From NCBI GenBank assembly GCA_000233775.1, contig CP003097.1, positions 1 through 31,872 on the forward strand: a DNA stretch of 31,872 bases, given 5' to 3'. Shown piece after piece: positions 1-31,872 of this stretch (the first letter of the stretch is position 1; each line of letters starts with the position of its first letter). A program made the translations under genes and the position numbers. Below the pieces are notes generated by a model. It saw only the letters and a program-made list of their open reading frames with translations, was not told the origin of the DNA and made no database searches. The stretch comes from Thermovirga lienii DSM 17291 (GTDB lineage: Bacteria > Synergistota > Synergistia > Synergistales > Thermovirgaceae).

Positions 1-1374
1 AATTAAGAGCCAAGGCAAGGTCTCTGGTTTAAAATGGTAAGCGGAAAAACAAACCCAAACCGGAGGTGACCTTGCAATGGCTCAGTACAATATTACCATC
101 GACTCAGAATTACTGCATCAGTTATTTTTGTCGGACAGTAAGGATTCTGGAGTATCTAAGTTATTGGAGTCGGTATTGAATCAAGTTCTTCAAGCCCAGG
201 CAACGGAACAGTTGAGAGCAGAGGCTTACGAGCGGACAGAGGAAAGACGAGGGTATCGCAACGGGACATACCCGCACAGGCTTACGACGAGAGTAGGGAG
301 CCTTGTTTTGAGGGTGCCCAGGCTTCGTAATGGCAAGTTTTCTACGGAGCTTTTCAGCAGATATCAGAGGAGCGAACAGGCCTTTATTTTGGCTTTGATG
401 GAGATGGTAGTAAATGGGGTATCAACCCGTAAGGTATCTGAGATAACCGAGGAGTTATGTGGAGTAAGGATATCCAAGTCATTGGTGTCGGAATTATGCA
501 GGAGGCTGGATCCAGTTATAGAAGCGTGGAGAGATAGGTCTTTGAAGGACAAGGAGTATCCTTTTTTGATTGTAGATGCATTGGTTATAAGGGTGAGGGA
601 AGAAAACAGGGTCTTACATAGGAGCATGCTTATATGTGTGGGTGTGAACAGAGAAGGTATACGAGAAGTTTTGGGGTTTGTGGTAGGAGATAGCGAATCA
701 GAGGAGAGCTGGGGGGATTTTTTCGGTTGGTTGAAAGATAGAGGTTTAAGAGGTGTGGATTTAGTGGTATCTGACGACCACAAGGGATTAGTAAAGGCTT
801 TGAGGAGAAATTTTCAGGGGTCAAGCTGGCAGAGGTGTCAAACTCATTTTATACGGAACATACTATCTGCTTCACCTAAGGGTCTTCAGGGGGAGCTCAA
901 GACTCGGATACAGGCTATTTTGCATGCTCCGGATATGGGGACAGCCAGGATGTTGTTGATGAGGGTTTTAGAGGAATACGAAGAAAAAGCTCCTAAGGCG
1001 ATGAGGATTTTGGAAGAGGGATTTGACGATGCTGTGGCGATATTGTCTTTGCCGGAGAAGTATCGTAAGCGTCTGAGGACGACCAACAGTGTGGAGAGAT
1101 TGAATGAGGAGATAAGGCGTAGGGAGAGGGTTATACGGATATTTCCAAGCAGGGAATCGGCAGTAAGGTTGCTTGGCGCAGTTCTTCTTGAGATAGACAA
1201 CAAGTGGGCTGGTGGAAGGAAGTACCTTGATATGGATGAGTACTATGAATATCTTTCACAACAGCAATCTAGATCAAGCCCTAAAATCTATTGCCTTTAA
1301 CAAAAAATAAGAAAAATGCATAAGACCATTACCAGAGACCAAAACAAATTTACACAAAATATAGGACTTGACCC
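1..1374 (+). mobile_element. IS256-family insertion sequence, left tip outside window
   Basis: The element carries one transposase gene. Its right terminus is seen as a TTTACACAAAATATAGGACT-like stretch ending with CTTGACCC at about 1374. The reverse complement of that end matches the left end of the second IS256 element at 4981. A subterminal inverted repeat is visible as GGTCTCTGGT at 19-28 and ACCAGAGACC at 1331-1340. The outermost left repeat must lie upstream of base 1, so the target duplication cannot be checked here. Confidence 0.8.
77..1300 (+). CDS. IS256-family transposase (mutator type)
   Basis: This 407-residue protein is a DDE transposase that moves its own element by cut-and-paste or copy-out. 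Family marks seen in the sequence are the N-terminal ATEQLRAEAYERTEERRGYRNG segment, a first Asp in FLIVDALVIRV, a second Asp in VVSDDHKGL, the WQRCQTHFIRN block, and the catalytic Glu in RTTNSVERLNEEIRRRERV. Length is normal for the family (about 400). The ATG start is preceded by GGAGGTGACC. It is similar over its whole length to the transposase at 5036-6268, but its codons are clearly more AT-rich, so the two are divergent cousins and not recent copies of each other. No frameshift or internal stop is seen, so it is likely active. Confidence 0.95.
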   Translation: MAQYNITIDSELLHQLFLSDSKDSGVSKLLESVLNQVLQAQATEQLRAEAYERTEERRGYRNGTYPHRLTTRVGSLVLRVPRLRNGKFSTELFSRYQRSEQAFILALMEMVVNGVSTRKVSEITEELCGVRISKSLVSELCRRLDPVIEAWRDRSLKDKEYPFLIVDALVIRVREENRVLHRSMLICVGVNREGIREVLGFVVGDSESEESWGDFFGWLKDRGLRGVDLVVSDDHKGLVKALRRNFQGSSWQRCQTHFIRNILSASPKGLQGELKTRIQAILHAPDMGTARMLLMRVLEEYEEKAPKAMRILEEGFDDAVAILSLPEKYRKRLRTTNSVERLNEEIRRRERVIRIFPSRESAVRLLGAVLLEIDNKWAGGRKYLDMDEYYEYLSQQQSRSSPKIYCL

Positions 1375-1418
1375 AGGTACGTAACACATTGCTCTTCCTT
1401 TGCAATCTACAGATACTA

Positions 1419-1424
1419 TATAAT
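1419..1424 (+). promoter_or_regulatory. Candidate -10 box upstream of the response regulator
   Basis: A perfect TATAAT lies about 130 bases before the response regulator start, just outside the right end of the IS256 element. No good -35 hexamer sits at 16-18 bases upstream, so this is a weak call. The rest of 1375-1552 holds nothing else that I recognise. Confidence 0.3.
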
Positions 1425-1552
1425 TGCAATAAGTAAACAATAGGAATGTCGTCTCCGAGCCTGATCGCCTAAAAATGCACTTCATGGCGACTGGCCGATA
1501 GGGTGTTTCTGGAAACGGAAACGCCTCCCATTGCGGAAAGGAGAAACACAAA

Positions 1553-2251
1553 TTGCCCAAACTCAAAGTCATCATTGCTGATGAAGACCCGATGGTTTGC
1601 TATCTGTGCAGAAATTACATTAGCGGTATCTATGGATTCACGGTGACATCAGAGACTCACTCATTGAGCTCCCTAAAAAGGGAACTAAAGAACTTAACAG
1701 TCGATCTTGTGCTTTTGGATGCTCATATGGACAAAGATTTAAAGCTTGATGGCTTTAAAGGCCTTAGAAGCGCTTTCCCTAGGGTAGATTTTATCGTTAT
1801 GGCAAAAACCGGTGACCCATTTATAATACGCAATGTCATATGTCAAGGCGCTTTCGATTGCCTGATAAAACCCTTTTCCTTCAAAAGATTAGAATCCTCA
1901 TTGAAAGCTTACAGGACGTACAACTTGGGCCTTACCACGCGGGATAGCCCTTGGAATCAAGAAGAGTTGGATAAAATGATGAGCGAGCTCGCAAACACTA
2001 AAGTTCATCCCCTAAGAGGAGACCTGCCTAAAGGTATACAAGAAAAGCTATTGGAGAAAGTAATTCGATGCCTTGAACAAAGCAATAAAGCTCTTTCTGC
2101 CAAGGAAATAGGAGGTATTGTGGGTATATCGAGAGCTACAGCAAGAAGATACCTAGAGTATCTATTAGAAAGCAAGCTAGTGTCTGTAGAGTATCCTTTC
2201 ACTAAAATTGGAAGACCCAAAAAACTCTACAAATTAGTGCAAAAACAATAA
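1553..2251 (+). CDS. CitT/DpiA-family response regulator (orphan)
   Basis: A 232-residue two-component response regulator. The N-terminal receiver domain (about 1-120) has the acidic pair D10/E11, the phospho-acceptor D56 in VLLDAHMD, and K106 in CLIKPF. The Thr/Ser normally found at the end of beta-4 is replaced by Met83, which may weaken phosphorylation-driven signalling. The C-terminal winged helix (about 170-230), with GISRATARRYLEYLLES and IGRPKKLYKL, is typical of the citrate/malate regulators CitT, DpiA and MalR. The start is TTG after GAAAGGAG. No sensor kinase is in the window; a partner could lie beyond the IS at the left. Its position just before the pruA-like gene suggests that it controls that gene, but this is inference. 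Confidence 0.88.
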   Translation: MPKLKVIIADEDPMVCYLCRNYISGIYGFTVTSETHSLSSLKRELKNLTVDLVLLDAHMDKDLKLDGFKGLRSAFPRVDFIVMAKTGDPFIIRNVICQGAFDCLIKPFSFKRLESSLKAYRTYNLGLTTRDSPWNQEELDKMMSELANTKVHPLRGDLPKGIQEKLLEKVIRCLEQSNKALSAKEIGGIVGISRATARRYLEYLLESKLVSVEYPFTKIGRPKKLYKLVQKQ

Positions 2252-2357
2252 ACCCAAAACAGAGCATAAATGAGCAAAAAGTTTAATGTTTCAAGATTCT
2301 TATTTATCCTTTCCAGTAGTAATAAAACGGACACAACTGGAAAGGAGGATTTTTTCT

Positions 2358-3992
2358 ATGAATAACGGGATCTTTTGTTTTCCCAAACCCAGGAACGAAC
2401 CAACCAAAAATTATGCTCCTGGTAGCGTTGAAAGGAAACTGATGAGGAAGAAGTTATCCCGCCAAGAAAAGATCAAGGTCGAGATCCCCGTGATTATAGG
2501 GGGGAAGGAGGTACGGACAGGCAAGATAAGAGAAGTAACTATGCCATGTGACCACGGGCATGTCCTTGCCATCTACCATGAAGCAGGTCCAAAGGAAACA
2601 GAACTAGCTATCAAGGAGGCTCTACTAGCCAAAAAAGAGTGGGAATCCCTCCATTGGACAGAACGGTGTGCTGTGATGCTGAAGGTCGCTGAGCTAATCA
2701 GCAACAAATATCGCTATTTATTAAATGCAGCTACGATGCTGGGACAGGCAAAAAACGTACATCAAGCAGAGATAGATGCTGCCTGCGAAAGCATCGATTT
2801 CTTAAGATTCGGAGCTTATCAGGCATCATATATTTATCAGTGGCAGCCTTTACAACCTCACGAATATGATTGTGTAAACAAAATGGAATACAGGCCACTT
2901 GAAGGATTTGTTTTAACCATATCGCCTTTTAACTTTACTGCCATTGCGCTAAGCCTCAACTCATCAGTTATTACTATGGGGAACACAACAATATGGAAGC
3001 CTGCAAGAACTTCTTTGCTTTCCAGCTACTACTTGATGAAGATTTTTGAAGAAGCTGGACTGCCTCCGGGAGTAATAAACTTTCTGCCTGGGCCAGGATC
3101 TGAAATAAGCGAAGTTGCACTCCGCAACACCAATTTCGCGGGTTTACACTTTACGGGCTCCACAGATACCTTCAACACACTATGGAAAAAGCTTGGAGAA
3201 AATATATCAAAATATAAAAACTATCCGAGGATAGTAGGAGAAACAGGCGGCAAAGATTTTATATTCGCCCATTATTCAGCAGATATTCACGCCCTCGCTA
3301 CCGCTTTAGTACGAGGAGCTTTCGAATATCAGGGACAAAAATGCTCTGCAGCTTCAAGAGCTTATATCCCTAAATCCATCTGGAAGAAGTTGAGGGAAAT
3401 CCTCGTCGATTGGACAAAAAATCTATCAGTTGGGGATGTTAGAGACTTCAAAAATTTTGTAAACGCCGTAATAGATGAAGCGTCTTATAAAAAAATTATG
3501 GGGTACATCGAAAAAGCAAAAACTTCGCCAAACGCAAAGATAATAGTCGGAGGCAACGGAGATAAAAGAACCGGATATTACGTAGAACCCACCATAATAG
3601 AAACAAACGATCCTAACTTCCTGACAATGAACGAAGAAATTTTTGGGCCGGTTCTGACCATCTTCGTGTATGAAGACGAGCGCTTTGAGGAAACATTAAC
3701 GTTATGCGACTCCACTTCCTCATACGGCCTAACAGGCTCAATCTTCGCAAAAGACAGGAAGGCTATAGAAAAAGCAGCAAAAATATTAAGGTATGCAGCA
3801 GGTAACTTTTACATTAACGACAAACCAACAGGAGCTGTAGTTTGCCAGCAGCCATTTGGAGGAGCTCGAGCCTCAGGCACCAACGATAAAGCCGGAACTT
3901 ACTTGAATCTGATTAGATGGATTTCTCCAAGAACTATTAAAGAAAATCTAAATCCCCCCACCCATTGGAGTTATCCGTTTTTGGAAAAGTAG
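2358..3992 (+). CDS. pruA: 1-pyrroline-5-carboxylate (L-glutamate gamma-semialdehyde) dehydrogenase
   Basis: A cytoplasmic NAD(P)-dependent aldehyde dehydrogenase of 544 residues, which oxidises glutamate gamma-semialdehyde to glutamate in proline, ornithine and arginine breakdown. The P5C dehydrogenase subfamily is shown by the QAEIDAACESIDFLRF segment, the MEYRPLEGFVLTISPFNFTA block, HFTGSTDTF, general base Glu295 in VGETGGKDF, and catalytic Cys329 in GQKCSAASRAY. The 34-residue Glu-to-Cys spacing is canonical for aldehyde dehydrogenases. The ATG at 2358, seven or so bases after AAAGGAGG, is preferred over in-frame codons upstream. It follows the response regulator by about 100 bases. Its metabolic partner, ornithine aminotransferase, is encoded at 25896-27101, so the pathway is present although split. 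Confidence 0.93.
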   Translation: MNNGIFCFPKPRNEPTKNYAPGSVERKLMRKKLSRQEKIKVEIPVIIGGKEVRTGKIREVTMPCDHGHVLAIYHEAGPKETELAIKEALLAKKEWESLHWTERCAVMLKVAELISNKYRYLLNAATMLGQAKNVHQAEIDAACESIDFLRFGAYQASYIYQWQPLQPHEYDCVNKMEYRPLEGFVLTISPFNFTAIALSLNSSVITMGNTTIWKPARTSLLSSYYLMKIFEEAGLPPGVINFLPGPGSEISEVALRNTNFAGLHFTGSTDTFNTLWKKLGENISKYKNYPRIVGETGGKDFIFAHYSADIHALATALVRGAFEYQGQKCSAASRAYIPKSIWKKLREILVDWTKNLSVGDVRDFKNFVNAVIDEASYKKIMGYIEKAKTSPNAKIIVGGNGDKRTGYYVEPTIIETNDPNFLTMNEEIFGPVLTIFVYEDERFEETLTLCDSTSSYGLTGSIFAKDRKAIEKAAKILRYAAGNFYINDKPTGAVVCQQPFGGARASGTNDKAGTYLNLIRWISPRTIKENLNPPTHWSYPFLEK

Positions 3993-3996
3993 ACAA

Positions 3997-4036
3997 ATGG
4001 TAACTAGAGGCCCTTTTTAAGGCCTCTAGTTACCAT
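3997..4036. repeat. 16-bp perfect inverted repeat after pruA (possible terminator)
   Basis: Arms 3997-4012 and 4021-4036 are perfectly complementary and enclose the loop CTTTTTAA. The T-run is inside the loop and not after the stem, so this is not a standard intrinsic terminator. It could still act as a transcript 3' end stabiliser. Confidence 0.5.
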
Positions 4037-4115
4037 GACTATGTTATGCTGACAACGGATAGCGAAAATGTCCCCTTACAGGGTGACAATATCACTGTCC
4101 GGTAACACAATAAAC
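4037..4115. other. Possible degenerate transposon end
   Basis: This gene-free stretch, read on the minus strand, contains two related motifs: GGACAGTGATATTGTCA, then GGGGACATTTTCGCTATCC. Repeats of this kind resemble the subterminal repeats of IS21-type elements. No transposase is attached, so I treat it only as a possible remnant. Confidence 0.25.
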
Positions 4116-4124
4116 AACACCTAA

Positions 4125-4153
4125 TTGACAAAGCACATTTATTGCAGTAAACT
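4125..4153 (+). promoter_or_regulatory. Sigma-70-type promoter for the B12 riboswitch operon
   Basis: A perfect -35 TTGACA at 4125-4130 is followed after 17 bases by TAAACT at 4148-4153. Transcription would start near 4160, about 40 bases before the riboswitch aptamer. Nothing else in the region offers a better promoter. Confidence 0.65.
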
Positions 4154-4201
4154 CCCCGTCAGAATAAAGAAGCGTTTTATAAAAAATTACATATATTTGC
4201 G

Positions 4202-4378
4202 CATCATTGGTGCCTTATCTTGCTCTGCAAGGTAGGCTTAAAAGGGAAGACCGGTGAGAATCCGGCGCGGTCCCGCCACTGTAACGGAGAGCGTGGTTGA
4301 GATATGCCACTGTCGCTTTAATGCGATGGGAAGGTTCAACCAAGCGATGACCCGGAGCCAGGAGACCTGCCAGTGATG
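4202..4378 (+). ncRNA. Cobalamin (adenosylcobalamin) riboswitch aptamer
   Basis: The B12-box consensus is unmistakable: AAAGGGAA near 4240, GGTGAGAATCC near 4253, GCGGTCCCGCCACTGTAA at about 4266-4284, and GAGCCAGGAGACCTGCC ending near 4371. A P1 stem forms between CATCATTGG (4202-4210) and CCAGTGATG (4370-4378), with a G-U pair. The expression platform runs from there to the terminator at 4458-4487 and holds an 11-base direct repeat, GGATGGTTGGT. Known cobalamin riboswitches of this layout switch expression off when B12 is abundant. The first gene downstream is a permease and not a B12 transporter or synthesis gene, which makes the regulon member unusual. Confidence 0.95.
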
Positions 4379-4457
4379 TAGAAGCACGCAAAACCACGAG
4401 GATGGTTGGTGCGGCAACGGGTGTCTACTTCGGACATCCGGATGGTTGGTTTTTACC

Positions 4458-4487
4458 AGTGCCCTCCTCAGTGGAGGGCACTTTTTT
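4458..4487 (+). terminator. Intrinsic terminator of the cobalamin riboswitch
   Basis: A 10-bp GC-rich stem (AGTGCCCTCC at 4458-4467 with GGAGGGCACT at 4473-4482), a 5-base loop and a run of six T form a textbook terminator. It lies between the aptamer and the ribosome binding site of the permease, so B12 binding is expected to end transcription here. Confidence 0.9.
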
Positions 4488-4508
4488 ATTCAAAAAGGGG
4501 GCGTAAAC

Positions 4509-4981
4509 ATGGGCTCTTCAAGTTGCATAGTTACCATTTTTCTGGTTGTAGTCGCTGCCTTTGCAGGTAACCACCTCGGTAAGCTAAACGTTGGGAAATT
4601 TAGTCTTGGGGAATCTGGTGCGTTGGTAGCAGGCATGACCTTGTCTCTTTTTCTAAGAAACTATTCCCTCTTGATACCCTCGTGGCTTATAAAGATAAGC
4701 CTCATATTTTTCATAGCTACAGTGGGTCTTATTGCAGGCAAAAAGATACAAACAGTAATTAAAAGCCACGGCTTCAAGTTCGCTCTTTTGGGTTTATCGA
4801 TAACGTTTATTGGCGCCTTAACCAGTTACATTGTTGTTCTTACACTACCAACTTTATCCAAAGGACATGCTGCAGGAACTTACGTAGGAGCTCTTACAAG
4901 CTCCCCTGGATTAGCCTCGGCCTTAGAATCCGCCACTGATTACGGAAAAATTATGGGATCAAACTACTCCGCTGACGTAGG
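4509..4981 (+). pseudogene. AspT/YidE-type permease, 5' part (interrupted by IS256)
   Basis: The N-terminal half of a membrane transporter of the aspartate:alanine exchanger (AAE/AspT/YidE/YbjL) family. Hydrophobic segments follow one another from residue 5 on. The family motif GALTSSPGLASALESA, followed by NYSADVG, sits at the break. The start ATG at 4509 follows an AAAAAGGGGG ribosome site just after the riboswitch terminator. Reading past 4981 enters the insertion sequence, adds about 19 unrelated residues and stops at 5039. Joining 4509-4981 to 6387-7104 gives 1191 bases, exactly 397 codons with no stop before the end. The gene was therefore intact before the insertion. The truncated product is unlikely to transport. 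Confidence 0.85.
4973..4981 (+). repeat. Target-site duplication of the second IS256, left copy
   Basis: TGACGTAGG here is repeated exactly at 6378-6386, directly flanking the element. IS256 elements duplicate 8-9 bases, so the true duplication is 8 or 9 of these bases. The perfect match argues for a fairly recent insertion. Confidence 0.9.
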
Positions 4982-6377
4982 GGTCAAGTCCAAATTTGTG
5001 TGTAAATTCCCTCTGGCAGATAAGATCACCCCGTTTTAAGCTACATTTACCTGGGTATCGGCATTATTCACCTCCTTCTGCTGTTTTTCTGTGTTAGCCT
5101 TCCACTCCCAATACTCTGCCATATCAAAGTAGCGCTTTCCTGTGGTCCACACCTCGTCGATCTCTACAAGCACTGCTCCGATCAGTCTCACAGCCGACTC
5201 CTCGTTAGGGAAGATTCGGATCACCCGCTCCCGCCGGCGGATCTCCTGGTTGAGCCGCTCGACTCCATTGGTGGTGCGCAGCCGCTTCCGGTAGCGCCCT
5301 GGTAGTGCCATCACCGCCATTGCGTCCTCGAAACCAGCTTCAAGTCGCTCTACCGCCTTTGGCGCCCGGGCGCCAAAGGCCTCTATCGTTTCGTTCAGCA
5401 ACCGCCTGGCCGTCTCCATATCCGGCGCGTCGAAGATCAACCGCAGTCGCCCGTGCAGGTCGCCCTGGAGGCTCTTAGGACAGGCGTCCAGGATGTTCCG
5501 GATAAAGTGGGTCTGGCACCGCTGCCATGTCGCTCCTTGGAAGTGGGTTTCTATCGCATTGATCAAGCCCTTGTGATCATCCGAAACAACCAAGTCCACT
5601 CCCTTGAGACCGCGCTCCTTGAGCCGGCCGAAGAACTCCGACCAAGCAGCCTCTGATTCGCTATCCCCGAGCATAAGCCCTAAAATCTCCCGGTATCCCT
5701 CCCGGTTGATCCCTGTAGCGAGAAGTACGCTTGAAAGCCGTACCCGGCCGCCTTTACGCACCCGGATGACAATGGCATCTACCAGGAGAAATGGGTATTC
5801 CTGGCTGCTCAAATCTCGCTCGTTCCACTCCTTTACGATGTCGTCCAGTCTTTTGCACAGGCTGGATACGGTGGATTTGGAGAACTCCGTGCCGCATAGT
5901 TCATCAACAACCGCCCTTACCTTCCTGGTGGATACGCCGTTCACGACCATCTCGACCATGGCCAGCAAGAGCGCCTGCTCGCTCCGCTGGTACCGCTCGA
6001 AAAGCTCCGTGGAGAAGTGCCCGCTCCGGAGACGGGGAACCATAAGCGTAAGTTCTCCTACGCGAGACTTGAGCAGCTTATCCCGATACCCGTTGCGGTA
6101 CCCCTGCCGCTCTTCGGTACGTTCGTATGGCTTGGCCCTGAGTTGTTCGGTAGCCTGAGCATCGAGTATCTGATTCACGATGTTCTCCACCAACCGAGCC
6201 AATCCATCATCCCGAATAAATAATCCTTGCAAGAGATCACAGTCTACGGTAACCTGGTAGTGAGCCATCTTTTCTCCCTCCTGATGATTAAGATTAAGCT
6301 ACTTCTTATCTACCAGAGGGAGGGGTGGCTCTCCTGCTTCAAGCCATCAATTTTACACCATCATAATGGACACTACT
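4982..6377 (-). mobile_element. IS256-family insertion sequence (complete, about 1.4 kb) inside the permease gene
   Basis: Both ends and the duplication are visible. The left end reads GGTCAAGTCCAAATTTGTG. The right end, reverse-complemented, reads AGTAGTGTCCATTATGATGG, and both then run into a GTGTAAA-TT motif, giving imperfect terminal inverted repeats. The element is inserted with its transposase antisense to the permease operon. Its GC content is clearly higher than the surrounding genes, which suggests arrival from a different genomic background. Confidence 0.93.
5036..6268 (-). CDS. IS256-family transposase (GC-rich variant)
   Basis: A 410-residue mutator-type DDE transposase. Motifs match the family and the element at 77-1300: QATEQLRAKPYERTEERQGY, first Asp in FLLVDAIVIRV, second Asp in VVSDDHKGL, the WQRCQTHFIRN block, and the Glu in TTNGVERLNQEIRRRERVI. 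The ATG is preceded by GGAGGGAGAAAAG. It is full length and uninterrupted, so probably functional. Codon third positions are much richer in G and C than in the flanking permease or CoA-transferase genes. Transcription runs opposite to the host operon. Confidence 0.95.
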   Translation of the reverse strand: MAHYQVTVDCDLLQGLFIRDDGLARLVENIVNQILDAQATEQLRAKPYERTEERQGYRNGYRDKLLKSRVGELTLMVPRLRSGHFSTELFERYQRSEQALLLAMVEMVVNGVSTRKVRAVVDELCGTEFSKSTVSSLCKRLDDIVKEWNERDLSSQEYPFLLVDAIVIRVRKGGRVRLSSVLLATGINREGYREILGLMLGDSESEAAWSEFFGRLKERGLKGVDLVVSDDHKGLINAIETHFQGATWQRCQTHFIRNILDACPKSLQGDLHGRLRLIFDAPDMETARRLLNETIEAFGARAPKAVERLEAGFEDAMAVMALPGRYRKRLRTTNGVERLNQEIRRRERVIRIFPNEESAVRLIGAVLVEIDEVWTTGKRYFDMAEYWEWKANTEKQQKEVNNADTQVNVA

Positions 6378-6386
6378 TGACGTAGG
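6378..6386 (+). repeat. Target-site duplication of the second IS256, right copy
   Basis: An exact second copy of TGACGTAGG, with the permease reading frame resuming directly afterwards. Confidence 0.9.
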
Positions 6387-7104
6387 TATAGCATATGCTA
6401 TAAGCTATCCTATAGGAGTGTTACTGGTTATTCTTTCTACGAAATTACTGCCTCAAGTCTTCAACATAGGGACACAAAATAAAGAATTGACATCTTCTCA
6501 TGCCCTTGACGCAACTGCAGATATAACTGGAAACAAGCCTGTAAATATGCAAAAAGCAATTTCATTCGTTTTGAGTTTTGCTATATGCTGCGTTTTAGGC
6601 TACCTATTAGGCAATATTGCTCTCCCCTTATACAAAATAGGATATTTCAAATTGGGCACTACAGGTGGAGTCTTGCTATCCTCCTTGGCATTAGGATATC
6701 AAAGGAAAGTCTTCTTTTTGGATTTCAGGATTAATGAGAAAGTGCTTAATAAGGTTAGATCCTTATCCTTACTAATATTCCTAAGCTCCATAGGCCTTAA
6801 ATATGGAAGCCTATTTTTCAAAACGTTGAGCTTCAATCTAATTGGCATACTTTTTGCCTCCCTTGTAGCAGGAAGCATATCTATCCTTTTTGGTTTTTGG
6901 GTCGGGCATAGAATTTTCAAACTCGATTGGCCGTTATTGTTGGGAGCTCTCTGTGGAGGCATGACATCTACACCTGGTTTGGGAGCAGCAATAGAAGCAG
7001 TCAATAGCGATGAGCCTGTTTTAGGCTATGGGGCCACGTATCCTTTCGCTCTTTTCGGCATGGTGCTTTTTACCAAGATGATCTTTGTCTTGCCTGCTAT
7101 ATAA
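6387..7104 (+). pseudogene. AspT/YidE-type permease, 3' part
   Basis: The continuation of the transporter begun at 4509. In the restored frame the junction reads SADVGIAYAISYPIGVLLVI, a match to the AAE-family motif in which a GYAI-YP-G segment follows the LTSTP motif. The second half carries the duplicated version, GGMTSTPGLGAAIEAV and then LGYGATYPFALFG. The restored protein has 396 residues with two repeated membrane units, about half to two-thirds of a typical AspT and without its central soluble regions. A GTG at 6418 could start a fragment, but no clear ribosome site is seen. AAE relatives include AspT and the succinate exporter SucE of Corynebacterium; the substrate here is unproven, with succinate as a guess from the next gene. 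Confidence 0.85.
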
Positions 7105-7132
7105 ATAATCTGAGAGAAAGAGGTGAGCTAAA

Positions 7133-8644
7133 TTGGAGCTTCATGAAAGAATAAGAAGTAAGGTTTTGAGAGAAAAAGTGGTATCGAAAGAGGAAGCGGC
7201 GAAATTCATCAAAGATGGAATGACCGTAGCATGTAGCGGTTTTACTCCAGCAGGCTATCCCAAGGTCGTACCTGAAATGATCGCCCAAAGAGCCCAGAAG
7301 GGTGAAAATATAAGACTAAACATCATTACGGGCGCCTCAACAGGAGATGAATTAGACGGAGTTCTCGCAAGAAGTGGCGTCATTAAGAAACGATACCCTT
7401 ACCAAACAAACACCGACTGCAGAAACGGCATAAACTCGGGACAGATAGATTTTTGCGATATTCATTTGAGTCATTTGCCTCAATTTATAAAACTAGGATA
7501 TCTAGGTAATATTGACATAGCCTTAGTAGAAGCTGTTGCCATCACAGAGGACGGCGGGATAGTTCCATCCACCTCTGTGGGAGCGACGAACACCTTCGTT
7601 CAAAAAGCAGACAAAGTAATAGTGGAAATAAATTTTGCCCAACCGCTGGATTTGGAAGGCCTTCACGATATATATGACCCTGGGGACCCTCCCTTAAGAT
7701 CGCCAATACCTCTGTGCAGAGTTTCCGATAGAATAGGAATACCATATATCCCTTGTCCGAAAGAAAAAATTGTCGCAATTGTAATCTCAAACCGAAAGGA
7801 TTCTACAAACCCCGTTGCGGAGATAGATAGAGATTCCAGGCTTATCGCAGGCCACATAATTGATTTTCTTGAATTTGAAATCAAAAAAGGAAGATTCCCC
7901 AAAAATTTACTCCCTCTACAATCCGGCGTAGGTAGTGTGGCCAATGCAGTACTAACCAACTTCAAAGAATCCCGTTTTGAAAATTTAGAGATATACTCAG
8001 AAGTCCTGCAAGACGCCGTGCTGGAGTTGATCGATACAGGAAAGGTATCCTTTGCATCTGGGACAGCCTTTACAATCTCTCCCTCAAAATTGGACCACTT
8101 TTATAAAAACTTAAAATTCTACAAGAACTACACCATCCTCAGACCCCAGGAGATAAGCAATAACCCTGAAGTAATTCGTCGCCTCGGAGTAATAGCAATG
8201 AACACTGCAATAGAAATAGATATATATGGCAACGTCAACTCTACTCATATAGGTGGATGCGCAATGATGAATGGAATCGGAGGGTCTGGTGACTTCACCA
8301 GAAACGCTGCATTGTCCATCTTTACAACTAAGTCTGTGGCCAAAGACGGCAATATATCCTCCATAGTACCCATGGTGTCCCATCATGATCACACCGAACA
8401 TGATGTACACGTCGTCGTAACGGAACAAGGTTTAGCCGATCTGAGAGGCTTGAGCCCAAAAGAAAGGGTCAAACAAATAATCGGCAAATGCGCCCATCCA
8501 GATTTCAGGAAGGAATTATGGGATTACTACAGGAAAGCTCTTTTTTATGCCAAATATAAACATACTCCCCACATGTTAAATAGAGTTTTCGATTTACACA
8601 ACTATATGGTTAAATATGGTACCATGAAACCCAAAGTCTGCTAA
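7133..8644 (+). CDS. Succinyl-CoA:acetate CoA-transferase (acetyl-CoA hydrolase/transferase family)
   Basis: A 503-residue cytoplasmic enzyme of the Cat1/AarC/Ach1 group that moves CoA between acyl-CoAs and free acids, typically succinyl-CoA plus acetate to succinate plus acetyl-CoA. The catalytic Glu is E290 in YSEVLQD. The succinate-specific subgroup signature GNVNSTHIGGCAMMNGIGGSGDF-like block is present near 365-390, followed by VPMVSHHDHTEHDVHVVVTEQG. The start is TTG after GAGGTGAGC, 28 bases behind the permease. Originally it was the second gene of the B12-riboswitch operon. The insertion sequence now separates it from that promoter, so its expression may depend on read-through or on a promoter in the element. 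Confidence 0.9.
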   Translation: MELHERIRSKVLREKVVSKEEAAKFIKDGMTVACSGFTPAGYPKVVPEMIAQRAQKGENIRLNIITGASTGDELDGVLARSGVIKKRYPYQTNTDCRNGINSGQIDFCDIHLSHLPQFIKLGYLGNIDIALVEAVAITEDGGIVPSTSVGATNTFVQKADKVIVEINFAQPLDLEGLHDIYDPGDPPLRSPIPLCRVSDRIGIPYIPCPKEKIVAIVISNRKDSTNPVAEIDRDSRLIAGHIIDFLEFEIKKGRFPKNLLPLQSGVGSVANAVLTNFKESRFENLEIYSEVLQDAVLELIDTGKVSFASGTAFTISPSKLDHFYKNLKFYKNYTILRPQEISNNPEVIRRLGVIAMNTAIEIDIYGNVNSTHIGGCAMMNGIGGSGDFTRNAALSIFTTKSVAKDGNISSIVPMVSHHDHTEHDVHVVVTEQGLADLRGLSPKERVKQIIGKCAHPDFRKELWDYYRKALFYAKYKHTPHMLNRVFDLHNYMVKYGTMKPKVC

Positions 8645-8686
8645 ACCATTAAAGAAACCACACCTCATACAGGTCGTCTCCTTTCC

Positions 8687-8715
8687 TAGGCCGAGAAGGG
8701 TAACTTCTCGGCCTA
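8687..8715. terminator. Hairpin between convergent CoA-transferase and aroKB genes
   Basis: A perfect 12-bp stem, TAGGCCGAGAAG at 8687-8698 with CTTCTCGGCCTA at 8704-8715, and a 5-base loop. It lies midway between two convergent stop codons. There is no strong T-run on either side (AATAAATAA follows on +), so it is a likely but atypical bidirectional terminator. Confidence 0.6.
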
Positions 8716-8743
8716 AATAAATACCTCCCGCCCTAAATTTCGA

Positions 8744-10312
8744 TCATTCCGAAGCCAATATCTCTTCATAACACTCCCTAAATTTATCCAAAGTGCATTC
8801 CTCTATAACTACGGATTTCTCACCCTTTACAGGAAGGACAAGCCTTGATTTGCCGTTGGTAAATTTCTTATCCTTTTCTATGAACGGAGCTATTTGCTCC
8901 CAGGTCAAATGGGACTTCACTGGAAGGCCCAAACCCTTCAGCAGGCTTTTGAGCCTGTTCAAGGTCTCTTCGTCACAAAGTCCCAACCTGCACGATAGGG
9001 TCGTAGCCACTACCAAACCGACGGAGACTGCGTCCCCGTGACTCCACTGGTATCCCGAGGCGCTCTCTATGCCGTGGGCCACAGTATGGCCAAGGTTTAG
9101 GCGCATCCTCTCCCCTGTTTTTTCCTGCTCGTCCATTTTGACTATGCTCTGCTTTATCGCCACGCACCTTGCTATGACCTCCACGAGAAAATCCAAGTCT
9201 CGCCTGACGAGGGCTTCTCTGTTGTTCTCCAGCAGCTTGAAAAGCTCCCAGTCCTCACCTAGGCCGTACTTGACGATCTCCGCAAGTCCCTGTCTATAGT
9301 TGTCCCAAGACAGAGTCAAGAGGCACTTGACGTCCGCTACAACTGCCCTTGGCCTGTAAAAGGCTCCAACAAGGTTTTTACCAAAAGGAAGGTTTACCCC
9401 CACCTTTCCACCTATGGAGCTATCCACCTGAGCAAGAAGGGTGGTAGGGCACTGAACCAAATGCACACCGCGCATCCAGGTAGCAGCGGCAAAACCCGCC
9501 ACATCGCCCACGGAACCACCCCCTAGAGCTATTACGGTGCTTCCTCTGTCCAATCCTGCCTTGGCAAAGGCCTCATACAGTCCTTCCACATGCCTTAATG
9601 TCTTGGCCTCCTCACCTCTAGGCAGTATATAGAGCCCCTTCAGCGCCCCAAGCCTCCCTGAGAAAAAGGGACCGGAAAGCTCGTCGGCCACCACGAAAGG
9701 AAGATCCCCATCCCCCAACAAGCTCCTAAGCTTTTCTTCGCAGAGGATGCCTCTACCTATGAATATGCTGTCGTCTATTACCTCCTCAATTTTTGGAGCA
9801 TCTTCATCAGTCAAAAGTCCCAAGCTCAAAAGGACCTCGTCCAGGATCTCCCCCACTGTTTTTCCGTCGGTCTCTATATGTAGGTTGCCCCCTTCATATA
9901 TCTTCTGCCTCTCCCTCCAAAGTACCTCTACCTTTCCCTCGTCAAGCAATGGCCTTTTGCCCGGTTCGTTCTTCGCCCTTGCAATGGCCTCTTGTGGAGA
10001 AACTCCCAATATGACCAGGGTTCCTTCCTCCAGGATCTTACTCTTGAGGTCCTGATTCAAAAGGGTGCCCCCTCCAAGGGAGACAATGATATTGCCGGCA
10101 TCCAAAAGATCAAGCAGGGTCTTTTTCTCCAGCTCCCTGAAGTAGGCTTCTCCTCTTTTTTTAAATATCTCAGCTACAGCCATGCCCTCCCTCTGCTCTA
10201 TAAGAACGTCCAAATCAACGAAAGGCATACCCGTCCTCACGGATAAAGCCTTTCCCACCGTAGTTTTGCCTGCCGCCATGAACCCCCCTATGAATATGCT
10301 AGGCCTTTTCAT
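8744..10312 (-). CDS. aroKB: Bifunctional shikimate kinase / 3-dehydroquinate synthase
   Basis: A 522-residue fusion of two shikimate pathway enzymes. Residues 1 to about 165 are shikimate kinase: Walker A GGFMAAGKTTVG, FVDLDVLIE, GEAYFRELE, SLGGGTLL and the lid Arg in GKRPLL. The remainder is 3-dehydroquinate synthase: LGGGSVGDVAGFAAATWMRG, PTTLLAQVDSSIGGKVGVN, and the metal ligands in LAEIVKYG, NLGHTVAHG and SHGDAV. It catalyses steps 2 (DAHP to dehydroquinate) and 5 (shikimate phosphorylation). The ATG at 10312 is chosen because it follows GGGAGGAGAG and starts MKRPSIFIGG; it overlaps the end of aroC by 14 bases, implying coupled translation. An in-frame upstream codon at 10384 lacks this support. 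Such fusions are known, for example in Thermotoga. It is the last gene of the operon. Confidence 0.95.
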   Translation of the reverse strand: MKRPSIFIGGFMAAGKTTVGKALSVRTGMPFVDLDVLIEQREGMAVAEIFKKRGEAYFRELEKKTLLDLLDAGNIIVSLGGGTLLNQDLKSKILEEGTLVILGVSPQEAIARAKNEPGKRPLLDEGKVEVLWRERQKIYEGGNLHIETDGKTVGEILDEVLLSLGLLTDEDAPKIEEVIDDSIFIGRGILCEEKLRSLLGDGDLPFVVADELSGPFFSGRLGALKGLYILPRGEEAKTLRHVEGLYEAFAKAGLDRGSTVIALGGGSVGDVAGFAAATWMRGVHLVQCPTTLLAQVDSSIGGKVGVNLPFGKNLVGAFYRPRAVVADVKCLLTLSWDNYRQGLAEIVKYGLGEDWELFKLLENNREALVRRDLDFLVEVIARCVAIKQSIVKMDEQEKTGERMRLNLGHTVAHGIESASGYQWSHGDAVSVGLVVATTLSCRLGLCDEETLNRLKSLLKGLGLPVKSHLTWEQIAPFIEKDKKFTNGKSRLVLPVKGEKSVVIEECTLDKFRECYEEILASE

Positions 10313-11480
10313 CGTCTCTCCTCCCAACCCTACTAACATAGGAAGAAAAACGTTCTTGGACTTCCTCCAGGATATCTCCTCCAAATTGTTCCATTATGGC
10401 CTCCGCAATCACCCAGGACAGCATGGCCTCGGCTACTATCCTCGCGGCTGGAACGGCACACACGTCACTTCTTTCCCTGTGGGCAAAGGAAGCCTCCATC
10501 AGGTCCAAGCGAATCGAAGGCAGAGGCCTAGTGAGGGTGGGTATGGGCTTCATAAAGGCCCTTACAAGCACCTCTTCACCGTTGGTCATGCCTCCCTCTA
10601 TACCTCCGGCGCGGTTGGTCTCTCTTTTGATCCTTCCTTTTTCATCCATAAAAATGCCGTCGTGCACCTGACTGCCAGGAAGGTCTGCTAGTCGGCCCCC
10701 CTCTCCCACCTCCACTCCCTTTATGCCAGGAATGGCCATCATAGCTTGGGCTATCCTTCCATCCAACCTGCGGTCCCACTCCACGTAGGAGCCAACCCCA
10801 GGCGGAAGTCCTTTGACGGATACCACGAAAGCTCCCCCCAAGCTATCTCCTTCACTCATCGCCTCCCTTATCCTTTCTTTCAGCCTCTCCTCATCGGTTT
10901 GAAACACACAACCCAACGGCGAGTTGGAAGCAACATGCCATTCCTCCTCTTCAGAAGGTACTTTCACCGTCACTCCACCTACGCTTGTTACCGCGCTTCT
11001 AACTTCTATCCCCAAGCTTTCTATTAAAAGCCTGGCCAAGGTCCCCGCCACGGTCCACGCTGCGGTGGCCCTGGCGCTTGCTCTCTCAAGGACCGGCCGC
11101 ATGTTTTCATGGCCGTACTTCAACCCTCCTGGAAGATCTGCATGCCCAGGACGAGGACAATAAACGCTCTTTTCCTTCACTGCTTTGGGATCACAACTTT
11201 GTGGATCCATGGAGCTTCGCCACTCTTCCCACTCGCTGTTTTCAATGGTCAACCCGCATGGAGCACCAGTGGTTTTACCGTTCCAAATGCCGCCCCAGAT
11301 GGTAAGATGGTCTTTTTCTATCTTCATCCTGGCGCCTCGGCCATAACCCCGCCGTCTGCGCTCAAGCTCCTTTTCCAACCTTTCTATGGGTACTGAAAGC
11401 CCTGCAGGAAGGCCTTCCACTACCGTTATGAGCCCCCTGCCGTGGGATTCTCCGCTGGTGAGAAACCTCAAAATCCCCAT
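10299..11480 (-). CDS. aroC: Chorismate synthase
   Basis: A 393-residue enzyme that makes chorismate from 5-enolpyruvylshikimate-3-phosphate using reduced FMN. Family signatures in order: GESHGRGLITVVEGLPAG near the N-terminus, the basic RRRRGYGRGARM region, RASARATAAWTVAGTLA in the middle, and RSDVCAVPAARIVAEAM towards the C-terminus. The ATG at 11480, just behind AAAGGAGGAGGCG, begins MGILRFLTSGESHG. That matches the usual chorismate synthase start, so the longer frame reaching 11516 is rejected. It lies 19 bases after the aroE stop and overlaps aroKB. Confidence 0.96.
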   Translation of the reverse strand: MGILRFLTSGESHGRGLITVVEGLPAGLSVPIERLEKELERRRRGYGRGARMKIEKDHLTIWGGIWNGKTTGAPCGLTIENSEWEEWRSSMDPQSCDPKAVKEKSVYCPRPGHADLPGGLKYGHENMRPVLERASARATAAWTVAGTLARLLIESLGIEVRSAVTSVGGVTVKVPSEEEEWHVASNSPLGCVFQTDEERLKERIREAMSEGDSLGGAFVVSVKGLPPGVGSYVEWDRRLDGRIAQAMMAIPGIKGVEVGEGGRLADLPGSQVHDGIFMDEKGRIKRETNRAGGIEGGMTNGEEVLVRAFMKPIPTLTRPLPSIRLDLMEASFAHRERSDVCAVPAARIVAEAMLSWVIAEAIMEQFGGDILEEVQERFSSYVSRVGRRDDEKA

Positions 11481-11499
11481 CGCCTCCTCCTTTCTGGCC

Positions 11500-12339
11500 T
11501 CAAAGGCCAAGGGCACTGCGCATAGCGCAAACTTCCGGATTTATCCCCGTAAAAAGGCGAAAGGCCCACACTCCCTGCCGCAAGAGCACTTCCTCCCCTG
11601 GTACGTGCTTCAAATTCCTCCTCTTCGCCTCTTCTATCAGTTGAGTCGTGCCCCCTGGAAGATAAACTATGTCCAAAACTCCTTTTACATCCCATGAATC
11701 CAAAAACCTCTCCAGCAAACCCTTCGGCCACGGCACACTGGACATTCCCAAGGACGTGGCATTGATAAGAAGGCCTCCGGAAGAAACAGGAAGGTCTCCC
11801 CAAGGAAGGAATTGGAAGGGCCTTTCGGGGAAAAGTTCGTTCATCTTTTCGACCAAGGTTTTCCCACGATTTTCCATTCTGTTGGTTATCCAAACTCTCT
11901 TAAAGCCCCTCTTCCCCAGGGCGTAGGCCGAAGCCTTTGCCGCTCCGCCTGCTCCTAAGAGGAAGGCCTCCTTGTCTTCAGAAATCAAAGAATCAAGTAT
12001 CTCCTCTATGGCTATGACGTCCGTGTTGTACCCTAAAGCCTTCCCGTCTTTGAACAGGACGGTGTTCACTGCTCCAAGAGCCTTGGCTTCGGAGGTGGCC
12101 TCGTCCAGCAAGGTCAAAGCCGTTTCCTTATGGGGTACTGTTATGTTGCAACCTATAGCACCTAGACTCTTCAAGCCCTCCAGGGCGCCCTTCATATCTT
12201 CTTTTTTGACCTTAAAAGCCAAGTAGGCCATGTTCAGCCCCATCTTTGAAAACGCTGCGTTATGCATCGTTGGCGAAAGGCTGTGCTCCACTGGGTCCCC
12301 CAAAAGGGCCACCAGTTTGGTTTCAGCGTTTATATTCAA
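11500..12339 (-). CDS. aroE: Shikimate dehydrogenase (NADP)
   Basis: A 279-residue enzyme reducing 3-dehydroshikimate to shikimate. It shows the substrate pocket GDPVEHSLSPTMHN, the catalytic Lys in NITVPHKE, the catalytic Asp in GYNTD, the Rossmann loop GAGGAAKA, the NR motif ITNRMENR typical of NADP binding, and the closing QG in LLRQGVWAF. The start is TTG at 12339, with GAGGGGG about eight bases upstream inside aroA, and it overlaps aroA by 17 bases. Length is standard. Confidence 0.95.
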   Translation of the reverse strand: MNINAETKLVALLGDPVEHSLSPTMHNAAFSKMGLNMAYLAFKVKKEDMKGALEGLKSLGAIGCNITVPHKETALTLLDEATSEAKALGAVNTVLFKDGKALGYNTDVIAIEEILDSLISEDKEAFLLGAGGAAKASAYALGKRGFKRVWITNRMENRGKTLVEKMNELFPERPFQFLPWGDLPVSSGGLLINATSLGMSSVPWPKGLLERFLDSWDVKGVLDIVYLPGGTTQLIEEAKRRNLKHVPGEEVLLRQGVWAFRLFTGINPEVCAMRSALGL

Positions 12340-13639
12340 GGTCTTTTACCCCCTCTGAAAGCATGGACAGGTGATCGAAAAACTCTGGATAGGATATGCC
12401 AACACATTGGGCATCTTTCACTATTATCTCGTCTTGTGCAGCCAGGGCAGCTATGGAGAAGGTCATGGCGATCCTGTGGTCTTTTGAGCTTTCAACGCAA
12501 CCTCCTCCAAGAGGTGTAGGACCAGTTATAAAAAAGCCGTCCTCCAGCTCCTCCACGTCTGCTCCCAAGGCTCTGAGCCCCTTGGCCATTGAACTTATGC
12601 GGTCTGACTCCTTCACCCTCAGCTCCTCTGCATGGGTGATCTTGGTTACCCCGTGGGCCTGGGTAGCTATGAGGGCCAGCAATGGAAGCTCATCTATCAT
12701 GGTGGGAATTGCGTCTTTTTCCACCTCTATACCCTCAAGTTCCGAGTACCTAACCCTTATGTTGCCCACTGGTTCTCCGCCGGCAGACTCTTTTTCCTCT
12801 ATCTCTATGGAAGCCCCCATCTTTTTAAGGCATTCCAAAAAACCCGTCCTTGTGGGGTTTATCCCTACGTTTTCCAGCACTATATCTGAGCCCGGAACAA
12901 TGAGTGCCCCAGTTATCCAAAAGGCAGCGGAGGAGAAATCCCCAGGAACCCTTATAGAACACCCTGGAAGGTCGCTGCATGGATAAACCGTTATTCGATT
13001 ATCTTCCTGCCTCAGGGGCACTCCAATATGTCGCAAAAGTCTTTCCGAGTGGTCCCTGCTCTTGGCAGGCTCCACTACGGTCACGCTCCCGTGGGCGTTC
13101 AAGCCTGCTAGAATCAGGGCGGTCTTCACCTGAGCGCTGGCCATGGGAAGCTCAAAGGTTCCTCCCGAAAGGCAGCCCCCCCTTATGGAAAGAGGAAGGT
13201 AAGCTCCGCCCCCAGGCCCATCTATCCTTGCCCCTAAAGTCCTAAGAGGGGATACAACCCGCCCCATGGGCCTTTTTCGCAAGCTCTCATCGCCGGTTAT
13301 GACAGCAAAGACTCCTGGCGTGCCGGCCAAAAGGCCGCACAAAAGCCTGGCAGTGGTCCCTGAATTGCCAGCATCCAGGGGAGCTTTTATCTCCCCTGGA
13401 TTCATCCCCCTTCTTACCCTTACCTTGTCTCCAATTCTCTCCACTAGGCACCCTGCAAGCTCAAGACACCTGAGGGTGGAGGCACAATCTGCTCCAGAGG
13501 AGAAATTCTCTGCAGTTATGCCCTCAGAGGAAAGGGCTCCGAAGAAGCCCACCCTATGGGATATGGATTTATCCCCTGGGAGGGTCAAACGTCCTTTTAG
13601 CCCTCCCTCTGCGGGCCTTATTCTTACGTCATTGCTCAT
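12323..13639 (-). CDS. aroA: 3-phosphoshikimate 1-carboxyvinyltransferase (EPSP synthase), class II-like
   Basis: A 438-residue enzyme that adds the enolpyruvyl group of PEP to shikimate-3-phosphate. Motifs: LPGDKSISHR, DAGNSGTTARLL, RPMGRVV, SAQVKTALILAGL, SRDHSERLL, NPTRTGF, IPTMIDELPLLA, EELRVKESDRI and KDHRIAM. The set GDKS, SAQxK, RxHxE and NxTR is the pattern used to define class II EPSP synthases, many of which tolerate glyphosate. However, the Gly that is Ala in the most tolerant CP4 type is retained here (NSGTT). The ATG at 13639, preceded by GGGGTGATAGG, is preferred; a GTG at 13648 is an alternative. It overlaps tyrA by 11 bases. Confidence 0.95.
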   Translation of the reverse strand: MSNDVRIRPAEGGLKGRLTLPGDKSISHRVGFFGALSSEGITAENFSSGADCASTLRCLELAGCLVERIGDKVRVRRGMNPGEIKAPLDAGNSGTTARLLCGLLAGTPGVFAVITGDESLRKRPMGRVVSPLRTLGARIDGPGGGAYLPLSIRGGCLSGGTFELPMASAQVKTALILAGLNAHGSVTVVEPAKSRDHSERLLRHIGVPLRQEDNRITVYPCSDLPGCSIRVPGDFSSAAFWITGALIVPGSDIVLENVGINPTRTGFLECLKKMGASIEIEEKESAGGEPVGNIRVRYSELEGIEVEKDAIPTMIDELPLLALIATQAHGVTKITHAEELRVKESDRISSMAKGLRALGADVEELEDGFFITGPTPLGGGCVESSKDHRIAMTFSIAALAAQDEIIVKDAQCVGISYPEFFDHLSMLSEGVKDLEYKR

Positions 13640-14516
13640 CCCTATCACCCCTTTTGCTTACGCTCATGCCAAGGATCTTCTCCCTGCAGGACTTGGCCTT
13701 TTGCGCCATTTTAATGACTTCGTCAGTGCTTGAACCGGCTATTTCGCCCAGCAAAGACTCGGCCCGCAGGAGCAATGGCCTTATCAGATCCTGATTTTGC
13801 TCCCACATTTGGGCCACAAGCCAGGACGGTCCGCTGGAAAGCCTTGATGTATCCCTGAAGCCCCCGGAAGCCATAGAAAAAAGCCCCTCTAAATCCTTCA
13901 TCTGCTCTGCTGCCACAAGGGGTAGCACCATGGAAAGCAACATGGGAAAGTGACTCAGGCACGCCGCTGCCCTGTCGTGAGACAAAGGATCCATCCGGAG
14001 GCTTGAGCCTCCCAGAGCCGATGCTAGCTCCTCTGCGATCTCCACGACCTCTTCGGATGTGTGAGCAAAGGGCACCACGGCGCAGAGGGCTCCTTGGAAA
14101 AGGTCACAAGAGGCGTTATTTATCCCCCCATTTTCCCTGCCCGCCATGGGATGAAACCCCACGTACCTCTCCCGCCATAGTTCCGATAGTGCCCCTCCCA
14201 CTCTGCGCTTGGCACTTCCTGTATCCATTACGGCCTTGACGTTCCCGTTGGGGCAAAGGTACGCTTTTCCGCCTACGTCCACTATCTCCCCAGCTGGAAC
14301 AGCTATCACAAGGACATCCGAAGATGAAACGAGTTCTTCCAACGTACCGTCCCCGTTGTCTATAAAGCCTCTCTCTTTGGCAAACTTCATCACTTCTTCG
14401 TCAACGTCCCAACCTGAAACCTTCCTCGCTCCTCCACGAGTCTTCAATGCACAAGCTATGGATCCTCCTATAAGGCCGAGACCTACGATACCTACATGGC
14501 AATCCTTAAGCCGCAT
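13629..14516 (-). CDS. tyrA: Prephenate dehydrogenase
   Basis: A 295-residue NAD(P)-dependent enzyme that converts prephenate to 4-hydroxyphenylpyruvate, the tyrosine-specific branch after chorismate. Seen: dinucleotide-binding GLGLIGGS, VMDTGSAKRRV, the substrate motif YVGFHPMAGRENGG, HDRAAACLSHFPMLLS and SGGFRDTSRL. There is no ACT domain and no fused chorismate mutase, so it is a short form without its own Tyr-binding domain. The ATG at 14516 sits behind GAGGAGGTT and overlaps the end of aroF by 25 bases. It is the only branch-specific gene in the operon; chorismate mutase and pheA are not in the window. Confidence 0.94.
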   Translation of the reverse strand: MRLKDCHVGIVGLGLIGGSIACALKTRGGARKVSGWDVDEEVMKFAKERGFIDNGDGTLEELVSSSDVLVIAVPAGEIVDVGGKAYLCPNGNVKAVMDTGSAKRRVGGALSELWRERYVGFHPMAGRENGGINNASCDLFQGALCAVVPFAHTSEEVVEIAEELASALGGSSLRMDPLSHDRAAACLSHFPMLLSMVLPLVAAEQMKDLEGLFSMASGGFRDTSRLSSGPSWLVAQMWEQNQDLIRPLLLRAESLLGEIAGSSTDEVIKMAQKAKSCREKILGMSVSKRGDRDEQ

Positions 14517-15535
14517 GGTGCTTTAACCTCCTCGTCCAGGACGCTACACAACCTGTTTACGCTCTCCATCAGATCACCGAACTCCTCCAGAGTAAGGCTT
14601 TGGGCTCCATCGGAAAGGGCCTCATGGGGTCTTGGATGGACTTCTATCATGAGTCCATCGGCCCCGGCAGCCATGGCTGCCATGCTCATGGGTTTTATAA
14701 GCTCCTTGCGCCCTGTTCCATGGCTCGGATCTACGATGACGGGAAGGTGGCTAATGGATTTGACCAGTGGAACCACACTAAGATCCAGCGTGTTCCTGGT
14801 GCTGGTGTCGAAGCTTCTTATGCCTCTTTCACACAAGATAACCTTGTGGTTGCCTCCTGCCAGTATGTATTCTGCCGCCTGAAGCCACTCATCCACGGTG
14901 GCCATCATCCCTCTCTTGAGCAATACTGGCTTTCTGGTACGGCCTACTGCCTTGAGAAGGGCAAAGTTCATCATGTTCCTGGCCCCTATCTGAAGTATGT
15001 CCACGTGGGGTTCCAGCCACTCCAGGTCCTCAGGAGACATTATCTCTGTGACTATGGGAAGGCCTGTCTTTTCTTTTGCCTCCACCAAAAGATTTATTCC
15101 CTCGCTGCCAAGGCCTTGAAAGGAGTAGGGGTTGGTCCTGGGCTTGAAGGCCCCTCCCCTTAGAACATTGGCACCTAATGTCTTGACACCTGATGCGGTC
15201 TCCAATATCTGGGATCGGCTCTCCACTGAACAGGGTCCGGCCATTATAAGTCTGTGGCCGCCGCCTACCTTTATGTCCTCGGTTATGTGGAAAACGTTGT
15301 CATCAGGGAAGGTCTCTCTGGAAGCCAGCGGATAGGGTTTTTTCGTGGAAGTTACAGTCTTCACGCCTGGAAGGGATAGAACCAGGTTACCCACTTTTTC
15401 ACAGCCGTTTGAAACGATGTAGGGAGACTCAAAAGACCCTACAACCCTCAAACTGCAACCTCTTCGCTCCAGGAAATCACAAACTCGCGCCACCTCTAAG
15501 CTCTTACAACCTCTTGCCATGTGAATAACCAACAT
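14492..15535 (-). CDS. aroF: 3-deoxy-7-phosphoheptulonate (DAHP) synthase, type I-beta with N-terminal ferredoxin-like domain
   Basis: A 347-residue first enzyme of the shikimate pathway, condensing PEP and erythrose-4-phosphate. The N-terminal 70 or so residues form the small ferredoxin-like domain known to mediate Tyr/Phe feedback in Thermotoga DAHP synthase. The barrel follows: MAGPCSVES, RGGAFKPRTNPYSFQGLG, QIGARNMMNF, LLKRGMMAT, CERGIRSFDTSTRNTLDLS, IVDPSHGTGRKEL, and IEVHPRPHEALSDGAQSL. The ATG at 15535 follows AGGAGGTAGAGGAGA. It is the first structural gene of the operon, about 25 bases behind an attenuator terminator. Expression and probably activity are therefore both tied to aromatic amino acid supply. 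Confidence 0.95.
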   Translation of the reverse strand: MLVIHMARGCKSLEVARVCDFLERRGCSLRVVGSFESPYIVSNGCEKVGNLVLSLPGVKTVTSTKKPYPLASRETFPDDNVFHITEDIKVGGGHRLIMAGPCSVESRSQILETASGVKTLGANVLRGGAFKPRTNPYSFQGLGSEGINLLVEAKEKTGLPIVTEIMSPEDLEWLEPHVDILQIGARNMMNFALLKAVGRTRKPVLLKRGMMATVDEWLQAAEYILAGGNHKVILCERGIRSFDTSTRNTLDLSVVPLVKSISHLPVIVDPSHGTGRKELIKPMSMAAMAAGADGLMIEVHPRPHEALSDGAQSLTLEEFGDLMESVNRLCSVLDEEVKAPCGLRIAM

Positions 15536-15559
15536 TCTCCTCTACCTCCTTTGGCGAAT

Positions 15560-15600
15560 AAAAAAGCCGGAACGGGATGTGGAAATCCCGTTCCGGCTTT
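15560..15600 (-). terminator. Attenuator terminator in the aro operon leader
   Basis: On the minus strand, arms 15600-15586 (AAAGCCGGAACGGGA) and 15577-15563 form a perfect 15-bp stem with an 8-base loop, followed by TTTTTT at 15565-15560. It sits between the promoter and the first structural gene, so it must be bypassed for the operon to be expressed. The 5' arm plus loop (15598-15579) is largely complementary to leader segment 15686-15667, including an unbroken 10-base GTGGAAATCC match. That provides a mutually exclusive antiterminator. Confidence 0.92.
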
Positions 15601-15630
15601 GATTTACTTTGATTCTTCTTTAGAGTCCCC

Positions 15631-15795
15631 TTAGACGGAGCCTGTCACTCCTTCGGGGGCTAAAAGAGCCTCGGACGGATTTCCACGTGGTGACTGGCCA
15701 CTGGCGTAGTAAAAGCGCCACTGGCCGCTGGTAAAGCCGAAATAATAGGACTGGCTATCAAAGAGGGCAACGTTTCCTAGATTTAGGCTTCTCAT
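15631..15795 (-). CDS. Aromatic-rich leader peptide of the aro operon attenuator
   Basis: A 54-residue open frame starting ATG at 15795, behind AGGAAAGGAGAGCC, and ending TAA at 15631. Residues 12-30 contain nine aromatic residues in nineteen: Phe12, Tyr17, Tyr18, Phe19, Phe21, Trp26, Phe28, Tyr29, Tyr30 (SYYFGF and WRFYY can be read directly). This is the mark of a transcription attenuation leader: ribosomes stalling for charged Phe, Tyr or Trp tRNA would expose codons 37-43, which pair with the terminator 5' arm. It is longer than classical trp or phe leaders and appears to sense three amino acids at once. No known named family is claimed. Confidence 0.85.
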   Translation of the reverse strand: MRSLNLGNVALFDSQSYYFGFTSGQWRFYYASGQSPRGNPSEALLAPEGVTGSV

Positions 15796-15857
15796 ATCCG
15801 TCTGGCTCTCCTTTCCTTTTGTTTTGCGACTTAACTTCGTATAGATATTGGTAAGTT

Positions 15858-15885
15858 ATTTTAGACATTATTTCCCATTTGTCAA
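15858..15885 (-). promoter_or_regulatory. Promoter of the aro operon
   Basis: On the minus strand, TTGACA at 15885-15880 is followed after 16 bases by TAAAAT at 15863-15858. The start would be near 15851, giving a 5' untranslated stretch of about 55 bases before the leader peptide. The insertion sequence at about 15930-17250 lies directly upstream. Confidence 0.7.
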
Positions 15886-15899
15886 TATTGAATCCTCTT

Positions 15900-17250
15900 T
15901 TATTTGTAGATGAGCCTATATTTCGTTCCGTCTACTTTGGTAAAGTGAAAGAGATAATGGAAAAGGCGGGTACCTCTCCTTTATACTGGTGCTGCAACAA
16001 CAACCAAAACAAAGGAAAAAGGAGGTAACCCGCCATGACTTCATTATACCAGCGACTAAAGGAATCAGGGAATCCCAAAGCCCCTATGGAAGTTATATGC
16101 GACTTGATAGAAAAAGGTAAAACAGCCAAAGAAATAGCTAACATCATGGGAATTACTGAAAGATGGGTTAGAACATTGATGAAACGGAAAAAGATGGCCT
16201 ATCTGCCAAAGAATTATTGCACAAAAAAGGTCCCAGATCCCCTCATCCAAAAAGAACTAAACCTCACATCGAAGCTTTGGTTATTGAAACTCAACAGAAA
16301 ACCAACATGGGTCCTAGAAGACTTGCAAGAGAGCTGAAAAGAACCCTCAATCTGAATATATCTTCCTACACCATCAGAAACATCTTACGCAGAAACAACG
16401 TTAAAACTAAAAAAGTACGTTCTAGAAACGGAAATAAACGCTACTATGCCAACCTAAACCACTGGGAAGCCCTACAATACTTCCAGATCGATTCAAAACA
16501 TATAGCAGACGCAAAGACTCTCCCACCAAAAGCATATGCTGCCCTGTTTAAATACAGGCTTCCCAAATACCAATTTACCGCTATCGATATCAAAACAAGA
16601 ATGAGAATCTTATGCTTCTCCGATGAATGCTCTTTCGCAAATGGCTTCTCCTTCATACTTTACATCGCCTTCCTCATGCGGGCTTTGGGCATCAGACATA
16701 GAATGTTCTTCCAAACTGACAACGGGAGCGAATTCGGCGGATCTGAAGAAAGCAGAAAAAGAAAAATATTGCAGGAAAAATTCCTAGAACCCTTAGGCGT
16801 TACTCTCCTCTCCATACCAAAAGGAGAAAAAGAAGCCCAAGGTTTTGTGGAACGAAGTCATCGCACCGATGATGAGGAATTCTACATACCTGCACTACCT
16901 CACATAACATCCCGAAAGGTCTTTATGACTTCTGCCGCAAGCTGGGTAAAATATTACAATCAAAAACGATCTCATGGAGGCAGAGATATGAACGGGAAAA
17001 CTCCAAAGGAAAAAATATTTGAACTCTCACTAGTCAGTTCTAAAGCCGCTACTTCCATACCCCCTATACTCTTGGACAAAGTAAACACCTTTATACTAAA
17101 AATGGTGGGAGCTCAAAACATCTCCTGGGACTCCCACCATCTCCTTCAACTAATTAAACGGAAGCAATTTGTGGCCCCTTACAACCCCCGGGCTAATTTG
17201 GGGTTTCTAAAATCTCGCAAAGTAAATAAAATCGATTTAGCTCCCCTCAA
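15900..17250 (+). mobile_element. Two-frame DDE insertion sequence (IS3/IS481-like), ends not resolved
   Basis: Two overlapping frames encode a helix-turn-helix part and an rve/DDE part. I could not find convincing terminal inverted repeats or a target duplication. Short similarities such as CTACTTTGG near 15937 and CAAAGTAAAT near 17217 are too weak to fix the ends. A 10-bp stem (17102-17111 with 17131-17140) lies near the 3' part of the frame. The boundaries given are approximate. Confidence 0.6.
16035..16337 (+). CDS. Transposase N-terminal frame (OrfA-like, helix-turn-helix)
   Basis: A 100-residue frame starting ATG after GGAGGTAACCCGCC. Residues 20-50 (MEVICDLIEKGKTAKEIANI, then GITERWVRTLM) form a helix-turn-helix that would bind element ends. 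From 16172 on, the -1 frame is also open and carries the sequence that continues into the DDE domain. The A-AAA-AAG heptamer at 16223-16229 lies in the right phase to shift ribosomes into it. After about residue 52 this frame looks like filler (MAYLPKNYCTKK). So it is either the normal short product of a frameshifting element or the result of a one-base deletion. Confidence 0.7.
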   Translation: MTSLYQRLKESGNPKAPMEVICDLIEKGKTAKEIANIMGITERWVRTLMKRKKMAYLPKNYCTKKVPDPLIQKELNLTSKLWLLKLNRKPTWVLEDLQES

Positions 17251-17446
17251 CAAAAAGGGGCTTTGGGTTAACCCAAAGCCCCTTTTTATCATCAACTATT
17301 TTCAACTATACGGAAAACTCTCTGTATGCGTTTCTTGCAGCACCGCAGACTGGGCACTTTTCCGGTGGTTCCTCCTCTGCTGTATGGCCGCAGACTGGAC
17401 AAATGTAAATCTTATCTGCAGAGTAGTCTTCTCCCTTCTCTGCTAG
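16217..17446 (+). CDS. Transposase DDE frame (OrfB-like), read by -1 frameshift
   Basis: A second frame, about 400 residues from the TTG at 16217 and open back to 16172. It has a second helix-turn-helix (MGPRRLARELKRT, SYTIRNILRRNNV) and an rve-type catalytic core: Asp in FQIDSKHIA, Asp in FFQTDNGSEFGG, Glu in QGFVERSHRTDDEE, then WVKYYNQKRSHGG. The second Asp to Glu spacing is about 43 residues, longer than the usual 35. The frame has no stop of its own at the expected place: it reads through a terminator palindrome at 17252-17287 and ends inside the rubrerythrin gene on the other strand. The final 60 or so residues are probably not native. IS3 versus IS481 assignment is open. Confidence 0.75.
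   Translation: MHKKGPRSPHPKRTKPHIEALVIETQQKTNMGPRRLARELKRTLNLNISSYTIRNILRRNNVKTKKVRSRNGNKRYYANLNHWEALQYFQIDSKHIADAKTLPPKAYAALFKYRLPKYQFTAIDIKTRMRILCFSDECSFANGFSFILYIAFLMRALGIRHRMFFQTDNGSEFGGSEESRKRKILQEKFLEPLGVTLLSIPKGEKEAQGFVERSHRTDDEEFYIPALPHITSRKVFMTSAASWVKYYNQKRSHGGRDMNGKTPKEKIFELSLVSSKAATSIPPILLDKVNTFILKMVGAQNISWDSHHLLQLIKRKQFVAPYNPRANLGFLKSRKVNKIDLAPLNKKGLWVNPKPLFIINYFQLYGKLSVCVSCSTADWALFRWFLLCCMAADWTNVNLICRVVFSLLC
17252..17287. terminator. Perfect 36-base palindromic terminator downstream of rubrerythrin
   Basis: The sequence is its own reverse complement, with arms AAAAAGGGGCTTTGGGTT and AACCCAAAGCCCCTTTTT. It gives a strong hairpin with a T-run on both strands. It would end transcription of the rubrerythrin gene (stop at 17306, minus strand) and also any plus-strand transcript leaving the insertion sequence. 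Confidence 0.88.
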
Positions 17447-17818
17447 TTCCTTGGCCTTTTCGTACATCCCCGCGTGAATTTTTTCTGCCTCCCAAGCAAA
17501 GCGGGTGCTCCTTTCCGCTCCCTTTTCGTCCTGGAACTGTGCCGTGGTATTGTAAACGGGATACATTTCATCTATCTCAAAGTTTTCACCATCTAGGCAC
17601 TGCTTTACGTTCTCCGCCATCTCCTTATGGATCTTCCCAAGCTCTCTGTAATGGTTCCTGGCGTGAACAAACTCAGCGTAAGCTATGGCCTTGAAAAGGT
17701 TAACTAACTTCTTCAAACCTCTCTGTTCCGCCTCGTCTGCAAAGATGAGATATTTCATGTGCGCCATGCTCTCACCAGCGAATGCATCTTCCAAGAACTT
17801 TTTTGTCATCTCCCTCAC
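17306..17818 (-). CDS. rbr: Rubrerythrin
   Basis: A 170-residue peroxide-reducing non-haem iron protein used by anaerobes against oxidative stress. The ferritin-like domain has E16 in AFAGESMAHMKY and the E49-x-x-H52 pair in AEFVHARNH, with a second ExxH (EAEKIH) in the later helices binding the di-iron site. The C-terminal rubredoxin domain has two Cys pairs, ICPVCGHTAEEEPPEKCPVC, that bind the electron-transfer iron. A GTG at 17818, eight bases after AGGAGG, is the supported start; the frame extends to 17827 without a ribosome site. It lies 77 bases after the end of the preceding hydrolase gene and could have its own promoter. Confidence 0.95.
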   Translation of the reverse strand: MREMTKKFLEDAFAGESMAHMKYLIFADEAEQRGLKKLVNLFKAIAYAEFVHARNHYRELGKIHKEMAENVKQCLDGENFEIDEMYPVYNTTAQFQDEKGAERSTRFAWEAEKIHAGMYEKAKELAEKGEDYSADKIYICPVCGHTAEEEPPEKCPVCGAARNAYREFSV

Positions 17819-17895
17819 GATATACACCTCCTATACTTAAGTCTATCCCAGAATCATTTTATCATACGCATTACTAAAGATTCATCACCTCTAAT

Positions 17896-18963
17896 TCACC
17901 TGAGGCTTACAGTACCCATATCCTTAGGATATATGAATGTATCCCCTTCATTGAGAACTATAAATCTCCCGCCTGCAAGTAGCCCCTCCTTAAGGGCCTC
18001 CTTTAACTCTTCTACAGGTTGGTGAAAACCTTCCGCCGAAAGCTGGAAGGTTCCAAAGTGCATACCTATGCTTACTTTAGCTTTCAGGTCGTTATGTGCT
18101 TTAATGGCTTCTTTCGGGTCCATGTGCACCGGCTGCATAAACCACCGGGGCAGATATGAACCAATGGGAAGTAGCGCTACATCCGGAGGGCCTAGGCGTT
18201 CTGCAATCTCCAAGTAATGTCTAGAATATCCAGAATCCCCTCCCAAATATAGACTTATTCCATCCTGTTTGATGAAAAAACTACCCCATAGACTTCTTGC
18301 CCTATTGAATAAGCTTCGTCCCGATGTGTGCTGAACTGGGGTAAAGGTGATTTGCGTATGGTAATCCAGCTTTACACTTTCCCACCAATCCATTTCTATA
18401 ACATCATTTATCCCATACGACTTTAACAAGTTCCCATCGCCTAGAGGTGCCAACACAAGGGGGGAAAAACGTCTGCTTAAGGCGCTCAAGGTATCCATGT
18501 CCAAATGATCGTAATGATTATGGGTAATAAGGACCACGTCAATCCTTGGAAGGTCGTCCTGCTTCAAGGCAGGTTCTCTCACCCGCCTGGGGCCAGCCCA
18601 ACTCACTGGGCTGGCCCGTTCAGACCACACCGGATCCACAAGTATATTTAACCCCTGAAGTTGGATTAGAAATGTGGCATGACCTACGAAAGTAAGGGCC
18701 GCAGAACCTTTCTTTAACTCCTCCTCTAACCTCGGATTCCCCAGATTGGGTACCCTTTTAGGCCACCTGGCCCTCTCTTCCCTTAACATTCTTAAGATAT
18801 CCAACAAAGTAGGATCAAATCCTTCTGGAAGGGTGGGATTATAGAATTTTTCCCCATCAAAGTGGTACGAGCTGGCAAAACCTCTGATAGGTCTCTTGTT
18901 GCCATCCGAGCACAAAAGGGCCAAACCCAAAACTGCCACAACACAAAGCAAAAGAATCTTCAT
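17896..18963 (-). CDS. Exported metallo-beta-lactamase-fold hydrolase (NAPE-PLD/UlaG-like)
   Basis: A 355-residue protein with an N-terminal hydrophobic signal segment (MKILLLCVVAVLGLALLC). The Cys there is not in a clean lipobox, so lipoprotein status is doubtful. The metallo-beta-lactamase core follows: FVGHATFLIQ, ITHNHYDHLD (the HxHxDH metal site), FTPVQHTSGR, LYLGGDSGYS and the last ligand His in GMHFGTF. This arrangement, with a PxxWxxRASP-like insert (DPVWSERASPVSW), is seen in NAPE-phospholipase-D-like hydrolases, but the substrate is unknown. I chose ATG 18963 because the signal peptide begins there; a longer frame from TTG 19035 has no ribosome site. Confidence 0.8.
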   Translation of the reverse strand: MKILLLCVVAVLGLALLCSDGNKRPIRGFASSYHFDGEKFYNPTLPEGFDPTLLDILRMLREERARWPKRVPNLGNPRLEEELKKGSAALTFVGHATFLIQLQGLNILVDPVWSERASPVSWAGPRRVREPALKQDDLPRIDVVLITHNHYDHLDMDTLSALSRRFSPLVLAPLGDGNLLKSYGINDVIEMDWWESVKLDYHTQITFTPVQHTSGRSLFNRARSLWGSFFIKQDGISLYLGGDSGYSRHYLEIAERLGPPDVALLPIGSYLPRWFMQPVHMDPKEAIKAHNDLKAKVSIGMHFGTFQLSAEGFHQPVEELKEALKEGLLAGGRFIVLNEGDTFIYPKDMGTVSLR

Positions 18964-19038
18964 CTTTCTTAATACACCTAATTTTTTCTCTTTTTCGCGC
19001 AGCAAAAAACACCTCAAACAAATAACAAGAGGCAAAGC

Positions 19039-19788
19039 CTACTCAAGTATAAGTTCGCAAAGCTTGCCCATTTCTTCCTCTGAAACTCCAAAAACCTTGC
19101 CGAACCTTTCATCTTTGAAGGTTTCTACAATCACTTTGTGAGGCTCTAGCTTTTTGATAATATTTCTTATTTGTGATATGGATTCTTGATCGACATTAAG
19201 GTTCTTTATGAGAGTGACATATACCACAAACTTTCCACTGTACTGAGAGCGAAACGCCATCATATTTGCCCAATATTGCTTTAGCGTATAACCATCTAAG
19301 GGTCTTTGAAATTTTTTGAAGTCCTCCTCTTTTGTAGTCTTGATCTCCCCTGCTACTTCGTCGCACATTGCGGCAACTTCTGCAAAATCAGGATAATCCA
19401 ATAGGTATCCGTTTGTATATAGGCTTACTTCTACGCCCCTGCTTTTAGCCAATTTTATTATTTCTCCTAGCTGGGCATTTAAGAAAGCCTCCCCCTTGGA
19501 ATTGATAAAAAGCACATCTGGGGGGTTATACTCTAACTCTTTCTCCAAAAATAAAATAAATTCCTTAGTCTCATCGAAAAAATGTGCTTTATCCGTTTTC
19601 TTCCCCTTTTGCCTTATCGGACAGAAAACACACTCAAACGTGCAGTGCTTTGAAGGCAATACGTCGATTTCCATGACCCGCTTTCCTTGTTCATCAATAA
19701 AATTTTTCTTAACTCCTATGCCCCCCATACCTGCACCCCCAACTTTGTGAGTTTTGAACAGTTCTGTCCTTTGATCGGGCAAATTCAA
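19039..19788 (-). CDS. Radical SAM protein, N-terminus interrupted by an in-frame TAA
   Basis: A 249-residue radical SAM enzyme, with the iron-sulfur motif CTFECVFC near residue 50 after GGAGMGGIGVKKNF, and partial TIM-barrel motifs (INSKGEAFL, VSLYTNGYLL). No twitch or SPASM domain is seen, and the reaction is unknown. As written it starts at TTG 19788 with only a weak ribosome site. The same frame extends upstream through SAERQRQV to a TAA at 19815-19813, and beyond that to MDAIFEDFFW starting at ATG 19845 behind GAAGGAGAA. The natural start therefore seems to be 19845, with codon 11 now a stop. The gene lies 10 bases after ttuA by that start, as in one operon. Confidence 0.7.
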   Translation of the reverse strand: MNLPDQRTELFKTHKVGGAGMGGIGVKKNFIDEQGKRVMEIDVLPSKHCTFECVFCPIRQKGKKTDKAHFFDETKEFILFLEKELEYNPPDVLFINSKGEAFLNAQLGEIIKLAKSRGVEVSLYTNGYLLDYPDFAEVAAMCDEVAGEIKTTKEEDFKKFQRPLDGYTLKQYWANMMAFRSQYSGKFVVYVTLIKNLNVDQESISQIRNIIKKLEPHKVIVETFKDERFGKVFGVSEEEMGKLCELILE

Positions 19789-19855
19789 GACCTGCCTTTG
19801 CCTTTCGGCGCTTTACCAAAAGAAATCCTCAAAAATAGCGTCCATCATTTCTCCT

Positions 19856-20812
19856 TCAATGGCCCCTATCCTTAAGAAATTCTTTCTTTCTTTTGAGTTC
19901 ATCCTTCAGACGACACACACTGCATGTGTCTTGATAGGAGAGAGCACCGCAAACAGAGCAGTTGCCCAAAAGGGCATCCTCAAACTGGGGCGGAGTCTGC
20001 CTATCAAGGAACCCAAACAGAAAATCCCGCTTGGTTCCCGGCATTTGGGATTCAATAAACTGAAGGGCCTCGAGGAGGATGTGACTTGTAGCCCCACGGG
20101 CAAAGGGACATTTGTCTCCAAAATACTTGATACCCCTGACCCTACAGTAGATGCGTATCTCCTCCGATTCGAGGCGGAAGAGGGGTTTCATTCGAGCCAC
20201 CAACCCTGGGCCGGCAGGCAAGAAAGGATATGCCTTTTGTAGGTATGCGTCCCTGTGCCTTAGAGTGTTGCCCAAAAGCCTGCTGGCTTCATCGTCCAGG
20301 TTGTGCCCCGTGGCTATCACGGAAAAACCTTCCTGAAGGGCAAGCCTGTTCAAAAATTGCCGCTTCAATGTTCCACACACAGAACACACCTTGCTGCTTT
20401 TAAGCTTGGCGATCTCCGGCAGGCTGAAGCCAAAAAGATCCTTCAGTTCATAGATCGAAAGCTCAAGGCCACGGGATTTGGCAAATTCCTCACAAGCCGA
20501 CCTCGAGGCTTCTGAAAAGTTCGGTATCCCAAGGTCTATGTGAATCCCTTTGGTGGTAAAACCAAGATCTGCAAGAACATCCCACAACGCCAAAGAGTCC
20601 TTCCCTCCAGATACAGCCACCATGATGGGCGTATCCAGCCCTATGGGGAATTTTTTCATGGCTCTATTAACGGCTTTATGGAAAAAGACCAGGAAACAAT
20701 CCTCGCAGAAATTCGCGTGGTGACTAGGAAGGGAGATAATTGCTTTTGCCCTGCATCGGGAACATTTGGCGTTATGAGAAAGACGCCCATAAGAGGCACT
20801 TTTCAGCTTCAT
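19856..20812 (-). CDS. ttuA: TtuA-type tRNA 2-thiolation enzyme (TtcA/TtuA family)
   Basis: A 318-residue PP-loop ATPase that likely activates a tRNA uridine for sulfur insertion. The layout is that of TtuA, the enzyme for 2-thioribothymidine at position 54 in thermophiles. It has an N-terminal zinc site with C17, C20, C36 and C39, the PP-loop SGGKDS (68-73), the iron-sulfur Cys pair in KVCSVCGTLKR plus the Cys of GDKCPFARG, TGHNLDDEA, and a C-terminal zinc knuckle with two more CxxC pairs. TtcA proper lacks the terminal zinc fingers. The ATG at 20812 after GCGAGGTGATAGAG is preferred to 20842. TtuA needs a ubiquitin-like sulfur carrier; the MoaD-like protein at 29646 is more likely for the molybdo/tungsto-pterin of its neighbour. 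Confidence 0.85.
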   Translation of the reverse strand: MKLKSASYGRLSHNAKCSRCRAKAIISLPSHHANFCEDCFLVFFHKAVNRAMKKFPIGLDTPIMVAVSGGKDSLALWDVLADLGFTTKGIHIDLGIPNFSEASRSACEEFAKSRGLELSIYELKDLFGFSLPEIAKLKSSKVCSVCGTLKRQFLNRLALQEGFSVIATGHNLDDEASRLLGNTLRHRDAYLQKAYPFLPAGPGLVARMKPLFRLESEEIRIYCRVRGIKYFGDKCPFARGATSHILLEALQFIESQMPGTKRDFLFGFLDRQTPPQFEDALLGNCSVCGALSYQDTCSVCRLKDELKRKKEFLKDRGH

Positions 20813-20884
20813 CTCTATCACCTCGCTTGGCTTCTTCTGCATAAATTACTTTTATGCGATAGCCACAGGAAAGCTTTGTAGTTT

Positions 20885-20911
20885 TTATAATATGATATCA
20901 GCAACGTCTTC
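20885..20911 (-). pseudogene. Displaced 3' end of the HD-GYP gene
   Basis: Immediately outside the right end of the IS605-type element, the minus strand reads EDVADIIL and then TAA. Joined to the HD-GYP frame left of the element (ending KTYSII), it restores an uninterrupted C-terminus, KTYSIIEDVADIIL. Both plausible cut positions give the same residues. Confidence 0.65.
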
Positions 20912-22257
20912 GTGAACTACTCCATGCTATAGAGCATGGAGCTTCCTGCTTCAACGAGGTAGCTTACACGAATATGAGGGTTAGACCCCAATATTCGCGC
21001 AGAGGCTTCCCTCTCCACAGGCGTAAGTTCGGGCAGCCCCTGCCCTACCACCCTTAAGGCGGGTGAAACCTTTTTTAGCATCACTAAACACGCATTTAAA
21101 TCTCTGTCCATGAAATTACCACACTCAGGACAGAAAACAGTTCTGTCAGAAAGCCTGAGATCCTCAAAATATGCCCCGCATTTAGAACACACCCTTGAAG
21201 TAAGTTCAAAGCGGTCAACCTCAAGGACAGGCAGGAGGCTGGAACACAACCTCTCTTTCAACTTTCCTATCCCCGAGTATTGAACCTCCCTTGAAAATAA
21301 CCCTTCATGCCACGACTTTACGCTGTCATCCTGAAATATCACAAGGCTGTAGAACTTTAAGAAAGCTATAATTTTGTTTATCGCATCCTTCCTTCTGTTG
21401 TTTATTCTCTCATATTCCCTTGCAAGCTTTTGCCTTGTTTTTTCTCTGTTTTTTGAGCCTTTCTCCTTTTTTACAAGTTCTTTCTGAAGTCTTTTTAGCC
21501 TCTTGCTTTCCGGAATTTCAAAGTCAATCTTCAGTCCGTTGGATAGTGTTAGCTTGTCTTTCACTCCAAAATCTATAGCTATCGGTTTGTCTATTGATTT
21601 TCTGTTTTCCTTTGGCAGATAGCAGGTGATGTGAACGTAATAGCCTGAAGGCTTGCGAACGAGCAAGGCTTTTGTCAATTCCGCATTCTCAGGTGTTTGA
21701 TTTAATCCTCTCACTTTGAATGAACCAAGCTTTTGAAGATGCACTCTCTTTTTTTCAAAGTCAATTTTGTGAGACACTCCATATTGCTTGAAGGGTATGG
21801 AATTTACTCTCTTCTTTGGCTTTAGTCTTCCTACTTTCATGCCGTTTTCTTTCAGTCGTGACAAAGCTTTTATGCTATCCTTAATCCTATCCGCTATCTC
21901 CTGGCGCACCTGAGAACCAAGAATTGTAAGTTCTCTTTCTTCAAAGTCTTCTCCTACCTTTACGTGAACTTTTTTGACCTTGTTTCCGTCTATGGAGAAA
22001 ACGTCTTCTTGATGAATAGTCCAGTTATAGAGCCATTTGGCTTCAAGGAAGGCTCTTTCTAAAAGTTTTCTCTTGTCCCTGGAGAGCTTTTCAAGTTTGA
22101 GAACGTAAGTCCTTGCAACCTGCCTTTGTCTTATATCTTTCGTTCTACTCAGGCTTTCTCTTATCTTTTCTGATTTAGTCATCTGTAGCTCCATAAGAAT
22201 AATGTACCACAATCAGCCATTCATCTCCACCCTGTAGAGGGTGGAGCCTTCTGGCTT
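20912..22257 (-). mobile_element. tnpB-only IS200/IS605-type (IS1341-like) element
   Basis: About 1.35 kb, with one tnpB gene and no tnpA. The right end has a 9-bp hairpin (20920-20928 with 20933-20941) and the terminal TAGTTCAC, which overlaps the tnpB stop. The left end has a 9-bp hairpin (22225-22233 with 22238-22246) and starts after TTAT on the minus strand. No target duplication is seen, as expected for single-strand transposition. The right-end hairpin region is where the guide (omega) RNA of TnpB is normally produced. Confidence 0.85.
20917..22182 (-). CDS. tnpB: TnpB, RNA-guided nuclease of an IS605-type element
   Basis: A 421-residue RuvC-type protein of the family ancestral to Cas12. 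The first catalytic Asp is in IAIDFGVKDKL; a zinc ribbon has CSKC and CPEC; the last Asp is in FMDRDLNAC. The middle acidic position reads VIFQDDSVKSWH, where many TnpBs have a Glu-Asp pair; the acidic residue here is shifted by one and preceded by Gln, as in a QDE-type subgroup. The ATG at 22182, six bases after a GGAG, is chosen over upstream codons. In related elements, TnpB cuts the empty donor site under guidance of an RNA made from the right end, keeping the element in the genome. Confidence 0.88.
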   Translation of the reverse strand: MTKSEKIRESLSRTKDIRQRQVARTYVLKLEKLSRDKRKLLERAFLEAKWLYNWTIHQEDVFSIDGNKVKKVHVKVGEDFEERELTILGSQVRQEIADRIKDSIKALSRLKENGMKVGRLKPKKRVNSIPFKQYGVSHKIDFEKKRVHLQKLGSFKVRGLNQTPENAELTKALLVRKPSGYYVHITCYLPKENRKSIDKPIAIDFGVKDKLTLSNGLKIDFEIPESKRLKRLQKELVKKEKGSKNREKTRQKLAREYERINNRRKDAINKIIAFLKFYSLVIFQDDSVKSWHEGLFSREVQYSGIGKLKERLCSSLLPVLEVDRFELTSRVCSKCGAYFEDLRLSDRTVFCPECGNFMDRDLNACLVMLKKVSPALRVVGQGLPELTPVEREASARILGSNPHIRVSYLVEAGSSMLYSME

Positions 22258-22742
22258 ATAATTGAGTAAGTTTTAGATATTTCGCAAAAGCGGTCCTCCA
22301 ACTCTATAAACGCCTCCACGATCACAGGATCGAAGTGCTCACCGCTTTGTCTTATTATCTCTCTCATCGCGTCTTCGTGGGACCATGGTTCTTTATAGGG
22401 TCTTTTACTTCTCAATGCGTCGTACACGTCTGCCAATGCGACTATCCTAGCGGCCAGAGGAATGTCTTGTCCTGACAGTCCGTAAGGATATCCTTTGCCA
22501 TTCCATTTCTCATGATGATACAGGGCTATGTCCCTTGCAAGGGCAAGATAGCTATCCACGCCAAATTTATCTCTAAACTCCTTGTTCGCTGCCTCAATAA
22601 CCTCACCGGCAATTATGGTGTGTTTTTGCATGGCCCGATATTCTTCAGGCGTTAGCTTACCAGGCTTTGTCAGTATTTCGTAAGGAACAGCCGTTTTACC
22701 TATATCGTGCAGTGAAGTTGGGTAAATCGCATCTGAAGAATT
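22258..22742 (-). pseudogene. HD-GYP domain gene, 5'-truncated and split by IS605-type element
   Basis: The frame is open from 22742 down and encodes an HD-GYP-type phosphodiesterase domain: LHDIGKTAVPYEILTKPGKL, then MQKHTIIAGEVI, ALYHHEKWNGKGYPYGLSG, IVALADVYDALRSKRPYK and SGEHFDPVIVEAF. Such domains hydrolyse cyclic di-GMP. A TAA at 22745-22743 precedes the HD motif and no ATG, GTG or TTG lies before LHDIGK, so the upstream receiver or sensor part is lost. An ATG at 22631 could start a short product missing the HD motif. At the other end the reading runs into the transposon (SQKAPPSTGWR) and stops at 22221. Very unlikely to be functional. Confidence 0.8.
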
Positions 22743-22752
22743 TTATTTATGT

Positions 22753-24372
22753 CTATTTTGCCTCCCAGGAACCACTGAGCTCCACGTATTCGCTACCTCC
22801 AGACCAAGAACCAGCCAGGCTCCCTTTATTTATGATTCCTTCAAGTTTACCAAATATGGGCTCACACACATCGTGTAGTTTCCCTTCATAGCGCATGCTG
22901 CCTGTTGCCATGCCGGACCACTTGGCATATATCCCGCCGGTTTCAGGGTTATAAGATCCGGATATGCTTCCAGTTATTGAGACATTTTGGTTGGAATCTT
23001 TATAATTTCCGCTCAATGCACCATTCACTGAACTACCCCTGATGGATATGGAAATTTTTCCCGAGATTCCATTCCCCGCAAAACCTCCTCTATAGCTGCC
23101 ATCAGCCGAAATTTCTTTTTTCCTGTGTATTGAAGCAAGTTCTTGGCCTCCCAGAAGTTTGCCATTACCCTTAAAGGAGAGCCCCACTCCTTTGACATCT
23201 CCCATGGCTAAAACCACAAAACTTATGCTCTGCTCTGGCGCAATGATGCTGAATGAAGGACTAGATCCCCAACCCACTCCACCTTCCAAATAACTGCCTA
23301 TAGGTTCTACCTCGCAGGCAAACCCCTCGATCGTTTTGCCGCTTATGTTATTCACCGTAACGGTAAACGCTGTTTGGTCTTCTCCCGCGCTGGAAGAGAC
23401 ACTCCAAGAGATTAACTCCGTAGGTTTGGGCTTTTCAGGTTTGGGCTTGTCATCTTGCTCATCCACCGGAACTACCAGGGTGTCACCTGGCTTGGGAAGA
23501 GATGGAGATTGCTCCGGTTTGGGCTTTTCGTCCAATTCGTCTTGTTCTTTTTCTTTGTCTAGGGCCGCCATTTCTTTGACCAACTCGGCCTCAACGGCTT
23601 CCTCCTCTTGTTTTTCTTTAGCCGCCTCTTTTGCTTTTGCTTTTAACTCTTCCACTCTGGCCAACTCTTCTTCTCTGGCCATCTCTGCTGAAACCTGGGC
23701 CTCTGATTCTATTTCCCTTTTCAGGTTTTCATAAGTTCGCTCTTTGCCCTCCAGCCCATACTGGTTGCATAACCTTTCAAAAGACCCTTTCGCAAGGATC
23801 ATGTCTATGGCCACCTTCTCGGCTTCCGCTCTGTCTTTGGCATATCCTCTCTCTATTAAATAAGTTTCAAGATATCTATACTCTGCGGCCATGGTGGCCT
23901 GAAAAAACTCATCCCTTAAGGCTTCCTCCCTGGTTTTGGGCCAATTCTCCACGGGCCCCACAACCTCAAGCATGGTGGCGTATATTTTTTCAAAGTTCTT
24001 CTGACCCACCCACGTAACGGCCGCATCTCCCGCCATTTTTCCTATGTTGCCTATGGCTATTATTTGACCTATGGCCGGAGCGGTATAGCCTATAACCTTG
24101 CCGGCAGTCACCTCCCCTAGCTTATGGGACGCCTTACTAAAATCTCCTGCAATAATTGCTTCTCCTATTGCGGCAAGATCCTGTAAATCACCAGCTAGTC
24201 CCAACATTGCAGGTGTTTGGCCGGTTTGGCCGGTAAGGCCGGTTATGAAATTGCTCGCTGCTTGGATGGGATCGGGAGCTACACCTTCCTTAAGCGGTTC
24301 TTCCGAAAAAGATGGAGACTGAAACAGCACCACGATACTAAAAAATACTAAAATAACTCTTAAAGGCCTCAT
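22753..24372 (-). CDS. Unrecognised exported protein with Gly-rich beta C-terminus
   Basis: A 539-residue protein that I do not recognise. It begins with a signal peptide (MRPLRVILVFFSIVVLFQSPSFSEE). A Gly/Ala-rich segment (about 40-125) follows, with QTGQT repeats and alternating Gly that could insert in a membrane. Then come a helical part (130-215), a highly charged coiled coil rich in Glu, Lys and Ala (about 215-275), a Pro/Lys/Glu linker with repeated KPKPE (about 275-320), and a beta-rich region (320-539). The last 130 residues repeat short Gly-Ser units such as SGKISISIRGSS, NGALSGNY and GSISGSY, like beta-helix or barrel strands. The ATG at 24372 follows AGGAGGTAGTG. It is next to an exported TPR protein; together they may form an envelope system, which is inference. 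Confidence 0.75.
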   Translation of the reverse strand: MRPLRVILVFFSIVVLFQSPSFSEEPLKEGVAPDPIQAASNFITGLTGQTGQTPAMLGLAGDLQDLAAIGEAIIAGDFSKASHKLGEVTAGKVIGYTAPAIGQIIAIGNIGKMAGDAAVTWVGQKNFEKIYATMLEVVGPVENWPKTREEALRDEFFQATMAAEYRYLETYLIERGYAKDRAEAEKVAIDMILAKGSFERLCNQYGLEGKERTYENLKREIESEAQVSAEMAREEELARVEELKAKAKEAAKEKQEEEAVEAELVKEMAALDKEKEQDELDEKPKPEQSPSLPKPGDTLVVPVDEQDDKPKPEKPKPTELISWSVSSSAGEDQTAFTVTVNNISGKTIEGFACEVEPIGSYLEGGVGWGSSPSFSIIAPEQSISFVVLAMGDVKGVGLSFKGNGKLLGGQELASIHRKKEISADGSYRGGFAGNGISGKISISIRGSSVNGALSGNYKDSNQNVSITGSISGSYNPETGGIYAKWSGMATGSMRYEGKLHDVCEPIFGKLEGIINKGSLAGSWSGGSEYVELSGSWEAK

Positions 24373-24445
24373 CACTACCTCCTAAAAGATAGATAAAGAT
24401 GGACTATCCCCAAAAACCTTTTTACGCCCCCATGGGTATCTTTGC

Positions 24446-25579
24446 TCATAGTCCTGCCTTCTGCCTCAGCTTTGCGGCCAAAGGGCTTTTTGCTCTTTCC
24501 AAAAATTCAAGCTCTCTTTTTACCCCCTTTAAATCTCCCCTTGCTAAAAATACAAGCCCCAATCCCAAATGAGGCTCATTGAATTTGGGGTTGAGCTCTA
24601 AGGCTTTTCTGTAAGCATCTTCAGCTTTTTTAAAATCTTTGGCACCCAAATGGGCAAATCCCAGGTTGCTCCATGCCACTACAAGGCCGGGCTCCAAACT
24701 CACGGCCCTGCTTGCAGCTTCCACTGCCTCAACGTACCTTCCATTTTTGATGAAACACAAAGAGAGATTGTTCCACCCATAGGGATAGTCAGGAGCAAGC
24801 TCTACAGCTCGTTGGAAAGCCTCCTGCGCCTTTTGGATTTCCCCTAGGTGCAGTCTAGCTACCCCTAAGTTGTACCATCCTAAAGCTTCTTCAGGCCTCT
24901 TTGCCAAGAACTTTTCGGTATAGCTTGCCTGTCCGCTCCAGTCCCCCATATTCCCCAAAACGGCTCCCAGGTTAAAAAGTGCAGAAGCCAGGTCCGGGTT
25001 TAGCGTAAGAGCCTTTCTATAACAAGCGGCGGCCTCGTTATATCCTTTCATTCTTTCAAATACAGCTCCACAGCGAAACCACCCATCTGGAAAATCTGGA
25101 GCCAGCTGAGTTACCTTCTTAAAATTTTCCAAGGCCTTTGGGTCATCTCCCAACTTCTCAAAGGAAGCTCCTATGTTGTAATAAAGTGCCGGATTCCCGG
25201 TGTCCACTGAAAGGCCTTCGCTGAGTACCTCCAGGGCTTCCTTGGGCCTTCCCATGACGTTTAGGATACTGCCTAGGTTCAGATAAGATCCAGAGTAATC
25301 GGGCCTAAATTTTATTGCATATCTATAAGCCTCTTCCGCCTCCTTGAGCATATCAAGGCGCTGGTAGGCTACCCCCAAGTTGTAATAGGCCACTGCTGAT
25401 TCGGGGTCGGCCTTCACCGCTAGCCTGAACGCCGCAGCAGCCTTTTTGAAGTTGCCGCTCTGTGCTGCAGAAAAACCTATCTTCATGTACTCCTCAAAGG
25501 TTGCAGCCAGAAGGGGATGGGAACCCAAAAACAAAAACGCCATCAAAAGGAGAAACAAAGCATATTTTCTCGAATACAA
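24446..25579 (-). CDS. Exported tetratricopeptide repeat protein
   Basis: A 377-residue protein with a signal peptide ending near LLAATF, followed by about ten TPR units of 34 residues with little between them (for example SAVAYYNLGVAYQRLDMLKE and GWYNLGVARLHLGEIQKAQE). It is almost entirely TPR, so it is a scaffold for protein contacts in the periplasm or at the envelope. The start is taken as TTG 25579, six bases after AGGTG; GTG 25588 is also possible but overlaps that site. It ends about 70 bases before the unrecognised exported protein and on the same strand, so they are likely co-transcribed. Confidence 0.85.
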   Translation of the reverse strand: MYSRKYALFLLLMAFLFLGSHPLLAATFEEYMKIGFSAAQSGNFKKAAAAFRLAVKADPESAVAYYNLGVAYQRLDMLKEAEEAYRYAIKFRPDYSGSYLNLGSILNVMGRPKEALEVLSEGLSVDTGNPALYYNIGASFEKLGDDPKALENFKKVTQLAPDFPDGWFRCGAVFERMKGYNEAAACYRKALTLNPDLASALFNLGAVLGNMGDWSGQASYTEKFLAKRPEEALGWYNLGVARLHLGEIQKAQEAFQRAVELAPDYPYGWNNLSLCFIKNGRYVEAVEAASRAVSLEPGLVVAWSNLGFAHLGAKDFKKAEDAYRKALELNPKFNEPHLGLGLVFLARGDLKGVKRELEFLERAKSPLAAKLRQKAGL

Positions 25580-25588
25580 TGAATTCAC

Positions 25589-25895
25589 CTACTTTTTAGA
25601 TTCTGCATAATATATCTAGAAATTTATCATTTTAAGCTCCTAAAAACAAGAAACAAAAAAGATGAAGTAGCGGCAAAAAGTTCATCCCTCAGCGTGGGAG
25701 AAAATAATTTTTCTTCAGGTAGCTGGGGCTATATCAATATTTACCCAGCTCTTTGTTGGGGAGGTAACACTCAGCAAAAGGTAGTTTTAAAAAGGCCAAA
25801 AAAATAAAGATCTGACTCAAAATAACAAAATAAGGGGAGCCTGGGTTAACCAAAAGACTCCCCTTATTTCATGCCTGAAACTGCGTCAGGTTATA
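25589..25895. other. Intergenic region between TPR gene and rocD
   Basis: About 300 bases without a gene. It holds the rocD terminator (25828-25869) and a 7-bp stem, AGCTGGG at 25721-25727 with CCCAGCT at 25744-25750, of unknown role. The promoter for the TPR gene should be here, but I see no convincing pair of hexamers. Confidence 0.5.
25828..25869 (-). terminator. Intrinsic terminator of rocD
   Basis: Arms AAATAAGGGGAG (25828-25839) and CTCCCCTTATTT (25858-25869) form a 12-bp stem. On the minus strand it is followed by TTATTTTGTTATTTT, about 27 bases after the rocD stop codon. Confidence 0.8.
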
Positions 25896-27101
25896 TTATG
25901 CAAAGACCTCTCGGATGATCTCCAAAGCCTGGTCGATCTCTTCCTTGGTTATGACCAAAGGAGGAGCGAACCTGATGATCCAGTCATGGGTCTCCTTGCA
26001 CAGGATGCCTCTGTCCTTAAGGGCCGTGGTGTACTTCCTGGCCTTGCCGGCGGATTCATTGAGCACCACGCCAATCAAAAGTCCCTTCCCTCTGACCTGT
26101 TTGATCTTTGGGGAGTTGATCGCCTTTAAGCCGGCCATGAAATACTCTCCCATCTCCTTGGCTCTCTCCGCCATGTTCTCCTCAAGGAGGACATCGATGG
26201 CAGTCATTGCAACGGCACAGGCGAGGGGATTGCCACCGAAGGTGGAACCATGGCTTCCTGGCTCGAATACGCCCAGCACGTCCTTGTTGGCCGCTACGGC
26301 AGATACGGGCATCACGCCACCACCCAAGGCCTTACCCATGATTATGATATCGGGATCTACATCCTCATGCTGGAAGGCAAAAAGCTTTCCGGTCCTGCAG
26401 AAACCGGTCTGTATCTCGTCCACGGCAAGGAGGACGTTGTTCTCCTTCGCCAGCTTCTCAAGGCCCTTGAGGAAGCCGTCACTGGGAACTACCACGCCAG
26501 CTTCACCCTGGATGGGCTCTACCAATATACCGACGGTGTTCTTATTGATCGCCTTTTCCACTGCCTCAAGATCGTCGTAAGGAACGATGACGAAACCAGG
26601 AGTGTATGGTCCATAATCATCCTTTGCCACGGGATCCACGGAGAAGGAGATGATGGTGGTGGTGCGGCCGTGGAAATTCTGCTCGAAGACGATTATCTCA
26701 GCCTTGTCCTTCTCAACTCCCTTTACTCTGTATCCCCACTTGCGCATGGTCTTTATGGCAGTCTCAACGGCCTCGGCGCCTGTGTTCATTGGAAGAACCA
26801 TGTCCTTGCCGGTAAGCTCCGCAAGCTTCTTCGCAAATAGGGGCCAACGGTCGTTGAAGAAGGCTCTGGACGTAAGGGTCAGAATGTCCGCCTGCTCCTT
26901 AAGAGCCTGGATGATCCTGGGATGCCTGTGACCCTGGTTGACAGCCGAGTAAGCAGAAAGCATGTCCATGTAACGCCTTCCCTCTGGATCCTCGACCCAG
27001 ATACCCTCAGCCTTGGAGATGACCACTTCCAAGGGATGATAGTTGTGAGCACCATACTTGTGCTCCATTTCCATTAGTTCCTGCGACGTGTACTTTGCCA
27101 T
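25896..27101 (-). CDS. rocD: Ornithine aminotransferase
   Basis: A 401-residue PLP enzyme that transfers the delta-amino group of ornithine to 2-oxoglutarate, giving glutamate semialdehyde and glutamate. It is a class III aminotransferase: MLSAYSAVNQGHRHP, LPMNTGAEAVETAIK, EQNFHGRTTTIISFS, EPIQGEAGV, VDEIQTGFCRTGK, and Lys257 in IMGKALGGG as the PLP-binding residue, then GSTFGGNPLAC. The NTGAEAVE and RT-T segments fit the ornithine group better than acetylornithine or GABA transaminases. The ATG is behind GAGGTGGGAG. The product feeds the pruA enzyme at 2358-3992. It is a monocistronic unit with its own terminator. Confidence 0.93.
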   Translation of the reverse strand: MAKYTSQELMEMEHKYGAHNYHPLEVVISKAEGIWVEDPEGRRYMDMLSAYSAVNQGHRHPRIIQALKEQADILTLTSRAFFNDRWPLFAKKLAELTGKDMVLPMNTGAEAVETAIKTMRKWGYRVKGVEKDKAEIIVFEQNFHGRTTTIISFSVDPVAKDDYGPYTPGFVIVPYDDLEAVEKAINKNTVGILVEPIQGEAGVVVPSDGFLKGLEKLAKENNVLLAVDEIQTGFCRTGKLFAFQHEDVDPDIIIMGKALGGGVMPVSAVAANKDVLGVFEPGSHGSTFGGNPLACAVAMTAIDVLLEENMAERAKEMGEYFMAGLKAINSPKIKQVRGKGLLIGVVLNESAGKARKYTTALKDRGILCKETHDWIIRFAPPLVITKEEIDQALEIIREVFA

Positions 27102-27467
27102 TTTACTCCCACCTCTTCTTTAGAAATGAACTTAAATGTGTTTTGAGTTTACATGCCTAAATCAAATAAACCATTTTTTACATTATGAAAATCTTGTTCA
27201 CAGATGTATTTTATTGCTTTTGTCCAAGCTTGTCAAAGGGTTTTGTTTATTGGAAATTTTCTGTCATCTTTTTCGGCGTGGATCTCACCGATTGAATTTT
27301 TCATGTTGTATGGTTCATTATGTCAAGATCTTTCAAATAGTGCTAATAAACTGGGCAAGTTTTGCAAGATAACATTTTGTGCCATTCAATGATAGAATTG
27401 ATGGAGCACGCAGTAATGCACAAATACATACATGCATAGATAAATGCTGGAGGTGCGGCATCCTTTG
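27102..27467. other. AT-rich divergent intergenic region
   Basis: About 365 bases between the divergent rocD and AbrB-family genes; it must hold both promoters. It is AT-rich, with several TTGT-like and TTGCAA hexamers. I find no pair with good spacing on either strand, no RNA gene and no plausible small coding frame with a ribosome site. Confidence 0.5.
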
Positions 27468-28520
27468 ATGGGCCTTTTGGTGCTTTTTTCTACGGGAATC
27501 GTCGGATGGAAAATTTTCGAACGGCTACGCCTACCTGCTCCCGACCTTTTAGGAGCCTTGTTTTTTGCATCCATGCTGGGGGCATCTGGCGTAACCTTTC
27601 CTTTCCCCAGCATGGAGGTAACTTTCCTAAGCAAGCTCATAATAGGAAGCTACATAGGCCTCATGGTGGACCGAAAGACTGCCAACATGCTCAAGAAGGC
27701 AGCCCTTCCTGCCCTGATAGTGGCTGCCTGGATGCTCTCTGCCTCGGTGGGCATAGGCTTTCTGCTCTACTACATGACGGACCTTCCCCTTCCCACAGCC
27801 CTTCTGGGCTCAACCGCTGGAGGAGTTTCTGAAATGGCCCTCTTGAGCCTCTCTCTCAATGCGGACACGATTACCATAACGCTTCTTCAGGTCTTTCGCG
27901 TAATTTTATTTCTAGTGCTAATGCCCTTTTTGGCTCAGTGGATGAACAAAAAGAACAGCCCTGCTAAAAAACCCACAGAAAACATCAAAGTCAAAGATTC
28001 CAATACAAAGAAAAACTCTAGTCCCAAGGAGATACTAATCCTGTCTCTGACGGCAGTAACCGGGGGCCTTATAGGCAGGGCATTGGGCCTTCCAGCAGGC
28101 GATTTATTAGTGACCATACTGTTCGTAGCATTCCTCAGCATTAAGCTTCCCTCACCGCCCAGGGTGCATCCTCTGGCCCGTTCCATGGCTCGAATAGGCG
28201 TGGGCCTTTCAATAGCTCAGCAGGTAACAAAGCAGACACTTCAGATGCTTTCTACAATATGGTTTCCCATACTCATCCTGGCTTTGGCCATGATAATCTC
28301 TGGCATCGTCCTAAGTTGGATTCTCCACAAGATAACAGGATGGGACTACAGCACCTGCCTTTTGGCTTCCTCCCCTGGAGGGCTTAGCCAAATGAGCATA
28401 ATCGCAGATGAAGTGGGCGCCAACCCCCTCTTGGTCAGCGCCCTGCACACTACTCGCTTGATAAGTATACTGACCGTTCTACCCATACTCTTCCGGTTCT
28501 TGCTAACCCGTTACATGTGA
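27468..28520 (+). CDS. AbrB-family (AbrB duplication) integral membrane protein
   Basis: A 350-residue membrane protein with about ten hydrophobic segments arranged as two homologous halves separated by a charged loop (near 150-190, KKNSPAKKPTENIKVKD). Repeat signatures appear twice: LPAPDLLGALFFASML with TAGGVSEMALLSLSLNAD in the first half, and LPAGDLLVTILFVAFL with SPGGLSQMSIIADEVGANP in the second. This matches the Gram-negative AbrB duplication family (PF05145), annotated as regulators or transporters; the substrate is unknown. This AbrB is not the DNA-binding transition-state regulator. GGAGGTG lies about 12 bases before ATG 27468; TTG 27465 and ATG 27444 are other possible starts. Confidence 0.85.
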   Translation: MGLLVLFSTGIVGWKIFERLRLPAPDLLGALFFASMLGASGVTFPFPSMEVTFLSKLIIGSYIGLMVDRKTANMLKKAALPALIVAAWMLSASVGIGFLLYYMTDLPLPTALLGSTAGGVSEMALLSLSLNADTITITLLQVFRVILFLVLMPFLAQWMNKKNSPAKKPTENIKVKDSNTKKNSSPKEILILSLTAVTGGLIGRALGLPAGDLLVTILFVAFLSIKLPSPPRVHPLARSMARIGVGLSIAQQVTKQTLQMLSTIWFPILILALAMIISGIVLSWILHKITGWDYSTCLLASSPGGLSQMSIIADEVGANPLLVSALHTTRLISILTVLPILFRFLLTRYM

Positions 28521-28521
28521 A

Positions 28522-29643
28522 TTACAGGTAGCGGGAAGCCGCTTTTTTGGGCACTGGGCAGAGAATGAGGTTTCTCGCCCAAAGGCAGTCACCACAGCTA
28601 GGGCTGTTGCCCCAGCAGTCCTGTTCTGTGGAAAGTACAAAGTCACAAGCGTCCCTCAAAGAGCAATCCGTACATGATGGATAAACATAGTTTTTCATGA
28701 TAAACCTAAACCAGGTATATTCCCTGCTGGTCCATATATCATGAAGAGATGAGTCTCCTGCGTTGCCAAAGGAGTGAGCCTCTACCTTCTTTTTTCGTCC
28801 GAAGATGTACTCGTCGTAGGAATGAAGCAAACGATAACAGGGGAAGACGCAGCCGTCATATCTTATTACCGCCGAAATGCTCTCATCGAAATCGCACCGC
28901 CGCTCCGTCTTGAATCTGAACGCAGGAAGCCTTATGGCAAGCCCTCTACCCGAAAGGGCATGTAGTTTGTTTTCGATTTTCGTCATATCCACACTTTCAT
29001 CGTACAGAATGTAATCTAATTGGCTTTCATCCACGGGCAGAAGATTGGAAATAATTACGGATTGCACGCCCAAGCGGGTAAAAAGCCTTACCATCTCAGG
29101 CAGATCTTTGTAATTTTCCTTCGTGGCCACTACCTCTATTCCCACGGAAGGAGCATCCCTCTTCATGGCCTTTTTTATCTCTGAAATTTTTCTTATTACC
29201 TCCAAGACCTTTTCTGAGGAGGCATGCCCCAAGCTCATAGGATTTCCAGGCAAGGTATCCATGGAAAAGTAGACTACATCCAGCCCTATACCCACCAGGA
29301 AACCTATCATCTCGTCGGTCAAGAGGGTTCCGTTCGTAGAAAGGCCCAGGGCGTATCCCCTGGATTTTATGTCCTTGGCTATGGCCTCAAAATCAGGATG
29401 GAAGGTGGGCTCACCTATGCCACCAAGGTAGATCAACTCAAGCTCGGGGAAGGCCCTGCAGTCCTCCATTATCTTTTCATACAGAGCAAAAGGCATTTCC
29501 CCTTCTGTGTCCCTGAAGGATTTTTTGAAGCACATGGGGCAGTTCAAGTTGCACCGCCCCGTTATCTCCAGGAAAAGGTACTTCAGGTCCGGCTTGGGCT
29601 CAATGGTAACCTTGGCGTTCCAAAAATTGAAGCTGTAGGCCAC
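28522..29643 (-). CDS. Radical SAM/SPASM maturase of the aldehyde:ferredoxin oxidoreductase (Cmo-like)
   Basis: A 373-residue radical SAM protein. The cluster motif CNLNCPMC is near residue 31-38, and GGIGEPTFHPDF and LSTNGTLLTDE follow. The C-terminal third is a Cys-rich SPASM-type domain (GCVFPCYR, CTDCSLRDAC, CWGNSPSCGDC, LILC) for extra iron-sulfur clusters. Proteins of this type sit beside tungsten oxidoreductase genes (tungsten cofactor oxidoreductase maturase family, Cmo in Pyrococcus) and are thought to modify the cofactor or protein. The gene is third in the operon, GTG at 29643 behind AGGAGG, which overlaps the end of the moaD-like gene. The assignment rests on motifs plus neighbourhood. 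Confidence 0.85.
   Translation of the reverse strand: MAYSFNFWNAKVTIEPKPDLKYLFLEITGRCNLNCPMCFKKSFRDTEGEMPFALYEKIMEDCRAFPELELIYLGGIGEPTFHPDFEAIAKDIKSRGYALGLSTNGTLLTDEMIGFLVGIGLDVVYFSMDTLPGNPMSLGHASSEKVLEVIRKISEIKKAMKRDAPSVGIEVVATKENYKDLPEMVRLFTRLGVQSVIISNLLPVDESQLDYILYDESVDMTKIENKLHALSGRGLAIRLPAFRFKTERRCDFDESISAVIRYDGCVFPCYRLLHSYDEYIFGRKKKVEAHSFGNAGDSSLHDIWTSREYTWFRFIMKNYVYPSCTDCSLRDACDFVLSTEQDCWGNSPSCGDCLWARNLILCPVPKKAASRYL
28530..28548 (+). terminator. Short terminator after the AbrB-family gene
   Basis: AGCGG (28530-28534), a 4-base loop, CCGCT (28539-28543) and a run of six T follow the AbrB-family stop by 10 bases. It lies inside the last codons of the convergent radical SAM gene, whose stop is only one base away from the other gene's stop. 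Confidence 0.6.
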
Positions 29644-29645
29644 CT

Positions 29646-29897
29646 TTAGCCGCCTCCTATGGGTGGAAACAGGGAAATCACATCATCCTCGTTTACAGGG
29701 GTATCCAGGCCTTGAAGGTGAGCTATGTCCCTCCCGTTGACCAGGAAGATCATTCCATGTTCCAGTTCCTTTTCAAAAGAGGGCCCGTAGAGGCCCTTGA
29801 GCTTGTCAAGGACCTCTCGGGCTGTTTTGGCCTCTATTTCTATCTCTTTTCGTTTGGCTATCTCGACCAGCGTCGCAAAAAGTTTTACTTTGGCCAT
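29646..29897 (-). CDS. MoaD/ThiS-family sulfur carrier protein
   Basis: An 83-residue beta-grasp protein beginning MAKVKLFATLVEIAK and ending PPIGGG, the exposed Gly-Gly tail being thiocarboxylated in this family. As a MoaD it would pass sulfur to molybdopterin for the W/Mo cofactor of the adjacent oxidoreductase. It lies 15 bases after that gene and 2 bases before the radical SAM gene, a tight operon. Roles as ThiS or as TtuB for the TtuA at 19856 are less likely given the neighbours. The terminal Gly-Gly-Gly is one Gly more than usual. Confidence 0.88.
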   Translation of the reverse strand: MAKVKLFATLVEIAKRKEIEIEAKTAREVLDKLKGLYGPSFEKELEHGMIFLVNGRDIAHLQGLDTPVNEDDVISLFPPIGGG

Positions 29898-29912
29898 CTT
29901 ATACCTCTACCT

Positions 29913-31718
29913 CTACAGGCCCAGCTCCTGCTTCTTGGCATCGGAGACCGTGCCGTCGGGGTTCCATCCTCTGAGTTTGTAGTACACCGGCATCATTTCC
30001 TTGACTCTGGAAGTTTGCCCTTTGTAAGGCCCTTCAGGCATTGGTTCATTTATCATCCTCGGAGGCAAGGTATCCTCCTCCGCCTTTAGGCCAGCTTCAA
30101 GGTTGAAAATCCTCTCCGCATTCCATATACGCTCGCCTATCTTTATGTACTCTTCCGTAGAGAGGTCCCAACCAAAGAAGCTGTTGAGCAGATCCCTATA
30201 GTCGTCTCCCCATAAGCCAAAGGACGTAAAGATGCAAAGCCCTGCAGAATCCACCAAGGCCGTGGCCTCTTGAATCAGCTTGGTCATGGCTACCTTTTCC
30301 TCACTGGTGTCCGTTGGGTCCATTTTCTTGGGATACCCAAGAATCTCAGGGCTTATCATGTAACCTTTTACGTGGTCTCCTCCCCTGTTGCACGTAGCAT
30401 AGTGGAGTCCTAGGCCTTGGACTACCCTCGGGTCATACGCAGGAAGCTCAAGCTTCTTTACGCTCATGGAAAATTCCGGCCTGCCGTAAGACTCGGCCAA
30501 CCTGTAGCTTCCCTCGGCGAGCTTGTCACCAAAACCCTCTCTCTTTGCGATCTTGTCTATGTAGTAGTGCAGTACCTCTGTGTTGCCAAACCTAAAGGGC
30601 GGGCCTGGCTCGAATTCCTCATCCTTTATCAGGCCGTTCTCGTAGAGTTCCATGGCCGCCGCCAGAGTTGAGCCCGTGGATATGGTATCCAAGCCGTATT
30701 CGTCGCACAGGTGGTTTGCCGTCACTATGGACGCAAGGTCATTGATGCCCATATTGGATCCAAAGGTCCAAATACTCTCGTACTCTGGTCCTTCTGACTC
30801 TTCCTTCATGAGAGGTAGCTTAGTGACCCTGCCACAGCCTATGGGGCAGGCATAGCAAGGTTTGTTCTTGGTGAGATACTTGGCTTCTAGAGCCTCTCCG
30901 CTCTGTTCTGGCGCCTTGTCGTAAACACCGGTCTGGAAGTTCTTGTGGGGATATAGCCCGTTTTCGTTGATTATATTGACCAGCACAGCCGTACCGTACT
31001 TGGGCAAGCCGCCCCCTGCAACGGGGTCGTTTCGCAGGATGTTCACCTTTTCCCTAACGACCTGCATAAACTTTTCTCTGTCCGCAGGTTGAGGTGCTCC
31101 CTTTGAACCAATCACTGCTATGGCTTTCAAGTTTTTGCTGCCCATGACGGCACCAACGCCGGCACGCCCTGCAGCTCTGTGTCCATCGTTCATGACAGCA
31201 GCAATCTTTACAAGGTTTTCGCCGGCCGGCCCTATCAAAGCAATTTTTGCTTTTTCGCTTCCGATCTCTTGCCTCAAGGTTGCCTCGGTTTCACTTACAA
31301 CCTTACCCCAGAGGTGGGACGCATCCTTTATCTCCACATTGTCGTCCTGAATCAGAATATATACAGGTTTTTCCGCCTTACCTTCAATGTAGATGGCATC
31401 CCAACCTGCATGCTTCAGCTCCGCACCGAAATAACCTCCAGAGTTGGCGAAGGCTATAAACCCGGTTGTGGGGCTTTTTGTGACTACGTTGTAACGGCCT
31501 CCCGTCGGGGCACTTGTGCCGCTCAAGGGCCCGGGGGCAAATATCAAGGGATTTTCAGGACCGAGAGGATCTACTTTGGAGGCTTTCGCCCTGAGCATAA
31601 GGTAAGCTCCAAGCCCTCTTCCTCCTATCCACCTTTTGGCGATGTCCTCACCTAAGACCTCCGTCTCCACTTTCTTCTCTGTGAGATTAACCTTTAACAA
31701 CTTGATCTCAAAGGCCAT
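29913..31718 (-). CDS. aor: Tungsten-containing aldehyde:ferredoxin oxidoreductase
   Basis: A 601-residue oxygen-sensitive enzyme oxidising aldehydes to acids with ferredoxin as acceptor; in amino-acid fermenters it clears aldehydes made from 2-oxoacids. The tungsto-bispterin domain (1 to about 210) has GGRGLGAYLM, GPLSGTSAPTGGRYNVVTKSP, GGYFGAELKHAGWDA and NDGHRAAGRAGVGAVMGSKN. The iron-sulfur ligands are C288, C291 and C295 in CYACPIGC, plus C495 in DSAGLC, almost the same positions as in Pyrococcus furiosus AOR. EYESIWTFGSNMG is also conserved. The start ATG 31718 after GGAGGAGAAAGGAG begins MAFEIKLLKVNL; the frame up to 31739 is not needed. It is the first gene of an operon with moaD-like and radical SAM genes. 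Confidence 0.95.
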   Translation of the reverse strand: MAFEIKLLKVNLTEKKVETEVLGEDIAKRWIGGRGLGAYLMLRAKASKVDPLGPENPLIFAPGPLSGTSAPTGGRYNVVTKSPTTGFIAFANSGGYFGAELKHAGWDAIYIEGKAEKPVYILIQDDNVEIKDASHLWGKVVSETEATLRQEIGSEKAKIALIGPAGENLVKIAAVMNDGHRAAGRAGVGAVMGSKNLKAIAVIGSKGAPQPADREKFMQVVREKVNILRNDPVAGGGLPKYGTAVLVNIINENGLYPHKNFQTGVYDKAPEQSGEALEAKYLTKNKPCYACPIGCGRVTKLPLMKEESEGPEYESIWTFGSNMGINDLASIVTANHLCDEYGLDTISTGSTLAAAMELYENGLIKDEEFEPGPPFRFGNTEVLHYYIDKIAKREGFGDKLAEGSYRLAESYGRPEFSMSVKKLELPAYDPRVVQGLGLHYATCNRGGDHVKGYMISPEILGYPKKMDPTDTSEEKVAMTKLIQEATALVDSAGLCIFTSFGLWGDDYRDLLNSFFGWDLSTEEYIKIGERIWNAERIFNLEAGLKAEEDTLPPRMINEPMPEGPYKGQTSRVKEMMPVYYKLRGWNPDGTVSDAKKQELGL

Positions 31719-31829
31719 ACTCCTTTCTCCTCCCTTCAATCAAAGAGATGTTCTTCCAAGCTCCCCGCATACCAACTTGCCTTTTCCCTTTTCTGTATCA
31801 CACCTCCCAATCGTCATACTAACGTAATA

Positions 31830-31859
31830 ATTATATCCTCTCCTGCTCAGTTGTGTCCA
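31830..31859 (-). promoter_or_regulatory. Promoter of the aor operon
   Basis: On the minus strand, TGGACA at 31859-31854 and a perfect TATAAT at 31835-31830 are separated by 18 bases. The transcript would start near 31823, leaving about 100 bases before the aor start codon, in which I see no recognised riboswitch. Confidence 0.6.
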
Positions 31860-31872
31860 TATAATTGTGTAA

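Follow-up and report, generated by a model that had tools for sequence, protein, structure and literature searches.

A predicted ribosome-mediated attenuator upstream of shikimate pathway genes in Thermovirga lienii and other Synergistota

The shikimate operon and leader region of T. lienii

The window considered here, by which we mean the whole stretch of DNA that was analysed, is the entire 31,872-bp second contig of the two-contig genome of Thermovirga lienii, and it carries a shikimate operon on its minus strand. Between the promoter and the first controlled gene, aroF, lies a leader region with an open reading frame that had never been annotated before. The features of the locus, in the order in which they would be transcribed, are the following.

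15858 to 15885, minus strand: sigma-70 type promoter of the leader transcript, TTGACA-16-TAAAAT, 11 of 12 matches
15796 to 15810, minus strand: segment 1, the Shine-Dalgarno sequence and spacer of the leader, GAGAGCC-A-GACGGAU, 5' strand of helix P1
15631 to 15795, minus strand: leader peptide ORF, 54 codons, nine of them aromatic
15733 to 15747, minus strand: first aromatic codon cluster, Tyr17 Tyr18 Phe19 Gly20 Phe21
15696 to 15726, minus strand: hairpin H, arms GGCCAGUGGCG and CGCCAGUGGCC, loop with Phe28 Tyr29 Tyr30; candidate RNA polymerase pause hairpin
15666 to 15687, minus strand: segment 2, the antiterminator strand CGUGGAAAUCCGUCCGAGGCUC, codons RGNPSEA
15664 to 15680, minus strand: 3' strand of P1, AUCCGUC-CGA-GGCUCUU, overlapping segment 2
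15579 to 15601, minus strand: segment 3, the terminator 5' arm and loop, partner of segment 2
15560 to 15600, minus strand: intrinsic terminator, a 16-pair stem (15600-15563) and then U6
14492 to 15535, minus strand: aroF, DAHP synthase (PF00793) with an N-terminal extension, first controlled gene
13629 to 14516, minus strand: tyrA, prephenate dehydrogenase
12323 to 13648, minus strand: aroA, EPSP synthase
11500 to 12339, minus strand: aroE, shikimate dehydrogenase
10299 to 11516, minus strand: aroC, chorismate synthase
8744 to 10384, minus strand: aroK-aroB fusion, shikimate kinase and dehydroquinate synthase

The leader peptide (54 residues, 15795-15631, minus strand) reads MRSLNLGNVALFDSQSYYFGFTSGQWRFYYASGQSPRGNPSEALLAPEGVTGSV, and its aromatic residues are F12, Y17, Y18, F19, F21, W26, F28, Y29 and Y30. 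A preliminary description of this DNA had recorded this frame, with its four Tyr, four Phe and one Trp at positions 12-30, and had placed a good promoter before it; both are present as described, and the promoter element TTGACAAAT is also seen 5' of the leader in five relatives (L035, L049, L051, L060 and L061). The same description gave the terminator as a 15-bp stem with six T, of which the terminator and its U6 stand, whereas the stem has 16 pairs; terminator-like sites numbered four, as against 0.5 in shuffled sequences. The region thus contains a leader ORF with a ribosome site between the promoter and the first gene, a cluster of end-product codons, for Phe and Tyr, that is kept in frame, and an intrinsic terminator before the first structural gene, all of them parts expected of a ribosome-mediated attenuator of an amino acid operon. 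Rfam returned no match to the leader at the gathering score, the only hits in the window being a cobalamin and a molybdenum cofactor riboswitch elsewhere, and the leader matched neither the T-box nor any other Rfam family except by weak hits below threshold. One of the candidates set aside, ncr1175 (27 bits, gathering score 60), covers the terminator hairpin only.

The surroundings of the operon contain several other features of interest. An insertion element (16035-17446) begins ~150 bp upstream of the attenuator promoter, and ORFs closely related to it are found at ~323,406-324,620 of the chromosome. The cobalamin riboswitch (4191-4388) precedes a permease (PF06826) that is recognizable in two domain pieces, 4446-5039 and 6418-7104, with a Mutator-family transposase (5036-6268) between them on the opposite strand, and the permease gene has probably been split by insertion. 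The molybdenum cofactor riboswitch (1441-1559) lies upstream of a response regulator and a gene of the aldehyde dehydrogenase family. Pfam scans of the larger ORFs of the contig revealed no replication gene, its ends do not overlap, and no plasmid record matched the window in a search from which records of its own genome may be excluded; the contig is a putative plasmid at most.

Occurrence of the leader and its reading frame in the Synergistota

A protein search with the 54-residue leader found a match of 75% identity in a genome of the same genus and further matches in genomes of many families (E 1e-9 to 1e-3), nearly always a few hundred bases upstream of a match to AroF. The core of the leader was present in all 30 AroF upstream regions that were read, including those missed by the protein search (one of the 30, L048, is cut by a contig end). 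With a first covariance model of the core, Synergistota genomes gave matches to the element at E below 1e-9, and second copies came to light; a second model, built to include the aroA-type and aroE-type copies, found 47 loci in 38 of 185 Synergistota genomes, representing all ten families of the order, with no matches between E 6.7e-10 and 9.5e-4. The element precedes aroF at 37 of these loci, aroA-aroC-aroK at eight and aroE at two, and the separate aroA-aroC-aroK copies (eight genomes) and aroE copies (two genomes) occur where the operon is split. Genomes in which the AroF match starts near residue 50 or later were without an aroF leader match, and since several genomes that have the N-terminal part of AroF were also without it, the leader is not universal.

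In family f3 (L245, L246, L253; G057, G066) the shikimate operon is split between two sites, each with an attenuator of its own; at the first, aroF adjoins a match to the aroK-aroB fusion, and at the second, aroA-aroC is accompanied by a second match to that fusion. Weak matches to the model (G012, G033, G065, G163 and G102; E 1e-3 to 0.05) were rejected as being without the layout of leader and terminator, the best of them lying apparently inside a coding gene, possibly uppS. Viral contigs scanned with a DNA pattern of 14 specified bases gave at least 120 stretches, which were taken as chance.

The reading frame is open in all 44 leaders that could be parsed, each of which has a start codon with a Shine-Dalgarno sequence, and clusters of Phe and Tyr codons, always in the leader frame, are found in all 44 at a fixed relation to H. 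Across 21 lineages the in-frame fraction of aromatic codons is 18.2%, compared with 7.7% and 9.7% in the other two frames, which hold 30 and 39 stops. The situation changes downstream of the aromatic codons, which precede the frame changes of the leaders: segment 2 falls in phase 2 of the frame in 34 leaders, in phase 1 in nine (L035 and L037 of family f4, L019 of family f7 and most aroA types) and in phase 0 in one (L216). Its being read in all three frames means that selection acts there on the structure of the RNA and not on the sequence of the peptide. The conserved parts of the peptide correspond to pairing segments, GQWR and ASG being the two arms of H and RGNP with xSA being segment 2, and their residues change where the pairing is kept (GQWR to GLWL, DQGY or DRWY; RGNP to RRDP, YGDR or RENR).

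The preliminary description had proposed combined sensing of Tyr, Phe and Trp. For Phe and Tyr the proposal is supported. Trp is represented by a single UGG codon, which occurs in every aroF-type leader and is also part of the H stem in the aroF and aroE types; as this codon doubles as a piece of H, and most aroA-type leaders have no Trp codon in H, Trp is no more than a candidate for sensing.

Alternative pairings of the leader RNA

Segment 2, whose consensus is GUGGAAAUCCG-nnn-UCGGCU (codons RGNPxSA), forms a duplex of -19 to -33 kcal/mol with AGCCGG-aac-CGGAUUUCCAC, which makes up the complete 5' arm and loop of the terminator. In T. lienii 15687-15666 pairs with 15601-15579 through 17 pairs at -24.9 kcal/mol; the complementarity first noticed there, of 15667-15686 with 15579-15598, is real, but the antiterminator extends over the whole terminator 5' arm. 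Cognate pairings average -25.1 kcal/mol and permuted ones -20.4 kcal/mol (p about 5e-5 by permutation), and the variation is compensated, with 11 CG and ten GC pairs at offset 19 and nine CG, six UA and five UG pairs at offset 17. The antiterminator, which is mutually exclusive with the terminator, is thus supported by covariation.

The pairing that might hide segment 2 from the terminator arm had been regarded as doubtful in the preliminary description, with an aside that the leader ribosome site could be involved, and it is the aside that was borne out. In an unbiased scan for partners of segment 2 across each leader (21 lineages), the strongest pairing fell in one sharp peak, located +3 from the leader start codon (mean z -2.46), so that segment 2 pairs, in the helix that we call P1, with the leader's own Shine-Dalgarno and start region. 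The cognate mean is -22.0 kcal/mol, compared with -17.5 kcal/mol for permuted partners (p about 5e-5), and the effect is just as strong when the set is restricted to aroF leaders or to a single sequence from each family (n=10), the latter a reduction that lessens, and does not remove, the effect of kinship among the related lineages used in the pairing tests. The T. lienii helix joins 15810-15796 with 15680-15664 at -22.4 kcal/mol; weak P1 helices are found in f10, f7g11 and a single aroE leader. As control partners of segment 2, the aroF (main-gene) start site, upstream sequence and the stop region were all not significant, and codons 7-17 were borderline (p 0.03-0.08). Two other candidates were tried and dropped: the bases after segment 2 were negative as a P1 partner (p 0.25), the scan then pointing to segment 2 itself, and the segment with the aromatic codons, CUUUACC, was judged by eye not to covary with segment 2 or with the pre-terminator bases as a pairing partner. 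The pairing that frees or hides segment 2 as the position of the ribosome changes would accordingly be P1, located atypically at the leader start site, with dynamics that we infer.

Hairpin H has Tyr and Phe codons in its loop and is kept with differing arm sequences, GGCCAGUGGCG and CGCCAGUGGCC in aroF leaders, GACCAGGG and CCCCUGGUC in aroA leaders, GACCGUUGG and CCGACGGUC in aroE leaders, and with GGCCAGUGGC and GCCAGUGGCC also among the arm pairs. Changes on both sides are seen in six of its ten pairs, and 89.5% of cells pair, compared with 21-54% in slid registers. Among aroF leaders only, with one per family, the case for H is weak (p 0.065), and a strong one requires the paralogs. The length of H varies from 26 to 34 nt overall (28, 31 or 34 in aroF types and 27, 30 or 33 in most aroA types), mostly by whole codons in the loop, and the spacer between H and segment 2 is constant despite this, at exactly 10 nt in most leaders. 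This constancy suggests that H may serve in pausing of RNA polymerase; a U at position 11 could equally serve the antiterminator or a polymerase pause.

A proposed mechanism and its relation to known attenuators

We consider that the element is, with a probability of roughly 80%, a ribosome-mediated transcription attenuator that gauges how far Phe and Tyr tRNAs are charged and governs entry into the shikimate pathway. This had been the central proposal of the preliminary description, and it is supported in relatives, whose aroF upstream regions retain the frame, the aromatic codons and the competing, covarying stems. Segment 2 would have two mutually exclusive partners, the leader start site in P1 and the terminator 5' arm. 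Termination would be the default: when the leader is not translated, or after a ribosome has passed freely, P1 together with H would hold segment 2, the terminator would form, and transcription would end before aroF. Under a shortage of charged Phe or Tyr tRNA, the leading ribosome would stall at the aromatic cluster or at the Tyr and Phe codons of the H loop, while stalled and queued ribosomes might keep the start site occupied and segment 2 free, and the free segment 2 would capture the emerging terminator 5' arm and permit read-through into aroF. A pause of RNA polymerase at H may allow the first ribosome to catch up.

The T. lienii leader was folded with and without a ribosome in place, as the preliminary description had suggested. 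Before segment 3 exists the structure of minimum free energy (MFE) is P1 plus H; when segment 3 has emerged but segment 4 has not, placing the ribosome at Tyr18 or Tyr29 yields the antiterminator and placing it at the stop codon yields P1; and the complete transcript folds with the terminator. Between the start of segment 2 and the leader stop codon there are 34-74 nt, so that in most leaders a ribosome at the stop codon leaves segment 2 uncovered. Masking of the kind that operates in trp can therefore not serve as the principal off switch; the off state would then rest on P1. In a transcript that carries no ribosome and ends after segment 3, the MFE structure has the antiterminator in place of P1, which implies that P1 would have to win kinetically or be helped by a ribosome at the stop codon. 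A kinetic off state in the absence of translation is the weakest step of the proposed mechanism.

Other explanations can be considered in the light of the same observations. Because P1 joins the start site to segment 2 and covaries, regulation might act mainly through leader initiation or ribosome supply, with the aromatic codons playing a minor part; the presence of aromatic clusters at a fixed relation to H in every leader, and the fact that all of the targets are aromatic biosynthesis genes, make this highly unlikely in our view. The strong conservation of primary sequence in the core of H and segment 2, next to an expression platform of the terminator type, might instead suggest a riboswitch that binds an aromatic amino acid or a shikimate intermediate, to which the ORF would be incidental. 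An incidental ORF is difficult to reconcile with a start codon and Shine-Dalgarno sequence in each leader, a frame open in 44 of 44, an aromatic codon content about twice that of the stop-containing alternative frames and an H loop that varies mostly by whole codons. In addition, the whole core is replaceable, as in the aroA and aroE types, so long as the pairing and the Tyr codons remain, and Rfam offered no match at the gathering score; we give a riboswitch very little credence.

The unusual conservation of the peptide core for an attenuator leader could also be taken to mean that the peptide itself (GQWRYYYASG) arrests the ribosome in the presence of an aromatic metabolite. Such arrest calls for peptide conservation that is independent of RNA pairing, and what was found is conservation that tracks base pairing, with residues changing along with compensatory nucleotides. 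The phase of segment 2 differs among lineages, so that the downstream peptide is not conserved, and the aromatic codons precede the frame changes; of the explanations weighed here, nascent-peptide arrest seems to us the least credible. With attenuation by Phe and Tyr tRNA charging as the preferred reading, we also lean, with less assurance, toward regarding the Synergistota elements as a start-site-gated class of attenuator, in which the Shine-Dalgarno and start region is the "protector" strand of the antiterminator, so that a single element could combine the response to Phe and Tyr tRNA charging with one to leader initiation and the queueing of ribosomes, and of which every part of the pathway (aroF, aroA-aroC-aroK and aroE) may have received a copy as the operon broke up.

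In common with the E. coli pheA, trp and his leaders (the Yanofsky type), the Synergistota element has a leader peptide rich in codons for the product, a terminator, an antiterminator and a competing pairing. It differs from them in that segment 1 is the leader ribosome-binding site rather than the segment with the regulatory codons, that the stop codon lies beyond segment 2, and that codons for Phe are mingled with codons for Tyr. In trp, too, the leader RNA may occlude the trpL ribosome site.

The preliminary description had held that the controlled genes set this leader apart from the classical ones; attenuation at a DAHP synthase gene is not unprecedented. The aroR-aroF system of Corynebacterium glutamicum has a leader peptide with Phe-Tyr-Phe and is reported to respond to Phe limitation by ribosome-stalling attenuation (PMC11802643, PMC4046766). 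As far as the available portions of these reports go, it shares with the Synergistota element a leader peptide before an aroF (DAHP synthase) operon and differs in its phylum, its much shorter aromatic run and the reported lack of a Tyr response (PMC11802643, PMC4046766); those portions describe neither a hairpin with codons in its loop nor a start-site helix, the comparison being one of gene association and codon content only. In Acholeplasma, the candidate uORFC-13-1 has one or more Phe codons just upstream of a terminator at aroF (PMC8632094). By its description it differs in being confined to Acholeplasma and environmental sequences, and all that is described of it is a U run that codes for at least one Phe (PMC8632094). 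Stav et al. (2019) screened five genomes, including the T. lienii chromosome NC_016148.1, and their Fig. 6b presents two unnamed candidate uORFs at shikimate genes with F and Y, for which the text, in the parts drawn on here, names neither genomes nor genes (PMC6429828). Since the present locus is on the second contig and not on the chromosome, it may not have been part of that screen. Relative to these portions of the earlier reports, what appears to be new is an element found across the phylum, its copies where operons are split, the placing of aromatic codons in the loop of a hairpin, and an antiterminator gated by the start site.

The element would be the clearest case known to us of a phylum-wide attenuator for the common trunk of the shikimate pathway rather than for a terminal branch, and it suggests for attenuator logic in general that a default-off pairing can be supplied by the leader's own ribosome-binding site. 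That it has been kept on each fragment where the pathway is split, while its helices have changed completely, amounts to an unusually clean natural experiment in covariation, and the element gives a regulatory annotation to organisms whose RNA regulation has hardly been studied.

Elsewhere in the genome (G000:C1:318878-318973; L227, L229, L254), another aromatic leader of simpler build, MARAQKLQRTIYVDGFYFYYFTGVGPPQRFDA, with a GGCCGGGGUCCCC terminator after it, lies upstream of a phenylacetate-CoA-ligase-like gene with AMP-binding domains. Relatives of this second leader (L255-L259 and L262), with the ending YYFTGVGPP..ADA and the GUGGGACCCCC/GGGGUCCC pairing, recur in families f1 and f8, and salvage of aryl acids is possibly also under aromatic attenuation.
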